This document shows positions 1 through 64,000 of a stretch of 64,000 nucleotides of DNA, in pieces. The notes under the pieces are model-generated. The model worked only from the letters and a program-made list of their open reading frames with translations. It did not search any database and was not told where the DNA came from. This stretch comes from Fibrobacter sp. UWB2 (GTDB lineage Bacteria > Fibrobacterota > Fibrobacteria > Fibrobacterales > Fibrobacteraceae), in assembly GCF_002210425.1 (NCBI RefSeq), contig NZ_MWQK01000002.1:62001-126000 (forward strand), in the 5' to 3' direction. The position numbers and the translations under genes were made by a program. Positions within the stretch are counted from its first letter, which is position 1. The number at the start of each line of letters is the position of its first letter.

Positions 1-2
1 GC

Positions 3-677
3 TACGATGCCGACCTTAAGAACCACTGGAAGGTCGTGGATTGGCGCAACAAGTTGAACCTTGCTCTTGGTTACACCTGGATTGACGGTGTCGGCAAGCG
101 CAAGTCTTCCGATAAGATTTTCTTCGAAACCATGGCTGACTTTAACGCTTCCGAAAAGGTCAAGCCTTACGTCGGTGCCCGTTTCGAATCCCAGTTTACC
201 AGAGGCTATGACTATAGCGAAGACGAAGATGGCAACGAAATCAAGACGACCGTTTCCCACTTCATGGCTCCGGGTTATGTGACTCAGATGGCCGGTGTCG
301 GTTACTTCCCGAACGACAACTTCTCTACCCGTCTTGCTTTTGCAAACCGCATGACCATCTCTCCGGACTACAACTATGCAGACGATCCGGACACCAAGAG
401 ACACGAAAAGTTCAAGGATGAACCGGGTCTCGAAAGCATCACTGAATTCAAGTATTCCTTCTCTGAAATCGTAACCTTCAAGAGCCGTCTTTGGGCATTC
501 GTGAACTTCAAGGGCGTCGATGAAATCGATGGCAAGTGGGAAAACCTCCTTGCTCTGTCGCTCTCTCCGCTGTTCGAATTCCAGGTCAGCTACGATATCG
601 CTTACGACAAGGACTTGGACAAGGATTCTCAGCACAAGAACGTGATCCTCGTCGGTGTGACCTGGCGCTGGTTCTAA
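3..677 (+). CDS. DUF3078-like outer-membrane protein, C-terminal part
   Basis: The reading frame is open at the left edge, so only the last 224 residues are seen and the start lies outside the window. Alternating aromatic and polar residues, many Gly-Tyr and Phe-Asn turns and a terminal Trp-Arg-Trp-Phe indicate an outer-membrane beta barrel whose last strand ends in Phe. The WRNKLNLALGY segment and the later GYVTQMAGVGY and STRLAF segments resemble the DUF3078 family known from Bacteroidetes. The substrate is unknown. A strong terminator follows 28 bases after the stop, so this is the end of a transcript. The barrel class is fairly sure; the family name is less so. Confidence 0.6.
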   Translation, partial: YDADLKNHWKVVDWRNKLNLALGYTWIDGVGKRKSSDKIFFETMADFNASEKVKPYVGARFESQFTRGYDYSEDEDGNEIKTTVSHFMAPGYVTQMAGVGYFPNDNFSTRLAFANRMTISPDYNYADDPDTKRHEKFKDEPGLESITEFKYSFSEIVTFKSRLWAFVNFKGVDEIDGKWENLLALSLSPLFEFQVSYDIAYDKDLDKDSQHKNVILVGVTWRWF

Positions 678-705
678 TCTAGAATCAAATCCAAACTTTT
701 TAAGG

Positions 706-728
706 GAACCGCTTCGGCGGTTCTTTTT
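706..728 (+). terminator. Rho-independent terminator after DUF3078-like gene
   Basis: A 7-bp stem GAACCGC/GCGGTTC with a TTCG tetraloop is followed directly by a run of T. It separates the partial barrel gene from hisH. Confidence 0.9.
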
Positions 729-763
729 CTATCTTTGCACATATAAAAGTTAATGAGGTTTTT

Positions 764-1378
764 ATGGCTATTACTGTTGTGGATTACAATGCGGGCAACC
801 TGACATCTGTGATGAATGCGCTCAAGTTCATTGGCGCAGACGCCAAGGTGAGTCGCGATCCCGATGAAATCGCAAAGGCGACACGCTTGATTTTCCCGGG
901 CGTGGGCGCTGCCGCATCTGCCATGGAAACCTTGACTAAAACCGGCATTGGCGAGGCCATCAAGGCCGTGGTTAAAGCGGGGAACCCGGTGCTTGGCATC
1001 TGCATCGGCTGCCAGATTATTCTCGAAGAAAGCGAAGAAGATGGTGGCGTCAAGACGCTTGGACTCATTCCTGGGCGCGCGGTGCGCTTCAAGGACGAAC
1101 CGGGCCTCAAGATCCCGCACATGGGCTGGAACCAGGTGAACTTCACTCGCGAACACCCGATTATGAAGGGTATCCGCAGCGGTTGCGACTTTTACTACGT
1201 GCATTCCTACTACCCGCAGGTCCCGGCGGAATATTCCTTTGCCGAGACGACTTACGGCACGCAGACTTTCACGGGACTCCTGGGCAAGGACAACTTAATT
1301 GCAAGCCAGTTCCATCAGGAAAAGAGCGGCGAGGTCGGCCTTGCCATGCTCAAAAACTTCTGCGACTGGAATATTTAG
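764..1378 (+). CDS. hisH: Imidazole glycerol phosphate synthase subunit HisH
   Basis: This is the class-I glutamine amidotransferase subunit of IGP synthase. It hydrolyses glutamine and channels ammonia to HisF in histidine biosynthesis. At 204 residues it has the usual length. The N-terminal VDYNAGNL motif, the nucleophile Cys80 in GICIGCQ and the His184/Glu186 pair in FHQEKS are all visible. The oxyanion-strand segment PGVGAA is slightly divergent from the common PGVGAF. No hisF or other his gene is adjacent: the gene stands alone between two terminators, so its partner must be encoded elsewhere. A GAGG ribosome site lies about 8 bases before the ATG. Confidence 0.93.
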   Translation: MAITVVDYNAGNLTSVMNALKFIGADAKVSRDPDEIAKATRLIFPGVGAAASAMETLTKTGIGEAIKAVVKAGNPVLGICIGCQIILEESEEDGGVKTLGLIPGRAVRFKDEPGLKIPHMGWNQVNFTREHPIMKGIRSGCDFYYVHSYYPQVPAEYSFAETTYGTQTFTGLLGKDNLIASQFHQEKSGEVGLAMLKNFCDWNI

Positions 1379-1406
1379 TAGGCTTTAGAAAACAGACTGT
1401 TAAGAA

Positions 1407-1430
1407 GCGGGCTTTTCGCCCGCCTTTTTT
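1407..1430 (+). terminator. Rho-independent terminator after hisH
   Basis: The stem GCGGGC/GCCCGC with loop TTTTC is followed by C and six T. Confidence 0.9.
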
Positions 1431-1620
1431 GTTTTGCCTGTAAGTCTCGATAAATCAATAACTAACGATTAATGACCGAAAACTAACGGCTTACCTTCTA
1501 GTATCATGAAATTTGCATTTTTTGTAAATTTTGCGAAATTTGCTTAAAATTAGCTTGTATTTAGCACTAGAGTATCATAGAGTATTGCTTTGTACGATGA
1601 AATAATTTATATTTAGTGCT

Positions 1621-2460
1621 ATGAAGCCGGTAACGGAATACGAAGATTACCGCATGTATATGCAGGATTATTACAACGAGCGCAAACGCGTCTCGTCGTT
1701 CTCGTGGCGTGAATATACCCGCGCTTCGGGCTTTACGTCTCCGACTTATCTTAAACTGGTGTGTGAGGGTAAAACTCGCCTTTCTCCCCAAGGGGCCGAA
1801 AAGGTGGGTGCCGCAATGAATTTGGCGGGCTTCGAGCTTGAGTATTTCAAGACGATGGTGACATATTGCCATGCCAAGACCGATCAGGAACGCAAAATCG
1901 CTTACGAAGCCATGCTGGAGCTTGCCTCCAACAACAAAGTAAAGGTCGTTGATGGCGATGCGTTCCGGTATTTCGAATCGTGGGTCCATCCGGTGGTGAG
2001 AGAGCTTGCGCCGGTGATGCAAGGGGCCACTCCGGGCGATATCGCAAGGCGTTGCTGCCATGGTGTGTCAGCTGCGGAAGTCCGTGAATCGCTCGATTTT
2101 ATGGTCCGTGCAGGGCTTTTGAAAAAGAACGGCGATACATACGAACAGGCCGATAAGCACCTGAAAGGTTCTTCTGCGGCGGTGTCTGTGGCCTTGCGAG
2201 CCATGCATCACGAAATGGCAAATTTTGCCGATGAAGCTATCAATCGTTTCTCTGCGTCGGAGCGCAATTTTACTGGGCTCACCATGGGCATTTCAGAAGA
2301 CGATTACAAACTGATTTTGCTGGAACTCGATACTTGCCGTAAAAGGGTTGCCCAAATTGCCTTGAATAGCCGCGGCACCGAAAGGGTCTACAGGTTGAAT
2401 TTACAGTTATTTCCACTGACGTGGAAAGGGGATAAGTGTGATGGTAAGGAAACTCGTTAA
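1621..2460 (+). CDS. TIGR02147-type HTH protein
   Basis: This 279-residue cytoplasmic protein has an N-terminus (EYEDYRMYMQDYYNERK) and layout matching the TIGR02147 family, first defined as a Fibrobacter succinogenes paralogous family. A helix-turn-helix-like region comes first (about residues 25-60, SWREYTRASGFTSPTYL), then a winged-helix-like middle (residues 140-185) and a C-terminal region ending in YRLNLQLFPL. That ending is nearly the same as in the second copy near 57 kb (MQLNLALFPV). The molecular function of the family is not established; DNA binding is an inference. The next gene, a lipoprotein, begins inside its last codons, so the two are probably translationally coupled. The promoter must lie in the AT-rich 190 bases upstream. 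Confidence 0.8.
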   Translation: MKPVTEYEDYRMYMQDYYNERKRVSSFSWREYTRASGFTSPTYLKLVCEGKTRLSPQGAEKVGAAMNLAGFELEYFKTMVTYCHAKTDQERKIAYEAMLELASNNKVKVVDGDAFRYFESWVHPVVRELAPVMQGATPGDIARRCCHGVSAAEVRESLDFMVRAGLLKKNGDTYEQADKHLKGSSAAVSVALRAMHHEMANFADEAINRFSASERNFTGLTMGISEDDYKLILLELDTCRKRVAQIALNSRGTERVYRLNLQLFPLTWKGDKCDGKETR

Positions 2461-3850
2461 TATTTCGACAGGCGCATTTTTGTTTGGCGTTGTCGCATGT
2501 ACCGAGCCAAACACAGCCGGGATTACCGAAGATGGTAACCCGATTGCCGAACTCAGCAGTTCTTCTATCTCCTCGCCCGAGAGCAGCGGAAGCATCAGCT
2601 ACAAGTTTGACTTGTGGAATGGCGCAAGTGGTGCTGCCCGCGTGAATGTGGGTAACAATGCCGGCTTCTGGTATAGCGTTGACGATGAAGAAGAGGGTGG
2701 CTCTTCTTCGATCAAGTTCCCGGTTTCCGACGAGAATGTTGATTCTCCAGAATACATGGAGTCGGTGGTTTCTTATTGCAGTGGCCTTTGCGGAACGGTT
2801 GAGCTTGGTGAAGGCTCTACGGCGCCGAGCGCAGGCGTGGGCATCGCCCTTGCCGAAAAGGATTCTACCATCGATATTTCGGAATGGGATGGCCTTTGCA
2901 TCTCTTACGAATCTGAACTTTCTATGAAGGGCTTGCTTGGCTATAAGGATGGCTCGGCTAAGGTATCTTCAGTTGATTTGCCGTCTATCATCTTTGACAA
3001 GACGCTAAAGGGCTCTGCGGCAGCACGTTGTGCAAAGTGGGAAGAATTCAAGCCGGATTCCAAGGATACCAATTCCGGTAGCGAAGCTTCGAAAAAGGCG
3101 ACAACACTCATCTTCAAGTTCTTTGGCAAGGCGAAGGAATCGGGATTCTTCAACATTCACGGCGTGAGCTCGTACAAGCATGGCGTCGAGAACCTGGATT
3201 CCGTTGAAATCGTCGATAATCCGAAGGTTGAAACGACTGGTTGCCTTTGGAACGGTACCGCCGATGACCTGAACGAACTTGCAAATACTGGCTTTGGTGG
3301 CGGCTTTTGGTTCACCTATACCGATGAACCTGTGGGCGGATCGTCTAGCTTTGCATGGAAGTCAGGTTCCCCGGATAAATACATGAGCTCTTCGGAATGG
3401 ATCGCCGCAGTCGCGGGTGCATCGGGCGGCATTTCTGCAACGGCCTCCTTTGACAACGGTGGTCTCAATGATGCCGGATATGCTGGGGTTGGACTTCAGA
3501 TTGTCGGTATCGATGAAGAAACGGGTGTCTATTATCCGAAGGCTGGTGATATCACTTCTTGGGAAGGTCTCTGTGTGACTTACGTGTCCGAAATCGATAT
3601 GAAGGTCTTGGTGGCTGATTCGACAAGTGAAATCGGCGCTGTCTTGCCGATGTCTACAGAGCCTGTTGAAAATTGTGTTTCTTGGAGCGAGATGGGTGAT
3701 GAAAACGGCTTGACAAGAAGGGCCGAAGCCATCAAGTTTGAATGGCGCTCGTCTGAAAAGACGCAGGCGAAGTTCAACATCATCGCTGTTAGTACGCAAT
3801 CCGTTAAAAATGCTTGCTCGATTGATTTGTCGAAGGTGACTTCGTTCTAG
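2441..3850 (+). CDS. Modular lipoprotein with two paralogous domains
   Basis: This 469-residue protein has a type II signal peptide with lipobox GVVAC, then a serine-rich linker (SSSSISSPESSGS) typical of Fibrobacter surface proteins. Two modules of about 200 residues follow, starting near residues 55 and 265. Each has a start like LWNG....NTGFGGGFW, a GGSSS-K/W strand, a conserved W.GLC.(S/T)Y.SE segment, a C..W.E segment and an end like FNI..VS. The recurring cysteines suggest disulphides in a beta-sandwich, possibly ligand or carbohydrate binding; that is inference. I chose ATG 2441 (GTG 2438 is adjacent) because AAAGGGG lies 9 bases upstream. It overlaps the TIGR02147 gene by 20 bases and is followed by two paralogues. 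Confidence 0.75.
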   Translation: MVRKLVNISTGAFLFGVVACTEPNTAGITEDGNPIAELSSSSISSPESSGSISYKFDLWNGASGAARVNVGNNAGFWYSVDDEEEGGSSSIKFPVSDENVDSPEYMESVVSYCSGLCGTVELGEGSTAPSAGVGIALAEKDSTIDISEWDGLCISYESELSMKGLLGYKDGSAKVSSVDLPSIIFDKTLKGSAAARCAKWEEFKPDSKDTNSGSEASKKATTLIFKFFGKAKESGFFNIHGVSSYKHGVENLDSVEIVDNPKVETTGCLWNGTADDLNELANTGFGGGFWFTYTDEPVGGSSSFAWKSGSPDKYMSSSEWIAAVAGASGGISATASFDNGGLNDAGYAGVGLQIVGIDEETGVYYPKAGDITSWEGLCVTYVSEIDMKVLVADSTSEIGAVLPMSTEPVENCVSWSEMGDENGLTRRAEAIKFEWRSSEKTQAKFNIIAVSTQSVKNACSIDLSKVTSF

Positions 3851-3876
3851 TCTTTTGCAACAGAGTGGGGCTTGTG

Positions 3877-6186
3877 ATGTTTCGTAAAATCCTGGGAATT
3901 GCGCTTTCTGCGTTGTTGTTTGTCGTTGCTGCCTGTTCCGATGACAATCCTTCGGTTTCGTTAGTCGAGCCTATTGCAGATGGAAGTAGCTCGTCTGTAG
4001 ATGCTCTTTCGAGCGACGGTGGCGTAATCGAGTCTTCTTCGACTGGTGCTGTAAAAACGGCTCGCTATAACTTGTGGGACCCTGCTGTAGACTACAAGGT
4101 CAATACGGGTGACGATAGCACGGGCTTTTGGCGAACCTTTGGCGATAACTTGTTTGGTCTTCAGGGTGAATCGAAGATTATTTTCCCGGTCGAACTTGAA
4201 AATTCGTCGACGCCGCTTTCTTCTGTCTTTAAACATTGCGATGGCCTTTGTGGGTCGATTGAACCCGATTACTTAATGATCGGTCCCTGGGCGGGTGTTG
4301 AAATCCCGCTTGCCAAGGACGGCGCTACGGCTGATGTCACGTCTTGGGGAGGTGTCTGTGTCACTTACGAATCTGATTATTTGATAAGCATTTATTTAAA
4401 GGTTCAAGTTGATGGGTTTGATTCTAATAGCTTAACGAAGCCTTTTGAAGCGTATCCCGCTAATTATTTAAGTGAAACGACTATTGGGGAATCTCCTGCG
4501 CCTACGCTTTTCAATTTGTTCAGTACAAACGAAGTTCAAACTGAATGCATGAAATGGAGCAGTTTTGATGTTAGCTCTTGGGCGAAAAATAGTGGCTCTT
4601 CGCAGATTAGCAAAGTTTATACTGGGGATGAGGCGGCTAAAGAAATTCAGTCTATCATGTTTGTAATTCAAAGCCGTGGTGATGACGAAAATAAGGTGTT
4701 TAATATTAAGGGTATTAGTACTTATGATCCAAGTAATGCCACACAAGGCTGGAAGTATCCGGATGAAAAATTTTACGAGAGATTCCCTGTCGATGATACA
4801 TTGACTTGTTTGTGGAAAGGGGGCTTGGGCGATACCCATGTGAATACGGGCTATAATGATCGTGATGAATACGCGGGTATGCTGGTGCCTTTTGATGAGT
4901 CTCCTGCTAACTCTTATGCTCATATTGAATACCCTGCGTATCCGTCGATGGAGTTTGGACCTTATAAGTATGAAAGCGTTATTTGGGAGTGTTCCGGTTT
5001 TTGTGGAACAATGGACTTTTATTTGGATGGGTCTGAATACGCTGTTGGTGGAATCACCTTTAACATTGCTGGCTCTACTGATGATGATTATGTTTTTGAA
5101 GATGTTCAAGACTGGGGCGGTGTTTGTGTCACTTATTTTTCCGAAAAGGATGCTTACCTGAACTTTGTTGTAAAAGATGTTCCTTACGAGAATTCTCCTA
5201 AGGTCGCATTGCCGAAGTCCAATGAACTTGTCGAAAGGTGCTTTACCTGGAATGAAATCGCACCGAATGATCCCAATATGGGGCGTGCGGTAGGTGCTAT
5301 CCAGTTTGCTGTAAAGGGTACTGTAGATTATGAAAAATTCAGATTTAATTTGGCAGGTATAGGGAAATATTCCGTTAATGGCGCGTGCTCTTTTGAAACG
5401 CCTGTTATCACCCCGAAAAGCTCGTCTTCGGCGTGGATCCGTAGCAGTTCAAGTGTCGATACAACCAAGCACCATAAACTTTATGTTGAAGAACAGTGCA
5501 TATTGCTCACGGATCTGTGGAATTTCGTTGGCAGTGTTTTTACGGGGTTTGGTGGTACCTTGAATGAAAAAGTTGGCCGTTGGTATAAAATTGAAGATGC
5601 TAGCGATGAACATAAGTCTAACTTTACGCAGCCTTTGAATGAACAGGAATTGATAAACCACGAAAAATTTGATAATGGTGGCGTTGAATTCCCTGATTCC
5701 TGTGGAGGTGCTAAACGTACAGGTTTGTACGATGGCGTTTGTGGAACTGCCGAATTCAAGGATGATTATTTTGCGGGACTCGGATTCTATGTAGCCGGAT
5801 TTGATCACGATGATGGCACTTTGCTTAGCGGCGATGTGAAAAAATCTTGGGGCGGCATTTGCGTGACTTATGCTAGTGAAGCTGATATTGATGTCGTGAT
5901 GAATAGCACTGGTGTTCATGATATTAGTCAAATACCCAAGTTGCCTAAGGCGACGCTTCCCAAGAGTTCTGAAGCGGTAACGAGTTGCTTAACGTGGGAC
6001 GAATTTAAGTCAGATGATGGAAAACTTGTTGACCCCAAGAATCTCACGACCGTGAACTTTGTGGTTTATGGGGAAAAAGGAACCCGGAAAAAATTCAATA
6101 TTCACGGGCTCGGCAAGTATGCAACTTACGCGGAATATGATTACAGTTTAAAGTGCCCTATAGAAGAACATTTCGTCACTGAATAA
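3877..6186 (+). CDS. Modular lipoprotein with three paralogous domains
   Basis: This 769-residue paralogue of the preceding gene has lipobox VVAAC, a serine-rich linker and three modules with the same landmarks (LW....NTG, GLCG, W.GVC(V)TY.SE, C..W.E, F(N/R)..GI.KY). Modules 2 and 3 are joined by a second Ser-rich linker (SSSSAWIRSSSS, near residue 515). Module 2 is almost identical in DNA to module 2 of the next gene (for example 5161-5220 against 7561-7620), which shows recent duplication. I chose ATG 3877 because GAGTGGGG precedes it; the upstream GTG codons lie in or before that site. No function is recognised beyond a likely surface-exposed binding protein. Confidence 0.75.
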   Translation: MFRKILGIALSALLFVVAACSDDNPSVSLVEPIADGSSSSVDALSSDGGVIESSSTGAVKTARYNLWDPAVDYKVNTGDDSTGFWRTFGDNLFGLQGESKIIFPVELENSSTPLSSVFKHCDGLCGSIEPDYLMIGPWAGVEIPLAKDGATADVTSWGGVCVTYESDYLISIYLKVQVDGFDSNSLTKPFEAYPANYLSETTIGESPAPTLFNLFSTNEVQTECMKWSSFDVSSWAKNSGSSQISKVYTGDEAAKEIQSIMFVIQSRGDDENKVFNIKGISTYDPSNATQGWKYPDEKFYERFPVDDTLTCLWKGGLGDTHVNTGYNDRDEYAGMLVPFDESPANSYAHIEYPAYPSMEFGPYKYESVIWECSGFCGTMDFYLDGSEYAVGGITFNIAGSTDDDYVFEDVQDWGGVCVTYFSEKDAYLNFVVKDVPYENSPKVALPKSNELVERCFTWNEIAPNDPNMGRAVGAIQFAVKGTVDYEKFRFNLAGIGKYSVNGACSFETPVITPKSSSSAWIRSSSSVDTTKHHKLYVEEQCILLTDLWNFVGSVFTGFGGTLNEKVGRWYKIEDASDEHKSNFTQPLNEQELINHEKFDNGGVEFPDSCGGAKRTGLYDGVCGTAEFKDDYFAGLGFYVAGFDHDDGTLLSGDVKKSWGGICVTYASEADIDVVMNSTGVHDISQIPKLPKATLPKSSEAVTSCLTWDEFKSDDGKLVDPKNLTTVNFVVYGEKGTRKKFNIHGLGKYATYAEYDYSLKCPIEEHFVTE

Positions 6187-6194
6187 TTGGATTT

Positions 6195-6223
6195 TGTCAT
6201 ACCCGCCACCGAGCGGGTTTCTC
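6195..6223. repeat. Short palindromic intergenic repeat (ACCCGC/GCGGGT type)
   Basis: The sequence is TGTCATACCCGCC, ACCGA, then GCGGGTTTCTC. It is a variant of the element seen complete at 59576-59605 and split at 7856-7907. The inverted repeat is followed by a T-rich stretch, so it may also terminate the preceding gene. Confidence 0.6.
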
Positions 6224-6278
6224 TTTTAAAAGAAATATTATATATTACTATCTATAGATAAAATAAAAGGAGCGCGTT

Positions 6279-7814
6279 GTGTTTAGGAACATTCTTGGGG
6301 GCGTGATTTCGATTTTGTTCTTTGTCGTTGCCGCCTGTTCCGATGACAATCCTTCGATTCCGATTGCTGAGCCTATCGCAGAAGGGAGTAGCTCGTCTGT
6401 AGATGCTCTTTTGAGTGACGGTGTCGTAGTCGAGTCTTCTTCGAGTGGTGCGGTAAAGGCTCGCCGCTATAACTTGTGGGACCCTGCCGTAGATTACAAG
6501 GTCAAAACGGGTGACGATAGCACGGGCTTTTGGCGAACCTTTGGCGATACCTTGTTTGGTCAACAGGGTAAATCGAAGATTGTTTTCCCTGTCGAACTCG
6601 AAAAATCATCGACTCCTTTGGCCTCTGTTTTTAAACATTGTGATGGCTTATGCGGATCGCTTGAACCCGATACTTCAGTGTATAGACCTTGGGCTGGTTT
6701 TGAAATCCAACTAGCCAGGGACGGCGCTACGGCGGATGTCTCGTCTTGGGGTGGTATCTGTATCACGTATGAATCTGATTATTGGATGTATGTCCATTTG
6801 AAAGTTAATGTTGATGGAATTGATTCCAATAGTGAAATATGGCCGTTCATGGCATATCCTGAGGGCTTTCTAGAAAGAACGACGCATGGTGGTTCTGAAC
6901 CCACACTTCGTAATTTGTATTGGATTGACGAGCCTAAAACTGTATGTGCAGAATGGAGCCGTTTTGATATAACTAAATGGAAATATTCCGAATATTCAAT
7001 CAATCGCCAGGTTTATACGGGAGAAGAGGCCGCAAAGGAAATCCTGTCTATTATGTTTGAGGTTAAAAGCCAAGGTGACGACGATAAGAAAACTTTCAAT
7101 ATTAGGGGAATCAGTACTTATAAACCGGACGAATTTTCGTTTGATTGGGAATTTCCTAATGATGGCGTCAATGTGGATTTTCCTGACGATGATTCCTTGA
7201 CTTGTCTGTGGAAAGGGGTTGACGGAACCCATGTGAAAACAGGCTATAATGACCGTGACAGGTACGCGGGCTGGTTGGAACATTTTGAGGCGTCTCCTGG
7301 TGACGCTTATGCTCATATTGAATTCCCGGTGGAACTGTCAGGGGAGTTTGGATATGAAGTGTATGGTGGCCTTATTGAGGATTGTCTCGGTTTTTGTGGG
7401 ACGATGGATTTTACTCTGGAAGGGGCTGAATACGCTGTTGGCGGGGTCTCGTTTAATATTGCGGGCTTTAATGATGGCGATTACGTTTTCGAAGATATTC
7501 AAGACTGGGGCGGTGTTTGCGTCACTTACTATTCCGAAAAGGATGCTTACTTGAACTTTGTTGTAAAAGATGTTCCTTACGAGAACTCTCCTAAGGTCGC
7601 TTTGCCAAAGTCCAGTGGGCTTGTCGAAAAGTGCTTTACTTGGAATGAAATTGCGCCAAATGACCCTGATATGGGGCGAGCTGTTGGTGCTATCCAGTTT
7701 GCTATAAAGGGCACTGTAGATCAAGAACAATGCAGATTTAATTTGGCAGGTATTGGGAAATATTCCACTAATGGCGCGTGCTCTTTTGAAACGCGTGAAA
7801 TCACTTCCAAGTAG
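6279..7814 (+). CDS. Modular lipoprotein with two paralogous domains
   Basis: This 511-residue paralogue starts at GTG 6279 behind a good AAGGAG site 7 bases upstream. The signal peptide ends in VVAAC and is followed by SDDNPS, exactly as in the preceding gene. Two modules follow after a short Ser-rich linker. Residues in the first 100 positions and in the second module are nearly the same as in the preceding gene, whereas the end of module 1 and the start of module 2 are diverged. The third module of its neighbour is absent here. A strong terminator ends the cluster. Surface ligand binding is the best guess; no enzyme motif is visible. Confidence 0.75.
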   Translation: MFRNILGGVISILFFVVAACSDDNPSIPIAEPIAEGSSSSVDALLSDGVVVESSSSGAVKARRYNLWDPAVDYKVKTGDDSTGFWRTFGDTLFGQQGKSKIVFPVELEKSSTPLASVFKHCDGLCGSLEPDTSVYRPWAGFEIQLARDGATADVSSWGGICITYESDYWMYVHLKVNVDGIDSNSEIWPFMAYPEGFLERTTHGGSEPTLRNLYWIDEPKTVCAEWSRFDITKWKYSEYSINRQVYTGEEAAKEILSIMFEVKSQGDDDKKTFNIRGISTYKPDEFSFDWEFPNDGVNVDFPDDDSLTCLWKGVDGTHVKTGYNDRDRYAGWLEHFEASPGDAYAHIEFPVELSGEFGYEVYGGLIEDCLGFCGTMDFTLEGAEYAVGGVSFNIAGFNDGDYVFEDIQDWGGVCVTYYSEKDAYLNFVVKDVPYENSPKVALPKSSGLVEKCFTWNEIAPNDPDMGRAVGAIQFAIKGTVDQEQCRFNLAGIGKYSTNGACSFETREITSK

Positions 7815-7815
7815 C

Positions 7816-7849
7816 AAAAACGGGCGTGCAAGAGCACGTCCGTTTTTTT
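7816..7849 (+). terminator. Rho-independent terminator of the modular lipoprotein cluster
   Basis: The stem CGGGCGTGC/GCACGTCCG (one G.T pair) with loop AAGA is preceded by A5 and followed by T7. The A/T flanks would let it work for both strands between convergent genes. Confidence 0.9.
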
Positions 7850-7855
7850 GCAATT

Positions 7856-7907
7856 TGTCATGCCCGCCACTTTGTCATCCCGGACTCCGTTCCGGGAGGG
7901 CATCTCC
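7856..7907. repeat. Nested pair of short palindromic repeats
   Basis: The halves of the element seen whole at 59576-59605 (TGTCATGCCCGCCAC and GGCATCTCC) are separated here by a second palindrome at 7871-7898 (TTTGTCATCCCGGA, CTCCG, TTCCGGGAG). This looks like one repeat inserted into another. Confidence 0.6.
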
Positions 7908-7908
7908 T

Positions 7909-8634
7909 TTACGGCAGTTCGCCGCCAATCAATTCCATCTGCTTCTTGTAGATTTCCTTGCAGGCGTTTTCGCCGAGGTCGAGGAGCGTGTTGAGCATGT
8001 TACGGTCAAAGCTGGCGTGTTCGCCCGTGCCCTGCACTTCGATGAAGTTCTTTGCATCCTGCATCACGACATTCATGTCGACGTCGGCGGCAGAATCTTC
8101 GACATAGCAGAGGTCGCAAAGCGGCTTGCCGCTCACGACGCCCACAGAGATTGCGGTAATGCCGTGCTTCAAGATTTGTTGCGTGATGCCGAGGCGTTCC
8201 TTGATTTTCTTCACGGCAATCGCGAGTGCGACAAAGCCACCGATAATGCTGGCCGTTCGCGTGCCGCCATCGGCTTCAATCACATCGCAGTCCACGACGA
8301 TGGCGTTCTCGCCGAGTGCGGCGAGATCGGCTGCACCGCGCAGCGAACGGCCCACCAAGCGCTGGATTTCCTGCGTGCGACCGCTCGCGCCCTTGCGCTC
8401 GCGTTCTACGCGCTTGCCCGTGCTCTGCGGGAGCAAGCTGTATTCGGCCGTGATCCAGCCCGTGCCGCGACCGGCAAGCCAGTCCGGAACTTTCGGGAGG
8501 AGCGTTGCGTTGCAGATGACGCGTGTGCGTCCCATTTCAATGAGCACAGAACCATCGGCGCTAGAGATAAAGCCCGTGGTCATCTTGAGATTGCGAAATT
8601 CTTCAGGTTTTCTATCAGTACGTTCGTATGCCAT
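7909..8634 (-). CDS. rph: Ribonuclease PH
   Basis: This phosphorolytic 3'-5' exoribonuclease trims tRNA 3' ends. At 241 residues it has family length. The N-terminus MAYERTDRKPEE, the TRVICNATL strand, the GRTQEIQRLVGRSLR phosphate/tRNA-binding segment and the CDVIEADGGTRTASI and DLCYVEDSAADVDMNVV active-site motifs are all present. It is the last gene of a minus-strand set with the NlpC/P60 lipoprotein and pheA: pheA ends 13 bases upstream. AAAGGAAA precedes the ATG. Confidence 0.96.
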   Translation of the reverse strand: MAYERTDRKPEEFRNLKMTTGFISSADGSVLIEMGRTRVICNATLLPKVPDWLAGRGTGWITAEYSLLPQSTGKRVERERKGASGRTQEIQRLVGRSLRGAADLAALGENAIVVDCDVIEADGGTRTASIIGGFVALAIAVKKIKERLGITQQILKHGITAISVGVVSGKPLCDLCYVEDSAADVDMNVVMQDAKNFIEVQGTGEHASFDRNMLNTLLDLGENACKEIYKKQMELIGGELP

Positions 8635-8646
8635 TTTGCGTTTCCT

Positions 8647-9519
8647 TTAATAACTCAACTTTTCCGTTGTTCCTTCGCGGAAGCTTCCGAGGCGATAAAT
8701 GAAGTCGGTGTACTGCTGCAATTCCTTGAGCGCTTCAACGACATTCGGATCCTTCGGATTGCCTTCGAACGAAAGGTGGAAAATGTATTCCCACGGGCGG
8801 TCCGGATGCGGACGGCTCTCGATACGCGTGAGGTTCAACTTGCGCTTGGCAAAGCAACCTAGCGCTTCGTACAAAGCGCCAGACTTGCTGGAATCGCTCA
8901 ACATCAACAGAAGCGTCGTCTTGATGGGCGGCTTGCCTGTTTCGTTGGCCTTGAAGTCCGGCAATTCAATTGCGGTTTTCTGAATCGCGTAAAAGCGCGT
9001 GAAGTTCACGCCCGGCAAATTTTCGAGCCCTTGCTTTAGAATGTCAAGACCGTAGAACTTGGCGGCATATGCGCTTGCGATTGCACCGATGTGTTTGTCG
9101 CCGCGCTTCGCGATTTCTTCGGCGCTGCCTGCGGTATCGTAAAAAGCGGTACTCTTGATGTTCGGGTGCTGTCCGAAAAAGCGGCTGCACTGGGCGAGTC
9201 CCTGCGGGTGGCTCAGGACTTCGGTAAGGTCTTCGAGCTTTGTGCCCGGCAATGCGCAGAGCGTATGTTCAATCTGCAACTTGACTTCGGCGACAATCGG
9301 ATGGCGCCACTTGTAAAGCAAGTCGTAGTTGTCGTAAATGGAACCCGCGGTCGAGTTTTCTATAGGGATGGCGCCTCCGTCAACGACACCTGTTTCAATG
9401 CCCTGGAAAATTTGTTCGAACGTGTCCATCGGCACGACTTCGATATCGTTTCCGAACAGGTGGTAGGCGGCACTTTCGCTATAGGCCCCGCGACGGCCCT
9501 GGAATGCTATCTTTTTCAT
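8647..9519 (-). CDS. pheA: Prephenate dehydratase
   Basis: This enzyme converts prephenate to phenylpyruvate in phenylalanine synthesis. The 290-residue protein has the catalytic domain in the first about 185 residues (FQGRRGAYSESA, PIENSTAGSI, FYDTAGSAEEIA). A C-terminal ACT domain follows (about residues 195-280) with the ESRP(H)PDRPWEY phenylalanine-binding motif. It is monofunctional: no chorismate mutase domain is fused. It lies 17 bases after the NlpC/P60 lipoprotein gene and 12 bases before rph, so it is probably co-transcribed with both. Feedback control by phenylalanine through the ACT domain is expected from the family. Confidence 0.95.
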   Translation of the reverse strand: MKKIAFQGRRGAYSESAAYHLFGNDIEVVPMDTFEQIFQGIETGVVDGGAIPIENSTAGSIYDNYDLLYKWRHPIVAEVKLQIEHTLCALPGTKLEDLTEVLSHPQGLAQCSRFFGQHPNIKSTAFYDTAGSAEEIAKRGDKHIGAIASAYAAKFYGLDILKQGLENLPGVNFTRFYAIQKTAIELPDFKANETGKPPIKTTLLLMLSDSSKSGALYEALGCFAKRKLNLTRIESRPHPDRPWEYIFHLSFEGNPKDPNVVEALKELQQYTDFIYRLGSFREGTTEKLSY

Positions 9520-9536
9520 GTGAAAAAAGATAGTAA

Positions 9537-10361
9537 TTACTTAAATCGTCTTGCGCCCTTGTATTTGGATGACCAATAGTTATCGTCCATGGAGGTAATC
9601 ACCACGCCCTTACTCGTGCTGGCGTGAATGAAACGGTTCCCCTTTAAGTAAATGCCGACGTGGCTGATTTTCCAGAAGTTCCCGAAAAACACGAGATCGC
9701 CTTCTTGCAGTTTTGTCCGCTTGATGGAATAGCCGCGACCATCGTCATAAATACGTTGTGCGTTATGGTCTAGTGCAATGTTGTAAAAGCCTTTGTAGAC
9801 TTGCATCACATAGCCGGAACAGTCCGTCTTCTTTTTGCTGGCGGCGCCATAAACGTATTTGGCACCAAGCCATTCCTTGGCGTACTTTTCAAGGTTTGTA
9901 GGCTTTGATGTGGGTTTCGCCTGTTTTGTAGTTTTTTTGGCGGTTTCAGTTTTTGTTGCGGTTGATGTCTTTGAGGCGGGTTCTTTTTTGACGGAATCTT
10001 TTTTTGTGGAATCAATTTTTACGATTGAGTCTTTCCGAACTACCGTCGAATCAGTCTTGCTTTGTGTTTTAGACAAGTGCGCCGTAGAGTCTTTTGTGTT
10101 TGCGCTTTTTTCAGCGGAGGAAGTAAGCGAGTTTGTGCTTGTTGTTGACGCAATAGCAAGTCTTTCTTCTTGCACAAGTTCTTCTTGCGGGTCTACGGCG
10201 GTGGTATCAACGGGTTCAGGAGTTGTGGTGGCCACCCTGTATCGCTTGTAGGTACCGCTCTTTCTGTCGTATCCTGGGCGTACGGGAAAAGCGCAGTTGG
10301 CAAGTAACACCAAACTGCATACCACTAGAATTCCCGTAAAAATGCGACTTTTGAAAGCCAT
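9537..10361 (-). CDS. NlpC/P60 family cell-wall hydrolase lipoprotein
   Basis: The 274-residue protein has lipobox LLANC. A low-complexity Ser/Thr/Lys-rich spacer (about residues 45-155, with repeated KDS and TKT) would span the periplasm or cell wall. The C-terminal NlpC/P60 domain (about residues 160-274) carries the catalytic Cys in KTDCSGYVM, the His in SHVGIYL and a third polar position at FIHAST. The family cleaves peptidoglycan stem peptides. It is the first gene of the nlpC-pheA-rph row. The strongly lysine-rich spacer may bind wall polymers; that is inference. Confidence 0.88.
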   Translation of the reverse strand: MAFKSRIFTGILVVCSLVLLANCAFPVRPGYDRKSGTYKRYRVATTTPEPVDTTAVDPQEELVQEERLAIASTTSTNSLTSSAEKSANTKDSTAHLSKTQSKTDSTVVRKDSIVKIDSTKKDSVKKEPASKTSTATKTETAKKTTKQAKPTSKPTNLEKYAKEWLGAKYVYGAASKKKTDCSGYVMQVYKGFYNIALDHNAQRIYDDGRGYSIKRTKLQEGDLVFFGNFWKISHVGIYLKGNRFIHASTSKGVVITSMDDNYWSSKYKGARRFK

Positions 10362-10542
10362 CGATGGAAATTTAATTAATTACACCTTTCAAGAACAGAT
10401 TTTAAAGGTGTTTTGACGGAATGTGTAATAAATATCATAGTCTAGGATAGCATTTGTGTGCGCGTTCCCTTCAATAATCTGGTATTTATGGTTATATCTA
10501 TATCTTATAACTACCTATGATAAAATAGTATATCTCTATGCC

Positions 10543-10571
10543 TTGACATTGCAGAAGGTATATTCTAATTT
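10543..10571 (+). promoter_or_regulatory. Putative sigma-70-type promoter of the SDR/CysK-like/LanC-like operon
   Basis: A perfect TTGACA lies at 10543-10548. Seventeen bases later is TAATTT, a weak -10 box, and a TATTCT alternative is nearby. It would give a leader of roughly 255 bases before the first large gene. Confidence 0.4.
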
Positions 10572-10574
10572 TAT

Positions 10575-10832
10575 AACATACAAGAACGATAGGGAATTGA
10601 AAAGGTCTTTCACTTCACCTTGGCTTTCGAAGGAGCATATATGTGTAGCGACTGTCGAATGCCGGAAGGCATTCTGAAAATAAACTAACCAGAAGCCAGT
10701 TGTCCTTTGGGCTTCAACGGTTATAGAAAAGAAGTCAAAGGAATCACAATAAATCAGGATAACATGTGTCAAGGTTTCGAATGAAACCGCTTTTACCGGT
10801 GTATCCGCAAAAACCAAAAAAGGAATTTCAGA
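10575..10832 (+). other. Long structured leader without a large gene
   Basis: The 471-base gap between two divergent genes (10362-10832) holds no convincing large gene. The leader part contains a mini-ORF (10641-10688), a perfect 7-bp hairpin GAATGCC-GGAA-GGCATTC at 10657-10674, and a second possible hairpin GAAGCC/GGCTTC at 10692-10715. The second overlaps the alternative pairing GTTG/CAAC (10699-10702 with 10715-10718). Two mutually exclusive folds next to a mini-ORF are typical of attenuation or riboswitch leaders, but I cannot match a known class. AAAGGAA at 10828 precedes the SDR start. Confidence 0.4.
10641..10688 (+). CDS. Candidate 15-residue leader peptide with two cysteines
   Basis: ATG at 10641 is preceded by an excellent GAAGGAG site with 5-6 bases spacing. 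The frame encodes MCSDCRMPEGILKIN and then TAA. Two of the first five codons are Cys (TGT), and the downstream operon contains a cysteine-synthase-like enzyme, so a Cys-sensing attenuator peptide is plausible. The hairpin at 10657-10674 overlaps the second half of the ORF. It could instead be chance: 15 codons is too short for statistics. It is separate from the 73-codon frame that also crosses the region, which lacks a ribosome site. Confidence 0.35.
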   Translation: MCSDCRMPEGILKIN

Positions 10833-11627
10833 ATGAGTGAAAAGAAAGTTATCGTTATTACAGGTGCCGCACAGGGAATTGGCCTTGCCGCTGTCAAGAA
10901 GTATGTCAAGGAAGGTTGGGCTGTTGCCGCAACGGATATCAAAAAAGAACAGCTCGATGGCGAAGTAGCGAAGCTCACCGCTCAAGGTGCTGATGTGACC
11001 GCATATGAGCTGGATGTCGCTAATTACAAACAAGGTCAAGAAGTCGTTGCTCAAGTCGTTAAGAAGTACGGACGCATTGATGCCTTGTTCAATGACGCAG
11101 GCATTGTTGGCCATCGCAAAAACGTGCTTAGCTTTGACCCGGAAGAAATCAAACAGGCCGAAAATGTGAACCTTTGGGGTAGTCTCTATTTGATTCAGCA
11201 TGTAGGTCGCGTCTTTATTGAAAAGGGCATCAAGGGAGCTATTGTGAACGTTTCTTCGTTTGTCGCCTCCTTTGCAGAATGGACTCCGTTTGCTTATGGC
11301 ATTTCAAAGACCGCGGTCGATGGGCTTACGCGTGCAGCAGCTTTCCATCTAGGGCGCTATGGCATTCGCGTGAACTCTGTTGCTCCGGGTTTTACCAAGA
11401 CCGAAATGGCTATTAAACACGACTATTCGGATCCGAAGCTCCGTAAGGCCGCTGAAGACCGTAGCATTTTAAACCGTTGGATTGAACCTGAAGAAATTGC
11501 AAATGCGGTATTTTTCCTCACGAGCGATCAGGCTTCTGCAATTACAGGCATCAAGCTCCCTGTAGATGCTGGTTATACCGCCACCAAGGAAGACAACAAG
11601 GTCAATATTTACGGTGATGCTGAATAA
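10833..11627 (+). CDS. Short-chain dehydrogenase/reductase
   Basis: This 264-residue classical SDR is a NAD(P)-dependent oxidoreductase of unknown substrate. It shows the Rossmann TGAAQGIG motif (residues 10-17), an Asp after beta-2 (TDIKKE) that favours NAD, the NDAG motif (an Asp variant of NNAG), the catalytic Ser in NVSS, and Tyr/Lys in YGISK, followed by the PGF segment. It is first in an operon with a PLP enzyme (53 bases downstream) and a LanC-like protein. The shared operon suggests one small-molecule or peptide pathway; the reaction cannot be read from the sequence. Confidence 0.85.
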   Translation: MSEKKVIVITGAAQGIGLAAVKKYVKEGWAVAATDIKKEQLDGEVAKLTAQGADVTAYELDVANYKQGQEVVAQVVKKYGRIDALFNDAGIVGHRKNVLSFDPEEIKQAENVNLWGSLYLIQHVGRVFIEKGIKGAIVNVSSFVASFAEWTPFAYGISKTAVDGLTRAAAFHLGRYGIRVNSVAPGFTKTEMAIKHDYSDPKLRKAAEDRSILNRWIEPEEIANAVFFLTSDQASAITGIKLPVDAGYTATKEDNKVNIYGDAE

Positions 11628-11680
11628 AATAATCTAATCCATTAACAAATTAAAATTTTAACAAAAAAGGATTCTCAAAC

Positions 11681-12694
11681 ATGTCTAAAATTCATAAGTC
11701 TATTGCTGAACTCGTTGGTAACACTCCCCTTGTTGAACTGACTAATTACGAATCTAAGTACGGCCTCAAAGCGCACATTATCGGTAAACTCGAATTCTTG
11801 AATCCGACTGGCTCTGTGAAAGACCGCCTTGCTCTTGCCCTTATCCGTGATGGCGAAAAGAAGGGCGCTATCAAAAAAGGTGATACGTTGATTGACGTGA
11901 CGAGTGGAAATACAGGTATTGCGCTTGCGGGTATTGGTCACGCTCTTGGTTACGAATATGTCCCTTATCTTGAACCCGGTACGACGATTGAACGTGTTCA
12001 GATTTTTGAAGGCTACGGTCTCGATTTGCAATCTTTCTATGACATTAAGGAAGTGGCCGACTTTGAAAAGAAGGGCCTTGTGCTCGATGATCTGATTGCG
12101 GGTATGGAACGCCTTGCCAAGGAAAAGGGCCAGTATTACACGGGCCAGACTCTGAACAACGCCAACCAGGAATATCATTACCAGACAACAGGTCCTGAAA
12201 TTTGGAACGATACGGATGGCCATGTGGATTACTTTGTTGCCATGGGCGGCACTGCGGGTACTATCGTAGGTACGGGCCGCTACCTTCGCGAAAAGAATCC
12301 CAACGTGAAAATCATTGGCGTGCAGGCGGCTCCGACTTCTCGACCGGACAATCCTGATTTTACGGGACACATTGTCGATGGTACGCTCCCGCTTGGCCGT
12401 GTTGATGAATCTTTGGTGCCGACGATTATCAAGGACAACCGCAATAACGGTTTTGAATTTGATGAAATCATTGACATCAAGGCCGAAGAAGCTTACGAGA
12501 CCGCTCAGGAAACCGCAAAGACTGATGGTCTCTTCCTTGGAACTTCGGCGGCTGCAGCTCTCACTGCTGCAATCCAAATCGCAAAACGCCCCGAAGCGGC
12601 TGGCAAGAACATTGTGGTGATTTACGCCGATAACGGTTACAAGTATCTCTCCACGGATTTGTACAAGAGAAAGAAGAAAAGTGAGGCTGTGTAA
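11681..12694 (+). CDS. Cysteine-synthase-like PLP enzyme (fold type II)
   Basis: The 337-residue protein belongs to the CysK/cystathionine beta-synthase group. The N-terminal ELVGNTPLVEL, the PLP lysine Lys47 in NPTGSVKDR and the TSGNTGIALA substrate loop are clear, and a GGTAGTIVGTGRYL phosphate loop is present. The region normally reading QF.NPAN is diverged to QTLNNAN, and the final loop is GTSAAAAL rather than G.S.GA. So O-acetylserine may not be the substrate; other beta-substitution or beta-elimination reactions (for example a thioether or other amino-acid derivative) are possible. Its stop overlaps the LanC-like start by one base (TAATG), which indicates coupling. Confidence 0.85.
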   Translation: MSKIHKSIAELVGNTPLVELTNYESKYGLKAHIIGKLEFLNPTGSVKDRLALALIRDGEKKGAIKKGDTLIDVTSGNTGIALAGIGHALGYEYVPYLEPGTTIERVQIFEGYGLDLQSFYDIKEVADFEKKGLVLDDLIAGMERLAKEKGQYYTGQTLNNANQEYHYQTTGPEIWNDTDGHVDYFVAMGGTAGTIVGTGRYLREKNPNVKIIGVQAAPTSRPDNPDFTGHIVDGTLPLGRVDESLVPTIIKDNRNNGFEFDEIIDIKAEEAYETAQETAKTDGLFLGTSAAAALTAAIQIAKRPEAAGKNIVVIYADNGYKYLSTDLYKRKKKSEAV

Positions 12695-14112
12695 TGAAAT
12701 TAAACTTTGTTCAGAATCTAGATTTTAGTGTCTCCAAAAATGGAAATTATCTCGAAGCGGTTTTGCAGATTGTCAAGTATCTCAAGACAAACGAGGTCGT
12801 CACGCCGCATGGCAAGTACTGGAAAGCAAGCCCGGAACCGGGAAATGAGTACAAGGGCGACCTGATGATTACGCCTAAGGGCCTTTATGCCGGCTCGGCT
12901 GGCATTGGCCAATTCTTCTTGCAACTTTACGATGTCACTCAGGACGAAGTGTATTTGCAAGAGGCAAAGGATGCCGCAGAATACATCCTCAACACGTACG
13001 AAGGCAAACAGTTCTTTGATAATGTGTTGAACGGAAACGACGGCGGTGTCTGGCCGGTCAAGGGCTGGGGAACGAGTGTCTATGCGTCACCGGCGGGGCA
13101 GGCAATTTTCGTGGAACAGCTTTACGAACATACGGGCGATCCGCGTTACCGCGAATTCCTGATCCGCACAGCTGACGATTCCATCGCTGCGGGTGTTGAT
13201 GATGGCAAAACGCTCCACTGGAGTACCGAAGCCGACCTGATGGCCGATGGATCTTACGCGTTTTTCTTCCTTTACGTCTATCGTAAGACTAAAGACAAGA
13301 AGTATCTAGAAGCGGCCAAAAAAGTTGTCGCTTTTACAGACACGAGAATTGTCCATGCCAAGGAGGGCGGCATTTACTACAAGAACGTGGACTTGACGCT
13401 TGTTGGCTGGAAATCCAAGGAATCTGTGTTCCCTAACTTTAGCCATGGTGCTGCTGGATCCGCTTTCTTGAATGTTCTCTTGTACGAAGAGACTAAGGAA
13501 AAGGCTTATCTCGACAAGGCGAATGAAGTTGTCAAGTTTCTCTCGGCAATCGTTGAGGGCGATGAAAATGGAGCTTTGATTCCGTATCTCTACAATCCGG
13601 AAAAGGGGCGTTTCCATGACTTCTATTACCTTTCGACTTGCCATGGTCCCGTGGGTACAACACTTTTGTTCCGCAAACTTTTTGATGTGACTCAGAACAA
13701 AGAAAACTTGGAATGGGTGGACTTGCTCACTAAGGGAATCCTCAAGACCGGCGCTCCACTCAAGCATACTCCGGGTTATTGGAATAGTTATTGCCTTTGC
13801 TGCGGAGCCCCTGGCGTTCTCGCTCATTTCGTGAAGACGGCAGAAGTACTGAATGATGAATCCTACATCGAACAGGCGAAGCTCACTGCAGACAAGCTTC
13901 TCGGTGATTCTTGGAACGATGACAAGGGACGTCGCTGGTTTGCGGCTTGGACTCGCAAATTGCCGGGTTTCGTAGAAACCTACACGGGGCTTTACGATGG
14001 CGCGGCTGGTGTCGGTACAGCACTGCTTTATCTCTACGCTCACGAAAAGGGCATAAAGATAAAAACGGAAACGGTAGAATATCTCTTCTTGAATCCGGTA
14101 AAAGCTGCTTAG
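12694..14112 (+). CDS. LanC-like zinc protein with CCG motif
   Basis: The 472-residue protein has the alpha/alpha-barrel repeat pattern of lanthionine-synthetase C-like proteins: SHGAAGS with His251, TCHGPVG with Cys316, LCCGAPG with Cys369-Cys370, and a last YDGAAG turn. In NisC-type LanC the zinc ligands are Cys, Cys, His (CHG). Here the third ligand position is Cys, giving CCG as in the promiscuous ProcM group of LanM enzymes. No LanB or LanM dehydratase domain and no evident precursor peptide are nearby, so this is not a classical lantibiotic locus. Addition of a thiol to an acceptor is inferred from the fold and the neighbouring PLP and SDR genes. Confidence 0.75.
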   Translation: MKLNFVQNLDFSVSKNGNYLEAVLQIVKYLKTNEVVTPHGKYWKASPEPGNEYKGDLMITPKGLYAGSAGIGQFFLQLYDVTQDEVYLQEAKDAAEYILNTYEGKQFFDNVLNGNDGGVWPVKGWGTSVYASPAGQAIFVEQLYEHTGDPRYREFLIRTADDSIAAGVDDGKTLHWSTEADLMADGSYAFFFLYVYRKTKDKKYLEAAKKVVAFTDTRIVHAKEGGIYYKNVDLTLVGWKSKESVFPNFSHGAAGSAFLNVLLYEETKEKAYLDKANEVVKFLSAIVEGDENGALIPYLYNPEKGRFHDFYYLSTCHGPVGTTLLFRKLFDVTQNKENLEWVDLLTKGILKTGAPLKHTPGYWNSYCLCCGAPGVLAHFVKTAEVLNDESYIEQAKLTADKLLGDSWNDDKGRRWFAAWTRKLPGFVETYTGLYDGAAGVGTALLYLYAHEKGIKIKTETVEYLFLNPVKAA

Positions 14113-14134
14113 AATTTAAAACATAGAATCCGGA

Positions 14135-14175
14135 AGCGTTTTTGCAGAAAAGGGAATCTGCAAAAACGCTTTTTT
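14135..14175 (+). terminator. Strong terminator after LanC-like gene
   Basis: A perfect 14-bp stem AGCGTTTTTGCAGA/TCTGCAAAAACGCT is followed by T5. It ends the SDR/PLP/LanC operon, facing the convergent bioB. Confidence 0.95.
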
Positions 14176-14179
14176 ATTT

Positions 14180-15154
14180 TTAGCCGATAAATCCGTGCGG
14201 CTTGAATCCGAGACCTTTCACAAGCTCAAAATCTTTGCAGCTGTTTACGCCAGCGGTGGTGAGCATGTCGTCCGTGATGGCGGCATTTGCGCCGCTCTTG
14301 AAAGCTCGCTTGCCGTCGTCGCCCAAAACGCCGCGACCGCCCGCAAGACGGATGAACGCCTTCGGGTTGATGAATCGGTAAATCGCCACAATGCGGCAGA
14401 ACTCGTCGTTCGTGAGCTTCGGGAGCTTTTCGTACGGCGTTCCGGGAATCGCGTTCAGCACATTTACCGGAGTGGACTTGACGCCGAGTTTACGCAAATC
14501 CAGGCACATGTCGATTCGGTCTTCCATCGTTTCGCCAAGGCCCATGATGCCGCCACTGCAAATTTCGAGGCCTGCTGCAAGAGCGTTCTGGAGTGCTCCA
14601 ATCTTATCGTCGTAGGTGTGCGTCGTGCAAACGTCCGGGAAGTGACGACGGTATGTTTCCAGGTTGTTGTGGAAGCGGGTGAGGCCTGCTTCCTTGAGCT
14701 TGTCGAACTGTTCCCTGTTCAAGAGTCCTGCCGAAAGGCAAATCGAAAGCTTCGTCTCTTTTTTCAGGCGGCGGAGCGCTTCGCTAATCTGCTCCACGTC
14801 GCGGTTCGAGAGCGTACGGCCCGAAGTCACGATGGAGTAACGCGGGATACCTGCCGCTTCTTTCTTCTTGGCGTCGGCGACAATCTCGTCGGCGCTGAGC
14901 AACTTGTATTCGGGAGCGCCGGTGTGGTAATAACTGCTCTGGGCGCAGTACTTGCAGTTTTCGGAGCAGCGACCGCTGCGGGCGTTCACGATGGAACAAA
15001 AATCAAAGTCGTTGCCGTGGAATTTTTCGCGGATTTCGTCAGCGGCTTTCGTGAGTTCGTCGGGGTCTTCACTTAAAAGTTTGATAGCCTCTTCGCGTGT
15101 AATCTCATAACCTTCATTTAAAACTTTATTTTTCAGTTCTTGAACGAAAGACAT
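14180..15154 (-). CDS. bioB: Biotin synthase
   Basis: This radical SAM enzyme inserts sulphur into dethiobiotin. The 324-residue protein has the radical-SAM cluster cysteines Cys63, Cys67 and Cys70 in CSENCKYC. Further BioB marks are CAQSSYY, TSGRT, HNNLET, ICSGGIMGLGE and the C-terminal RLAGGR segment, the last carrying the Arg ligand of the auxiliary cluster. No other bio genes are adjacent. It is transcribed away from a 274-base AT-rich gap that it shares with a divergent lipoprotein gene; I see no clear operator there. Confidence 0.95.
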   Translation of the reverse strand: MSFVQELKNKVLNEGYEITREEAIKLLSEDPDELTKAADEIREKFHGNDFDFCSIVNARSGRCSENCKYCAQSSYYHTGAPEYKLLSADEIVADAKKKEAAGIPRYSIVTSGRTLSNRDVEQISEALRRLKKETKLSICLSAGLLNREQFDKLKEAGLTRFHNNLETYRRHFPDVCTTHTYDDKIGALQNALAAGLEICSGGIMGLGETMEDRIDMCLDLRKLGVKSTPVNVLNAIPGTPYEKLPKLTNDEFCRIVAIYRFINPKAFIRLAGGRGVLGDDGKRAFKSGANAAITDDMLTTAGVNSCKDFELVKGLGFKPHGFIG

Positions 15155-15428
15155 TTCTCACTCCAGTTTGATACTTTTTTCGGAGCCAAATATAGAAAAA
15201 TACCTGCTTGCGTGGTAGACCGCCATTTTGACTTCAATTTCTACTTCGCTACTGCATTCGCTTTACGCATTTATCTTTTTGCGGTTCTGAAAAACGCTTC
15301 AAATCAAGTGTCGTTTGAAAACTTCTTCCTTGTAAAGTTTCTTGTCTTTTGTATGAAATTAGTGTATATTTTGAGAAATCCCTATGCTTCGGCAGTGAAG
15401 ATAAGGGTTTGTAAAACTAAAGGTCTAT

Positions 15429-16346
15429 ATGATAAAAAAAGTATTTCTGTCTGTGGCAATCGCGACACTTGTATTTACGGCTTGCGATTCTGGTAATACA
15501 ACATCGCCTAAACTTGATGCAGAGTCTAATTCGGACGTGTCGCCTTCGAATTCGTCGCCCTCGGATTCTTTAAAAGGGGGAAATGTTGAAAATGATAGCA
15601 CGGGTCAGACTAGGAATGCTCTTGAAGCGGGTAAGGTGGGGTGTACGTATGAAAAGCTTTCAGAAACGTCCATCGTCGAAACATTTAAGGAGCTTGATGT
15701 TGTGACTACGGTTACGGCAACGATAAAAGGTGCTACGCAAGAGATTGAATATTATAGTACTTATGCAAACTCAGTGGCGATGGATTACATACAATCGTTG
15801 TGCGAAAAGAATAAGGAAGAAGCTGCCGTTGAACATAAAAATGCAACGGTGGAGTGTGGCTATCGTACGATGACGATTAAAGAGATTGTCCCCGCGATGA
15901 GTATAGACGCTCTTGTTCAATCGGCGAAAAATACCTGCGAAGAATTTAATGCAAAATTGTCAGACGTTGAAGTTCCTGTGAAAAATGCAAATTGCTTTAT
16001 GCAGTCTGATGAAACTGCTATAAGCCTTGTGATTCAAGTACCTGATTCTATTAACGTCGCTTATGAGGCAAAGTATAATGACGGCGTTCTTACTGAAAAA
16101 AACTTTGTTACTTTTGAAGAGAGTATTTCGAAACGCGAAATCGAAAAAGCCTGTGACAACGCTAAGGCGAATGAAATAGAATTTTCTACTAGTGGTGAAA
16201 CGCGTAAGGTGACTTGCCAAGAATACCTTATAAAAACTGTTGAAACAAAGAAATCTTCGGAGAACCCTGTAGAGACTCTTGCTCCGGAAATGCAAGAATA
16301 CTGCGATGAAATCACGCGGACGGGCAAGTATCCGCCGAACCGCTGA
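15429..16346 (+). CDS. Hypothetical lipoprotein
   Basis: The 305-residue protein has lipobox FTAC and a Ser/Asn/Asp-rich linker to about residue 55. The body holds about eight spaced cysteines (CTYEK, SLCEKN, VECGY, NTCEEF, NCFMQ, KACDN, VTCQEY, YCDEI), which suggests a disulphide-rich outer-membrane or secreted domain. There are two similar halves: EYYSTYANSVAMDYIQSLCEKN and later EISKREIEKACDNAK. No family is recognised. It stands alone, with its own terminator just downstream. Confidence 0.7.
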   Translation: MIKKVFLSVAIATLVFTACDSGNTTSPKLDAESNSDVSPSNSSPSDSLKGGNVENDSTGQTRNALEAGKVGCTYEKLSETSIVETFKELDVVTTVTATIKGATQEIEYYSTYANSVAMDYIQSLCEKNKEEAAVEHKNATVECGYRTMTIKEIVPAMSIDALVQSAKNTCEEFNAKLSDVEVPVKNANCFMQSDETAISLVIQVPDSINVAYEAKYNDGVLTEKNFVTFEESISKREIEKACDNAKANEIEFSTSGETRKVTCQEYLIKTVETKKSSENPVETLAPEMQEYCDEITRTGKYPPNR

Positions 16347-16371
16347 ACTAATTGAAATTTATTGCATACAA

Positions 16372-16404
16372 GAAAAGCTCGGTAATTTACCGAGCTTTTC
16401 TGTT
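16372..16404. terminator. Bidirectional terminator between lipoprotein gene and argF
   Basis: The near-perfect palindrome GAAAAGCTCGGTAA/TTACCGAGCTTTTC lies between convergent genes, with T-rich sequence on the plus side. Confidence 0.85.
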
Positions 16405-16437
16405 ATTAAATTCAATCTTTTTTTCCCGAGAATAAGC

Positions 16438-17397
16438 TTATCGGGAAAAAGGTTCCATGACCTGCCAGAGCACAGCCTTGTGTGCGTGAAGTCTATTCTC
16501 TGCTTCTTCAAAGCTCATGTTCACGTCGAGATTGTCCATCACAGAGTCTGTGATTTCTTCGCCGCGGTGAGCCGGCAAGCAGTGGCTGACCTTGCAATGT
16601 GCCGGAGCGTGCTTCAAGAGTTCGTCGTTGATCTGGAACGGCAAGAAGTGGCTCTGCTTTGTAGCCTTTTCGCCTTCCTGACCCATAGAAACCCAAACGT
16701 CGCTATAGAGGATGTCGGCGTCTTTGACAGCTTCCTTCGGATCGTGGAAAACGCGGTACTGGCAACCGTGCTTCTTCAAGCCGGCCTCCGCTTCTTCGAC
16801 AACTTTGGCGGGCTGTTCAAAGCCCTTCGGGCAGGCGAGCGTGAAGTTCATGCCGACCTTTGCGGCGAGGGCGAGGAAGGAGTTCGCAACGTTGTTGCCG
16901 TCACCGATGAAGGCGACTGTCTTCGGCTTGCCATCGGCGTTCTTGAATCCGCCGAGGTTTTCGTTGATCATCTGGGCAAAAGCGATTGCCTGGCATGGAT
17001 GATAGTCATCTGTCAAAGCGTTCACAACCGGAATGGAACCGTATTCAGCGAGTTCTTCAACGAGCTGCTGCTTGAAGCAACGGACCACAATGGCGTTGAC
17101 CCAGCGGCTGAGGCAGCGGGCGACATCCTTGACGCTTTCGCGCTTGCCGAGACCAATAGAATCCGGGGAGAGGAGCACGGCGTGGCCGCCGAGCTGGTTC
17201 ATGCCCACCTGGAAAGTCGTAATAGTTCGCAGCGACGGTTTTTCGAAGAACATGGCGATGTTCTGGCCGTGGAGTCGGTCAGAGACCTTACCAGCGTGAA
17301 CTTCAGCCTTGAGACGCGAGGCAATCTCGATGGTTTCGAGAACTTTTTCTTCACTCCAGTCCATGAGGCGGAGGAAGTGTTTGTTGCGATCTATCAT
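16438..17397 (-). CDS. argF: Ornithine carbamoyltransferase
   Basis: This enzyme transfers the carbamoyl group from carbamoyl phosphate to ornithine in arginine synthesis. At 319 residues it has family length. The carbamoyl-phosphate loop is FEKPSLRTI (residues 51-59), whereas most relatives have S-T/L-R-T-R, so the second Arg is Ile59 here. HPCQ, the DVWVSMGQE ornithine motif and the HCLPAHRGEE active-site Cys loop are intact (His in place of the usual Tyr after PA). No other arg genes are adjacent. GGAAACC precedes the ATG. Confidence 0.93.
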   Translation of the reverse strand: MIDRNKHFLRLMDWSEEKVLETIEIASRLKAEVHAGKVSDRLHGQNIAMFFEKPSLRTITTFQVGMNQLGGHAVLLSPDSIGLGKRESVKDVARCLSRWVNAIVVRCFKQQLVEELAEYGSIPVVNALTDDYHPCQAIAFAQMINENLGGFKNADGKPKTVAFIGDGNNVANSFLALAAKVGMNFTLACPKGFEQPAKVVEEAEAGLKKHGCQYRVFHDPKEAVKDADILYSDVWVSMGQEGEKATKQSHFLPFQINDELLKHAPAHCKVSHCLPAHRGEEITDSVMDNLDVNMSFEEAENRLHAHKAVLWQVMEPFSR

Positions 17398-17494
17398 TTG
17401 GTTTCCTTTGGGGGTTGTCCCTATTTATCGTTTGATTTGTGAATCAACAGATGTCTTTTTGTCGCTAAAATTGGTCACTTTTCTAAATGAAAAA

Positions 17495-17521
17495 CGAAAA
17501 AACGGAGCTTTTACACTCCGT
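17495..17521 (-). terminator. Terminator after small ribosomal protein gene
   Basis: On the minus strand ACGGAG, TGTAAAAG and CTCCGT are followed by six T and more T-rich sequence. It ends the transcript of the 31-residue gene. Confidence 0.85.
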
Positions 17522-17557
17522 CTTTTACAGGAAATCACAAGAAAATGCTAACGGATA

Positions 17558-17653
17558 TTAGCGAAGTTTCTTTTTGTGACGGTCACGACGACGGCGCTTC
17601 TTACGCTTGTGAGTCGCAATCTTCCTGCGCTTTCTTTTCTTTCCGCAAGGCAT
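17558..17653 (-). CDS. Tiny basic ribosomal protein (AURKAIP1/COX24-type)
   Basis: This 31-residue protein begins MPCGKKRKRRKIATHKRKK and ends KKKLR. Nineteen of the residues are Lys or Arg. It matches the short bacterial AURKAIP1/COX24-domain protein of the small ribosomal subunit known from Bacteroidetes and relatives. A GGAGAT site is 7-8 bases before the ATG, and a clean terminator follows. The gene is easily missed because of its size. Confidence 0.85.
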   Translation of the reverse strand: MPCGKKRKRRKIATHKRKKRRRRDRHKKKLR

Positions 17654-17789
17654 GTTGTATCTCCGTTAAAGGTTAAACTTAAAAATACGCCACCAAATAG
17701 AGAAAAATTTTATCCGCTTGTCAAGGGGTGATTCTTAAGTTTTAACACTAAACTTAAGGCTTTAAAAAGCATTGAAAATGTAATAATGT

Positions 17790-17880
17790 ACGTCATGCGG
17801 GCGGGGCCCCAGCTCGGAGTTGCGAAGGCCGCACGGGCCCCTCCCTGCACCCTCCCCATCCTTGGCCGACGCTTTATTCT
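17790..17880. repeat. GC-rich intergenic element with inverted repeat
   Basis: The gap between the ribosomal-protein gene and dusA (17654-17946) is AT-rich except for this block. The block contains GGGGCCC (17803-17809) and GGGCCCC (17835-17841) as an inverted pair, then a pyrimidine-rich stretch. The abrupt change of composition suggests a dispersed repeat or structured RNA, but only one copy is in this window. Confidence 0.35.
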
Positions 17881-17946
17881 CTCGACGTTTTTTATAAGAC
17901 TAAAATTAGTTGATAGTCTCGCTATTAGCGGTAATAACGGTAATTA

Positions 17947-18981
17947 TTACGACTCTTCTGAAACGAGTTCCATCGCTTTTCGGATGAGGGCGGCGGCACC
18001 TCCGTAAAGGTGGGCGCGGGGGCTCTCGTTGCTGAGCGTGGCGCGGAATTTGCGGGCGCCCGGGAGTCCTGCAAAAAGCCCGTAGAGGTGCTTTACAAGA
18101 ATCGTTGCGGGGCAGCCTTCGGCAGTCTGCTTCTCGACGTAGGGGAGGTACGCTTCCAAAAGCGCCTTTCGCGTGGCGGGGCGGGCGTTTCCGGCAATGA
18201 TTTCTGCCGGGTCGTTACTTTCGGGGCGGACATCCCCGAAAATTCTTGCATCGGCATCGTGCAAAAACCACGGATTCTCGTACGCTTCACGACCGACCAT
18301 CACACCATCCAAATCCTTCAGCTGTTCTTCAATCTGGTCGAGCGTCTTGATGCCGCCGTTGATGCTCAAGTTCAGCTCCGGCATTTCTGCCTTAAGGCGG
18401 TGGACGAACTCGTAATGGAGCGGTGGTACTTCGCGGTTCTCCTTAGGCGAGAGTCCCTTGAGCCACGCCTTACGTGCATGCACAATGAAAATTTTGCAGC
18501 CTGCATCACGCACGGTCTGGATAAAGTCTGTGAAAAATTCCCAGCTGTCTAGGTCATCGACCCCAATGCGACACTTGATAGAAACCGGAATCGAAACGGC
18601 GTCCTGCATCGCCTTGAAACAATCAGCGACGACGTTTTTCTCTTTCATGAGGCACGCGCCAAAGTTCCCGTTCTGCACACGGTCCGATGGGCAACCGCAA
18701 TTCAAGTTGACTTCGCTAAAGCCTGCCGCTTCCACAAGCTTTGAGGCGGCGGCAAGGTCCGCCGGATTGCTACCGCCGAGCTGCAATACAGCCGGGTGTT
18801 CAAACGGTTCGTGCCCGAGGAACAAGTCCTTGTTCTCGCAATGCAAAAGTCCCGTAGAGACGACCATCTCGCTGTAAAGCAAAATGTGCTTAGAAAGCAA
18901 ACGCAAAAAATAACGTTCGTGGCGGTCCGTGCAGTCAAGCATCGGAGCGATGGAAAGTCTACGGTTGAAGTCGATGTTCAT
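17947..18981 (-). CDS. dusA: tRNA-dihydrouridine synthase, DusA type
   Basis: This FMN enzyme reduces uridine to dihydrouridine in the D-loop of tRNA. The protein is 344 residues from the chosen ATG; a longer open frame runs upstream, but MNIDFNRRLSIAPMLDCTD is the natural start. The RLSIAPMLDCTDRHER and NLNCGCPSDRVQNGNFGACLM (catalytic Cys) segments, IKCRIGVDD, IVHARKAWLKGLSPKENRE and NGGI...VMVGREAYENPW are DusA signatures. It follows the diguanylate cyclase gene by 29 bases on the same strand. Confidence 0.93.
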   Translation of the reverse strand: MNIDFNRRLSIAPMLDCTDRHERYFLRLLSKHILLYSEMVVSTGLLHCENKDLFLGHEPFEHPAVLQLGGSNPADLAAASKLVEAAGFSEVNLNCGCPSDRVQNGNFGACLMKEKNVVADCFKAMQDAVSIPVSIKCRIGVDDLDSWEFFTDFIQTVRDAGCKIFIVHARKAWLKGLSPKENREVPPLHYEFVHRLKAEMPELNLSINGGIKTLDQIEEQLKDLDGVMVGREAYENPWFLHDADARIFGDVRPESNDPAEIIAGNARPATRKALLEAYLPYVEKQTAEGCPATILVKHLYGLFAGLPGARKFRATLSNESPRAHLYGGAAALIRKAMELVSEES

Positions 18982-19010
18982 GAACGCAAAAATAGAAATT
19001 TTGCGAAGTG

Positions 19011-20702
19011 TTACGTTTGCGCATTTTCCACGGGCTTGTCGTCCGTCCAGAGGATGACCTTGTTTCTGCCGTGTTCCTTGCCTTCGTAAAGAGCCTTGTC
19101 TGCGAGCTGGATGCACTTTTCGGCGCCCTGACCGCTATCGAACTGGGCTACACCCAAAGTAATTGTCACCTTGATTTCCTTGCCACCAAAGAATATCGTC
19201 TGGTTTTCAATCTGCTTGCGGAATCGTTCGGCAACGTGGGCTGCGTCTTTCAGTTCCGTTTCGGGGAGGAGCGTCAGGAATTCTTCACCGCCGTAGCGGG
19301 CGAGCACATCGTACTTGCGGAGCAGACTGCGGATGGTGCTTGCGACTGACTTGAGCACGGCATCGCCTGCGGCATGTCCGTACGTGTCGTTCACGTCCTT
19401 GAAATGGTCGATGTCGATAAAGATGATGCTGAATGCCTTTCTGAATCGGTTTGCACGGTCGACTTCCTTTTCAATAGTCCTGTGCATGTCGCGGCGGTTC
19501 GGCAACTGCGTGAGTTCATCGGTTCTCGAAATCAAGTCGAGTTTCTTGTTAGCTTGTTCGAGCTCGTAGGTGCGTTCCTTGACTTCTTTTTCGAGAAGTT
19601 CCCTGTGCGCGTTCAATTCCTGAATCTGCCGCTTGATGGTCTCGTGCATCTGGTTAAAGACCTTGGCGAGTCTGCCGATTTCGTCCTGGCTGCTCTTTGC
19701 CTTGAATTCCTCGATGTTGAGGTTTCCTTCGGTAATCTGTGAAATGTGGTCAATCAAGTTGTTCAGCGGCTTACAGACAATCAGGATTTGCCAAAGAGAC
19801 ACGAGCAAGATGGCGATAATCGAACTGAACAAAATGATTTGGCTGACATGGTGAACCGACGAAACCATTGCATCAATTTCTGTCTTAGGCTGTAAGGCGA
19901 TAAGACCAAGGTCGTAAGTCGGGTTGAAAGTCCTGTTGATGAGGTAGGATTTTCCATTGTCCAGCTTTACGAAACGAATGGAATTATCGCTATCCTGCTT
20001 GATGTTCATGTCGCCAAGTCCGAGTTCCGTAATCTTGTGGACTCCGTCAAGCCAAGTTCTCATATCCGGGTGGTAAAGGATTTCGCCTTGGCCATTGCAT
20101 GCGATGAGAATGCCGTTTTGCCCGACTTTGTATTCCGAAAAGTATTTCCAGAGTCGGCGAATCGAAAAGTTTGATACCAGTCTTCCATCACCCATGGCTC
20201 TGTCCGAAACGACAACGCCAAAGGCTCGCTTGGGAGTGCCGTCGGCATCGCGGAACCATGGAGAAATGGTCGGCCTGTGAGGAGAAATTCTATTGAACTC
20301 GATAGGGTAGGTTATCTTGGTTGTGCCTAGCATGGAGTTGTTGCAGACAAGATTGTAGCTACGGTCAAAGAGCGATATGGATTCGCCCGAAATGAATAGC
20401 GACGATATGTTGAAGCTTTTGAGGTAACCGGCCGCAATGAGCTTGTCCATGCTTTGAATTTCGGAAGTCTTTGCCAACAAAGTCAGACGACTTGCAAACT
20501 GCTCCATTTCGTTGTTGACCGTGTTTGCGAGTTGCTGTAACTGGGTTTCGTTGGTATCGTAACTCAGTTTAAGCGTGGTCTTCATTTGCCTCTGGGTGAA
20601 AACGTAAGTTCCAATCATCACGATGACAAGCATTGAGACAATCAAGAGCAGTAAACTCTTGATGATGATGCTGTTTGTGAGATTGGAAAATTTTAAACCC
20701 AT
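19011..20702 (-). CDS. Membrane diguanylate cyclase (sensor-HAMP-GGDEF)
   Basis: The 563-residue protein has TM1 at about residues 12-33, a periplasmic Cache-like region (residues 34-285) and TM2 at about 290-310. A HAMP segment (310-365), a short coiled coil and a GGDEF domain (about 400-550) follow. The active loop is RYGGEEF, and an RxxD I-site (RKYD) lies five residues before it, so the enzyme should make c-di-GMP and be product-inhibited. It lies 48 bases below a membrane-anchored solute-binding protein gene, which might present ligand to the sensor domain; that is inference. Confidence 0.92.
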   Translation of the reverse strand: MGLKFSNLTNSIIIKSLLLLIVSMLVIVMIGTYVFTQRQMKTTLKLSYDTNETQLQQLANTVNNEMEQFASRLTLLAKTSEIQSMDKLIAAGYLKSFNISSLFISGESISLFDRSYNLVCNNSMLGTTKITYPIEFNRISPHRPTISPWFRDADGTPKRAFGVVVSDRAMGDGRLVSNFSIRRLWKYFSEYKVGQNGILIACNGQGEILYHPDMRTWLDGVHKITELGLGDMNIKQDSDNSIRFVKLDNGKSYLINRTFNPTYDLGLIALQPKTEIDAMVSSVHHVSQIILFSSIIAILLVSLWQILIVCKPLNNLIDHISQITEGNLNIEEFKAKSSQDEIGRLAKVFNQMHETIKRQIQELNAHRELLEKEVKERTYELEQANKKLDLISRTDELTQLPNRRDMHRTIEKEVDRANRFRKAFSIIFIDIDHFKDVNDTYGHAAGDAVLKSVASTIRSLLRKYDVLARYGGEEFLTLLPETELKDAAHVAERFRKQIENQTIFFGGKEIKVTITLGVAQFDSGQGAEKCIQLADKALYEGKEHGRNKVILWTDDKPVENAQT

Positions 20703-20750
20703 AGTTCTTTGCGTCTTTTTTTGAAATATAACTAACGAATTTGCAACTGG

Positions 20751-22304
20751 TTAGTGTTTTTTCCTACGGGTGAACGCAAAAATGAACCCGAGGAGCACGG
20801 CGATGGCGAAAATCCACGGGGTACGGCTGAAACCGGAATCGTTTTCTTCGGTCGGCTTTGTTTTTTCTTCGATACCCTTGTTCTGGTTTCCGTCCTTGAT
20901 GCCCAGGGCCTTGTGCCAGGTTTCGCGGAATTCTGCGAATGTGAGGTCTCCGGAAATCGGGTGGTTCAGGTGCTTGTTTATGTCGTTTGAATAATTCGCG
21001 AGGATTTCATAAATCTTTTCTTCAGAGTAAAGCGCCGGGATTTCGAGATGGTCCCAAATGGCGCTGAACATGGATCCGAGGATCTGTTCAATATCGCCCC
21101 ATTCTGGAATGGCTGTGTAGGCACGCCCTGTGCCGAGCATAGGAACGAGCGTCTTGTAGTCGTCGTCCTTGGACCAGTTGGCAAGAACCTTCTTCGATGC
21201 GGGGAGCATGCCTATTTGCTTTGTATATGCATCCAAGTTTTCATCGTTGGTGAGATAAAGTAAAAGATCCAAAGATTCTTGCTTTTTGTTGCCTGTCGGG
21301 ATGGCGAGGTTACTTCCGCCGATAAAGCTGACAGAACCTTCCGTGCCTGTCGGGATGGGGAGTGCCATCACGCTGTCTTTACCGATTTTCGTGTTGTTAA
21401 GACCGCCCTTGGCGCCATCGAAACGGGTCTGCATAATGACTTCGGACGTGTTCACGATGAAGGCGAGTTCGCCTGCGTTAAAGTGTTGCACGATTTGAGC
21501 CGTGTTCATCTGCAAGGCTTCGGTGCTTACAAGAGTATCGAGCACAAAGCTCAGGTACTTTGCGATACCGTAAATGGTCTTTGGCGTAAGGATGGCTGCC
21601 TTCCATTTACCGCTATTGTCTTTTTCGATGAAGTTACCGCCGTTGCTCCAGACCCACGGGGCGAAGTTGTGCGGGATATTCCAGTCGTTCTTTCCCGGGA
21701 ATGCAAATGCGCGGACCTTGGTGCCGTCGTCGAGCATTTCGTGGCTGTTGTTCACCTTGCGGATGGCTTTAACGAATCCATCAAATGTAGAGACATCGTC
21801 AGGATTGATGTCGTTCTTCTTGAGAATGCGTTTGTTGGCCAAAATTGGGCGGATATCGATGAACCACGGAACGGAATAGATGGTCGTGTCGGAGTCGATA
21901 TGAGTCGTGTTCCAGCTGACCGGGACAAACCTGCTAGAGTCGATTTGCGGAAGCCATTCGTTTAATGCCTTGATTTCGCCGCGGGAAGCAAAGTACGGGA
22001 CCCATGTTGTGCCGAGCTGTAATACGTCTGGTGCGTCTATGCCGGTGGCAAGTGCCGTCGTGATGCGGTTCCAGGCTACACCCCAGTCCAGAACGGTGAC
22101 TTTTGTCTTGATTCCTGTTTTCTTGGTAAAGAGGTTTAATCTCTGTTCAAGTTTTTCTTGTGGCGATGCGCCGTTTGGCATAATCCAGACGGTCAGAGCT
22201 TCCTGCTTTTTGGCGGCGGGTTTAGCTACGGGTGCCTTGGCTGCAAAAATGGATGAAACTGCAATAGCTGTAATAATACTAGTCACTTTAGTTATCGCAT
22301 TCAT
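20751..22304 (-). CDS. Family-1 extracellular solute-binding protein with C-terminal membrane anchor
   Basis: The 517-residue protein has an N-terminal signal peptide (cleavage near AAKA) and a type-1 periplasmic sugar-binding fold (about residues 35-450). Typical segments are LTVWIMPNG, APDVLQLGTTW, VPWFIDIRPI, GGSNLAIP and a Trp/Tyr-rich pocket. Unusually it ends with a charged linker, one TM helix (FSRTPWIFAIAVLLGFIFAF) and RRKKH, which would tether it to the inner membrane. No ABC permease or ATPase is nearby. The next gene on the strand is a diguanylate cyclase, so a sensory role is possible. GGAGGTGA precedes the ATG. Confidence 0.85.
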   Translation of the reverse strand: MNAITKVTSIITAIAVSSIFAAKAPVAKPAAKKQEALTVWIMPNGASPQEKLEQRLNLFTKKTGIKTKVTVLDWGVAWNRITTALATGIDAPDVLQLGTTWVPYFASRGEIKALNEWLPQIDSSRFVPVSWNTTHIDSDTTIYSVPWFIDIRPILANKRILKKNDINPDDVSTFDGFVKAIRKVNNSHEMLDDGTKVRAFAFPGKNDWNIPHNFAPWVWSNGGNFIEKDNSGKWKAAILTPKTIYGIAKYLSFVLDTLVSTEALQMNTAQIVQHFNAGELAFIVNTSEVIMQTRFDGAKGGLNNTKIGKDSVMALPIPTGTEGSVSFIGGSNLAIPTGNKKQESLDLLLYLTNDENLDAYTKQIGMLPASKKVLANWSKDDDYKTLVPMLGTGRAYTAIPEWGDIEQILGSMFSAIWDHLEIPALYSEEKIYEILANYSNDINKHLNHPISGDLTFAEFRETWHKALGIKDGNQNKGIEEKTKPTEENDSGFSRTPWIFAIAVLLGFIFAFTRRKKH

Positions 22305-22427
22305 GATTCACCTCCTAAATTTCCAAAACATAGATTGTATCATCTTTGTATGATATTTGTAGATTTATTAAAAAAATAAAAGAAATGCAAGCAAAAAGTT
22401 GTGATAGATATCTCAGGAGGGGTTAAA

Positions 22428-22805
22428 ATGCTGGCTGTTTGCGGGATTGTCCGCCGAAAAGGGCGTGTTTTGATGTGCAAACGGGGTGCCGGAACGCTTT
22501 TTCCGGGATTTTGGGAACTCCCGACCGAAATTTTGGAAGATGGCGAAATGGCTGAAGATGCGCTAGAAAGGGCGTTTTTTGAGCGTTTGACGGATTTTCC
22601 GCAGAAAATGAAGCCTTTGGGAGCGGTGGATTTCGACTATGGTGAAGGATGCCGGATTTTGGCGTATGATGTTGAGCTTTGCAAGAATTTTGTCCATATA
22701 TATGGGTACGACGATTTTAGATGGGTAAAACCGAAGGATTTGAAGCGCCTCCGGGTGTTAACACCCCATGTGACCTTACTCACTGAAGTGAATCATGGAT
22801 TGTAA
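22428..22805 (+). CDS. Nudix-fold protein with degenerate Nudix box
   Basis: This 125-residue protein starts at ATG 22428, behind a strong AGGAGGGG; a longer in-frame GTG start is less likely. The fold resembles MutT and the MutY C-terminal domain (VRRKGRVLMCKRG, FPGFWELPTE). In the Nudix box the usual R-E-x-x-E-E-x-G is R-A-x-x-E-R-x-T, so one of three metal-binding Glu remains. It is probably not a normal pyrophosphohydrolase; substrate recognition or a relic function is more likely. Confidence 0.75.
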   Translation: MLAVCGIVRRKGRVLMCKRGAGTLFPGFWELPTEILEDGEMAEDALERAFFERLTDFPQKMKPLGAVDFDYGEGCRILAYDVELCKNFVHIYGYDDFRWVKPKDLKRLRVLTPHVTLLTEVNHGL

Positions 22806-22904
22806 ATTTATGATACACACAGCGTTCTTCCTCTAGCAATTGCTAGTGTTCTTTCTTATATTTTTGACAAAACAAAAACACTTAAATATAAGGAGTTTGT
22901 AAAC

Positions 22905-23336
22905 ATGAAAAAAGGTATCCTCGCCCTTGCTTGCGCAGGTATGATCGTCCTCTCCGGCTGCTATGGTAGCTATGGCTCTACCAAGTGGCTCCATGGTGCC
23001 ATTGGCAAGATTTCCAACAAGTGGGCTAAGTCCTTGGTGCACTTCCTTGCAACTCCGGCTTACTTTATTTGCTTTGGCTTTGTTGACTTCTTCTTCGTCA
23101 ACACCATCGAATTCTGGACGGGTTCCAATCCGTTTGCCGCTGGCGACTCCTACTACGAAAAGGATGCTCAGGGCAACTCCGTTGCTGCTGTGAAGAACGA
23201 AGATGGTACTCTCTCTGTGCAGTACACCGCTGCAAGTGGTGAAGTTGCCAACCTCACTCTCCAGCGCGATGAAAACGTCGTCCGTGCTCTTGACGCTAAC
23301 GGCGAAGTCGTTGCTCAGTACGAAATCGAAAAGTAA
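22905..23336 (+). CDS. DUF3332-like lipoprotein
   Basis: The 143-residue protein has lipobox LSGC at about residue 19. A hydrophobic core follows (AKSLVHFLATPAYFICFGFVDFFFVNTIEFWTGSNPF), which is the hallmark of DUF3332, and then a beta-rich hydrophilic tail. AAGGAGTTTG lies 5 bases before the ATG. Function is unknown for the family. The codon use is of the highly expressed type. Confidence 0.8.
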   Translation: MKKGILALACAGMIVLSGCYGSYGSTKWLHGAIGKISNKWAKSLVHFLATPAYFICFGFVDFFFVNTIEFWTGSNPFAAGDSYYEKDAQGNSVAAVKNEDGTLSVQYTAASGEVANLTLQRDENVVRALDANGEVVAQYEIEK

Positions 23337-23360
23337 TCAATTTATCGATTTAGTCTTTGG

Positions 23361-23392
23361 ACGCTCTCTGGAAATCCCGGAGGGCGTTTTTT
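23361..23392 (+). terminator. Terminator after DUF3332-like gene
   Basis: The stem ACGCTCTC.../...GGAGGGCGT is followed by T6, with imperfect pairing near the loop. Confidence 0.8.
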
Positions 23393-23473
23393 GTTTGGTC
23401 TTGACAGATTTACAACAATCTTTCGTCTTTGGTCGATTGTCTTTCGCCATAAATTTTATATATACTTATTACC

Positions 23474-24196
23474 ATGTTAAAACGGGTTGTCCATAATCGT
23501 TTGCGTAGCGCTATTGGAGCCTTGTTCGCAATTTTTGTTGCGACGGTGCTTTGCGCATGCAACGGAAGTGACCTCGCTCGTGGCGATGAGGCGCTCCGCA
23601 TTGGCGATTATGACCGCGCCGTGACGAATTTTTCGAAGGTGCTCGACGTTGAACCGGCGAATCGGGATGCCCGCTATGGGCTTGCGATTGCGTATTATGC
23701 CATTGCCGAGGACCGGGAAAGCTTAAAGGAAAGCACGCTTGCGTTCTGGGAACGCACGGTCCGTGAATTCAAGATTTTATCCGTGGTCGATTCTAGCGAA
23801 AAGTCTAAGCCCATGTACTCGACCGCGCTTTTTTACCTTGCTCGCGCGATGCTTGCCGAAAATGCACAGGCGAAGGTTCTGCACCTTTTGGACCAGTCCG
23901 TCCAACTGGACCCGGAAAATTACTTTAGCTACAACTTGAAGGCTTTGATCCTTGCCGGGCAGGGCGATGTCGATGGCGCCAAGAAAATTTATGCGTACAT
24001 CGTGACTAAGGAGCCGAAATTTGCTTCGGCGTACGTGAACCTCGGAAACCTTTACTGGAACGCTCACGACTATGAATCCGCTTGGGACATCTGGTCGATG
24101 GGGCGCGAGGCGCTGCCACAGGATGCGGTGCTTGCCAAGTGGACGCGCATTGCCGAAGACTCGCTCAAGGCGATGGTCTATTCAGGTAAACTGTGA
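23474..24196 (+). CDS. TPR-repeat lipoprotein
   Basis: The 240-residue protein has a signal anchor with a lipobox-like CAC at about residue 30. It contains at least four tetratricopeptide repeats: ALRIGDYDRAVTNFSKVLDVEPANRDAR, a middle pair around residues 110-150 and SAYVNLGNLYWNAHDYESAW. Such proteins are scaffolds. Its stop overlaps the GTG start of the kinase gene (GTGA), and the sigma-54 activator follows, so the three probably form one signalling operon. Confidence 0.85.
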   Translation: MLKRVVHNRLRSAIGALFAIFVATVLCACNGSDLARGDEALRIGDYDRAVTNFSKVLDVEPANRDARYGLAIAYYAIAEDRESLKESTLAFWERTVREFKILSVVDSSEKSKPMYSTALFYLARAMLAENAQAKVLHLLDQSVQLDPENYFSYNLKALILAGQGDVDGAKKIYAYIVTKEPKFASAYVNLGNLYWNAHDYESAWDIWSMGREALPQDAVLAKWTRIAEDSLKAMVYSGKL

Positions 24197-25374
24197 GCGG
24201 GCGGGCCATGAAAAAATCAGGGACATCGCTACTCGACTCCGTGACCGGAGGCGCCTTGCTACACCAAGGCGGCGAAGCTTCCATTTACCTTTTGAATGTG
24301 GGTGGTGCGCCGTATGTGCTCAAGTGGTATAACGACGGATTCTCGTTTGACGAAAGCGTTGTTGAACGCTCGCATAAAGTGCGTGAGCCGGGGCTGTACC
24401 GCATTGAAGAATGGGGCAATCGCGATGGAACGCCTTACCTGATTTATGATTATATAGATGGCGAATCTTCGGAAACGCTTGGGCGGATGCCGGTGGCGGT
24501 TGCGCTTGTAGCGCTTCGGCAAGTGGCATCGACGCTTGCTGCTTTGCACAAACAGGGTGTGTCGCATGGCGACTTGAGCCCTGCAAACGTGATATTTGCT
24601 GTGGATAGAAACGGCGGAAATGCCGACCTGGGACTCCAAACGGTGTTGATTGATTGTGGCATTGTCGGGCCGGGCGCTCTTGCGTATGCGGCGCCGGAAC
24701 GCTTCCAGGGCAAGATTGCGGATGAAAAAAGCGACTTGTTCAGCCTTGGGCTTTTGCTGTACCGCTGGATTGCGGGCGAGGACTTGATCACTGCGGATGG
24801 CTACGAGCAGTTTGCCGAGCAGATGGCAAGCGTGCAGGACTTGAACATCTCGGAAAAGCTTTATGCGACGGGCGCCTTTGAAACGTCCGAAGGCGCTCAA
24901 CAGCTCTCGGCGCTAGAACCGCTTTGGTCGGGGCTCTTGTGCGCGGATGTCTCGGAACGCGTCGAAGACTTTGACGAGCTTGATGAAATCTTGGAAATTG
25001 CACTTGATAAAGTGTCGCATGGTGAGGTTGCGCTTGCGGGCTGCGTTACCCAATATATCCAATCCATTAATCGCCCGGAAAGCGAAAAGAATGCGGGGCA
25101 AAAAGTTCCAGATGGGCTTGAAAAGGGTCTCCCGTTTGTCGTTTGCAAGAAAAATAAATGGCTAAAATGGGCCGTTTTGGGCGTTTTTGGACTTATATTA
25201 CTCTTGATAGTGCTGTTGCTTACGAGTGGAACTATGCGTTTCGGTATCGATGCAACAGGGGACCGGCTGTTAAAGCGGTCGAGGAACATTGAGCCGTCTG
25301 TAGAAAGCGAGAAAGTCCCGGATTTGAAGGTGGATAGCTTGCTCATGGAGCTCCCGGTGCCCTCTGCCGAATAG
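24193..25374 (+). CDS. Membrane Ser/Thr protein-kinase-like protein
   Basis: The 393-residue protein has a kinase domain at about residues 20-280. It shows a VLK lysine, catalytic loop HGDLSPANV (HRD reads HGD), metal loop IDCG (DFG reads DCG) and AAPERF in the activation segment. The key Lys, Asp, Asn and Asp are present, so activity is plausible. One TM helix follows (about residues 325-350, WAVLGVFGLILLLIVLLL) with a short extracytoplasmic tail. The GTG start overlaps the TPR gene; ATG 24208 is an alternative. It is 26 bases ahead of the sigma-54 activator gene, a likely partner. Confidence 0.82.
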   Translation: MSGRAMKKSGTSLLDSVTGGALLHQGGEASIYLLNVGGAPYVLKWYNDGFSFDESVVERSHKVREPGLYRIEEWGNRDGTPYLIYDYIDGESSETLGRMPVAVALVALRQVASTLAALHKQGVSHGDLSPANVIFAVDRNGGNADLGLQTVLIDCGIVGPGALAYAAPERFQGKIADEKSDLFSLGLLLYRWIAGEDLITADGYEQFAEQMASVQDLNISEKLYATGAFETSEGAQQLSALEPLWSGLLCADVSERVEDFDELDEILEIALDKVSHGEVALAGCVTQYIQSINRPESEKNAGQKVPDGLEKGLPFVVCKKNKWLKWAVLGVFGLILLLIVLLLTSGTMRFGIDATGDRLLKRSRNIEPSVESEKVPDLKVDSLLMELPVPSAE

Positions 25375-25400
25375 CAGCGCAAACGCAAAAGGGCTTTGTT

Positions 25401-26855
25401 ATGAAATCGGAATCCATGCTCGCCACAGAAAAGATGCTTGATGTGGTCAAGACTCTTTTAGATGAAGAACAGCCGGAGGCTCTTTTCCCGAAAATTCTCG
25501 AAGTGGCAAAAGGCGTTTTGCATGCCGATGCCGCTGTGTTGGATATTGGTGGCGAAGAACCGCTTCATTTCTCGAATCCGGAGAAGGTTTCGATTTCGAT
25601 TTCGGCGGTTCGACTTGCAAAAAACGAAAAGCGTGCCGTGGTGTGGAACCAGCTCGATGACGAATCGGCGGACTTGTCCAAGTCCATTGTGCAAAACCAG
25701 CTCACGAGCATTATGGTGTCTCCGTTTAGAACGCCGGAATCCGAGGCGGGGTATCTCTATTTGCAGCGTGCCGCCCGTAAGGAGCCGTTCACCGACGAAG
25801 ACAGCGCTTTGTTTGATTCGTTTGTGGCGGTCTGCGAAAAGTTTGCGTTTGCCGCTTACGACCGTTTGCGCGATAAGGAATCGCTCGATACGCTTAAGAA
25901 TGTTGTCCGCAAGGATGGAATTGTGTATTCTTCGAAGGCGATGGTCGATGTGATTGCGATGGCCGACAAGCTTTCTCCGCTCCCGCTTCCGGTGATTATC
26001 CGTGGCGAGACGGGAACGGGCAAGGAAGTGATGGCGCGTTACATCCACAAGCATAGCCCGCGTGCCGAAAAACCGTTCATTGCGGTGAACTGCGGTGCCA
26101 TTCCGGAGCACTTGATGGAATCGCTCATGTTCGGGCATGCCAAGGGGTCGTTCACGGGTGCGATTGAAAACAAGAAGGGCTTTTTTGAAGAAGCCGATGG
26201 CGGTACGATTTTCCTCGATGAAATCGGCGAGCTCCCGCTCAACATGCAGGTAAAGCTTTTGCGCGTGTTGCAAGAAAAGCACATCACGCGAGTGGGCGAC
26301 AATCGTGAAATTCCGGTGAACGTGCGCGTAATCAGTGCAACGCATGTGGACTTGGAAGAGGCCGTGCGCGAAAAACGCTTCCGCGAAGATTTGTATTTCC
26401 GTATTCAGGTGCTGCCGCTTGAACTCCCGCCGCTGCGCGATCGCGGCCAGGATGTGGTGCTCTTGGCGGAGAATTTTATCCAGCGCTATGGTGCAGAATA
26501 TGGCCGTGGAAAATTCCACTTGAGCCGTAACGCCGAAAAGGCGCTGCTCGGTTACCACTGGCCGGGTAACGTGCGCGAACTCGAAAACCGCGTGCAGAAA
26601 GGTTTGGTGCAGGCCGTGCATGGCGTGATTCAGCCCAAGGATTTAGGGCTTGATGATATGCAGGTGCAGGCGAAGGAATCGCCGCGCACGCTCAAGGAAG
26701 CCCGCGAAGCGGTCGAACGCGAAGTCATCTCTCGCGCCCTCAAGGATACGAATGCGAACCTCACGCTCGCTTCTACGATTCTTGGCATTGACCGCAAGGT
26801 GTTGCGCGAAATCATGGAACGCCTGGGCTTGAAAAAAGAAGACTTTAAGGTATAG
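25401..26855 (+). CDS. Sigma-54-dependent transcriptional activator (GAF-AAA-HTH)
   Basis: The 484-residue protein has an N-terminal GAF-like sensor (residues 10-165) and a sigma-54 AAA+ domain (about 175-405). That domain holds Walker A GETGTGKE, the sigma-54 contact loop as GSFTGA (the first Ala is Ser), Walker B TIFLDEIGEL and R-finger FREDLYFR. A Fis-type HTH is at the end (ANLTLASTILGIDRKVLREIMERLGL). There is no receiver domain, so input comes through GAF or phosphorylation, possibly by the kinase just upstream. I found no clear -24/-12 promoter in the nearby gaps. Confidence 0.93.
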   Translation: MKSESMLATEKMLDVVKTLLDEEQPEALFPKILEVAKGVLHADAAVLDIGGEEPLHFSNPEKVSISISAVRLAKNEKRAVVWNQLDDESADLSKSIVQNQLTSIMVSPFRTPESEAGYLYLQRAARKEPFTDEDSALFDSFVAVCEKFAFAAYDRLRDKESLDTLKNVVRKDGIVYSSKAMVDVIAMADKLSPLPLPVIIRGETGTGKEVMARYIHKHSPRAEKPFIAVNCGAIPEHLMESLMFGHAKGSFTGAIENKKGFFEEADGGTIFLDEIGELPLNMQVKLLRVLQEKHITRVGDNREIPVNVRVISATHVDLEEAVREKRFREDLYFRIQVLPLELPPLRDRGQDVVLLAENFIQRYGAEYGRGKFHLSRNAEKALLGYHWPGNVRELENRVQKGLVQAVHGVIQPKDLGLDDMQVQAKESPRTLKEAREAVEREVISRALKDTNANLTLASTILGIDRKVLREIMERLGLKKEDFKV

Positions 26856-26899
26856 GGATGTTTTGTAAAATGCTGAAGCTCAATTTAAGGAGACTCACC

Positions 26900-27400
26900 A
26901 TGAAGAAGATTGTAATGGCATCCGCTGTGATGGCGGCAACGGCCATGGCAGGCGAAATTGATTCTCGCCCGGAAGCAAGCGTCCCGACGCCAGTCGAGGC
27001 TCGTGAAACTTTGGACAAAGTTCCGAAAATGTCCGAAAAGGAAAATGTGGACTGGCAGAAAATGCGTGAAGAACGCCGCCTTGCCCGTGAACAGATTCTC
27101 AAGGATTTGAGGACCAATTCGGTGGCCGAAAAGAAAGAGTTGCGCAATGAACTTGCAAAGCCCGCTGTTGCGGAATTGCCGCCTGTTGCCGAAAAGGATG
27201 CGGTAAAGCCGAAGGACGAGTTTGTTCGCGAAAAGAAAATCGAAGAAAAAGAACAACCGAAGGAACCGCAGGGCGGTATGAATCCGTGGCCTGGTCGCAT
27301 GGAACCGATGCGTCCGTTTGTCCCGCGCCCGATTGAACGCAATCCCTGGGAAAAGCATAATCAGCGTGATTGGGAGAAGGGAAATTTCCCGAAAAAATAG
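26900..27400 (+). CDS. Exported Lys/Glu/Pro-rich hypothetical protein
   Basis: This 166-residue protein starts at ATG 26900 behind TAAGGAGA. A short signal peptide ends at about AMAGE. The mature part is highly charged (EERRLAREQILKDLR) and then Pro/Arg-rich (MNPWPGRMEPMRPF), with no predicted fold. Its TAG is directly followed by the ATG of the barrel gene, so the pair is co-translated. No family is recognised. It may be a periplasmic companion of the barrel. Confidence 0.65.
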   Translation: MKKIVMASAVMAATAMAGEIDSRPEASVPTPVEARETLDKVPKMSEKENVDWQKMREERRLAREQILKDLRTNSVAEKKELRNELAKPAVAELPPVAEKDAVKPKDEFVREKKIEEKEQPKEPQGGMNPWPGRMEPMRPFVPRPIERNPWEKHNQRDWEKGNFPKK

Positions 27401-28648
27401 ATGGTTCGCTGGTTTGGTTTGATAATGCTTGTGCTTGCGACTGCGCTCTTTGCCGAGACGCAGGAGGAGGCGTATTACCGCGCGATGAAGGCGGAAGAGG
27501 CTGGAGATATTCCTGCCGCTCTTAAGGCCTTTGAAGAAGCGGTGGCGTTGCCTGGCGAGTACACCGAAGAAATCCAGGGGATTATCCGCGATTACAAGTC
27601 GGCTATGGGGGTCGAAGATGACGACGCGTCTAGCTTAGACAATGCGTCGAATCCGTGGGAATTCCATATCGCTGGTGAACTTGGACTTTACGGGATGCAC
27701 TACAAGGAAACAGGTCTGGAAGATGCCGAAAAAGGCGGGGACCTCTTCTTGAATGTGAATCCGTATTTTGACTATACGACCGCAACTTGGTCGCATACGT
27801 TTGCCGCTTCGGTGCTGGGTGACTACTTCTTGAATAACGATGAAATGTCGCTCTTGGATACGAATGACTGGAACCTGGTTCTTGGGCTGGAATACACGTT
27901 GATGGGGCGTGGTATGCTCCTGGATGCGGGTTACGATTTTAACATCGAGGGCAAGGAACTTTCATCGGATTTTTATGTGTGGTTCGAAAAGGACTTGTAC
28001 CGTTTTGAAAAACAGCGCATTGGAGCTGTCGCCTGGGCTTATTACCAGACTTCCGGCCCGATGTCGTTTGCGGCGTACGCCTCGTGGCATAGGACTGCTC
28101 CCGAAGGCCTGAACGGAACGGTCTATGTGGGCGCAAAGTTCGAAGCCGATTCTGCGTTTGACTACAAAACGTTTATGCAATCCTATGCGACATATAAACA
28201 AGCGGTTAGCACTTATAATGAATATTGGCAGTATTTGAATGACAGTATCGCTTATATGGCCGATGATGAATATGAAGCGTATGTGGCGAATCCCCCTGCG
28301 GAACCATCGGTCGAAAGTATTGTCTACCGCCAGACGATGGGCAAATGGTTTGGCCCGGTATTCCGTTCTAGAATTTCGTACAAGTTTAAGAACCGCATTA
28401 CCGTTGAAGCAAAAATGAACTTGTTTTACGGCTTTGCCGTCGGAGGTCCTGATTCCGATTACGAAAAAATCAAGAAGTTTAACGGCACTTGGGGTGCCTC
28501 GGTTTCGTGGAAGTATTGGAAGATGGTCTACTACTTAGGACTGGAACGCAATTATAAACATATGGATTTGCCCAATTTCTACAAGGGATTGTATCGCGAA
28601 AGTACGGTCCTCACGCAGCTCAAGCTTGGCGTGAAATGGGACATCTAG
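27401..28648 (+). CDS. Putative outer-membrane beta-barrel protein
   Basis: The 415-residue protein has a signal peptide (cleavage near LFAET), a short TPR-like helical pair (residues 22-65, YYRAMKAEEAGDIPAALKAF) and then about 14-16 amphipathic strands rich in Tyr, Trp and Phe. It ends LKLGVKWDI. This is the common Fibrobacter barrel arrangement; transport function is unknown. It directly follows the small exported protein and is closed by a terminator. Confidence 0.7.
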   Translation: MVRWFGLIMLVLATALFAETQEEAYYRAMKAEEAGDIPAALKAFEEAVALPGEYTEEIQGIIRDYKSAMGVEDDDASSLDNASNPWEFHIAGELGLYGMHYKETGLEDAEKGGDLFLNVNPYFDYTTATWSHTFAASVLGDYFLNNDEMSLLDTNDWNLVLGLEYTLMGRGMLLDAGYDFNIEGKELSSDFYVWFEKDLYRFEKQRIGAVAWAYYQTSGPMSFAAYASWHRTAPEGLNGTVYVGAKFEADSAFDYKTFMQSYATYKQAVSTYNEYWQYLNDSIAYMADDEYEAYVANPPAEPSVESIVYRQTMGKWFGPVFRSRISYKFKNRITVEAKMNLFYGFAVGGPDSDYEKIKKFNGTWGASVSWKYWKMVYYLGLERNYKHMDLPNFYKGLYRESTVLTQLKLGVKWDI

Positions 28649-28676
28649 AAAATTTGGTGAAATGGAGTAAAAAAAG

Positions 28677-28702
28677 GAGGCAAGCGTAAGCTTGCCTCTT
28701 TT
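28677..28702 (+). terminator. Terminator after the barrel gene
   Basis: A perfect 9-bp stem GAGGCAAGC/GCTTGCCTC with loop GTAA is followed by T4. Confidence 0.9.
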
Positions 28703-28705
28703 ACG

Positions 28706-28778
28706 TGGAGATAGTGGGAGTCGAACCCATGACCTACAGATTGCGAACCTGTCGCTCTACCAACTGAGCTATATCCCC
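28706..28778 (-). tRNA. tRNA-Ala (anticodon CGC)
   Basis: On the minus strand the gene folds into a full cloverleaf. The acceptor GGGGATA pairs with TATCTCC, with the G3.U70 pair that identifies alanine tRNA. The D arm is GCTC/GAGC. The anticodon stem ACAGG/TCTGT carries loop TTCGCAA (anticodon CGC). The T loop is TTCGACT and the discriminator is A. CCA is not encoded. The T stem has one A.C mismatch at its base. Confidence 0.9.
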
Positions 28779-28842
28779 AGCTTTTTTGCTTGATAGCGGG
28801 CTGAATATAGCTAAAGTAAGGTTGTTTGGCAAGTGAATGGCT

Positions 28843-29601
28843 CTAGAATTTGAAGCTCCCGTATGCTCCGAGGTCCTTTTCTGTGTTGTCTTTGTAGGAT
28901 CCATTGCCGAACCAGATACCTGCGTAGGCTCCAACTTCGAACATATCGTTAAAGGCGTATTTTGCCCCGACATAGATTCTGGCATCGATATCGCCCCCTC
29001 CGGCGCTATTGTATCTGTAACCGTCATCAGCGAAATAGCCGAGAAAGACATCAATGTTTGCGCCGACATAAGGGGTAAATTGCGGTGTGACATTGAATTC
29101 AAATTCTGTACTGGCGTTTAGGAACATTGAGGTTATGTCTGCTGAGCCTATAAAGTATGTTGCAATGCCGATTTCAGAACCAAATCTGATGAATGAGTTG
29201 ATGGAGTTGGAGTACTGTGCACCGGCTGCGACGGACCATACGTCCTTGGCATAGTAGGATTCATCTGCAGTGGGGAAACCTACATCGGTAAAAACGTTAA
29301 TGGTGGGTGTGATTTGGTAGCGTGCCATGAACGTCAGTGCTCCGAGACCATCTGCGTTCATGTCATGCCCATCATAATGTGTGAAAAAACGATAGGGAAG
29401 CACGAGGGCGAGTTCTAGATTTTGAATAACAGAATAGCGGGCGCCTATGGTTCCAGTAAGAGAGCTTGAGTATTTATCCGTTGTATAACCTACTGCGGTG
29501 CCAACTTCGCCTTTGTGTTGATCAAGAACAGGGTATAAGTCCCAGGCGGCAAATGATGTGCTAGCGGCTAGGGCTGCTGCAATTGCAAGTTTCTTAAACA
29601 T
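28843..29601 (-). CDS. Small outer-membrane barrel protein
   Basis: The 252-residue protein has a clear signal peptide (LAASTSFAAW) followed by about ten amphipathic strands and a C-terminal AYGSFKF ending in Phe, as in outer-membrane barrels. Repeated Y-x-Gly-x-N patterns suggest a porin-like or assembly-type barrel. No family is recognised. GGAGGATTT precedes the ATG. Symporter gene 29685-31268 lies upstream on the same strand, 83 bases away. Confidence 0.7.
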   Translation of the reverse strand: MFKKLAIAAALAASTSFAAWDLYPVLDQHKGEVGTAVGYTTDKYSSSLTGTIGARYSVIQNLELALVLPYRFFTHYDGHDMNADGLGALTFMARYQITPTINVFTDVGFPTADESYYAKDVWSVAAGAQYSNSINSFIRFGSEIGIATYFIGSADITSMFLNASTEFEFNVTPQFTPYVGANIDVFLGYFADDGYRYNSAGGGDIDARIYVGAKYAFNDMFEVGAYAGIWFGNGSYKDNTEKDLGAYGSFKF

Positions 29602-29684
29602 AAAATCCTCCTTATATGAAAGAACTTGTACTTTATCGGTTTTGCGATAAAGTACAAAAACATTGTTCGAAAAACCACAATTTT

Positions 29685-31268
29685 TTAGAGTTCTTTATGA
29701 ATTAGGTTTGCTTTTTGGGCGGTCATCAAAAGTTCAAGCTGCAAACAGAAACCATTCATGGCGGGTAGCAGGTAGCCAACGGTTGAACCGATAATCACTG
29801 CTAGCGGCATCATCGACAAGTCTGTTCCGCAGGCCGAAAAAAGAATCGGCAAGACGGCGAATGCAGACCCCGGAATGGGAGGGGCTGCAATGGCTATAAT
29901 GACCGAGACGAGAACAAGCTTGAAGAGTACGAGAATATCAACGGCCCCAAGAGAAATATCCGTGAGGACCCAAACAATCGCGCCAAGCATAATAGCCCCG
30001 TTTGGCATGTAGAAAACAACGCCGAGTGGCAGACCGAAATCGGTAAACTTTTGGTCGATGCCCCATTTTTCTTTGCAGCATTTCATTGATTCTGGCATGG
30101 CGGACATCTGCGAACTGGTCGTCAGGTTTATCAATAGCGATGGCAATTGGGCCGAGAAAAGTTTCGAGAAAGGTTGCTTGGTAACGTATAGGGTGCGGGC
30201 GATGGTGATGCCGATGGTAATTGCGGCACCGACAAGCGAAATGACAAAGATTCGCGATACTAGATAAACCTGGCTGAGCATGTTGCTCAGAAGTAGGTTT
30301 GTAACACCGAGATAAACAAATAAGGGGAGTGTCTTGCAGACAAATGCCATCATTTTGTTGATGATGTTTCCGGCTTCATCACAAAATTTTCGGAAGGTTC
30401 GGACTTTATCGCCCAACAGGAGCAAAACGATACCGATAAAAGTTGCGATAACAATCACCTGCATATCGTTGTCGGTTGCGAATGGCGTAACGAGGTTGCT
30501 TGGGATGATGTCGAGTACAAGTTTCAGTAGATCGGAGAAAATGTTGCTGCCTTCGCTTACTGCGTGGGTTGGAGTAAGCCCTATGGCTAGCCCCACGACA
30601 ACCATCGCTATCATGGCGATAAAGTAAGTTCCCGTCATGCGCTTGAGGAGGCTTCCGCCTAGTTTACCGAATGTGGAAACACCTCCGATGCCGCAGATCC
30701 CGGAAATAACGGCGAAAAACACCAATGGCGTCGCTAGTTCCGAAAAAACGGCAGAAAGTTTAGTAAATGAATTGGCTATGGCCGGAACCAGGTATTCGTT
30801 ACGCACTGTTTCGGGCATAAACGAAGAAGAAATCCAGGTTAACAGGGCTAGAAGTACGGAAATGAAAATGCTTATGAGGAGTGCATTTTTACGGGGCTTG
30901 AGCGGAACGGGAATGGAAACCTTGTTGATACCGTTCTTGTACTCGTAATTTGGACGCATGTTCAGACGAACGAGAATGTCGTAGGACAAGTCGTTATCTT
31001 GATCGATGTCAAGCGGGTTCTGATAGGGGCCTTTCTGTGAAACTTCGAAACGGATGTTCCCGAAACTCTTGGTGCCGCATAGACGGCAACGGCATCCTGT
31101 TCCGTACAGCTCGCGAAAACGTAAGAGAATTTCTTCTAGTGAAAGTCTGAATGCAGTTGTGTTGACGGCTCTTTTCTTGGCGGCCTGGTTGTAGGCGTTT
31201 TCAGCCTCCTCAATCCAGTTCTGGATTTGCTCGTCTGTTAGGTACGCGTTTTCTTTGAAAAGTATCAT
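29685..31268 (-). CDS. Dicarboxylate/amino acid:cation symporter with extra N-terminal domain
   Basis: The 527-residue protein is of the DAACS (GltP/DctA) family. TM1 starts near residue 128. The transport core shows the serine-rich loop LLINLTTSSQMSAMPESM, a diverged NMDGT region (FYMPNGAIMLG) and IAAPPIPGSAFAVLP. Before TM1 is a cytoplasmic domain of about 120 residues containing LSLEEILLRFRELYG, a C-x-C-x-x-C cluster (CRCRLC) and a beta-rich part. The LSLEEIL helix recalls the N-box of GHKL/anti-sigma-type ATP-binding folds, an inference. The substrate is probably a dicarboxylate or acidic amino acid. Confidence 0.85.
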   Translation of the reverse strand: MILFKENAYLTDEQIQNWIEEAENAYNQAAKKRAVNTTAFRLSLEEILLRFRELYGTGCRCRLCGTKSFGNIRFEVSQKGPYQNPLDIDQDNDLSYDILVRLNMRPNYEYKNGINKVSIPVPLKPRKNALLISIFISVLLALLTWISSSFMPETVRNEYLVPAIANSFTKLSAVFSELATPLVFFAVISGICGIGGVSTFGKLGGSLLKRMTGTYFIAMIAMVVVGLAIGLTPTHAVSEGSNIFSDLLKLVLDIIPSNLVTPFATDNDMQVIVIATFIGIVLLLLGDKVRTFRKFCDEAGNIINKMMAFVCKTLPLFVYLGVTNLLLSNMLSQVYLVSRIFVISLVGAAITIGITIARTLYVTKQPFSKLFSAQLPSLLINLTTSSQMSAMPESMKCCKEKWGIDQKFTDFGLPLGVVFYMPNGAIMLGAIVWVLTDISLGAVDILVLFKLVLVSVIIAIAAPPIPGSAFAVLPILFSACGTDLSMMPLAVIIGSTVGYLLPAMNGFCLQLELLMTAQKANLIHKEL

Positions 31269-31386
31269 TGCTCCACCTCTTTTCTATAAACGTAATATAT
31301 AGTTTTTATAAAAAGAGAGTTGCTATACGATTAATGAATTTGGTATTATGTTTAATGGTGATGAAAAGTTGGAGAAAAAATTTAAA

Positions 31387-31446
31387 ATGAAAGCAAAGAT
31401 CTTTTTCGCTATTTTATTAATAGTCTTTTGTGTGATGAGATGCTGA
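31387..31446 (+). pseudogene. Possible broken small lipoprotein
   Basis: The 19 codons encode MKAKIFFAILLIVFCVMRC and then TGA, which is a lipoprotein-like signal ending exactly at a Cys. Right after it another frame (ATG 31440 to TAG 31499) reads a short hydrophilic tail, KIKRERDNSTPPKQDDK. One frameshift would join them into an about 37-residue small lipoprotein. It may equally be chance in an AT-rich gap. Confidence 0.2.
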
Positions 31447-31519
31447 AAATCAAAAGAGAACGAGATAATTCAACACCTCCCAAACAAGATGATAAATAGC
31501 TTCCGATAAATGTTATCCG

Positions 31520-32107
31520 TTATCGTCTTTTGAACACAACGATTTCGGCATCGGCACCGTTCTTGCCGTATTCGCTCACGAGAATGTAGCGCTCGTCGCA
31601 GGCGATTCCGTAGCAACGGCCTTCAGCATTTTGCTTTTCGACCTGGTTGCCCCAGTAGCTTGCGTTATCGTCCAATAGCTTGACGCTGTTGTCGTTTATT
31701 TTGTATTCCTGATTGATGAACGAGCCTTGCAGAACGAAGAGGTTGTCGATTTTCGGCATGTCCTTGATGTTAAGCGCGTTGACTTCTTCAATCAGCTTTT
31801 GCTTGATGGGGGAGTTTGCATGCGGGAGCTCTGCGTCGCTTGATTTCCAACGCTTGAGAGTCGGGAAATACTTGCGGAGTTCTGCCTTGTACTCTTCGCG
31901 GGTGAGATTTTTACCGGTATTCTTGTTGAATTCGTCAACGAACTGCGAGCAGAATTCTACCATCTGTTCCATGTTGAAGTCGCCGGTGAATGCTCCGTCT
32001 TTGTAGCAGTAGATGCAGTATTCGTCGTTCTTGCTGCCATCGGCGTTTGTGCCGAGGATTTCTGGTGTGAGCGGCATGCCGCAGCTCTGACAAAATTTTA
32101 ATTCCAT
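31520..32107 (-). CDS. Zinc-ribbon domain protein
   Basis: The 195-residue cytoplasmic protein starts at ATG 32107 behind AAAGGAGAA. An N-terminal treble-Cys zinc ribbon (CQSCGMPL...EYCIYCYKDG) matches the putative zinc-ribbon family, often found in stress or AraC-linked genes. It is followed by a helical segment (FTGDFNMEQMVEFC) and a C-terminal beta-rich part of unknown type (residues 105-195). It lies 17 bases after the VOC gene, probably in one transcript. Confidence 0.8.
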   Translation of the reverse strand: MELKFCQSCGMPLTPEILGTNADGSKNDEYCIYCYKDGAFTGDFNMEQMVEFCSQFVDEFNKNTGKNLTREEYKAELRKYFPTLKRWKSSDAELPHANSPIKQKLIEEVNALNIKDMPKIDNLFVLQGSFINQEYKINDNSVKLLDDNASYWGNQVEKQNAEGRCYGIACDERYILVSEYGKNGADAEIVVFKRR

Positions 32108-32124
32108 AGGTTCTCCTTTATTTG

Positions 32125-32517
32125 TTAATCCTTGACGAAAGACCCGATTTCTACCAAATTGCCTTCGGGGTCGGCGATGTAGCAGGTACGTTGCCCCCAC
32201 GGTTCCGTAGTCGGCGGCATGACGCCTTTTGCACCTGCAGCAGTGACTTTGGCGTACGCCTTATCTACTTCGGCGTAGTTCGCGACGCCTAATGCAATTT
32301 CAAAATGCCCGTTGACGCCTTTACAGTAAGCGAACTTTTGGCTTGTCATTTTTTCAAAATCGGATTTTCGGAACAGCAAGAACAAAGTGCCGTCCTTTTC
32401 TAGAAAAACGTTAGTCGTATTTTCGTCTTCCTTGATTTCAAAACCCAAGACATCTCTATAAAAGCGGACCATCGTCGCCATGTTATCGACAAAAATTCCA
32501 AAGCCCTCTAATTTCAT
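32125..32517 (-). CDS. Glyoxalase/bleomycin-resistance (VOC) family protein
   Basis: This 130-residue single-domain pair of beta-alpha-beta-beta-beta modules has FVDNMATMVRFYRDVLGFEI at the start, a GHFEIAL metal-ligand strand and CYIADPEGNLVEIGSF at the end. VOC proteins are metal-dependent isomerases, dioxygenases or drug binders; the substrate cannot be told. AGGAGG precedes the ATG. The fossil cointegrate begins 46 bases upstream of its start, within the probable promoter region. Confidence 0.88.
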   Translation of the reverse strand: MKLEGFGIFVDNMATMVRFYRDVLGFEIKEDENTTNVFLEKDGTLFLLFRKSDFEKMTSQKFAYCKGVNGHFEIALGVANYAEVDKAYAKVTAAGAKGVMPPTTEPWGQRTCYIADPEGNLVEIGSFVKD

Positions 32518-32555
32518 CGCAAAACCTCCTTATACTATATGCACAAATGTATACT

Positions 32556-32563
32556 ATTCTGAA
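32556..32563. repeat. Outer 8-bp direct repeat, left (ATTCTGAA)
   Basis: ATTCTGAA abuts the left end of element copy 1 and occurs again exactly at the right end of copy 2 (35784-35791). It fits the target-site duplication of the whole block. Confidence 0.7.
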
Positions 32564-32722
32564 GGCTATGTAGAACTTTAATGTTGAAACACCGCCTGAT
32601 GTTTAAAATTTTAAACAAAAAGGACTTTAAAAGGGCTTTTGGTGATTCGACAGGATTCAATGGCTCTTAAAAGCACGGTTCTTGTCAACATTCCATTAAC
32701 AACAAAAAAGTTCTACTTATCC
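32564..32722. mobile_element. 159-bp MITE-like element, copy 1
   Basis: It is identical to the second copy at 35625-35783 except for one base, and in the same orientation. The ends form a 16-bp imperfect terminal inverted repeat: GGCTATGTAGAACTTT at the left, and GGATAAGTAGAACTTT when the right end is read on the other strand. It is too short for a transposase, so it must be mobilised in trans. Its inner right flank is GAAATAAT (32723-32730), which also stands at the inner left flank of copy 2. Confidence 0.8.
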
Positions 32723-32818
32723 GAAATAATCCTGCTCATTAGGAACCTTGGTTTCGGCATAAAGATTATGTTGAAAGACATCGGGCGTATAGAAACTTTG
32801 CGGCGTCTGGATAAAGCC
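32723..32818 (-). pseudogene. BcsA-like glycosyltransferase, upstream fragment (middle of gene)
   Basis: On the minus strand this frame reads GFIQTPQSFYTPDVFQHN, then LYAETKVPNEQDYF, and runs into the element. QTPQ.F and PNEQDYFY are typical of processive family-2 glycosyltransferases of the cellulose-synthase type. Joined at GAAATAAT to the fragment beginning at 35624 it continues in frame as DYFYDIIEVSK. Its 5' side is fused out of frame to a nitroreductase start. Confidence 0.75.
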
Positions 32819-32954
32819 AAGAGGTCTGCGCATTACCGCCGGTGGGTCCGAAACGACCCGCCTCGACAACGGTCTGCAACTTTTCTAATTCCACAGGCTG
32901 CGCCTTGAATTTGCGCGTACTGCGACGGGTCTTGATAGCTTCTAAAGTATTCAT
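32819..32954 (-). pseudogene. Nitroreductase, N-terminal fragment
   Basis: About 45 residues match the start of the nitroreductase family (MNTLEAIKTRRSTRKF, then VVEAGRFGPTGGNAQT, the FMN-binding beginning). The family similarity stops at about QTS and the sequence changes to glycosyltransferase-derived DNA, read in another frame. So the gene lost about three quarters of its length by recombination. Confidence 0.75.
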
Positions 32955-32987
32955 GGTTCTAATTTAACAAAATCAAGGTTCAACCAA

Positions 32988-33593
32988 TTATCGCCAATAG
33001 ACCGTTCCCGTGAACGTCAGCGAATCTTCATTCGCCATTCGCTCCGCATAGACAAAATCAAAGAACGGCATTATATCATCCGATATTTCTAACTTAAGCG
33101 ACGGACCAAAGCCCCATTCCGAATGGCTTTTGTAATAATACTTGATTCCTTCTGTGGCATCGATTTCAAGAGTATCACCGGTAACACTGTATTTGGGAAT
33201 ATAGTCCGTCAATTTAATTTCATACTTTTTTTGATCTCCATATGCATCAATCAGTGCAAAATGAATCGTATTGCTTGAATCAGGCTGCAGCTCGTAATAG
33301 GGATGCCTGTAGTCGTTCGTCGCCTCTTCCTGAATATCGCCAGAGACAAATGTGTATTTATAAATTCCACCCCAGCAATCAATATCAAGATACCGGCTGA
33401 CACGGCCTATTTCTAGACGGGCCGGATATTGATTGCATTTTTTATTAGGCGCACATTTATAGCTAATTTCCATTTCAAGCGGAATAAGCTTGACAGCAAT
33501 CGGGCAATAATCGCTATAGTCTTCCTGTTTCAATGAACAGCCGACAAGTACCGCCAAAACAAGCAAAGCCCACCATTTATTCAAACGTTCCAT
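32988..33593 (-). CDS. Hypothetical lipoprotein in the inserted block
   Basis: The 201-residue protein has lipobox LVGC and an otherwise beta-rich body with Cys pairs (YKCAPNKKC). It shares layout with the next gene (33605-34348): a short lipoprotein signal, a KYEIKLTDYI/KKYDIDASPFL strand after an about 120-residue body, and a final VYWR or LKYNLKY strand. No family is recognised. AT-rich codons differ from the neighbours outside the block. It ends 34 bases before the nitroreductase fragment. Confidence 0.65.
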   Translation of the reverse strand: MERLNKWWALLVLAVLVGCSLKQEDYSDYCPIAVKLIPLEMEISYKCAPNKKCNQYPARLEIGRVSRYLDIDCWGGIYKYTFVSGDIQEEATNDYRHPYYELQPDSSNTIHFALIDAYGDQKKYEIKLTDYIPKYSVTGDTLEIDATEGIKYYYKSHSEWGFGPSLKLEISDDIMPFFDFVYAERMANEDSLTFTGTVYWR

Positions 33594-33604
33594 CTAGCCC
33601 CATC

Positions 33605-34348
33605 TTAATATTTCAAGTTGTATTTTAATTCGATATAAAAATTATCTGTTTTAAGGGAACTTTGATTTTTTAGGGAACTGCCAACGGTAATCGTGCCCCA
33701 CCCGCTCCATACCGAAGCAACATCCGTAGAAAGGATATGGTCGGAATCATCTTCAAAGGTATAATCACAAGTCGTGTATCCGTATGTTCCCATACACATC
33801 CCATAAGAAAGACTATTGATACCGGCAGGAACAAAAATATCTACCGAATCGCCTCTCATCTCATAAGGATGTTCTAGGAACTTCAAGAAGGGAGATGCAT
33901 CAATATCATACTTCTTTTCTACACTGTCGATATCGAAAAGCGAAAAGACAATATGGCCGTTAGAATCCGGAAGCGTTTCAAACCTCTTTTTTTCTTCCAC
34001 GTACTCATTCATGTATTTGTTCAAATATTCGGCATCACCCTGGTAGATGTTTTGAAAGCCATCCCTGGCATGAACAGAATCATCTCGCGAAAGATTAAAA
34101 AAATTGCCAAAATACAAGCCTTCGAGCTGGTTATAATATTCCGGATACATCTGAAAAAAGTTAATGGATTTAGACTGCAGCGAGTCATCATCGACCGTTA
34201 TGTGGACATGCCATTCTATAGATGTATGGTGTAGAATTTCTTTATAGTGATACACGGTAGGAGGAGGATCCGCTCCTCCTAACGAGAAACCGCATCCTCC
34301 CAACAGCAGGACAACCCAAAAAGAAGCAAGAATTACAAATAAACGCAT
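33605..34348 (-). CDS. Hypothetical lipoprotein in the inserted block
   Basis: The 247-residue protein has lipobox LGGC followed by a Gly-rich stretch and PPP. The body is beta-rich with one acidic helical insert (YLNKYMNEYVEEKKRF), a VEKKYDIDASPFL strand and two Cys in GMCMGTYGYTTC. It is 11 bases upstream of the second lipoprotein gene, so the two form a pair. It is carried between the two 159-bp elements, downstream of the glycosyltransferase remnant. Function unknown. Confidence 0.65.
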   Translation of the reverse strand: MRLFVILASFWVVLLLGGCGFSLGGADPPPTVYHYKEILHHTSIEWHVHITVDDDSLQSKSINFFQMYPEYYNQLEGLYFGNFFNLSRDDSVHARDGFQNIYQGDAEYLNKYMNEYVEEKKRFETLPDSNGHIVFSLFDIDSVEKKYDIDASPFLKFLEHPYEMRGDSVDIFVPAGINSLSYGMCMGTYGYTTCDYTFEDDSDHILSTDVASVWSGWGTITVGSSLKNQSSLKTDNFYIELKYNLKY

Positions 34349-34386
34349 ACCTTTAATAAATATACTTCAATTTTTTCAAAAAGGTA

Positions 34387-35624
34387 TTACTTTATGACGA
34401 TCCTGCGAGCAAAGTTATTCCAGAGACTATAAAAGAGCCCCTCGCCTAGACGCAAACGCTGCGGCAATGTAGGCTTACGGTCATACAGCATCTGGACATA
34501 TTCGTCCTTTTGTCCGTTAAAATCAAGAATTTCGACCGTATAAACACTCGGAATGTCCGAATTACAGGAATTATGGACAGAGACCACAGTCCCATTAACC
34601 CGCAAGTCATACTTGTTTTTCAATATCGACAGCTGTATCGGTTCTCCCAGATAAAGAACATCGAGTTCATCCATGTAAACATCTACGCCATGCTCCAGGA
34701 GTTTCGTGGTAATGCCCTCGATTTGGCGGCCATCTTTTTTTGTCACCGTAATCATTTCGGCAGCAAGCATCTTGACATTCTCACCATCCGTATCGCGGCC
34801 CATGCCAAGGAACAGGCACATCACCAGGTAATAGGCGTTGCGAATCAGCCAGAAAAGTACGGCCAGAATTCCGATATATTCTAGGGCGACCATCATGTAC
34901 GACATTCGGACAATTCCGGCAACGGTCAAAGCCAGCAGAATCACGAACGGAGCCAGGCTGCGCTTATCAATCATCTGCTTTTTACTAGGAGCCTCTTTCT
35001 TGGTGACCTTGAAGGTCGAAAGCGTTATGCCCAAGGTTTCTTTAATCACAGGAATCAGCAGGAACGGCATGACAGACGTCTCGTAGATACCACTCCAACG
35101 AGCCGATATCTTGCCCCGGCTCGTTATCCGGAGCGCCCACATGGTCATCAAGTGCATAGGGAGCCAGAAAAGGGCAAGGTCCACCAAGGTACACTTAAAA
35201 ATCGGAATGCAGAATACTGCAAACATCAAGGGAGACAGCAGATAAATTAAATTCTTAATCGGAGAGAACCAGTACAAGACAGAACTCAGGTAACTCAGCT
35301 TTTGCGACATATCCAGCTTACGGTTACGCAAGAATTTGAGTTGCTTTGCAGTCGCAATGACTCCGCAGCCCCAACGGGTACGCTGCTGCACATGTTCCCT
35401 GAACGAAGACGGCGCAATACCCGAAGCAAGCGGCTCCGAAAGGCCAAGGCTCACAAAGCCAGCCGATTCAATCAGCATACCCGTCGCAAAATCCTCGGTA
35501 ATAGACTTTGTATAAAATCTGCCGATGGCCTCAAGCGCCTTACGCGAAATAATGGTATTGGAGCCCCCATAAATGACGCTGTTTGTCGACGTCTTAGAAA
35601 CTTCTATAATGTCATAGAAATAAT
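34387..35624 (-). pseudogene. BcsA-like glycosyltransferase with PilZ-like tail, downstream fragment
   Basis: About 412 residues of a processive GT2 enzyme are preserved: VIYGGSNTIISRKAL, the acceptor TED in ITEDFATG and the Q(Q/R)RW-type motif QQRTRWGCGV. About six TM helices and a PilZ-like beta domain (about the last 110 residues) follow. The N-terminal catalytic half with DxD motifs is missing; upstream of YFYDIIE the frame enters the 159-bp element. The missing neighbouring sequence lies at the other end of the block (32723-32818). An intact gene would have resembled cellulose synthase, controlled by c-di-GMP. Confidence 0.82.
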
Positions 35625-35783
35625 GGCTATGTAGAACTTTAATGTTGAAGCACCGCCTGATGTTTAAAATTTTAAACAAAAAGGACTTTAAAAGGGCTTT
35701 TGGTGATTCGACAGGATTCAATGGCTCTTAAAAGCACGGTTCTTGTCAACATTCCATTAACAACAAAAAAGTTCTACTTATCC
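35625..35783. mobile_element. 159-bp MITE-like element, copy 2
   Basis: This second, same-orientation copy differs from copy 1 (32564-32722) at one base (G for A near position 25 of the element). Its inner left flank is GAAATAAT (35617-35624), identical to the inner flank of copy 1; its outer right flank is ATTCTGAA. The first codons of the long frame entering the glycosyltransferase remnant come from this element and are not part of the enzyme. Confidence 0.8.
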
Positions 35784-35791
35784 ATTCTGAA
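35784..35791. repeat. Outer 8-bp direct repeat, right (ATTCTGAA)
   Basis: It matches 32556-32563 exactly and abuts the element end. The two mark the target site into which the whole 32564-35783 block entered. Confidence 0.7.
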
Positions 35792-35828
35792 ATTTTTGTC
35801 AAGTCCCTTCCGTAGTTTTTTTGAAATA

Positions 35829-36194
35829 TCACACCACGTCATATCCCGCATCAGACAAGACTTTCAGCGCCTTCTCAAAATTCTCCGCTTTCACAAGAAT
35901 ATAATCCGTATTGAAAGTGGATATCGCAAAAATTCCGATGTCATTTTCAGCAAGAATAGCTGACAACTTTGAAAGAATGCCTATAAGAGAAAAATCAAGT
36001 ACTCCCTGAATGCGGAAACCTCGCCATCCATCATCTCGTTCAGTTGTATTTGGGGGAGTATCATCTGTTTTGCATACGAGGGATATTTCTTCGTCGGTTT
36101 TTCCAATGAAATAGAAATCCTTGCCCGTATCAATATCTTTAATGTCCGCTACTTTACAGACGGTTAGTTTGTATTCCAATTTTTTTAGTTTCAT
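35829..36194 (-). CDS. ACT-domain protein
   Basis: This 121-residue protein starts at ATG 36194; a longer frame upstream would overlap the previous gene. It resembles small ACT_7-type proteins: LEYKLTVCKV at the start, FRIQGVLDFSLIGILSKLSAILAENDIGIFAISTFNTDYILVK as the ACT core, and DAGYDV at the end. ACT domains bind amino acids; the target here is unknown. It lies 17 bases after the flavodoxin-like gene. Confidence 0.8.
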   Translation of the reverse strand: MKLKKLEYKLTVCKVADIKDIDTGKDFYFIGKTDEEISLVCKTDDTPPNTTERDDGWRGFRIQGVLDFSLIGILSKLSAILAENDIGIFAISTFNTDYILVKAENFEKALKVLSDAGYDVV

Positions 36195-36211
36195 TAAGTT
36201 GATTCTTTGTT

Positions 36212-37408
36212 TTAATATGGTTTGCGGTCTAGCGGTTCCGTGCAGCCCCATTCTTGTGCGATTCGCTCGAAGTTCTTCTTGACAATGCGCTTGAAAATGA
36301 GGTTAAATAGCAGGATTCCTATCTTTGGATTCTTTTCGAAGCCTGTAAATTTCTTTGCTTCGGGCGTCATGAAATTGCCGTTTTGCGCAAAAGAGAGTCC
36401 CATGGCTGTGTAAGAGGCGAGCATCTTGTCGGTCATCTTTTTGATGTAGCTGTTTTCGCGATTGCGTAGCAAGAAACTGCCGCCTTTCACGAGGACGCCA
36501 CCGCTGGTGCATCCGAGCTGAGCCGGGAGCGACTGCAAGAATTTTTCACCGAGTCGCAACTGGTGACCTTCGTCAAAACCGCCGTGGAGAATGAACGAGA
36601 GTTTTGCTGGTTGCTTGCGTTCCGTGGGGAGTGTACTTAAAAATTCGAGCAACAAACTCGGCAAACATTCTACAAAGAGCGGCACGGCAATGATGATGTT
36701 GTCATTCGTCATGAATGCTTCGCGGGCTTCGTCCCATTCGGCATGGTTCGAGAGTGAATAAAGCTTGTGCGTGATTCCCGCTTTTTCGAGTCCTTCGGCA
36801 AAAGCTTGGATAATCTTATTTGTGTTGCTGTTCTTTTTGACGCGTGGGCTTCCGTTGATGATAACGACGTGTTCGGCAGAAGTGGGCGCGACGCATTTTG
36901 CAGAAGGAACTGCGGCGTTTTCGCAAGCCTCATCCTTGTCTAGCGAGATTACGCCGAGCGAACGCCCTGCCAAATTTCTGGCGACTCGCATGCTCCACTC
37001 TTCGAGCAGTTCGCGGTTCCCGTAGCCCTTGTAAATGAAGCCGAAATTCAGCGGATGATAACGCAACTGGTGGCGTTCCCAGCCGTCGCGGATTTCAATG
37101 TACATGTTTAGCATCGGGACGATGCGATCCAAGACTCGCTTGCCGCGGTAGTCGATAAAGCCAAATTTTGTGTCTGCTACAACCCAAAGATTTTCGGCTG
37201 CGACCAACTTTTTGAGAATGATTTCGTAATCGTCTTTGATGCTGCAAATGCCGGGAGTTTTCAGCCAGCAGTTGTTGCAGCCCATGCAATGCATAATTTT
37301 TAAATCAGCAGTGTTGATGATTTCTATCTCTTCATTTTTGTTCGCAAACAATGCTTTAATCTGTTCCGAGCAATCGCCCGATTCCAATGTATTTAAAACT
37401 AAAGTCAT
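36212..37408 (-). CDS. Two-domain flavodoxin-like NAD(P)H oxidoreductase
   Basis: The 398-residue protein has two flavodoxin-fold halves. The first (residues 1-140) has C-x2-C-x2-CW (HCMGCNNCW), as in iron-sulphur flavoproteins and NADPH-dependent FMN reductases. The second (about residues 185-350) starts VVIINGSPR, followed by N-T-N and a VPLFVECLPSLL flavin-binding segment. A C-terminal helical tail follows. It is probably an FMN-binding quinone or nitro reductase. It lies downstream of the CAT-like gene (78-base gap) in a minus-strand row headed by a TetR gene. Confidence 0.8.
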   Translation of the reverse strand: MTLVLNTLESGDCSEQIKALFANKNEEIEIINTADLKIMHCMGCNNCWLKTPGICSIKDDYEIILKKLVAAENLWVVADTKFGFIDYRGKRVLDRIVPMLNMYIEIRDGWERHQLRYHPLNFGFIYKGYGNRELLEEWSMRVARNLAGRSLGVISLDKDEACENAAVPSAKCVAPTSAEHVVIINGSPRVKKNSNTNKIIQAFAEGLEKAGITHKLYSLSNHAEWDEAREAFMTNDNIIIAVPLFVECLPSLLLEFLSTLPTERKQPAKLSFILHGGFDEGHQLRLGEKFLQSLPAQLGCTSGGVLVKGGSFLLRNRENSYIKKMTDKMLASYTAMGLSFAQNGNFMTPEAKKFTGFEKNPKIGILLFNLIFKRIVKKNFERIAQEWGCTEPLDRKPY

Positions 37409-37485
37409 TTTAATGTTGTTCTCGCGACGGCGAGAATCTCCTTTTTATATATAACACTTAAGGTCTTTAAAAGTGTTACCGAATT

Positions 37486-38109
37486 TTATCGAAGTTCCTC
37501 AATTGCTTTTTGCAAGTTCGCTAGGAATTTCCCGGCGTGAGCTCCGTCCATTTGCGTGTGGTGGAATTGGAACGAAACTGGCAATTCATAGCGGAAAAGA
37601 CGTTTCCTGTAACGTCCCCAAATCATAAACGGGTTGTTGAAAATGCCGGAATTCATGCCGACCGCGCCGTCAATTTCCGTATCGATAATAGCCGATGTGC
37701 CAATGACCATGCTGTTTTCGGACAAGTCCCAATCCCCACAACTTTCCGCCACAATTTTTGTGTACTTGAGGTAGTCACGATTGAACGTCGCTAAATCTTC
37801 GGAATACGGGATGTCGCAAGAGCTGACTTCGCCTTCGTCGTTTTTTACGATTGTATTCACCGCAATCGAATCGTATTGCATGAGCTTGCCGTTGACCGGG
37901 AGCATGTAAAATTCCTTAACGCCTGCCGCAGCTTTGCCGATGCAGTAATCCATAAGCATATTGAACTTCAAACCATGCTTCTTGCTAACCTTCACGAGTC
38001 TTGTGACATTCAACGATTTGAAAAATGTCACCATCGGATTCGGAGCTTGCATCCAAAACTCAAACGCCTTCGCTCTTGTTGTGCTTTTCGGATCGATTTC
38101 TTTTGCCAT
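37486..38109 (-). CDS. Chloramphenicol-acetyltransferase-like protein
   Basis: At 207 residues it is near the length of type-A CAT trimers. It has FFKSLNVTRL, YCIGKAAAGV and the catalytic HHxxxDG motif in FQFHHTQMDGAHAGKFL. Acetyl transfer from acetyl-CoA to an alcohol is expected. Many chromosomal CAT-like proteins do not act on chloramphenicol, so a drug phenotype is not implied. It follows the GNAT gene by 31 bases. Confidence 0.88.
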   Translation of the reverse strand: MAKEIDPKSTTRAKAFEFWMQAPNPMVTFFKSLNVTRLVKVSKKHGLKFNMLMDYCIGKAAAGVKEFYMLPVNGKLMQYDSIAVNTIVKNDEGEVSSCDIPYSEDLATFNRDYLKYTKIVAESCGDWDLSENSMVIGTSAIIDTEIDGAVGMNSGIFNNPFMIWGRYRKRLFRYELPVSFQFHHTQMDGAHAGKFLANLQKAIEELR

Positions 38110-38140
38110 TTTTTGCCTTTAAATATGTTCGCCGATGACT

Positions 38141-38662
38141 TTATCCGTTTCGACGGAGTTTCATCACTTTCACGGGGCGCTTGCTGCCGCCATAAAGATT
38201 TTCGCAGTAGCGCATTTCTCCAGTTTCGCGGAACCCGCATTTTTCCATCACGCGTCCGGAGGCGGGATTGTCGATGAAAAAGTCGCTCCAGAGAACGTCA
38301 ATGTGTTTTTCGTTGAAGCAATAGTCTATCATCAGTTTTAAAGCTTCTGTACAAATACCTTTGTTCCAGTAAGGCTTTGCAATCCAATAACCGGCTTCGG
38401 CCTCGTTCTCGCCGATGTCGATGTTGCTTTCGCCTTTGAGCAGGTAACCGATACAGCCGATGGGTTCTCCCGTCTCTTTCAGATCGATGGCCCACATGTG
38501 ATCACCGCCGAAAATTGTGCGGATGATTTGCTGGCTTTCTTCTACGGATTTGTGCGGTTCCCAGCCGGCGCGTGGACCCACATCTGGATCGCTAGCGTAT
38601 TTGAACAAAGCTTCGGCATCACATTCGCGCCACGGGCGCAGTAAAAATCTATCTGTTTCCAT
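38141..38662 (-). CDS. GNAT-family N-acetyltransferase (RimJ-like)
   Basis: This 173-residue protein starts at ATG 38662; the upstream extension lies in the TetR gene. It has METDRFLLRPWRECDAEALF at the start, GCIGYL in beta-4, the acetyl-CoA loop YWIAKPYWNKGICTEAL and SGRVMEKCGFRE, as in RimJ/RimL-type protein or small-molecule acetyltransferases. It overlaps the TetR gene end by 14 bases, which indicates co-translation and probable TetR control. Confidence 0.88.
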   Translation of the reverse strand: METDRFLLRPWRECDAEALFKYASDPDVGPRAGWEPHKSVEESQQIIRTIFGGDHMWAIDLKETGEPIGCIGYLLKGESNIDIGENEAEAGYWIAKPYWNKGICTEALKLMIDYCFNEKHIDVLWSDFFIDNPASGRVMEKCGFRETGEMRYCENLYGGSKRPVKVMKLRRNG

Positions 38663-39242
38663 TTGCGTATGTCTTGAAAAAATGTTGTAAGTGCTTCTCG
38701 ATGAATTTGAGAGCTTCTTTTTCGCATTTCGGCTGGCGGTCGACTTTAGAAATCCAGAGTGCGACGGGCGCAGTAATCTCTGTCGCAAGCATTTCCGGGT
38801 CATCCTTCACAATCACGCCTGCGTTCATCAGCGTTTCGAGAATCTTCTGGTACATTTGCAGAAGTCCATCCACCTGATGCCTTGTCGTGATTTCGGCGAG
38901 GCGCTCGCTGCGGAACTGTTCCTGCACTAAGAAAATGCGCATCTTTTTGATAATCGGGTCGGTCATTGTAAAGCGCACTTTCTTCATTGTTTCGTCGATG
39001 AATCCGTCGATGTTTTCGGGGATTGTGCCGACTTTTTTCGCGGAGCCAAACGATTCCTCGTAACGCGCTTCGGCGATGTCGATTAGCGAATTCAGAATGT
39101 CTTCTTTGCCTTTGAAATGCTTGTAAAGCGACGGCGCCTTGATGCCGACATCCTGGGCGATTTGCTCCACGCTTGTGCCGTCGTACCCGTTTTTGGCAAA
39201 TAGCGTTAATGCGGTTTCGAGAATTTTTTCTTTTGTGGACAT
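38649..39242 (-). CDS. TetR-family transcriptional regulator
   Basis: This 197-residue protein starts at MSTKEKIL (ATG 39242); GAGGTGTC precedes it. The N-terminal HTH is classical (KILETALTLFAKNGYDGTSVEQIAQDVGIKAPSLYKHF). The C-terminal ligand domain is unspecific. It is the first gene of the GNAT/CAT-like/flavodoxin/ACT row, and two near-identical palindromes precede it. It should therefore repress its own operon and be released by a small molecule. Confidence 0.92.
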   Translation of the reverse strand: MSTKEKILETALTLFAKNGYDGTSVEQIAQDVGIKAPSLYKHFKGKEDILNSLIDIAEARYEESFGSAKKVGTIPENIDGFIDETMKKVRFTMTDPIIKKMRIFLVQEQFRSERLAEITTRHQVDGLLQMYQKILETLMNAGVIVKDDPEMLATEITAPVALWISKVDRQPKCEKEALKFIEKHLQHFFKTYANGNR

Positions 39243-39258
39243 GACACCTCTACAGTCA

Positions 39259-39297
39259 GCTAACATTCATTAGCCAAAATAGCTAATATTTATTAGC
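39259..39297. promoter_or_regulatory. Twin palindromic operators upstream of the tetR gene
   Basis: Two 16-bp palindromes, GCTAAC-ATTC-ATTAGC (39259-39274) and GCTAAT-ATTT-ATTAGC (39282-39297), are 23 bases apart (about two helical turns). They lie directly upstream of the TetR-family start. This is the layout expected of cooperative binding by TetR dimers. Confidence 0.75.
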
Positions 39298-39311
39298 CTG
39301 TCAAGTACGAA

Positions 39312-39341
39312 AAAATCCTCAGCCCGAAGGCTGAGGATTTT
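39312..39341 (-). terminator. Terminator of the paralogous barrel operon
   Basis: The perfect 13-bp stem AAAATCCTCAGCC/GGCTGAGGATTTT with a CGAA loop ends in a T run on the minus strand, 20 bases after the stop of the second barrel gene. Confidence 0.9.
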
Positions 39342-39361
39342 CCTAGTCTAAAGGGAGCCGA

Positions 39362-40549
39362 CTAGAATCTGAATACAGTTTCGAGACCGAGGCTGAACAA
39401 GACGTCGTCGTCATAGTCCCCTAAGGAAATCCATATGTAATGTTCTTCCTTTTTCCAGTCATCGCCAACAGGGATGATGGCTTTGGCGAATCCGGTCACT
39501 TCAAGGTTTTTGAACGGGTTGAAGTAGAAACGGGGGCCGATTTCAAACGAGCCGAGTTCCTTTGTGTTGTCGATTGTATTTGTGTGCCATTCGCCAACGA
39601 GGCCTGCGGTAAATGCATCGTTTGCCTTGAAATCGACTTCGCCGTAGGCGAATTTGTATTCAGGGATTTCGTAGCTAAACTCATTGCCGTAATGAATCGT
39701 CGCGTGCTCGGAATTGTCGTCAATGATGGCGAAGAATGCGCCAGCTTTGACGATCACTCGACCGAGATCCAAGGTCGGTTCGGCCAAGAATGCATGCGTG
39801 GCGTTCGGGAACGATTTTTTCAGGCGGTCTGCGTGCAAGCCATAAACAGCGTGAACACCGAGAGGACCGAATGCAAGGTCTGCGTTTAAGCCTGTATGGA
39901 GTTCATTGGCGTTTCCCTTTTGCCAGCTTTTGTAGTGGATGAACGGACGGAATGTTTGGCCTGCTATATCGAACTGGTAGGCTAAGTGGATGTCGTAGCT
40001 TTTGGGATAGTAATAGTCATCCCATTCCTCGTCATCATCGTATGTATCTGTGCTGTAGTACGGTATATCATTCCAATCACCACGGCCGAAGCCGATACCG
40101 AACTGCAATCCGTAATAATCGAGTTCGATACCGCGGACTTGTTTTTCTCTCATGCCTGCGGCATTAACCGTCGAGTCGTTGAAGTTGTAATAGGTGAATT
40201 TACCTTCTGAGAACGCCAAGTCGCCCAATTTGACTGCAAAATTGCCTTTTTTATACTGGACGAAAGCATCCCTGTATTTAATTGAAGGGGCTTCATCATC
40301 GTTGTAGCCTTCAATCCCGACCTGAGCAGACCAATTTTCATTGAACTGCGCCTGGAAATCGACATCTACTTTTGATTTGTAGGAATGGTAAATCTTTTGA
40401 TTATCGCCAGTGCTTGCGTTGGCGTAAGCGTCAAATTCGGCCATGCCGGAAACCTTTAATTTCGGATCGTCATTTTCGGTTGCGTTCTGAGCCAAAACGT
40501 TTGCGGCAGCAAGGCCAAATGCCAATGCGGTAAGTTTAATAGTTCTCAT
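39362..40549 (-). CDS. Outer-membrane barrel protein, paralogue B
   Basis: The 395-residue protein has a signal peptide ending NVLAQ, then about 16 amphipathic strands and a C-terminal GLETVFRF with terminal Phe. It is about 60% identical by eye to the gene just upstream (for example GLHADRLKKSFPNATHAFL and LGRVIVKAGAFFAIIDD are shared), so the pair arose by tandem duplication. Differences cluster in an acidic loop (DTYDDDEEWDDYYY here) and in the N-terminal region. It is likely a porin; the substrate is unknown. It is 14 bases downstream of paralogue A. Confidence 0.75.
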   Translation of the reverse strand: MRTIKLTALAFGLAAANVLAQNATENDDPKLKVSGMAEFDAYANASTGDNQKIYHSYKSKVDVDFQAQFNENWSAQVGIEGYNDDEAPSIKYRDAFVQYKKGNFAVKLGDLAFSEGKFTYYNFNDSTVNAAGMREKQVRGIELDYYGLQFGIGFGRGDWNDIPYYSTDTYDDDEEWDDYYYPKSYDIHLAYQFDIAGQTFRPFIHYKSWQKGNANELHTGLNADLAFGPLGVHAVYGLHADRLKKSFPNATHAFLAEPTLDLGRVIVKAGAFFAIIDDNSEHATIHYGNEFSYEIPEYKFAYGEVDFKANDAFTAGLVGEWHTNTIDNTKELGSFEIGPRFYFNPFKNLEVTGFAKAIIPVGDDWKKEEHYIWISLGDYDDDVLFSLGLETVFRF

Positions 40550-40563
40550 GGTTGCCTCCTATC

Positions 40564-41766
40564 TTAGAACTTGAATACGGTTTCGAGACCGAATTCAAAC
40601 ATGATGTCTTTGCTACCGTAGTCGTAGGTGCTTACCCATTTGTAGTGGTCTTCTTTTTCCCAGTCGTCACCAACAGGGATGTCTGCAAAGGCGTAGGCGG
40701 TCACTTCAAGTTTCTTGAACGGGTTGAAGTAGAAGCGGGGGCCAATTGTTACGGTGCCGAGCTCTTTTGTATCGTCGAGCGTATTGGTATGCCATTCGCC
40801 AACGAAACCTGCGGTAAAGGCGTCATTCACCTTGAAATCGAATTCGCCGAAGGCGAACTTGTATTCAGGAATTTCGTAGTCGTAGTAGGTTTCATGGATT
40901 GTTGGGTGGTCGTCATCGATGATGGCGAAGAATGCACCCGCTTTAACGATCACTCGGCCGAGGTTCAAAGTCGGCTCGCCTAAGAAGGCGTGCGTAGCGT
41001 TCGGGAAGGACTTTTTCAGACGGTCAGCGTGCAAGCCGTAGACTGCATGGATGTCGAGAGGTCCAAATATGAGGTCTGTATGCAAGCCTGCGTGGAGCGT
41101 GTTGGCGTCCTTCTCTTGCCAACTTTTATAGTTGATGAACGGTCGGAAGGTTTGGCCTGCAATGTCGAACTGGTAGGCCAAATGGATGTCGTAGCTATTG
41201 CCATACAACGAACAATCAAATGTTTCCGAACTATAGCAGGTTCTGTCGTTGTTTTTGCCTCGGCCGAAACCTAAGCCGAACTGCAAACCCTTGTAGTCGA
41301 GTTCGACACCGCGGATTTCGTGTTCTCTCATGCCTGCGGCATAAATAGTGGAATCGTTGAAGTAATAGTAGCTGAAGGCACCTTCGGTGAAGGCTAAGTC
41401 ACCAAACTTAAGTGCGAAGTTGTCGCCTCTTTTGTACTGAACGTAGGCACCTTTGTAATGGAGATAAGGTTCTTCGTTGCTTGCCTTCCCTTCAATCTCC
41501 ACCTGTGCGGACCAGTTGTCGTTGAACTTGGCCTGGAAAATGAGGTTTAATTGCGTTTTGTAATCGTGGTAAAACTTTTGGTCGTCGCCGGTCATGGCGT
41601 CGGCGTAAGCATCGACTTCGGCTCTTCCGGAAATGTTGAATTCAACGCCCTTGTCTTCGGCGGCCTTTGGGGCTTCGGTTGTAGGCTGAACTTCAGTTGC
41701 TGATTGTGCAAAAGCGTTTGCGGCAGCAAGCCCAAATGCCATTGCGGTAAGCTTAATGGTATTCAT
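40564..41766 (-). CDS. Outer-membrane barrel protein, paralogue A
   Basis: The 400-residue protein has a signal peptide ending AFAQS and a short acidic, proline-containing linker (EVQPTTEAPKAAEDK) that is absent from paralogue B. The barrel that follows ends GLETVFKF. Two Cys (DRTCYSSETFDC) sit in the loop that is acid-rich in the paralogue and may form a disulphide. It is first in a two-gene operon with paralogue B; GGAGAAAG precedes the ATG. Role as a general or solute porin is inferred. Confidence 0.75.
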   Translation of the reverse strand: MNTIKLTAMAFGLAAANAFAQSATEVQPTTEAPKAAEDKGVEFNISGRAEVDAYADAMTGDDQKFYHDYKTQLNLIFQAKFNDNWSAQVEIEGKASNEEPYLHYKGAYVQYKRGDNFALKFGDLAFTEGAFSYYYFNDSTIYAAGMREHEIRGVELDYKGLQFGLGFGRGKNNDRTCYSSETFDCSLYGNSYDIHLAYQFDIAGQTFRPFINYKSWQEKDANTLHAGLHTDLIFGPLDIHAVYGLHADRLKKSFPNATHAFLGEPTLNLGRVIVKAGAFFAIIDDDHPTIHETYYDYEIPEYKFAFGEFDFKVNDAFTAGFVGEWHTNTLDDTKELGTVTIGPRFYFNPFKKLEVTAYAFADIPVGDDWEKEDHYKWVSTYDYGSKDIMFEFGLETVFKF

Positions 41767-41855
41767 AAGTTACTTTCTCCTTGTATGTAATAAAAAAATA
41801 ACTTAAAATATACCAAATAAGTAAGATTTGGCTGGTCCAAATTGGAATATGTGAT

Positions 41856-43580
41856 CTATTTCATCTTGAAGGCTAGCATCGTGATGTCGTCGAACTGCGG
41901 TGCGTTCCCGGCAAATTCCTTGACCGCCATGCGGACTTTGCGACACAGAAGGCGGATCGAGTCGTTTTTGGACTCGTTCAGGACCTTCTGGAGGCGTTCC
42001 ATGCCGAATTCTTCGTCTTTTTCGTTTGTGGCTTCGGGGACGCCGTCGGTGTAGGTGAAAATCGTGTCGCCCGGCTTAAGCTGCACTTCGAATTCCTTGT
42101 ACCTGTAGCCTTCCATACCGGCGAGGACAAATCCGCTTTTGAGGGTGGCGACCTCGAATTCTCCGTTCTCATGCTTGATGAAGGGCTTCTCGTGGCCCGC
42201 ATTGGCATAGACGAGGTGGCCCGTCTTGATGTTCAGCACACCGCAAAGGCATGTGACAAACATGTCGTGCACGTTGTGCTCGGCGAGCTCGTCGTTCGCT
42301 CGGCTGAGCGCTTCGGCAGGCGAGAGGCCGTGTTGCAGGTTGTGCCTCAGTACAATCTTGGAGACCATCATAAAGAGTGCTGCAGGGACGCCCTTGCCCG
42401 AGACGTCTGCAATTACGAGAGCTAAATGGTCATCGTCAATCATGAGGTTGTCGTAAAAGTCACCGCCAACTTCGAGGGCGGGGCGCATCATAGCGTAGTT
42501 GTCGAAACCATCCACATCTACGGGCTTCGATAGCGATGCTCGCTGGATAGTCGTTGCAATGGAAAGCTCCGTATGGACCTTCTGCTGCTTTGCCGTGGCT
42601 TCGGTCAAGTGCTTCACGTATTCGTCGAGCTCCGTTGCCATTTCTTCGTATGAACGGGCGAGTTTCCCGACTTCGGAGGTGAAGTAGATGTACTGGTGGC
42701 ATTTTTGCAGCGTATTGTGGATTCTTTCGTAAATATCCTTGTTCTGCCCAAAAGTCTTTGCGATTTCGCTCATGCTTTCGATAGGCTTTGTGACGGTGCG
42801 TTCCATGTAGTAGAGGAACCCGAGTGAAACCCAGATGCCGATGTTCAGCAATGTGCCGATGTAAAAGTAAACGTAATTCCAGAGGTAAAGATTGTTCTCG
42901 CCGTATTTAAGTGCAATGCTTGGGTAGCTTGTAATTCCAAATGCTACTGAAATGATGATGCTTGTGGCGAGGAAAAACAAAATGAATTTTTCGTTGAGCG
43001 AAAAAGAAAAGATGAACTTTGTGGATTTTTTTTGCTTTTTGCGCATTTTTCGCTGGCAAATGAGCGAGGCGCAGATTAGATACGGAAACCCTATAATCAC
43101 CATCGTGACAAATTGATTGAAGAAAATGTTTGCCGAGAGCATCGAAAAATAGTGTTCGTCAAATTTTAGTTTGATGACGCTTACGACCATGAACGCTGCC
43201 GCAAGCGAATCTAGGATGACGATGAGCATGTACTGCACGTTCTTGTAAATCTTGTCGAGCTTGAACTTGTTCTTGTCGTTTTTGCGGAGCTTGTTCCAAA
43301 TAACTGCGGGCACGTAACCGTAAATAATCTGGACGAAAAATCCTGGGATGAAGATAATCGCGTCATAGCCGGACATGATGTCGGCGATGAGGTTTGCAAT
43401 CGCGCAGCCGAGGACGCCTGCAAATCCAAATGAAATACCGAAAAGCAGGGGGAGGGCTGCCACAATGCGGACTTCGGTCGTTTCTGAAATCCTGAAAAAT
43501 TCTCGACAGGGGTAGCCGAGAATAAAGAAAATAAGCCCGCAGATTAAAACGATAAGTATGTATTTATGAATGTTCTTCAT
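41856..43580 (-). CDS. SpoIIE-type PP2C phosphatase with S-component-like membrane domain
   Basis: This 574-residue protein starts at ATG 43580 behind AAGGAG; a longer frame continues into the tRNA region and is not real. Residues 1-280 hold about eight TM helices. Among them, VRIVAALPLLFGISFGFAGVLG...ANLIADIMSGYD resembles ECF-transporter substrate-binding (S) components. A HAMP-like and coiled-coil linker (about 285-365) leads to a SpoIIE/RsbU phosphatase domain (residues 375-574) with EVGGDFYD, ADVSGKGVPAALFM, GHEKPF, TDGVPEA and a final DDITMLAFK. It probably dephosphorylates an anti-anti-sigma factor in response to a membrane ligand. Confidence 0.88.
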   Translation of the reverse strand: MKNIHKYILIVLICGLIFFILGYPCREFFRISETTEVRIVAALPLLFGISFGFAGVLGCAIANLIADIMSGYDAIIFIPGFFVQIIYGYVPAVIWNKLRKNDKNKFKLDKIYKNVQYMLIVILDSLAAAFMVVSVIKLKFDEHYFSMLSANIFFNQFVTMVIIGFPYLICASLICQRKMRKKQKKSTKFIFSFSLNEKFILFFLATSIIISVAFGITSYPSIALKYGENNLYLWNYVYFYIGTLLNIGIWVSLGFLYYMERTVTKPIESMSEIAKTFGQNKDIYERIHNTLQKCHQYIYFTSEVGKLARSYEEMATELDEYVKHLTEATAKQQKVHTELSIATTIQRASLSKPVDVDGFDNYAMMRPALEVGGDFYDNLMIDDDHLALVIADVSGKGVPAALFMMVSKIVLRHNLQHGLSPAEALSRANDELAEHNVHDMFVTCLCGVLNIKTGHLVYANAGHEKPFIKHENGEFEVATLKSGFVLAGMEGYRYKEFEVQLKPGDTIFTYTDGVPEATNEKDEEFGMERLQKVLNESKNDSIRLLCRKVRMAVKEFAGNAPQFDDITMLAFKMK

Positions 43581-43699
43581 AAAAAACTCCTTCTTGATTT
43601 TTAATATAAACATTTTTTGTGGAAGGAGTAAAAAAGCGTTCCTCCAATTGCGACTATGGGATAAAATGGTTGTGGAGGGTGGAAAATGGCTAAAAAACG

Positions 43700-43728
43700 A
43701 AAAGCACTTCTCAGAGAGAAGTGCTTTT
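43700..43728 (-). terminator. Terminator after tRNA-Asp
   Basis: The 13-bp stem AAAAGCACTTCTC/GAGAAGTGCTTTT lies 3 bases beyond the tRNA 3' end and is followed by T-rich sequence on the minus strand. Confidence 0.85.
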
Positions 43729-43731
43729 TCG

Positions 43732-43807
43732 CGGGATAGACGAGGCTTGAACTCGCAACCTCCGGCGTGACAGGCCGGTGCTCTAACCAAAATTGAGCTA
43801 CCACCCC
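43732..43807 (-). tRNA. tRNA-Asp (anticodon GTC)
   Basis: The minus strand folds with acceptor GGGGTGG/CTATCCC (two G.U pairs) and D arm GCTC/GAGC with an enlarged D loop. The anticodon stem CCGGC/GCCGG has loop CTGTCAC, giving GTC. The T loop is TTCAAGC and the discriminator is G, the aspartate identity base. CCA is not encoded. Confidence 0.9.
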
Positions 43808-43977
43808 AGGTGGTCTGATTGATTTCTCAATCAGTGTGCCATATTTAAAAACTTGTTTTGATTCAGTCAAGGCTTTTTTGCAAAAAAAGTGAATTTAGTT
43901 TTAATGTAGAATAGTTTTCTATCCAAATGTTCACTATTTTTTAGACAATTTGGCGGTCTTTTCCTATATTTGCGGTC

Positions 43978-46900
43978 ATGACGAAATCTATTGAAATCCG
44001 CGATGCTCATGAACACAACCTCCGCCATGTCGATTTGACGATTCCCCGCGACTCGATTGTCGTGGTGACTGGCGTTTCGGGCTCGGGCAAGTCGAGCCTT
44101 GCCTTTGATACGGTGTTCCAGGAAGGGCAGCGCCGTTTTGTGGAGTCGCTTTCGGCGTATGCACGCCAGTTTATTGGGCGCATGAAGCACCCGGATGTGG
44201 AAAGCGTTCGCGGAATTTCGCCGACGATTTCGATTGACCAAAAGACGGTGAACCGTAACCCGCGCAGTACGGTGGGTACGGTGGTCGAGATTTTGGACCA
44301 TTACCGCTTGATGTTTGCTCGCCTCGGCGTTCCGCATTGCCCCAAGTGCGGCAAGGTGATTCAGGCGCAGTCGGTCGACCAGATTGTCGATAACTTGTAC
44401 GCGAGCGACGAGAATAAAAAGATTTTGGTGATGGCGCCGATTGTGCAGGAGCGCAAGGGCGAATACCGCAAGGAACTTGCGGAGCTTAAGGAAAATGGCT
44501 TTGTCCGCGTGCGCGTAGATGGGACGATTTACAGGCTCGAAGACGTGCCGCAGTTGGTGCGTTACGAGAAGCACACGATTGAAGTGGTGATTGACCGCTT
44601 GACGCTCGAACGCAAGAACATGAGCCGTTTGCGCGAGGCGATTGAAGGTGCCTTGAAGCTCACGGACGGAAAGCTTGTATCGTTCTTGCTGACATCGCAA
44701 GAGGCGGGCGCGGATGGTGCCGCGAAGGAAGAATACCGCTTGCAGGGTACGCAGCTCGCTTGCCCCAAGTGCGGGATTTCTATCCCAGAACTCGAACCGC
44801 GATTCTTTAGCTTTAACGACCCGAAGGGGCAATGCCCCGCCTGCAAGGGCCTTGGCGAAAGTTGCGAATTTGACATTAACTTGATTGTGCCGAATCCGAA
44901 TTTGTCTTTGAAAGAGGGGTGCCTTGCTCCGCAAAAGAAGGATGACGGCTGCATCATCTTTAGCGATTTTGGCTGGCGCAATTTGCGCACGATTGCGAAC
45001 GAAATGCACTTTTCGCTCGATACGCCGTGGAACAAGCTCAAGAAGGCACAGCAGGATGCCGTGCTTTACGGGACTCCGAGCGGGAGTGAACGCGGTGTGG
45101 TGACGATTATGCAGGAACTTTGGGACATGTGGCATATTTACCACTTCCGAAAGTATATGCAGATTGGCGTTTGTCCGGAATGTCACGGAACGCGAATCAA
45201 CCGCATTGCGGCGGCTGTCGATTTCCACGGTCATAACATTTGCGAGATGACGGAATGGTCCGTCGAAAAGTCCGTCGAGTTTTTTGACAAGCTCAAGCTG
45301 AGTCCGAAGGAACAGCGCATCGGTCGCGAAGTGCTCAAGGAAATTCGTGGGCGCCTTGGATTCTTGAAGGCGGTGGGCCTTGGCTATTTGGACATTAGCC
45401 GCAAGGCTTCGACGCTTTCGGGCGGTGAGGCGCAGCGTATCAGGCTCGCAAGTGCCGTGGGGGCGGGGCTCCAGGGCGTGCTTTACGTGCTTGATGAACC
45501 GAGTATTGGACTGCACCCACGTGACAACGATAAGTTGCTCGAGATGCTCGAGCGCTTGCGAGCCCAAGGCAACAGCCTTCTCATCGTGGAACACGATGAG
45601 GATACGATGCGTCATGCGGATTGCGTGATTGACGTGGGCCCTGGCGCGGGTGTCGAAGGCGGTCGCATTTTGGCGGCAGGCACGGTCGACGAACTCGAAA
45701 AGAACAAGTCGTCACTTACGGGCGCGTATTTGAGCGGTCGCAAGTCGATTGAAATTCCGTCGCAGCGTTTGAAGATTGATGCGAGGACGCCGAAGCTTAA
45801 GATTTGCGGTGCTTGCGAAAACAACCTTAAGAATGTCGATGTGGAAATTCCGCTCGGCGGTGCGTTTACCGTAGTCACGGGTGTTTCGGGCTCGGGCAAG
45901 AGCACGCTCATCAACCAAATTTTGCGCCGCGAACTGGCTCGTGTGTTCTACAATTCCGAAGAACCGGTTGGCAAGTTTGACCATTTGGAAGGTCTCGAAA
46001 ACATCGACAAGGTCATTGAAATTGACCAGACGCCGATTGGACGCACCCCGCGCAGTAACCCTGCAACTTATACGAAAATCTGGGATGACATTCGCGACTT
46101 GTTTGCCGGTATGGAAGAAAGCAAGGTGCGCGGGTACACGAAGAGCCGCTTTAGCTTTAATGTGAAGGGTGGCCGCTGTGATGCTTGCGAAGGTGCGGGC
46201 GTGAAGGTCATCGACATGCATATTTTGCCGAGTGTACAAGTCACTTGCGATGTGTGCGACGGCAAGCGCTTTAACGAAGCGACTCGTGAAGTTTATTTCA
46301 AGGGCAAGAATATTTCTGAAGTTCTCGATATGAGCATCAGCGAAGCTGCTGAATTTTTCAAGGACATCCCGAAAATTGCAGAACCGCTCAAGCTCCTTTG
46401 CGAAGTAGGCCTTGGCTATTTGACGCTCGGTCAGCCTTCGACGACTTTGAGCGGTGGCGAAGCGCAACGTGTGAAGATTGCATCGGAATTGCGTCGCCCG
46501 GGTACGGGCAAGACGCTTTACTTGCTCGACGAACCGACAACCGGTTTGCATTTTGAAGATATCCGTCGATTGCTCGAATGCTTGAATCGCTTGCGTAGTC
46601 TCGGCAACAGCGTCGTGGTGATTGAACACAACCTCGATGTGATCAAGTGCGCGGACTGGATTATTGACCTTGGTCCGGATGCGGGCGTGAATGGCGGTCG
46701 CATTATCGCGACGGGAACTCCCGAACAAATTGCCAAGTGCAAAAAGTCGGAGACGGGGCGTTACTTGGCTCCGGTCTTGGCGAAAAAGCATGGCGAAAAC
46801 AAGCATTTTGAACGCACAGATGAAAAGGGCGAAGATTACTCGCTCGATATCGAAGTGCATGGCGCTCGCAAGCACAATCTCAAGAACATCGATGTGACGA

Positions 46901-49269
46901 TTCCGCGCCACAAGCTCACCGTGATTACGGGTGTTTCGGGCTCGGGCAAGTCGAGCCTTGCGTTCCATACGCTCTTTAGCGAAGGCCAGCGCCGCTTTGT
47001 GGAAACCCTCAGCACTTACGCTCGTCGATTCTTGGGTCGCCCCGACCGCGGTAGCATTGATTCCATTTCGGGTTTGGCGCCTGCGATTGCGATTGACCAA
47101 AAGAGCGCAAGCAAGAGCCCGCGCAGTACGGTCGCGACGCTCACCGAGATTTACGACTACTTCCGCATTTTGTGGGCTCGCGTGGGTACGGCTCATTGTT
47201 TGCATTGCGGAAAGCCAATCAGCTCTTATGCCGCTGGCGACTTGATGCAGTTTGCTTTTGACCGAGACATCAACAAAATGGTGACGGTTCTTGCTCCGTT
47301 CGAAATCAAGGACGAAATTAAGTTGTCCAAGATTTTGACGGAGAAGGGTTACCGCAAGGCATATCTCGGTAAAAAGCTCGTGGAACTTCCGTTGCCAAAA
47401 ATCCCCATTCGCGAAAAACAGTTGCTCGCCGTGGTCGATTCTGTAGTGGTCAAGGAAGAAAATCGTGCTCGTCTCGTCGAAGCGTTTGAACGCGGCTACC
47501 GCGACGGTAACGGAATCCTCTATGTGGATTGCGATGGCGAAGAACGCCTCTCGGCTAGTGAAAAGCCGGGTTGCCCGGAATGTGGTTGGTACATGGATTC
47601 TGCGCTCAACCCGAAGCATTTCAGTTTCAATACGCATTGGGGCGCTTGCGAAACTTGCCTTGGCCTTGGTCACTTCAAGGACGGCGAAGAATGTCCGGAT
47701 TGCCACGGCGAACGCTTGAAGCCTGAATATCTTGCGGTGCGCATCTTGGGCAAGAACATCATGGATGTGCATCACATGAGCATTGCCGAAGCTCGTGACT
47801 GGTTTGCAAAAGTCGATTTCGCAAACGAAGAAAATGCGACTTCCGTGACTGCCGAAAGCAAAAAGACGATTGCAGCGCCGCTCCTCCGCGAAATCATTGG
47901 GCGTTTGGACTTCTTGATTAGCGTGGGTCTTGGTTACATTGGCCTTGACCGTGCGGGCGATACGCTTTCGGGCGGTGAATCCCAGCGCATCCGCTTGGCA
48001 AGCCAAATCGGCAGCGGTCTTGAAGGCGTCTTGTACGTGCTGGACGAACCGACCGTCGGCCTCCACGAAAGCGATACTGCAAAACTTTTGGACACGCTTT
48101 ACCGCTTGCGTGACCTTGGCAATACGCTCGTGGTTGTGGAACACGATCTTAAGATGATGCAGGCCGCAGACCACATTATCGATATGGGCCCTGGTGCAGG
48201 CGATTTCGGTGGTGAAGTCGTTGCCGAAGGCTCTCCTGCAGAACTTGCAAAACCGTATGCGTTGCAACAGTTCCCGCGTAGCGAAACGGTCAAGTTCCTC
48301 ACGTATTCAACTCCGGTGGCAAACCAGCTGGAACCCGTGCGTATTACGGACGATACGGAATTCTATGAATTCAAGAACCTCAAGGCAAATAACCTTAAGA
48401 ACTTGTCTGTAAAGTTCCCCAAGAAGGCTGTGAGCGTTGTCTGTGGCGTTTCGGGTTCGGGCAAGAGTTCTCTCGTTGTCGATGAAATTTTCCCGGCGCT
48501 CAAAAAGCAGTTCCAAGCGCGTGGTCGCAAAAAGCAGAGCGGCGAGGTTTTGCTTGTCGACCAGAGTCCGATTTCGGGAACGCCGCGCAGTACGCCGGCG
48601 AGCTTTACTGGCGTGTTTGACGATATCCGCAAACTGTTTGCCAAACTCGAACAGTCCAAGATGAAGGGCTTTGATTACGGCCGTTTCAGTTACAACCTTG
48701 CGCGTGGCCGTTGCCCCGCTTGCGAAGGCCGTGGTGCCGTCGCTGTCGAGATGCACTTCCTTTCTGACATCTGGGAAACTTGCGAAGTCTGCGGTGGCAA
48801 GCGCTACAACCAGGAAACGCTTACGGTCACGTTCAAGGGCAAGAACATTGCCGACGTGCTTGACATGCGTGTGGTTGAAGCTTGCGAGTTCTTCAAGGAT
48901 CAACCGAAGATTTTGCCGAAGCTCGAATGCCTCCGCGATGTAGGCCTCCCGTACGTGAAACTCGGTCAGCCGGTCACGACGCTTTCGGGCGGTGAATCCC
49001 AACGATTGAAGCTTGCCGCGGAACTCTGCCGCCGTCCGGCGACGGAAATGGTCTACCTGCTTGACGAACCGACAACGGGCCTCCATCTCAAGGATATCCA
49101 GATTCTTTGGAACCTCTTGCGCAGGCTCTCGGCACGTGGCGATACGGTCATTGTCATTGAACACCACCCCGATATTATCCGTTTGGCCGACTGGAAGGCC
49201 GAATTGGGTCCTGTGGGCGGTGCAAAAGGCGGTTACTTGCTCGAAATGGGGGCTAATTCGTCAAAATAA
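43978..49269 (+). CDS. uvrA: Double-length excinuclease ABC subunit UvrA
   Basis: UvrA recognises damaged DNA in nucleotide-excision repair. This protein has 1763 residues, about twice the usual 940, because two complete UvrA units are fused head to tail; the second starts near residue 950 ([18 protein letters not shown]). Four Walker A motifs (GVSGSGKS) and four ABC signatures (TLSGGEAQR or TLSGGESQR) are visible. Each unit has its own CxxC zinc pairs (CPKC...CPACKGLG in unit 1; CPECGWY...CETCLGLG and CPDCHG in unit 2). A single polypeptide could thus replace the UvrA dimer. Chlamydial UvrA has the same doubled length. Confidence 0.95.
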
Positions 49270-49338
49270 TGGAACTACTTTTCTTATAAGAAATTATTTT
49301 TCTAAAAAAGAAGGTTCCTAAATAAGACAGGAGAGCTT

Positions 49339-51780
49339 ATGACTTTTTACCGATGGCTTCCGCTTTTGTTGCTGGTCCCGGCATTAACAATGGCCGATGA
49401 GGATCGTAACTTTAAATTGACTTCGGAAAATTTTAAAGTCGGTAATGTTTTAGAGCGTGCGACCAACTTTGCAATCGTGTTGGATAAGTCGGTTGCCATT
49501 TCGCAGGCCCCTGTTTTCCCGTTGCAGGCAAACCAGCTCTACCTCCGCCATAAAGCGTCCGCAAAGGAATACCTTTGGTTCTGTGGCGATGCCAAACCGG
49601 AAGAATACAAGAACCTTCATGCCTTTAACCTCAAGGAAAATCACTTGAGCGCCCGTGAAGTGCTTGGGCTCCGCCTTTACGCTTCTCGCCAATACAAGGC
49701 TTTCCAGGACGAAGCGGACATTTACTTCGATGCCGAATATATTTACTCTCCCCGTGTCACTAAGCTCTTGTTCATGAAGAATGGCAAGTGGCAGGTCCTG
49801 AATGAAAGTGCACACCCGGGAATGGTGCAAATTAATTCTGACGAGAAAAATCTGGAAATTGTCTCGCTCAATGCGAAAATGAAACCGGGGACCAGGGCTC
49901 TTTACCCTGTGGATAGCGGAACCTATGTGTTTTCGTTTAACGCTCCTGACCAGCTCCCGTATGCCGATATCGGAAACCTCAAGGCTGGCGAAGTCCTCAC
50001 GTTCGATGTGAAATTCCCGGCTCCGGATACAAGCGCAGCTGTCTCTGTTGATTCCAATGCGGTTAGCTCTAGCTCTGCGGCTTCCACGGACTCTGCTGTA
50101 GCTTCGAGTTCTAGCGTGGCAGTCCGTGATTCGAATTCGGTTATTGCAATTCCTGACTTTGATGCTGGTGTTTCTAGTTCAAGTGAAGCTCCGGCTATCG
50201 TTACCGAATCTAAGACGACCTCTCCGGCTGTCCCGTCTGTGACGATTGAACAGGTGCAGGCCCTGAAAACGCTTGAAGAAACCGAAGCGCTTTACGATGC
50301 GTTCTCCGCTGATGTCGATAAGAACTTTAAGCGCGTGGATACGACGGAATTCTCGAAATTCTATCCGGCCATCAAGCCTGCGGATTCTCTTGGACTCGTG
50401 GATTCGGGTAAGGTCTATCGCGGTTACGTGGCTCACTACAATCTCAAACGCACCGAGGCGCAGAACCTCTGGCGTCAAAAGAAGCTTGGTGTTGTCAGCA
50501 ACTTGTACAAGGCTTTCCATGCAAAGTTTGATAGCCTCCAGGCGCTTCCGCTCCAGATTAACATGATGCCTGTTGCGATTGAAAAGATTATGAAGGCTCC
50601 GGACACGACCATCGTCATTGATTCGAGTAAGTCTCCTGCCGATACCATCAAGAAAGTTGTTGATTCTGCAAAGATTGATTCTCTGAATCTCCGCTTCGGT
50701 GCTGACCGTGAACGCGTAGATGTCGCATGGAAGGGAGTCGTTGATGGCTATTCCATGGATACTCTTGTGGAAAAGCTTGCTGCAGGAAATTCTGGACTCG
50801 TGACGACTTTGTTCCTCGTGAACAACAAGCCGGTGTGGGTGTTCAAGGAAGGCGACCTCGTGGGCCGTTACCAGTACCGCTATGAAAAGCTTGGCTTCCG
50901 CGTGGGCGATTCACTCTACTTTGGTAAGGGTGAATTTAAGTTGCCAAAGCATATTCTCGTTGAAAAGGAAGTGGAAGAATGGTTAAAGAGAGGGCCTGAG
51001 TCCTCTTCGTCTGTGGCTCCGAGTTCTTCTTCAGCTGCTCCGGATACGGTCAAGGCTGAACCTGTGTTTAACGTTGTTGAACACGCTACTCGTGGAACGG
51101 TTGCCGTTGTAGATTCTGGCTCGTTCCGCTATCGTGGCAAGGTGGTTTCCATGTCGCCGTTTGCAATCCACACGACCGAAGTGACGCAGGAATTTTTCCA
51201 CAAGATCATGGGTCTTTTGGATTCCACGAAGCGTATTCCGGACAAGTCTGCATTTAAGGGGGCGAACAAGCCGGTCCAGAACATCACGTGGGAAAATGCG
51301 CAGTACGCTTGCAAGGTCCTTGGTGGTGATTTGCCTACCGAAGCCCAGTGGGAATTTGCGGGCCGCGCCGGTAGCAACGATGGTGTCCTCTGGACAGCAG
51401 ACGATGTGATGAGCGTTGGCAAGTACGCTATCTTTGCCGAAAACTCCTTTAAGAGGGGCAAAAAGGATTCCGCCTATGGTCCGCATGACGTGGCGACCAA
51501 GACTCCGAACGCCTGGGGACTTTACGACATGTCGGGTAACGTTGCCGAATGGACCCGTGACAATTACTTTGCCATTACGTTCTCTATTGAAAGCTCCAAC
51601 CCGACCGGTTCCTTCTGGGGCACAGGCAAAGTCCTGAAGGGCGGTTCCTGGAAGGACAAAGAAAAGAAGTTGAACATGACATACCGCGATGACGAAGATC
51701 CGCGCTATTGGTCTGACTTCATCGGTTTCCGTTGCGTGTTCCCACTCGAAAGAATCATTCAAGGTAAGAATAATGAGTAA
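49339..51780 (+). CDS. Exported protein with C-terminal FGE-sulfatase-fold domain
   Basis: The 813-residue protein has a signal peptide (cleavage near TMADE) and a beta-rich N-terminal domain (residues 20-225). Serine-rich linkers follow (about 235-275 and 555-570), with a helical middle domain (about 290-440). A formylglycine-generating-enzyme-fold domain is at about 595-805 (MSPFAIHTTEVTQEFF, LPTEAQWEFAGRAG, WGLYDMSGNVAEWT, GFRCVFP). The two active-site cysteines of true FGE are absent: the GGSW segment continues KDKEKKLNMTYRDD. So this is a structural or binding member. It is coupled to the next gene by an 8-base overlap. Confidence 0.85.
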   Translation: MTFYRWLPLLLLVPALTMADEDRNFKLTSENFKVGNVLERATNFAIVLDKSVAISQAPVFPLQANQLYLRHKASAKEYLWFCGDAKPEEYKNLHAFNLKENHLSAREVLGLRLYASRQYKAFQDEADIYFDAEYIYSPRVTKLLFMKNGKWQVLNESAHPGMVQINSDEKNLEIVSLNAKMKPGTRALYPVDSGTYVFSFNAPDQLPYADIGNLKAGEVLTFDVKFPAPDTSAAVSVDSNAVSSSSAASTDSAVASSSSVAVRDSNSVIAIPDFDAGVSSSSEAPAIVTESKTTSPAVPSVTIEQVQALKTLEETEALYDAFSADVDKNFKRVDTTEFSKFYPAIKPADSLGLVDSGKVYRGYVAHYNLKRTEAQNLWRQKKLGVVSNLYKAFHAKFDSLQALPLQINMMPVAIEKIMKAPDTTIVIDSSKSPADTIKKVVDSAKIDSLNLRFGADRERVDVAWKGVVDGYSMDTLVEKLAAGNSGLVTTLFLVNNKPVWVFKEGDLVGRYQYRYEKLGFRVGDSLYFGKGEFKLPKHILVEKEVEEWLKRGPESSSSVAPSSSSAAPDTVKAEPVFNVVEHATRGTVAVVDSGSFRYRGKVVSMSPFAIHTTEVTQEFFHKIMGLLDSTKRIPDKSAFKGANKPVQNITWENAQYACKVLGGDLPTEAQWEFAGRAGSNDGVLWTADDVMSVGKYAIFAENSFKRGKKDSAYGPHDVATKTPNAWGLYDMSGNVAEWTRDNYFAITFSIESSNPTGSFWGTGKVLKGGSWKDKEKKLNMTYRDDEDPRYWSDFIGFRCVFPLERIIQGKNNE

Positions 51781-52363
51781 TAATTCTCATAAGGAAATGC
51801 GTTTATTCAAGAAGCTCACGGCAATCCCGTATTTGCTTGTGTTGCTTGCTTTGCTGATGCCGCTTGCGAATGTCTCGTGCTCGGCCAAGGACGATAGCAA
51901 GCCGATTGCACAGATGACGATTTACGAGATTGCCTCGGGTGTCGACCTGGACAAGTCTCTCTCGGAAACTGCAAGTACCCAGATGCGTCGCATGCTCAAG
52001 GAAAATCCGAAAATTCAGGACCACTTCAAGACGCAGATGCCGAACTTCCCGAAAATGGAAGCTGTTCCTCACTTGTATGGGATTATTGCGGCGGTTGTTT
52101 TGGCGGCGGTGTTCTCGTGGATTGTGCCGCTAGCATCAACGGTAATGGGGCTCTTGTCCATGATTTCGCTATGGTCGCTGTTGATGAAACTTTCGCACAT
52201 CGGGGGGACTCTTGGAATCCCGTTATTGAAAGTTGAAGGTGGCATTGGGCTATACTGCGCTAGCTTCCTGATTTTAATCGGGACGGCAATGAATCTCGCG
52301 ACGCTTGTGCGCCCGATAGTGGTGGCCCGCCGCGAACGGAAGAAAGCTAAAGCGTCATCCTGA
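51773..52363 (+). CDS. Hypothetical membrane protein
   Basis: This 196-residue protein starts at ATG 51773, overlapping the FGE-fold gene end; ATG 51797 is an alternative. It has three to four TM helices: LLVLLALLMPLANVSC near residue 20, IIAAVVLAAVFSWIVPLAS, TVMGLLSMISLWSLL and YCASFLILIGTAMNLATL. An about 60-residue extracytoplasmic loop (SKPIAQMTIYEIASGVDLDKS) lies between the first two. No family is recognised. The last two serine codons and the stop belong to a dispersed repeat (52354-52379), so the C-terminus may have been re-made by repeat insertion. Confidence 0.7.
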   Translation: MSNNSHKEMRLFKKLTAIPYLLVLLALLMPLANVSCSAKDDSKPIAQMTIYEIASGVDLDKSLSETASTQMRRMLKENPKIQDHFKTQMPNFPKMEAVPHLYGIIAAVVLAAVFSWIVPLASTVMGLLSMISLWSLLMKLSHIGGTLGIPLLKVEGGIGLYCASFLILIGTAMNLATLVRPIVVARRERKKAKASS

Positions 52364-52379
52364 GTGAAACGAAGGATCT
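52354..52379. repeat. Short palindromic repeat (GTCATCCTGAG...GGATCT type)
   Basis: GTCATCCTGAGTGAAACGAAGGATCT is an imperfect palindrome related to 59434-59463. It supplies the stop codon of the preceding membrane-protein gene. Confidence 0.55.
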
Positions 52380-52394
52380 AATGATTTCAATAAG

Positions 52395-52420
52395 AAAGGT
52401 CGCGAGTGTTCGCGACCTTT
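52395..52420 (+). terminator. Terminator after membrane-protein gene
   Basis: A perfect 11-bp stem AAAGGTCGCGA/TCGCGACCTTT with loop GTGT is followed by TTCT. It lies between convergent genes. Confidence 0.85.
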
Positions 52421-52482
52421 TCTATAACATTAAGCAGTAAGACTTTCCTATAGCAGTCCTGCCTACTGCGCCGCTGGCGCCA

Positions 52483-53580
52483 TTACACGTTGAACAAGAA
52501 GTACATGATGTCGCCATCCTGTACGAGGTATTCCTTGCCTTCCGTACGGACGAGACCCGCTTCCTTGGCGGCGTTCCAGCTACCGTGCTTGAGGAAGTCG
52601 GCGTAGCTCAAAGTTTCGGCGCGGATAAAGCCACGTTCGAAGTCCGTGTGGATGACGCCTGCGCACTGCGGGGCCTTGAAGCCTGCGTGGAACGTCCATG
52701 CGCGGCATTCCTTTTCGCCAGCGGTGAAGAACGTGCGGAGACCGAGGATTTCGTAACCCTTGCGGACAACGGAATCGAGTCCGGATTCCGTCATGCCGAG
52801 TTCCTTCAAGAAGTCAGCCTTGTCGGCCGGTTCCATGGCGGAAAGTTCTTCTTCGATCTTACCGCTGATGACGATGACGTCGTGACCGTGCTTGGAGGCG
52901 TATTCCTTGAGCTGGTCCACATAAGTGTTACCGGTGAGGATGTCGTCTTCTTTGACGTTTGCGCAGTAGAAGAGCGGCTTTGCTGTAAGGAGTCCGAGGT
53001 CCTTGACGATGCCTTCCATTTCTTCGCTGTCGTGCATCACGGTGCGGGCGGCGCGGCCTTCTTCCATCGTCGTCTTCAAAAGTTCGCAAGCGGCGAGACG
53101 AGCCTTGGCTTCGGCGTTGCCGGTACGAGCACTCTTAGCTTCGGTAGCGAGGCGCTTTTCGACAGTGTCCAAGTCCTTGAGGATGAGTTCTGTTTCAATC
53201 ACTTCGACGTCGCGGATCGGGTCCACAGAACCGTTCACGTGGATGATGTTTTCGTCGTCAAAGCAGCGTACCACTTCCATGATGGCTTCGCATTCGCGGA
53301 TGTGGGTGAGGAACTGGTTGCCGAGACCTTCGCCCTTGGAAGCGCCTTTTACAAGACCTGCAATATCTACGAATTCTGTAACAGCCGGGACGATGGATTT
53401 CGGGTTGTAGACCTTCACAAGTTCATCGAGGCGGGCATCCGGGACGCTGACCATGCCGACGTTCGGGTCGATGGTGCAGAACGGATAGTTGGCGGATTCT
53501 GCGCCTGCGTTAGTGATTGCGTTGAAGATTGTGCTCTTGCCTACGTTCGGGAGGCCTACGATGCCGCATTTAAAACCCAT
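52483..53580 (-). CDS. ychF: Redox-regulated ATPase YchF (Obg family)
   Basis: This 365-residue P-loop protein binds ribosomes and hydrolyses ATP. It has the G1 motif [18 protein letters not shown] as switch [17 protein letters not shown] as switch II and the N-x-x-E nucleotide motif region (YCANVKED). A coiled-coil insert (about residues 130-200) and a C-terminal TGS-like domain ([30 protein letters not shown]) complete it. Length and motifs are standard. A 140-base gap separates its start from the divergent MATE gene. Confidence 0.96.
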
Positions 53581-53721
53581 GATAATCTCCGATTTGTGGC
53601 GCTTGTAATCGCTTTATCCTATAGCGATTCTAGTCACCTGTTTTTGCGATGTAAAGGTAGAAAATTGCCCTTTAAGCTTAAAGCGTAAAAATCTAAATTT
53701 GCCGCGGTTTTAAGGTGCTGT

Positions 53722-55071
53722 ATGGCAACGGATGCGTTAAAGACGAATATGGATATGTTGAACGGACCCCTCGGTCGTAAGATTCTGAGGTTTGCCGTTC
53801 CGCTTGCGGCGACAAGCATTTTGCAACAGCTGTTCAATGCGGCTGACATTGCCGTGGTCGGGCAGTTTGCTGGCGACAAGGCACTTGCGGCTGTTGGGGC
53901 GAATACGTTCGTCATCAACATGCTGATAAACTTGTTCGTAGGCATCTCTGTCGGCGTGAATGTCGTCGTCGCGAATTCGATTGGTGCGCAGAGCTATCGT
54001 GCCATTACGCGCAGTGTCCACACGTCTGTAATCGTCTCGTTCTTTAGTGGGATTTTGCTCTCGTTTATCGGAGTCTTTTTTGCGCGGCCGATCCTTTCGG
54101 CAATTTCGACCCCTACAGATGTTTTGGATTTGGCGGTGCGCTATCTGCAAGTCTATTTTGCGGGTATTCCGTTTGTCATGCTGTATAACTTTGTGGCGGC
54201 AATCCTGCGTGGCAAAGGCGATACAAAGCGCCCGCTTTACGTGCTCCTTGCGACGGGCGCTATCAACGTGTTGTTGAACGTCCTCTTTGTTGCAGGCTTT
54301 GGCATGAGCGTTACGGGGGTTGCGCTTGCGACCGTGATTGCAAATGCGCTGAGTGCGGGGACATTGTTCTACTTCTTGCTCCACGAAGTCGGACCGTTCA
54401 AGCTCGAATTCTGGAAGTTGAGAATTACGCCTGTGTTTCTCGGGCGCATTATGCGTGTGGGGCTCCCGGCGGGGCTTCAGGGCGTTGTGTTCTCGTTTAG
54501 CAATGTCTGCCTCCAGTCGGCCATCAACAGCCTTGGTTCTGCAACTGTAGCGGCATCTGCCGCGGCACTCACTTACGAGTTCATTGTCTATTACTGGCTC
54601 AATTCATTCTCGCATGCGTGCGTGACTTTTGTGGGGCAAAACTATGGCGCGAAAAATTTGGAACGCTGCCGCCGTGCGGTCCGTTGGACCATTTTGCTAG
54701 CGACTACATCTACGTTTGCGTTGAGCATGCTTTGCTGCTACTTTGCAAAGCCGTTGCTTTCGCTGTACACGTCCGATCCCGAAATTATTGCGACTGGTTC
54801 AATCCGCATGTACGTCGTGGTTGGCGTGCTGTTTATCAACGTCTTTTTGGACGTTTTCTCTGGTGCGCTACGTGGCATGGGGCAGTCTTTGGCTCCGGCG
54901 CTGACTTGCGTGGTGGGTGTCTGCGGTATACGAATCCTCTGGGTTATTTTTGTATTCCCGCAGTACCGTTCTTTCGCTTCGCTGATGGTGGTGTACCCGG
55001 TGAGCTGGATTGTCACCATCATGGTCTTGGCTGGGATATACATTTATCGGGTAAAACATACCCGTTTTTAA
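53722..55071 (+). CDS. MATE-family efflux transporter
   Basis: The 449-residue protein has 12 predicted TM helices in two six-helix halves. Segments typical of the family are LNGPLGRKILRFAVPLAATSILQQLFNAADI at the start, VGANTFVINMLINLFVGISVG, YNFVAAILRGKGDTKRPLY, and FVGQNYGAKN in the second half. It is an Na+ or H+ coupled exporter of cationic compounds; specificity is unknown. It is a single gene. A hairpin at 55147-55170 lies downstream, but its T run suits the minus strand better. Confidence 0.92.
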   Translation: MATDALKTNMDMLNGPLGRKILRFAVPLAATSILQQLFNAADIAVVGQFAGDKALAAVGANTFVINMLINLFVGISVGVNVVVANSIGAQSYRAITRSVHTSVIVSFFSGILLSFIGVFFARPILSAISTPTDVLDLAVRYLQVYFAGIPFVMLYNFVAAILRGKGDTKRPLYVLLATGAINVLLNVLFVAGFGMSVTGVALATVIANALSAGTLFYFLLHEVGPFKLEFWKLRITPVFLGRIMRVGLPAGLQGVVFSFSNVCLQSAINSLGSATVAASAAALTYEFIVYYWLNSFSHACVTFVGQNYGAKNLERCRRAVRWTILLATTSTFALSMLCCYFAKPLLSLYTSDPEIIATGSIRMYVVVGVLFINVFLDVFSGALRGMGQSLAPALTCVVGVCGIRILWVIFVFPQYRSFASLMVVYPVSWIVTIMVLAGIYIYRVKHTRF

Positions 55072-55146
55072 TGTAAATGTTTATTATCTGATTCGCCCAT
55101 ACGGGCGCTATTGCCAATTATTTGACATTTTGTCAACGGATGAAAA

Positions 55147-55170
55147 AAGGCCTTTTGAGATAAAGGCCTT
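55147..55170 (-). terminator. Hairpin AAGGCCTTT/AAAGGCCTT, probable minus-strand terminator
   Basis: The 9-bp stem has loop TGAGAT. On the minus strand it is followed by T6, so it could end a transcript from the lipoprotein gene at 55395-56930. On the plus strand it lacks a T run. Confidence 0.55.
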
Positions 55171-55183
55171 AAATAAAGATAAT
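55155..55183 (+). promoter_or_regulatory. Putative promoter of the 55.2-kb RNA
   Basis: TTGAGA (55155-55160) and GATAAT (55178-55183) are separated by exactly 17 bases, which would start transcription near 55190. Confidence 0.4.
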
Positions 55184-55189
55184 TTACGG

Positions 55190-55374
55190 GTATCCTAAAA
55201 CTGCCGATTTGGGATTGGATTCAAAGGCATCAATTAGTGTTGGAGAATTGGTGCTTCTGTATCGGATGGAGACTCGGATCACTATTCTTCATGATACATA
55301 ACTTAGTGACCTTGACCGAACAGAGTTTTCAATCCCAAACGGCCTTTTTTTGCCCCCTTTGAGGGGGCTTTTTA
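55190..55374 (+). ncRNA. Candidate structured small RNA, 6S-like architecture
   Basis: The 323-base gap 55072-55394 has no gene but strong RNA structure. A 14-bp closing stem joins 55203-55217 (GCCG, bulged A, TTTGGGATTG) to 55330-55343 (CAATCCCAAACGGC) and is followed by T7. Inside are a 9-bp hairpin GCATCAATT/AATTGGTGC (55227-55254) and TGTATC/GATACA (55258-55298), with large unpaired flanks. A separate terminator GCCCCC/GGGGGC plus T5 follows (55352-55373). Total length of about 160-185 bases, a long closing stem and an open centre fit 6S RNA. No conserved sequence was matched, and the minus strand could fold similarly. Confidence 0.45.
55352..55373 (+). terminator. Plus-strand terminator after the candidate RNA
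   Basis: The stem GCCCCC/GGGGGC with loop TTTGA is followed by T5. The minus-strand side has no T run, so it serves a plus-strand transcript. Confidence 0.8.
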
Positions 55375-55394
55375 ATTGCCTTGGTGAATGCTAT

Positions 55395-56930
55395 TTACAG
55401 CAAGTCGTCGAGGTTGATGCCGTACATTCTGACGTTATCAATCCAGATCTCCGTGCCGTTGTACACAAAGATGGTAAAGCGCGTAATCTTGTTGCGTGTC
55501 ACGTCCCAGCCGTGGTAGCTTTTTTTGTCCGGATTTGTGAAATCGGATGGCTTGATGGCGACACGAGTCCATTCTTCGTTGACACTTCCTTTATACGAGG
55601 TCTTGTAGTTTGTATCGGATTCTACAATCGTCTCGAGGAATACTTCGAAATCCCCGCTGCCCTTGAGCCAAACTTCCACGGAGTCGAGTCTGCTCAAGTC
55701 GTGCTGGTGCGCGGCTATGCGCGTCCCGATGACAACGTAGCGTCCGAGCTTGTTCGCCTGGTACTGCACATGCAGCATGTTCTTGCCGAAGATGGTGCTG
55801 TCAGCCTTTTCGATGCCGTTGGTCGGCTTCTGGTCAAGGTTGTTCTTGACCGTTGCACTATCGTGCGGTTGTACGTACCAGTTGTAGTTAAGTGGCGCGG
55901 GCAGTGCGTTTAAGTCGGTGCCTGCTTCGAAATTCAAAACCTCGACGCTGTTGAGAGCGCTGATAAGCGAATCGCTGAGACCTTCCCAAACTTTGACATC
56001 TTCAATCTTCTTGGCCTTCTTGTCGCCCCACATGAGCATCCACGGCCTGACTGTATCGGCGGCGCTTTCGACGCGGATGTTGAGCGTAGCGCTATTGATG
56101 GTCGTATCCCAGCCGTCGATTTCAAACGGAATGAGGTTGTTGCTTCCGTCGTAGAGGCGAATGTCACTTCCGTCCTTTTCGGCCTTCGAGAAGTCGAAGT
56201 TCTCTTCAGTCAGGCGCAGGACGAGTACGGTCGGGAAGCTGAGCGGGCGCATCCAGTCCGAAATCAAGTCAGAGGGCATAAAGCGGATGGCGTTCTCGGG
56301 GATGACCTTGTTTGGGTTCTCGATGAGGCCAAGATCAATCGTGTCGTTCGAGGTCACGCTTGCAGAGGTCTCGCCGATGGCGCTGAGTTCATCGGAATTC
56401 CAGGCACTCACGGTGACGTTTCCGCACGGAGCCTTCTGGATGACGAACTGTCCGAGCGAATCGGTCTTGACAATCGTGTTCACTCCCTGGACGGCAACCC
56501 AGGCGTAGTTGGCGGAGTCCGGCAAGTCCACAAGACCCTTGACCGTGCCGACCGCTTCGAGCGAAGCGCTGTCGAGCGTGTATTCGTGGTTCAGGTTGTT
56601 GAGCGTGTACTGCAAGACGATAGAAGAATCGCCCTTGGTAAAGTTGATGGTGTAGGAACCATTCTGGTGGCCGTCGATATGCACCCAACCATTCGTGTCG
56701 GTCTTGCCTTCGTAGGTGTAGTTCACGATGCCGGTTTCGGTGGTGTCGGCTACATACCAAGACGGGAGCACCTGGTAGCGCACGTTGGCGGCCGGAGTGC
56801 CGTCTTCAAAAAGTCGGATGGCGATGGCGTTTTCGATTTCCGTCGTATTCCCTGCCGTGTCGTTGTTTGCTGTGCAGGCAACGAGGAGTCCAAAGGGTAC
56901 CAAATAAAGAAGCTTGTTAAAATTTTTCAT
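55395..56930 (-). CDS. Lipoprotein with Ig-like/DUF2341-like and carbohydrate-binding-like domains
   Basis: The 511-residue protein has lipobox LLVAC. Two carboxypeptidase-regulatory-like (CNA-B type) domains follow (about residues 35-120 with GKTDTNGWVHIDG, and 125-200 with VKTDSLGQFVI). Next is a DUF2341-type region (FDFSKAEKDGSDIRLYDGSNNLIPFEIDGWD, about 245-310) and a C-terminal jelly-roll domain (about 335-505, FEAGTDLN...IWIDNVRMYG) resembling carbohydrate-binding modules such as CBM11. It is probably displayed at the cell surface and binds glycan. It starts one base after the TIGR02147 gene, so the two are coupled. Confidence 0.8.
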   Translation of the reverse strand: MKNFNKLLYLVPFGLLVACTANNDTAGNTTEIENAIAIRLFEDGTPAANVRYQVLPSWYVADTTETGIVNYTYEGKTDTNGWVHIDGHQNGSYTINFTKGDSSIVLQYTLNNLNHEYTLDSASLEAVGTVKGLVDLPDSANYAWVAVQGVNTIVKTDSLGQFVIQKAPCGNVTVSAWNSDELSAIGETSASVTSNDTIDLGLIENPNKVIPENAIRFMPSDLISDWMRPLSFPTVLVLRLTEENFDFSKAEKDGSDIRLYDGSNNLIPFEIDGWDTTINSATLNIRVESAADTVRPWMLMWGDKKAKKIEDVKVWEGLSDSLISALNSVEVLNFEAGTDLNALPAPLNYNWYVQPHDSATVKNNLDQKPTNGIEKADSTIFGKNMLHVQYQANKLGRYVVIGTRIAAHQHDLSRLDSVEVWLKGSGDFEVFLETIVESDTNYKTSYKGSVNEEWTRVAIKPSDFTNPDKKSYHGWDVTRNKITRFTIFVYNGTEIWIDNVRMYGINLDDLL

Positions 56931-56931
56931 T

Positions 56932-57762
56932 TTATTTTTCCTTCTTCTTATTGAGTGCGACGGGGAATAAAGCGAGGTTCAACTGCATAACGCGATCGGG
57001 GACAATGCACTTGTCGACGCGAATCTGGATTTCTTTGCGGAATTCCTTGAGCATCTTTTTCAGGTCTTCGAATCCCTTGGAATCGACTGCCATGGTGATT
57101 GTCGAAATGTCGCGGTTCTCTGGCGGAATTTCATTGAGCGAGCGGATGCCAAACTGCATAACCTTCGAATGGAAACTGCGGATGGCTTCGGCCTTTTCGG
57201 CGCCTTGGACCGTGATGTGCGGGTCGGCGAGGCGGACTTTGCTGTTGTTGTTGATCGGCTGGATAAAGCCGAGCGACTTTAAAATCTCGATGCTTTCTTG
57301 CGCCTGTTCTTCGGTGATGGGCGGAATCACGCTGCTTGCGATTTCCGGGATGTCCACGTTGCCGTGTTTCACTTCGATGAGCGCTCTTACGACGATAGTC
57401 CACCAGGCGCTTAAATACTTGAGCTCGTTGTCCTTGAGCAAATGGCGCTTCACATCGCGGAGCTGGAATGCCTTTTGCAAAATTTCAGCTTTTGTCTTTT
57501 CGGATTTTGTGCGCGATGCGACAATCAACAAGTCAAAGTATGCGGCCCCGCGACCGTCCAGTCCGAGCATTTTCTTTGCGGCGGGAACTGCGTGGACGGG
57601 GAGATTGCGCTTTTTCTGAACTATATAGTACGCATGACTTGAATCCAAGCCAAGCGTTTTGCCGAGAGTGCTGAAGGAATACAAGGAGTTGTGTTTCTTA
57701 TGCTCCAAGTAATAATCCTTGATCATATCCCGGTAGTCATCGTAATCAAAGATTTCTGCCAT
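56932..57762 (-). CDS. TIGR02147-type HTH protein
   Basis: This 276-residue protein starts at ATG 57762; the frame extends to a TTG that is less likely. The family pattern is clear: AEIFDYDDYRDMIKDYYLEHKK, an HTH-like STLGKTLGLDSSHAYYIVQ, RGAAYFDLLIVASRTKS, a winged-helix-like middle (PPITEEQAQESIEILKSLGFI) and a MQLNLALFPV end. The function is unproven; DNA binding is inferred. It is upstream of and adjacent to a lipoprotein gene, as is the other family member at 1621-2460. Seven Lys occur in its first 45 residues. Confidence 0.82.
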   Translation of the reverse strand: MAEIFDYDDYRDMIKDYYLEHKKHNSLYSFSTLGKTLGLDSSHAYYIVQKKRNLPVHAVPAAKKMLGLDGRGAAYFDLLIVASRTKSEKTKAEILQKAFQLRDVKRHLLKDNELKYLSAWWTIVVRALIEVKHGNVDIPEIASSVIPPITEEQAQESIEILKSLGFIQPINNNSKVRLADPHITVQGAEKAEAIRSFHSKVMQFGIRSLNEIPPENRDISTITMAVDSKGFEDLKKMLKEFRKEIQIRVDKCIVPDRVMQLNLALFPVALNKKKEK

Positions 57763-57886
57763 AACCAAACCTATACTAAATATACTTTAAAAATTGTGGT
57801 AGGGCTTCATGTGAGTAATTAGTAAGTAGGTATTTGGGCGATAAAAGGGCGAAAATTACTAGAATTGTAAAGGACTCTTTTGTGGA

Positions 57887-58906
57887 ATGAATATGGCTCA
57901 GAAAAAAAGTAACTGGAAAAGACGCGTTGTTGGCCTTTTGCTGATGTATGTTTTGATGTTCGTAGGGTACCAGTATTACGAAAAAAAAGTCGTAGAACGC
58001 GAACAATTCGAAATGATGATTCATGTAACGAACGAGTGCATCCGAGTTGGGGACTGGAAATGTGCCGAAAAAAATGTTCGGGAGCTTTTGAAGTCTGAAC
58101 CGGACGATACGAATTTGCAAATGCACATGGCTGGGATTCTCTTTGAACAGGAACGTTATCAGGAATGTATCAGCTATATTGAATCGCTAAATTTCAAACA
58201 CAAGGACTTAGATTACCTTGTTGAAAAGTCGAACGCCTTGGAACAGGAATTGAAAAATCTCGGCGTCGAAAAGTCTATGCATTTCCGCTTGGAATTTGAT
58301 GGCGGTCCTTCCAAGAAAGATGTGATGGAAGCTCTTGCCGTTTTGGAAGTCGCCTACGATTCAATTAGTAATTTGTTCGATTTTTTGCCCGAAAACAAGA
58401 TGAGCCTTGTGCTGTATGAGGATAAGGAATATCAGGGAACGGGACCGCGCCCGGATTGGGTTGGCGCCGTGTTTGACGGAAAATTGCGCGTGCCTGTGAA
58501 CATGATGGCATATCGTGAAGTTTATCGCCCGGTGCTGTTCCATGAACTGACACATGCATTTGTTCGTGCAATGACTCGTGCCAAAGTGCCGTGCTGGATG
58601 AACGAGGGAATTGCGCAGGTGATTGATGGCTCGCATAACAACGAAGAACACCCGGCGGGAGCAAAGCCAAGCATTGAATCGTTAAGAAAATCTTTTGTGA
58701 AAGAGACGGATGCGGCAACGGTGAAAAAACTTTATTGGTTCTCGAAGCGTATGGTCGAAGAACTTTTGTGGCGTGATGGCGGCGGCCCGGAAGCCTTCCG
58801 CAAATTTGCCAAGTGCTTGCAGGACCTTCGTGAACTTGGAATGGATGGCTCCCTGAAAAAGCATTATGGAATGACGGCTCAGGATTTGTTGGAGTCTGTA
58901 AAATGA
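57887..58906 (+). CDS. Membrane-anchored zinc peptidase-like protein (peptidase MA type)
   Basis: The 339-residue protein has one N-terminal TM helix (VVGLLLMYVLMFVGYQYY) and a TPR-like region (about residues 40-115). A metallopeptidase-like domain follows with HExxH in LFHELTHAFVRA (about residues 220-230) and the downstream WMNEGIAQ Glu, as in the gluzincin peptidase MA family. The zinc ligands appear intact. It lies in a plus-strand run, and its stop overlaps the asparaginase start (ATGA). ATG 57893 is an alternative start. Confidence 0.8.
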   Translation: MNMAQKKSNWKRRVVGLLLMYVLMFVGYQYYEKKVVEREQFEMMIHVTNECIRVGDWKCAEKNVRELLKSEPDDTNLQMHMAGILFEQERYQECISYIESLNFKHKDLDYLVEKSNALEQELKNLGVEKSMHFRLEFDGGPSKKDVMEALAVLEVAYDSISNLFDFLPENKMSLVLYEDKEYQGTGPRPDWVGAVFDGKLRVPVNMMAYREVYRPVLFHELTHAFVRAMTRAKVPCWMNEGIAQVIDGSHNNEEHPAGAKPSIESLRKSFVKETDAATVKKLYWFSKRMVEELLWRDGGGPEAFRKFAKCLQDLRELGMDGSLKKHYGMTAQDLLESVK

Positions 58907-59985
58907 AAAATATTGTGATTCTTGCGACGGGCGGTACTATTGCAGGCGCGGGCGAGCAAGGTAAGGATATAGGGTACAAGTCGGGCTCAATCAAGGCGCA
59001 AGCGCTGATTGATGCGATTCCGGAATTGAAGAATGTGGCGAATATTTGCGTGGAGCAAGTTTGCAATATCAATTCGGACGATGTTACTTCTGAAATTTGG
59101 ATTGCTTTGGCGAAGCGGATTCAGGAACTTTTGCAGCGCGAGGATGTGGACGGTATCGTGATTATGCACGGGACTGATACGATGGAAGAAACCGCTTTCT
59201 TCTTGAGTTTGACGCTGGGTGGTTCTGCTCCAAGTGCCGCCGGGAATGATGCGAAACCCGTGATTATGACAGGCTCGATGCGCCCTGCAACTGCTGCAGA
59301 ACCTGACGGCCCTGCAAACCTCCTCTTTGCCGTGAAAAGCGCTGTAGCTTTGTCATCACCGTCTTCATGTCACCCCGGATTTATTCCGGGGTCGCCATCT
59401 CGTTATGCGGACAATGCCGCAACCCAAGAATCTGTCATCCTGGAGCCGAAGGCGATAGGATCCAGTGCGGTATATGTCGCCTTTGCAGGCAAATTAATGA
59501 ACGCTCGCTCGGTGCAAAAGATTCACGCGAATGATTTGGATGCGTTTGCTGAATTGTCATGCCCGCCTCATGAATTGTCATGCCCGCCACCGAGCGGGCA
59601 TCTCCCTCTCGTAAATACATTCGACATCTCGAATATGCGCGAATTGCCCCGTGTCTCCGTTCTTTACTTTAACGCTGATGCCGATGCAGAATTGGTGCGC
59701 TTTGCGGCGGAGCGCTCGGCAGGGCTTGTCATTGCTGGTGCTGGCGCCGGAGAATTTTCTCGCGCATGGGCGGACGCATTGACGGATGTCGTTTCTAAAA
59801 ATAAAATCCCCGTCGTGATATCGACGCGAATCAATCGCGGTCGCATTGTCCCGGAACAGCTTCTTGTGCCAGGAACGATTGCCGCTTACGATTTGCCTCC
59901 AGCCAAAGCCGCCGTCCTCTTGCGCCTCGCTTTAACTACCACGAATGACCCTGCGGCCATTCAAAAGATTTTTCTAGAGAGCTAA
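58903..59985 (+). CDS. L-asparaginase carrying in-frame palindromic repeat insertions
   Basis: It hydrolyses asparagine to aspartate and ammonia. The 360-residue protein has both catalytic threonine motifs (ATGGTIAG and MHGTDTMEET), TGSMRP and the C-terminal VISTRINRGRI. Two stretches are foreign: about 39 residues after FAVKSAVA (containing SCHPGFIPGSPS and SVILEPKAIGSS) and about 20 residues after DAFA (ELSCPPHELSCPPPSGHLPL). Their DNA is made of the dispersed palindromic repeats seen between genes elsewhere in the window. The frame stays open, so the enzyme may be functional with longer surface loops. It overlaps the upstream peptidase gene by 4 bases. Confidence 0.9.
   Translation: MKNIVILATGGTIAGAGEQGKDIGYKSGSIKAQALIDAIPELKNVANICVEQVCNINSDDVTSEIWIALAKRIQELLQREDVDGIVIMHGTDTMEETAFFLSLTLGGSAPSAAGNDAKPVIMTGSMRPATAAEPDGPANLLFAVKSAVALSSPSSCHPGFIPGSPSRYADNAATQESVILEPKAIGSSAVYVAFAGKLMNARSVQKIHANDLDAFAELSCPPHELSCPPPSGHLPLVNTFDISNMRELPRVSVLYFNADADAELVRFAAERSAGLVIAGAGAGEFSRAWADALTDVVSKNKIPVVISTRINRGRIVPEQLLVPGTIAAYDLPPAKAAVLLRLALTTTNDPAAIQKIFLES
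59351..59400. repeat. Palindromic repeat inside asparaginase gene (CCCCGGA/TCCGGGG type)
   Basis: TGTCATCACC, then TCATGTCACCCCGGA, TTTAT, TCCGGGGTCGCCATCT. The stem CCCCGGA (59373-59379) pairs with TCCGGGG (59385-59391). It resembles the inner palindrome at 7871-7898. Confidence 0.65.
59434..59463. repeat. Palindromic repeat inside asparaginase gene (GTCATCCTGGAG...GGATCC type)
   Basis: GTCATCCTGGAGCCGAA is followed by GGCGATAGGATCC. It is related to the intergenic copy at 52354-52379. Confidence 0.55.
59555..59605. repeat. Partial plus complete copy of the TGTCATGCCCGCC repeat inside asparaginase gene
   Basis: A partial unit (59555-59568) is followed by a complete palindrome, TGTCATGCCCGCCAC, CGA, then GCGGGCATCTCC (59576-59605). 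It is the reference copy for the split one at 7856-7907 and the variant at 6195-6223. Confidence 0.65.
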
Positions 59986-59989
59986 AAAA

Positions 59990-60427
59990 ATGAAATTCCT
60001 CATCCAGCGAGTCACTAAGGCTCAAGTCGATATTGATGGTCTAACAGTCGGTAAAATTGATAACAAGGGATTCCTTGTGCTGATTGGCGTAGGCGAGGGC
60101 GATACTCGCGAAATTGCCGACCGCTTCATCAAGAAAATGCTTGCGCTCCGCATCTTTGCCGACGAAAACGGAAAGACGAACCTTTCCATCAAAGATGTTG
60201 GCGGCTCGCTTTTGCTCGTTTCTCAATTTACGTTGTATGCCAATTGCAATAAGGGCAATCGCCCGACATTCAATGGTGCTGGCAACCCGACGCTTGCCAA
60301 TGAACTCTACGAGTACATCATTGAACAGTGCAAAAAAGAAGTTGCCATTGTCGAAACCGGAAAATTCGGTGCCGATATGCAAGTGAGCCTCGTCAACGAC
60401 GGCCCATTTACTATAATGCTAGAGTGA
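59990..60427 (+). CDS. dtd: D-aminoacyl-tRNA deacylase
   Basis: It removes D-amino acids mischarged to tRNA. The 145-residue protein has MKFLIQRVTKAQV at the start, GFLVLIGVGEGD, the SQFTLYA catalytic strand and NDGPFTIML with the cross-subunit Gly-Pro motif. Length is standard. It starts 4 bases after the asparaginase stop, so it is probably co-transcribed. Confidence 0.95.
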   Translation: MKFLIQRVTKAQVDIDGLTVGKIDNKGFLVLIGVGEGDTREIADRFIKKMLALRIFADENGKTNLSIKDVGGSLLLVSQFTLYANCNKGNRPTFNGAGNPTLANELYEYIIEQCKKEVAIVETGKFGADMQVSLVNDGPFTIMLE

Positions 60428-60454
60428 TGGCGGGGCGTCCCCGCGGAGTTGTTT

Positions 60455-61291
60455 ATGAAAAAAAATCGTTCATCGTTCATCGCTTTATTGTTCGCGTCAA
60501 TGCTATTCGTCTCTTGTGCGGGTTCGCGCGATAGCGCTCCCGAAGGTGGCGACATGGCAGACGCTCCGTGCACGGAATGTGGCACGCAAGGCGATATCGT
60601 GCTGAAAATCACGGACGAAAAGTTCTACCGCGAATGGAACCAAGTCGCATTTAGCCGTATCGATTCCAATGCTGTTGTCGGCGTTTTCCCTGCGCTCAAG
60701 GTGACGGCGACACGCCCCGAAGATTGCAAAATGTGCCACAGCTTCAGTGCCGATGCTCTCGATTTTGACTTGGCGCGCGTTGAAGATTCTTTGTTTGCAA
60801 AAGCGTTCCCGAAAATGCAACGAGACTTAATGATTGTCGGCATGCGCGTCCCCGATGCGGATTCCGCTTACGTTGATTCTTTGTCTGTAAAGCTCCTTGC
60901 CGAAAAATTCGTGGAAGGCAAACGCTTGGATGACGTGACTCCGTGGGAAGAGCGCGATGGCGTGGAACAGACAATTGCACGCCAGTTGCCGTTTAAACTT
61001 AAAGAATTGCTGAACGGAATAGCGAGTCGCTATGAACTTCGCTATTTGACAATCCCGCTGGTGCTGAATGTGGAAATGGATCCGGATTTAGGCAAGAAGG
61101 GAGGCTTTACATGGCAAATCGTGTGGAGCATGTGGGATGCCCGCTACGGTGAACTTGTCGCCCTCACTTACTCCAAATTTACCGCCGCAACGACGACCCG
61201 CGTGGCGCCTGAAAAGGAATGGGCTACGCCGTTTGCCTCTAGACTCTGGAAACTGCTCAACACTGACGTCGCGCATTTCGAAAACCACTAA
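60455..61291 (+). CDS. Hypothetical lipoprotein
   Basis: The 278-residue protein starts at ATG 60455 (GGAG 7 bases upstream). Lipobox FVSC is followed by AGSRDSAPEGG. Two Cys pairs, CTEC and CKMC (about residues 39-42 and 92-95), stand in the first third. The rest is alpha/beta with a VPLVLNVEMDPDLGKKGGFTWQIVWSMWDARYGELVALTYSKFTA strand-turn-strand near the end. No family is recognised. It follows dtd by 27 bases. Confidence 0.7.
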   Translation: MKKNRSSFIALLFASMLFVSCAGSRDSAPEGGDMADAPCTECGTQGDIVLKITDEKFYREWNQVAFSRIDSNAVVGVFPALKVTATRPEDCKMCHSFSADALDFDLARVEDSLFAKAFPKMQRDLMIVGMRVPDADSAYVDSLSVKLLAEKFVEGKRLDDVTPWEERDGVEQTIARQLPFKLKELLNGIASRYELRYLTIPLVLNVEMDPDLGKKGGFTWQIVWSMWDARYGELVALTYSKFTAATTTRVAPEKEWATPFASRLWKLLNTDVAHFENH

Positions 61292-61386
61292 TTTAGACGA
61301 GAGAACGGCTCTTCGAACCTACAGACGAGAGACTAAAGATTTTTAAGGTGCTACGCGAAAAAAATGAACTGTTCTTATTGCATTTT

Positions 61387-61416
61387 CTCTCGTCTCTCGT
61401 CTTTCGTCTTTCGTCT
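61387..61416. repeat. Heptanucleotide tandem repeat CT(C/T)TCGT
   Basis: Just over four 7-bp units lie 20 bases before psd. Two loose inverted copies (GACGAGAGA, around 61300-61335) occur on the other side of the same gap. Confidence 0.7.
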
Positions 61417-61436
61417 AAAAATCTATTATTGCAATC

Positions 61437-62294
61437 ATGAACACTCCTTTCTACGTTTTTATGAAGCTTTTGCCGAAGAATGCCGCAAGTCGCATTTTCG
61501 GTGCCTTTACGCGTTTGCGCATCCCGTTCCTGAGCAAAATCGCTCGCAACGCCTTTGCTAGCTATTACAAGCTCGACATGTCTGAATCGGAATACCCGCT
61601 CAGCCATTACAAGAACATCGGTGAACTTTTTATCCGCAAGCTCAAGCCGGGTATGCGCCCTGTTGCCGACGGTGCCGAAATCGTAAGCCCGGTCGATGGC
61701 GTGCTTTCGCAGACGGGAACGTTCGATGGCGATGACCAGAATTTGATCCAGGCGAAGGGCAAGACTTACACGCTCCAGAGCCTTTTGCGTAGCGAAGAAC
61801 TTGCAGAACGTTTCAAGGGCGGCGCCTTTGCTACGATTTACTTGGCTCCGTTCAACTACCACCGCATCCATAGCCCCGTCAAGGGCGACCTCGTGCTTTC
61901 GAGCTATTGCCCGGGTACGCTTTGGCCGGTCAACGCAGGCAGTGTCGAACGTGTTGAAGGTCTTTTCAGCATCAATGAACGCTTGACGAGTGAACTCCGC
62001 TTGGCGGACGGTTCCGAAGTGCTCGTGGTCAAGGTCGGTGCGACAAACGTTGGCCGCATTGGCGTCGTGTATAACGATTCCATCTTGACGAATGCCGGCA
62101 AGCTCCCGCGCGACAAAAAGCGCTTGGACTGGATTCCGAATCAGCAGTTCTCTTTTGACCGTGGCGATGAACTTGGCCGCTTTGAAATGGGCAGCACCGT
62201 GATTCTCGTGGTCGACAAGAAAATTCGCGAACGCCATCCGGACTTGTTCAAGTCCCGTCTTGGACAGGCGGTGAAGGTGGGCGAGGCTCTCTAG
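61437..62294 (+). CDS. psd: Phosphatidylserine decarboxylase
   Basis: It makes phosphatidylethanolamine at the inner membrane. The 285-residue proenzyme has SPVDGVLSQTG, the catalytic YLAPFNYHRIHSPV and VVKVGATNVGRI. The self-cleavage site reads MGST in FEMGSTVIL, where most relatives have LGST; the pyruvoyl-forming Ser is kept. A heptanucleotide repeat lies just upstream. The next gene begins at the base after its stop. Confidence 0.94.
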   Translation: MNTPFYVFMKLLPKNAASRIFGAFTRLRIPFLSKIARNAFASYYKLDMSESEYPLSHYKNIGELFIRKLKPGMRPVADGAEIVSPVDGVLSQTGTFDGDDQNLIQAKGKTYTLQSLLRSEELAERFKGGAFATIYLAPFNYHRIHSPVKGDLVLSSYCPGTLWPVNAGSVERVEGLFSINERLTSELRLADGSEVLVVKVGATNVGRIGVVYNDSILTNAGKLPRDKKRLDWIPNQQFSFDRGDELGRFEMGSTVILVVDKKIRERHPDLFKSRLGQAVKVGEAL

Positions 62295-63125
62295 TTGGTC
62301 TCGGTAAAGCGTTTCATTCACGACGAACCGGCGCTATTCAAGGCTTCGAAAGCCTTTGTAGCGCTTCTTTTCAAGTGCGCTGACCCCATAGTTTATGTTG
62401 CTCAAAAAATGCCCACGGCGAATGAACAAATTGCGTGGACATTGCTTGGGACGGTCTTGTTTCAGGATCGTTCTTACCCCGATATCTTGCGCCTCCTCGT
62501 GAAGTTGCACGAGCGTTTCCCGGGTGATAAGCTTTGGTCGCTCCCTGTGCCGAAAGGCGGTGAAATCGAAGAGGTCGTTGAGCAAACGTTTAATAGCCGC
62601 AACTGGACTGTTTTTGAACACGTCTCCGGGATTTTCTGGAGCGTGGGGCTATTTGTCCGCCGTCATCCGGACCTTGCATCTTGGGTGCAAGGCTCTACTC
62701 CCGAAGAGATGTGGCGCGACTTGGGCGAAATCTATTTCATGGGCCGTGCAAATCCGCGCCCTAAGGCTTGTGCCGCCATTTACCGATTGCTTGCTCCAAA
62801 GCCGCTAGGCCTTGGGCTTACCTGCCGAGACGGTTCCAAAATGCCGTCCTTGCCGCTGACGATGGGGGCTCGCCGTTTCCTTGCGATGCTCGGGCCTGCA
62901 AAGGAGTCTAGCTTTGCAGAACTGGAACCTGCCCAAAAGCAAAAACTTGCGAATGAGTATTTTATGGCGCTTGCCCCGGAGAACCCGTATTTTGCGGCGC
63001 ATTCGCTCCAGTTCTTTCTGGAGAATGGGTCCGAAGGCTTCATTTGCCGTGAACTCACGTCGCATTGTTCCAAGTGTCCACTTTATGAGTACTGTAATTA
63101 CGCCGAAGTCCGCAAAAAAGACTGA
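62295..63125 (+). CDS. Protein with EndoIII-type [4Fe-4S] loop (TIGR02757-like)
   Basis: The 276-residue protein starts at TTG directly after the psd stop, with GAGG about 8 bases upstream. It ends with a perfect C-x6-C-x2-C-x5-C motif (ICRELTSHCSKCPLYEYC), the iron-sulphur loop of endonuclease III and MutY. The all-helical body (ANEQIAWTLLGTVLFQDRSYPDILRLL) could be a remote HhH-GPD fold, but no catalytic Lys in a helix-hairpin-helix is evident. It may be a DNA-binding Fe-S protein of the TIGR02757 kind; the family call is weak, the cluster motif is firm. Confidence 0.6.
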   Translation: MVSVKRFIHDEPALFKASKAFVALLFKCADPIVYVAQKMPTANEQIAWTLLGTVLFQDRSYPDILRLLVKLHERFPGDKLWSLPVPKGGEIEEVVEQTFNSRNWTVFEHVSGIFWSVGLFVRRHPDLASWVQGSTPEEMWRDLGEIYFMGRANPRPKACAAIYRLLAPKPLGLGLTCRDGSKMPSLPLTMGARRFLAMLGPAKESSFAELEPAQKQKLANEYFMALAPENPYFAAHSLQFFLENGSEGFICRELTSHCSKCPLYEYCNYAEVRKKD

Positions 63126-63141
63126 TGTATGCTAAATTTTA

Positions 63142-64000
63142 TGAGTATGAATCGTTTCTTTTCGGTGTTGCCTAAGTTTGTTTGTGCTGGAGCCTGTCTC
63201 GTTGCACTCATGCTTTGCGCTTGCGAACAGAAGGTCGAAGAGATTGTCGATTACACGCTTGTATGCTACAATGATGTGTGGCCCATGGACGAAATTCGTA
63301 TCGACGAAAATCCGAACGACGATATCAAAGCTTTGGTAAAGCGAATCGATTTACGTTATCCGATAATGCTTGGCGATACGCTCGACGTGACGATTCTCGA
63401 ATTCAAGAGCGACGTCTATGCGCTTGACTATTACATGAACAGCGGAAAGTTCCAGGGAATCGTTCCGATTTTGCGAGGTGCGTTCCTAGAACAGAGCATC
63501 CGCTCGGCGGCTCGAATCTTCATCTTCAAGCACGATAGCTTCCGTCGCTATGAACGTAGCGACCTTGAAAATTACGTCCGCCAGTTCCCGAACGCAAGGC
63601 ACGGCGGGTTCCCGCAGGAATTCCTGAGCCTCCCGTTTGAACACCGCGAACCGGGGCGGACCTCAATCCAGACGAAGTATTTCATTGGCGTCAAGGCCTA
63701 TTTCCCGGTGTTAGCCCAGAGCTACAGGGACTCCGACTTGCAGTGGAACGTTGCCCGCAGTTGGGACCTTGTCGAAGAGAACGACTTTATCGCCTGGGGC
63801 CGCCAGCTGAACATTGTGCAACCCAAGGGCATTTACCGCGAAACCTCGACGCTTTACTTTAATGCGGGCGAGGGCGTGAACGGCATGGCAACGAGACTCC
63901 CGGGTGGGCGCGTCGTGGCCGTGTGGGGCTACCTCGACTGGTCGGATCTGGAACGCAAGTTCTTTACCGCCAGCGACCGCATCTACAGCGCTAGGTATTA
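63142..64000 (+). CDS. Hypothetical lipoprotein, C-terminus beyond the window
   Basis: The frame is open to the right edge (286 codons seen). From ATG 63142 (ATG 63130 and 63148 are in-frame alternatives; no good ribosome site distinguishes them) a hydrophobic signal ends at lipobox MLCAC. A mixed alpha/beta body follows without linker: IRIDENPNDDIKALVKRIDLRYPIM, then an Arg- and aromatic-rich region. There are few Cys after the lipobox. No family is recognised. It follows the Fe-S gene by 16 bases. Confidence 0.65.

Follow-up and report, generated by a model that had tools for sequence, protein, structure and literature searches.

Introduction

LanC-type enzymes have been described in lanthipeptide biosynthesis and in the addition of glutathione in eukaryotes. 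With S-adenosylhomocysteine hydrolase and LuxS, a ketone is made first and a thiol is then eliminated from the beta position, and methylthio-alkane reductase is a C-S bond-cleaving sulfur-salvage enzyme. For LanC and LanCL enzymes the forward direction is the known one, and LanC-type enzymes have also been recorded to run in the retro-Michael direction (PMC9934072); a CCG motif signifies three Cys ligands (PMC10783134, PMC12328550). Here we analyse an operon of Fibrobacter sp. UWB2, lying in a 64,000-nucleotide stretch of contig NZ_MWQK01000002.1 (the window), that encodes a CCG-type LanC-like protein together with a short-chain dehydrogenase (SDR) and a cysteine-synthase-like enzyme. Our literature search found no account covering this set, whether of a LanC-like protein with cysteine synthase and SDR, of LanC genes outside lanthipeptides, or of Fibrobacter nitrogenase-like sulfur genes. 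An earlier note, made from the letters of the window, had proposed such an operon behind a Cys-containing leader and had suggested an undescribed thiol or thioether chemistry on a small molecule or peptide.

Results

The operon and its enzymes

The operon runs from a promoter (~10524-10577) through a Cys leader, the SDR, the PLP enzyme and the LanC-like gene to a terminator, and the three reading frames and their families were confirmed:

10833-11627, + strand: SDR1, classical short-chain dehydrogenase, 264 aa (profile, alignment)
11681-12694, + strand: CysK1, diverged fold-type-II PLP enzyme, 337 aa (profile, alignment)
12694-14112, + strand: LanC1, CCG-type LanC-like protein, 472 aa (profile, alignment, AlphaFold, Foldseek)
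14132-14173, + strand: intrinsic terminator with a 17-pair (17-bp) stem (sequence)

SDR1 matches PF13561 (E 1e-62, 212 bits), and its alignment has the TGxxxGIG motif and S-Y-K triad of a classical SDR. Its beta-2 strand ends in Asp, as in the NAD type, and oxidation would therefore be favoured. CysK1 matches PF00291 (PALP; E 5e-59, 200 bits) and shares with cysteine synthase A (CysK) the type II fold, a GSVKDR lysine motif that aligns with that of E. coli CysK, the TSGNTG loop and HYxTTGPEIW; it differs in having GTAGT rather than GTGGT as its phosphate loop, in insertions, and in a TIGR01139 score of 236-237 bits, below the equivalog cut-off of 350.95. In a genome search, two other genes elsewhere, both true CysK, scored 461 and 437 bits against 236 for CysK1, which rules out that CysK1 is the housekeeping CysK, the finding that the earlier note had said would undo its proposal.

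LanC1 matches PF05147 (E 1e-27, 97 bits versus a gathering score of 23.2). Its AlphaFold model (pLDDT 82, pTM 0.88) adopts the alpha/alpha barrel fold of LanC/LanCL, with LanCL2 (6wq1) and LanCL1 as the best Foldseek matches (E 4e-11). Cys316, Cys369 and Cys370, which the earlier note had singled out, do not vary among the 14 aligned homologues (Cys367 hardly does) and are the predicted zinc ligands. Equivalents of LanCL1 Cys276/His277, Cys322 and His219 are likewise conserved; by analogy with LanCL1, His251 is predicted to be the proton donor and His317, the counterpart of LanCL1 His277, to stabilise the enolate (PMC9934072). His251, within an NFSHG motif, is invariant in the homologue alignment, and this His is missing from the Mesobacillus and Nonomuraea homologues; LanC2, a second LanC encoded by relatives, has Gly at the position of His317. 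LanC1 thus resembles NisC, LanCL1 and LanCL2 in fold, zinc ligand positions and His proton donor, but its third ligand is Cys (CCG) and not His, its identity to them in structural alignment is ~14-18%, and it is encoded without lanthipeptide genes in a sulfur-metabolism operon. With ProcM-type cyclases it shares the CCG motif, whereas it is a stand-alone protein of 472 aa with neither dehydratase domain nor precursor.

Conservation of the gene set

Wherever the contig is long enough for a check, CysK1 and LanC1 are neighbours, so the separation in relatives that would have undone the earlier note's proposal was not seen for this pair, and the adjacency is kept at 78-85% identity across different genomic locations. 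In every carrier that could be checked, SDR1 belongs to the operon or has its promoter. It leads the set in the window, as had been noted, but in two relatives (G069 and G096) it is transcribed as a unit of its own from the same promoter. The one-base overlap of the PLP and LanC genes is likewise present in the window but not conserved, since relatives have gaps of ~30-65 bp. Relatives additionally encode the second LanC, a second SDR, a PatB C-S lyase (435 bits versus a cut-off of 340), CGL and an ABC transporter; in one (G142), CGL, PatB, SDR1, CysK1 and LanC1 lie on one contig with an NMT1-type ABC transporter. SDR2 adjoins LanC2 in G066 and G096, which suggests that SDR and LanC act as a pair.

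The distribution is patchy, with a LanC match in 12 of the 168 phylum genomes, and one contig search with LanC returned two Fibrobacter MAGs only. Among LanC relatives outside the family (a Mesobacillus plasmid, G173 and G225), no adjacent SDR or CysK was found within the neighbourhoods read; the Nonomuraea relative, whose record is unannotated, stands outside this comparison. We regard the operon as an accessory module of sulfur salvage with a patchy distribution.

Promoter, leader and proposed regulon

Upstream of SDR1 lie the following elements:

10524-10545, + strand: upstream promoter element AATAGTAT-N9-CCTTG, a likely activator site overlapping the -35 hexamer (conservation)
10543-10571, + strand: -35 TTGACA and Fibrobacter-type -10 TAATTT (read from sequence, aligned with relatives)
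10577-10593, + strand: candidate LysR-type box CATAC-AAGAACG-ATAGG (position of a perfect box in relatives)
10641-10688, + strand: 15-codon Cys-containing leader ORF MCSDCRMPEGILKIN with Shine-Dalgarno GAAGGAG (conservation)
10657-10674, + strand: hairpin GAATGCC-GGAA-GGCATTC within the leader ORF (alignment of relatives)
10692-10715, + strand: hairpin GAAGCC...GGCTTC with TCCTT in its loop (covariation)

The upstream element occurs in the same register before metY, SDR1 and CysK1 in relatives, and the bare pattern was matched in 52 of the 111 family genomes by pattern search. The promoter at 10543-10571 was missed by a generic sigma-70 scan. The candidate box has one mismatch to the palindrome CCTAY-N7-RTAGG, which is perfect at the same position in relatives; one-mismatch matches in the window (7 found, 4.4 expected) are not significant alone. 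LysR-type boxes (T-N11-A) are found at the lysR gene, which lies at 233155-234099 of contig C5, at two nitrogenase-like clusters, and at the CGL-PatB-LanC2 and SDR/CysK operons. The D subunit of one nitrogenase-like cluster matches MarD of methylthio-alkane reductase 9FMG (E 3e-183). Our operon shares with that system (MarBHDK) a related regulatory box, a sulfur-salvage setting and the theme of C-S cleavage, but consists of other enzymes, and MarBHDK lies on another contig (C5) of the same genome.

The leader proposed by the earlier note is borne out: it is conserved in relatives upstream of SDR, CysK1 and metY, with Cys5 invariant and Cys2 not, and is therefore more than a chance reading frame. 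The hairpin within it has a GNRA loop in all relatives and precludes pairing of 10623-10630 with 10655-10662. The loop of the second hairpin reads GTCCTT in all but one of the 13 aligned leaders, and four of its six pairs have changes on both sides, a count that none of 500 shuffles reached. A search of 9400-15300 against Rfam with E up to 1 gave no match; the leader is therefore not a curated RNA family.

Fibrobacter metY, encoding O-acetylhomoserine sulfhydrylase, carries the same upstream promoter and leader as the operon. On the strength of promoter, leader and gene company, the operon very probably belongs to a proposed Fibrobacter LysR sulfur-assimilation regulon. The earlier note's idea that a small molecule undergoes thiol or thioether chemistry fits, but the operon is no stand-alone exotic pathway. 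Given the apparent co-regulation with sulfur-salvage genes, the role of the LanC enzyme is probably to make or break C-S bonds of a small nutrient, not to build an antibiotic.

Discussion

The new result is a regulatory one, read from sequence comparison: a promoter and leader common to metY and this operon, and a LysR-type box that recurs at the lysR gene, the methylthio-alkane-reductase-like clusters and the CGL/PatB/LanC2 operons. As the best explanation of the whole we favour, with a probability of about 0.4, a sulfur-salvage operon in which SDR oxidation, LanC thiol expulsion and CysK-like capture follow one another. A LysR-type activator would drive transcription of the operon and the Cys-codon leader common to metY would tune it, so that expression would be expected when cysteine or sulfur is short. 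The NAD-dependent SDR would oxidise an alcohol of an imported thioether, so that a carbonyl now stands beta to the sulfur. A thia-Michael reaction would then be reversed by the zinc LanC-like enzyme, with the thiolate held on zinc and then expelled while His251 and His317 handle the enolate. The CysK-like enzyme, with PatB/CGL-type partners encoded elsewhere, may transfer the freed sulfur or thiol to O-acetylserine, leading to cysteine and methionine, and the transsulfuration enzymes would share in this capture. The logic alone, making a ketone and then losing a thiol by beta-elimination, is that of S-adenosylhomocysteine hydrolase and LuxS, to which there is no sequence relation, and here it would be divided hypothetically between two proteins. 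That the operon substitutes for those enzymes is a weakened idea: LuxS is absent, but the genome already has an S-adenosylhomocysteine hydrolase, and S-adenosylhomocysteine is thus an unlikely substrate. The forward direction is the one best known for LanC-family enzymes, and sequence cannot set the direction; the direction and substrate that we infer for LanC1 are accordingly put forward tentatively, at rather less than even odds, and the specific proposal of a two-protein C-S lyase, in which NAD-dependent SDR and zinc LanC-type enzyme free thiols from an organic thioether, is more doubtful.

The same genes could instead work in the forward direction. SDR1 would make or clear an enone or enal, CysK1 would provide the thiol amino acid, and LanC1 would add cysteine or some other thiol to the enone or enal. 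This would serve electrophile detoxification or small thioether synthesis in the style of LanCL and glutathione, PatB and CGL recycling the conjugates. The LanCL-like active site of LanC1 is intact, the direction is the known one for LanC and LanCL (PMC9934072), and the C-S lyase and CGL partners of relatives could cleave conjugates; nevertheless, co-control with sulfur-salvage genes such as metY suits gaining sulfur over spending it, and SDR1 appears to be of the NAD type whereas NADPH would be the usual cofactor of a detoxifying reductase, so we consider this rather unlikely. A scheme confined to sulfur amino acids is improbable to a greater degree. In it CysK1 and LanC1 would make or break cystathionine-, lanthionine- or S-alkylcysteine-type compounds, all within the reach of CysK-, CGL- and PatB-like partners, and LanC1 would be either a lyase or a zinc thiol carrier, while the SDR would deal with some unrelated by-product; the last point sits poorly with SDR1 sharing the operon or promoter in all checkable carriers and with LanC2 being paired with its own SDR2 in two genomes.

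The CCG motif, found in the promiscuous ProcM-type cyclases, would also suit a pathway in which some unrecognised enzyme dehydrates a ribosomal peptide and LanC1 cyclises it. The earlier note had stated that no dehydratase or precursor is present. Searches of the genome for LanB and LanM gave no matches, but control genomes were equally silent and these negatives are hence weak. There is no precursor-like ORF, the sole conserved small ORF being the regulatory leader that also precedes metY, and the neighbours are sulfur amino-acid enzymes. The operon is probably not lanthipeptide machinery, and such cryptic peptide modification is very improbable. Mere chance proximity of unrelated metabolic genes, to which the patchy distribution would lend itself, is the least probable reading of all, given an adjacency of CysK1 and LanC1 that survives in different locations and an SDR1 that retains the same promoter when separate.

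If the proposal of a two-protein C-S lyase is true, it would give an anaerobe a new sulfur source, and LanC1 would be the first member of its family to serve in primary sulfur nutrition, under a new Cys-leader element. A conserved LanC member, predicted to be zinc-competent and under apparent sulfur-salvage control, points to a part for this fold in everyday nutrition and suggests an anaerobic route, open to testing, by which sulfur could be taken from thioethers. Fibrobacter is a major plant-fibre degrader of herbivore guts, and the leader and promoter provide a handle on its sulfur sensing.

Operon structure and shared control signals

The three genes brought together in the earlier note are real and correctly placed; the first codes for a classical SDR, the second for a fold-type-II PLP enzyme and the third for a LanC-like protein. 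Ahead of them lie a promoter, a leader ORF of 15 codons and a pair of short hairpins, and behind them a strong terminator.

10641-10688, Cys-containing leader ORF
10657-10674 and 10692-10715, hairpins
10833-11627 (+), SDR1, the SDR
11681-12694 (+), CysK1, the PLP enzyme
12694-14112 (+), LanC1, the LanC-like protein
14132-14173, terminator

The one-base overlap said to couple the last two genes exists in the window but is not conserved in relatives. Each enzyme falls in a known superfamily; no description of their combination, their placement in a sulfur regulon or the leader was found in the literature searched, whose coverage was incomplete.

The strongest clue to function is regulation. A promoter element, AATAGTAT-N9-CCTTG, and near the transcription start a palindromic box, CCTAY-N7-RTAGG (a LysR-type T-N11-A site), recur in many Fibrobacter genomes, as does the leader; by pattern count the element was matched in 52 of 111 family genomes, a reversed control pattern being far rarer. 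Element, box and leader stand upstream of metY (O-acetylhomoserine sulfhydrylase), element and box without leader upstream of a gene for a 184-aa protein, and element with a variant box, judged by eye, and no leader upstream of a ThiF-like gene. Further copies of the box lie before the lysR gene, before operons of CGL, PatB and LanC2 (a second LanC-like paralogue), and before each of the two nitrogenase-like clusters in this genome; the D subunit of one cluster matches methylthio-alkane reductase MarD (9FMG, E 3e-183), and the other cluster matches MarD more weakly (308 bits). The window's copy of the box has one mismatch and alone is not significant, and was assigned because its register matches relatives, not on its own score.

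Another contig of this genome carries a sulfur island (G000:C5:198000-236000; loci L140, L059) with metY, CysK, MnmA-like and CGL-like genes, two nitrogenase-like H/D/K sets (one near to MarD of 9FMG, the other less so), more CysK-like genes, a rhodanese-TusA-DsrE fusion, SsuA/NMT1-type ABC genes, PatB and LysR. The 184-residue protein (MARVHLKQPNEL...) lies under the sulfur promoter in several Fibrobacter genomes (L106, L116, L117, L124, L128) and had no Pfam match at E 1e-5.

The leader

The leader (consensus MxSDCRMPxGILKTN; window 10641-10715; L105, L107, L108, L110, L114, L115, L118, L123) has nine distinct coding versions, all with the same frame, start and stop, in which Cys5, Arg6, Met7, Pro8 and Gly10 are invariant; position 2 may be Cys, Ser, Ile or Val, and the first Cys is therefore not essential. 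In every version the hairpin within the ORF has a GNRA loop, despite a codon change (Glu, Lys, Arg), and bases just 5' of the Shine-Dalgarno could pair alternatively with the same arm. In the second hairpin four of six pairs show changes on both sides, as reached by none of 500 shuffles (best of all slides). An Rfam search matched no family to this region. Leader, GNRA hairpin and covarying hairpin precede both metY and SDR/CysK genes. We regard the leader as a candidate new cis-regulatory element of Fibrobacter, for which cysteine-responsive attenuation would be the natural guess.

CysK1 and LanC1

As the earlier note supposed, CysK1 is not the housekeeping cysteine synthase: two other genes of the same genome, at 461 and 437 bits, exceed the TIGR01139 cut-off, and after them come one gene at 321, two relatives at about 258 and CysK1 at 236 bits. 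CysK1 shares the catalytic-lysine and TSGNTG motifs of CysK, but has GTAGT for GTGGT and carries insertions.

The closest named matches of LanC1 are from Fibrobacter sp. MAGs. The cysteines proposed to bind zinc, Cys316, Cys369 and Cys370, are the same in every one of the 14 aligned homologues, and Cys367 is nearly invariant. In alignment with LanCL1, Cys316-His317 corresponds to Cys276-His277, Cys369-Cys370 to Cys322-His323, and His251 (in NFSHG) to His219, the proton donor (PMC9934072); LanC1 also shares the CCG motif reported for ProcM-type cyclases (PMC10783134, PMC12328550). LanCL2 and LanCL1 rank among the best solved-structure matches of its AlphaFold model (pLDDT 82, pTM 0.88). From these correspondences, motif and model, LanC1 is very likely a zinc enzyme of the LanC family, the metal being predicted. 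In LanC2, about 40% identical, the Cys ligands and the NFSHG His are retained, and Gly stands at the His317 position.

Other LanC-like proteins have a CxCCG motif (L057 9956-11284; L058 8001-9293): in Mesobacillus they lack the catalytic His and, in the neighbourhood read, an adjacent SDR or CysK, and lie beside a GH1 enzyme; a Nonomuraea relative shares the motif.

Distribution and gene company

Of the phylum's 168 genomes, 12 have a LanC match (one of them marginal, E 7e-4, and one a contig-edge fragment), which makes the trait accessory. CysK1 (at least 82% identity) was found in 7 of 392 relatives, and the co-occurrence expected earlier holds for this pair, LanC1 lying directly downstream in all seven; three more LanC1 matches lie at contig edges. 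That an SDR leads the set is true of G000 (the window's genome), G104, G142 and G066, where SDR1 is upstream of CysK1, but not of G069 and G096, where SDR1 is a separate unit that keeps the same promoter and, in G069, the leader too. Near-identical promoter-leader cassettes precede SDR1 (L021 8116) and CysK1 (L022 4471) in G069, which suggests that its operon was split by duplication of the control region.

Relatives add LanC2, SDR2 (a second SDR), a CGL/CGS-type enzyme and a C-S lyase of the PatB family, whose 435 bits exceed the cut-off of 340; G142 has CGL-PatB-SDR1-CysK1-LanC1 together, next to an NMT1-type ABC transporter. In the window bioB adjoins LanC1 (12694-15154), and bioD-bioA lies nearby in two relatives (L021 9393-12940; L019 4791-14998), a proximity perhaps due to chance, though biotin is a sulfur vitamin. 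Elsewhere in the window (3865-7814) two neighbouring ORFs, paralogous and lipoprotein-like, have linkers rich in Ser; the duplication is seen in relative G104 too (L025).

Proposed function

The gene set, its conservation, the motifs and the shared control signals are directly established. We treat SDR and LanC as a putative functional couple because SDR2 pairs with LanC2, the two adjoining in G066 and G096. The main rival to release of a thiol is the forward direction, in which a thiol would be added to an electrophile; for LanC chemistry running backward a precedent is cited in PMC9934072. Under thiol release, which we consider the likeliest reading, sulfur shortage would induce the operon and an organic sulfur compound would be imported; SDR1, for which we propose NAD-linked oxidation on the basis of an Asp at the end of beta-2, would place a carbonyl beta to the sulfur, LanC1 would eliminate the thiol with zinc assistance, and CysK1 and transsulfuration enzymes would capture it.

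Follow-up and report, generated by a model that had tools for sequence, protein, structure and literature searches.

Dispersed palindromic DNA repeats lie in frame within two loops of an asparaginase from Fibrobacter

Introduction

Short palindromic repeats with an unpaired CGTC-type tag, termed CGTC-tagged REPs, occur in five phyla and include dRS3 of Neisseria and RPE-4 and RPE-6 of Rickettsia, according to the portions of the survey by Di Nocera, De Gregorio and Rocco (2013; PMC3733652) on which we draw here. As described there, an element consists of the tag (CGTC or TGTC/CCTC), a stem of 8-9 bp starting A, T, a loop of 4-5 bases with listed exceptions, and a short unpaired tail that is mostly CCA (PMC3733652). 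The same portions state that these REPs can occur inside ORFs, that they are without a dedicated transposase, and that the recB genes of Xanthomonas campestris and X. oryzae carry different REPs at about one site (PMC3733652).

Here we describe related repeats in a 64,000-nucleotide stretch of DNA from Fibrobacter sp. UWB2 (referred to below as the window). The source genome, of a rumen-type Fibrobacter, comprises 3.53 Mb in 15 contigs with a completeness of 99.99%, and metagenome-assembled genomes of F. succinogenes are among its closest named relatives. We find that two asparaginase loops of Fibrobacter hold dispersed palindromic DNA repeats in frame. As far as the cited portions of PMC3733652 describe the CGTC-tagged REPs and dRS3, the Fibrobacter units resemble them in having a TGTC tag, an 8-bp stem usually starting with AT and, in broad terms, a short loop and a short unpaired tail, and in being present as tens of dispersed copies that are mainly intergenic, with some in ORFs. 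The name Fibrobacter is absent from the main text of PMC3733652, palindromes are unmentioned in the covered passages of the F. succinogenes S85 genome paper (PMC3079729), and the literature matches listed contain no earlier report of palindromic repeats in Fibrobacter.

Results

The asparaginase gene (58903..59985; like all window features described here, on the forward strand) is type II-like and is interrupted by repeat-encoded peptides; it encodes a 360-aa protein in which the two Pfam domains, PF00710 and PF17763, are both present, and whose predicted fold matches solved type II asparaginases. Within the ORF we identified three full palindromic units (A1, A2, and B) belonging to three dispersed families, along with two partial units, arranged in two loops. 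Loop A (aa 149-189; 59347..59469), aligned with L037, L040, L006, and other homologues, contains units A1 and A2 around a native stretch: the piece YADNAA (aa 168-173) separates the two units and may be compared with SAVEMSAENAAGVY in the insert-poor homologue L037. A1, including a decayed left half, spans 59350..59391; the decayed half unit starts at 59350, and the TGTC-tagged hairpin TGTCACCCCGGATTTATTCCGGGG occupies 59368-59391. A2, a CTG-type unit (TGTCATCCTGGAGCCGAAGGCGATAGGATCCAGT), lies at 59433..59466. Loop B (aa 216-238; 59548..59616) is a repeat-encoded peptide N-terminal to the C-terminal domain, with a truncated B-family unit that consists of the left half only (59554..59567; an exact 14-base match) and a complete one (59575..59605). 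The initial annotation had proposed two inserted stretches made of a single repeat family. Both stretches exist, with limits corrected to 59347-59469 and 59548-59616, and both are extra sequence relative to homologues such as L037, but three families rather than one supplied their full units.

The initial annotation was borne out in proposing that the reading frame and catalytic motifs are preserved. The ORF is open, and the conserved alignment columns of Thr12, Thr91, Asp92, and Lys206 are undamaged. We take these residues to be catalytic by analogy with T12, T89, D90, and K162 of the E. coli type II enzyme, Lys206 presumably being the counterpart of Lys162. The invariant Lys206 sits between the loop A and loop B inserts.

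That the inserts are dispersed repeats is evident from the copy numbers of their families in the window genome: 95 for B, with up to 2 mismatches allowed, and 13 for A1 and 8 for A2, with up to 3, while controls read backward gave 0 in every case. B units have the structure (T)TGTC-ATNCCCGC-C(T/A)CCGA-GCGGGNAT-CTCC, and conservation drops steeply on either flank. The variable arm position of the B stem is paired in 92 of the 95 copies and by four pair types, so the palindrome has been kept through pairing changes. All three units carry the TGTC tag, which is nearly invariant across the 95 B copies. The B stem has 8 bp and starts with AT, the A1 stem has 8 bp and starts with AC, and A2 does not form one single stem of 8-9 bp. 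Hairpin loops measure 5 bases in A1, 6 in B, and 4 in a GAAG variant (L002 and L007), and the unpaired tail is CTCC in most B copies, CCA in A2, and variable in A1. Compared with the CGTC-tagged REPs as characterized in the cited portions of PMC3733652, the B family thus differs in its 6-base loop and CTCC-type tail, as opposed to 4-5 bases and CCA, and A2 in being a differently built hairpin.

In a 400-kb sample, palindromes whose arms match exactly over 7 bases or more were more numerous next to a GTC tag (42) than next to seven other triplets (5-16), an excess that faded when 8-bp arms with one mismatch were allowed (53 versus 33-55). Folded as RNA, A1 and B were more stable than shuffled sequences (z -2.67 and -2.74), whereas the A2 segment folded no better than its shuffles (z -0.87). 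The units contain no excess of open frames (4.79 versus 4.76 in shuffles); thus they show no sign of being built for coding, and selection for coding-compatible units can be dismissed. An Rfam search returned no match up to an E value of 0.1. Phage carriage was also considered and rejected, the exact pattern occurring in 0 viral contigs.

Three other places in the window had been singled out as bearing the same palindromes as the gene, and this is correct in part. The repeat at 6194..6223 is an intergenic B-family copy by sequence match, and that at 7855..7907 is, by sequence comparison, an intergenic composite that has the B-family left arm and in which a CCGGACTCCGTTCCGG unit is nested inside a B-family unit. 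The third, a CTG-type repeat (GTCATCCTGAGTGAAACGAAGGATC; 52354..52379), is related to A2 in kind and differs from it in sequence. Nested composites, with one unit inside another, are also intergenic at C2:69856 and C2:224286, and the composite of two REP families at 7855-7907 recurs at the latter position (G000:C2:224286). Five of the 13 CCGGACT matches in G000 finish at an identical GGGAGG junction, which suggests that the composite dispersed as one unit. The window also contains a direct repeat of 159 bases, 99% identical, at 32564-32722 and 35625-35783, 3061 bases apart.

We re-found all 116 listed copies and placed them against ORFs called with our own dicodon model. Most copies (93) are intergenic, two lie over an ORF end, and 21 fall inside ORFs. 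Nine of these 21 lie within the first 36 codons and were excluded because they probably reflect over-extended starts, leaving 12 internal copies in 10 genes, compared with approximately 104 expected from a coding fraction of 0.898. B-family repeats are found directly 5′ of the L130, L131, L133, L141, L151, L179, L063, L066, and L077 genes, where they supply TTG or in-frame codons and thereby lead ORF callers to stretch starts into the repeat. Asparaginase alone holds 3 of the 12 internal copies. Of 200,000 rounds of random placement with genes weighted by length, a fraction of 6.5e-05 put at least three copies into some gene, a value to be read loosely because asparaginase was singled out by the repeats themselves. 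Genes with an internal copy include, by Pfam, those for a Dus enzyme, a topoisomerase, a NUDIX protein, a methyltransferase, an ABC ATPase, a CobA-HemD fusion, a PP-loop protein, and an RsgA GTPase; one such gene, L159, matches no Pfam family. In the topoisomerase, and in CobA-HemD within its methylase part, the insert is inside the matched domain; elsewhere it is beside or between matched domains. Comparing the window genome with G004 over 64 orthologue pairs sampled from the syntenic region around asparaginase, we counted 19 internal indels of at least 5 residues. Only that of asparaginase is convincingly REP-derived; a second flagged indel, at residue 7 of g87, probably reflects an over-extended start and was discounted. 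A general invasion of genes is ruled out by the 12 internal copies among 116 and the single internal REP indel among 64 orthologue pairs.

Of 60 relative genomes, 38 contain asparaginase homologues, which were also detected at 26 named loci. In a tree built on the gapless core, several forks of which are weak, a 12-row clade that includes the window gene is supported at 99/99, and the window gene groups with L002 and L003 at 98/97 (window-L003 identity, 88%). After removal of seven duplicate rows, a recognizable tagged unit was present in 10 of the 12 clade genes and in 1 of the 37 other homologue rows, and the sole match outside the clade, which falls in the C-terminal region of an actinomycete protein without such a loop, is chance-like. 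An extra match at residue 333 of L039 belongs to the conserved core and was not scored as an insert. Other Fibrobacter asparaginases and distant ones have short loops without repeats. Shared loops in distant homologues, which the initial annotation had named as grounds for its refutation, were thus not seen. In the homologue from Candidatus Hennigella equi (L046:2001-2936) we noted three in-frame TGA codons, one of them at the conserved Trp of its relatives (IW), and this organism may read TGA as Trp.

Clade members carry mostly different mosaics of repeats in the same two loops, with insert peptides that vary between species in sequence, frame, and length. Loop A holds a B-family unit in L002, one that has a further repeat within its hairpin loop in L003, the loop A composite of the window gene plus one more unit in L032, and the CCGGACT family in L004 and L005; L037 is essentially without inserts, and L035 retains decayed traces only. 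Repeat-like peptide is also present at two more, variable places, namely a loop behind FLSLTL in L007 and the C-terminus of each of L004, L035, and L040; most relatives have none at either place. Since the repeats in these loops differ from one related species to another, they seem to have been swapped over time while the enzyme was apparently retained.

We next compared the inserts with the repeats resident in each genome. The 14-base B-family pattern occurs 95, 77, 67, 35, 14, and 4 times in G000, G004, G001, G018, G006, and G026, which have an insert-bearing asparaginase, and 0-10 times in the remaining 31 genus genomes, several of which are incomplete. A search for the CCGGACT pattern in 12 hand-chosen genomes of the 37 in the genus detected 9-64 copies in the same six insert-bearing genomes and 0 in six without inserts. 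Resident repeat load and asparaginase inserts therefore go together, imperfectly. G008 has a short asparaginase with no tagged units and no CCGGACT copies, and its CobA-HemD carries tagged units of another type, so repeat load and target are not simply matched.

Despite its inserts, the asparaginase appears to be maintained under purifying selection on its core, as judged from sequence comparison. None of the 12 clade genes has an internal stop, and core dN/dS (NG86) has a median of 0.108 and a maximum of 0.206 over 66 pairs. In an AlphaFold model based on 44 sequences (pLDDT 82.3, pTM 0.85), the only segments of at least three residues with pLDDT below 50 are 155-178 and 221-235, both within the inserts; according to this prediction, the inserted peptides are probably disordered. 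The protein itself is presumably made and active.

Repeats occupy loops of other genes as well. CobA-HemD and RsgA were chosen for comparison because the window genome has a unit in each. Across nine genomes, CobA-HemD carries a tagged unit in loop 1 in seven, loop 2 in six, loop 3 in one, and loop 4 in three; unit families differ among species, and G020 and G025 are without any. RsgA has a tagged unit at one loop in two of nine genomes, and the length of this loop is variable in the rest. Repeat insertion in genes is rare, yet recurrent at the same CobA-HemD loops across species. The four CobA-HemD loops (L197-L205) have species-specific repeat peptides; in L201 and L204 one of them belongs to the GTCATTGCGAGCCCCGAAGGGGCG..GGCAATC type, whereas a ACGAAAGA-rich stretch of a different kind lies in loop 3 of both L200 and L204.

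Discussion

We consider it highly probable that TGTC-tagged REPs came to lie in flexible asparaginase loops, where they have been tolerated and turned over between species. Resident short REPs, as single units or nested composites, would have entered the two loops, and only frame-keeping insertions in flexible loops would have survived; the survivors would consequently be translated as extra, probably disordered peptide, with the enzyme spared. Selection against all other insertions would be the simpler account of in-frame survival. An occupied loop would go on exchanging or gaining units, and sister species would for that reason carry different families there. The initial annotation spoke of one mobile family that adds peptide loops. 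The in-frame insert peptides are real and come from several families, and the turnover between species suggests that the units are mobile, whether through transposition or through recombination among copies. At loop B, the window gene, L002, and L003 have a common left flank (GCTGAATTGTCAT) followed by different hairpins, and this replacement of the core with flanks kept suggests exchange between copies, while nested composites suggest insertion into a pre-existing hairpin. We saw neither a target duplication nor a strain-level insertion event. The PF01797 transposase, the one family searched, is present in 9 of 37 genomes, including G001 and G004, and absent from the window genome, which speaks against mobilization by a RAYT.

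Length variation even in insert-free relatives, such as the 21-aa loop A of L006, would fit native, length-variable loops that resemble repeats through chance or composition bias. This reading is extremely improbable: it is refuted by near-identical DNA at 95, 13, and 8 sites across the genome against controls of 0, other dispersed families take the same positions in sister species, and the copies do not come from paralogous genes, 93 of 116 being intergenic. An assembly or binning artefact at repeats deserves equally little credence, even though many relatives are metagenome-assembled genomes; the window genome is nearly complete in few contigs, 10 of 12 independent clade assemblies have in-frame inserts, and ordinary reads exceed the 30-50 bases of a unit. 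It might also be argued that insertions pile up because the enzyme is no longer needed and its gene is decaying, given that the gene holds a quarter of the internal copies and that units are lost or decayed in L037 and L035. Frames open in 12 of 12 clade genes, undamaged conserved motifs, and core dN/dS of 0.09-0.21 in all window pairs led us to reject a pseudogene, and we regard decay as very unlikely. Selection for the peptides themselves, through an added function in stability, interaction, or localization, would explain why the same loops are filled in most of the clade, and we rate it as unlikely, only a little less so than decay, because the peptides differ across species in sequence, frame, and length, are predicted to be disordered, and are dispensed with in L037.

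The most serious competitor requires no new insertion: one old unit per loop would have been overwritten through gene conversion by copies elsewhere in the genome, which alone would account for the turnover. The shared left flank of loop B, with its differing hairpins, favors this explanation, as does the match between the loop A composites of the window gene and L032, which implies that this composite is old. By contrast, the unit nested in the loop of another unit in L003, and the repeat-like peptides in the FLSLTL loop of L007 and at the C-termini of L004, L035, and L040, places that are empty in most relatives, call for new insertion. We therefore give overwriting alone a substantial chance that falls somewhat short of even. 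Returning to insertion followed by turnover, we tentatively suggest, with slightly less assurance than we grant to overwriting, that a few Fibrobacter protein loops are recurrent landing pads. A resident hairpin would serve as the target of the next unit, by nesting or core replacement, and the loops would act as exchange cassettes feeding new peptide into conserved enzymes, with the moving machinery not yet known.

These findings extend protein-coding palindromic repeats to Fibrobacter and provide a comparative series, of 12 asparaginases and of CobA-HemD in nine genomes, in which the same loops hold different inserts. The series makes it testable whether repeat insertion in proteins reflects neutral tolerance or is adaptive, and what moves CGTC-type REPs, which the cited portions of PMC3733652 describe as being without a dedicated transposase. 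They also carry a warning for annotation, in that repeat-encoded peptides lengthen loops and displace predicted gene starts.

The likeness to Rickettsia palindromic elements, to which the initial annotation had pointed, is one of kind. As far as the cited portions of PMC3733652 go, the Fibrobacter repeats are of the TGTC/CGTC-tagged kind to which RPE-4 and RPE-6 belong, and like these they are palindromes in frame within genes for conserved proteins. What they have in common is that conserved genes are entered in frame where insertion is tolerated, here in the asparaginase loops and, more widely, at the 12 internal copies in 10 genes. Unlike the Rickettsia elements, the Fibrobacter repeats belong to another phylum and to a genome of 3.5 Mb rather than that of an intracellular bacterium, and the families that fill a given loop differ between sister species. 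In the window genome, the tested tyrosine transposase family (PF01797) is absent, which may be a further similarity to the CGTC-tagged REPs as these portions present them. Xanthomonas recB, as reported in the same portions, offers a precedent for turnover, with different repeats at one gene site between species, whereas in Fibrobacter we traced turnover over 12 asparaginase genes and four CobA-HemD loops in nine genomes. Fibrobacter is thus a new host for a kind of event already known; its series is well documented, and the same-loop turnover is unusual.
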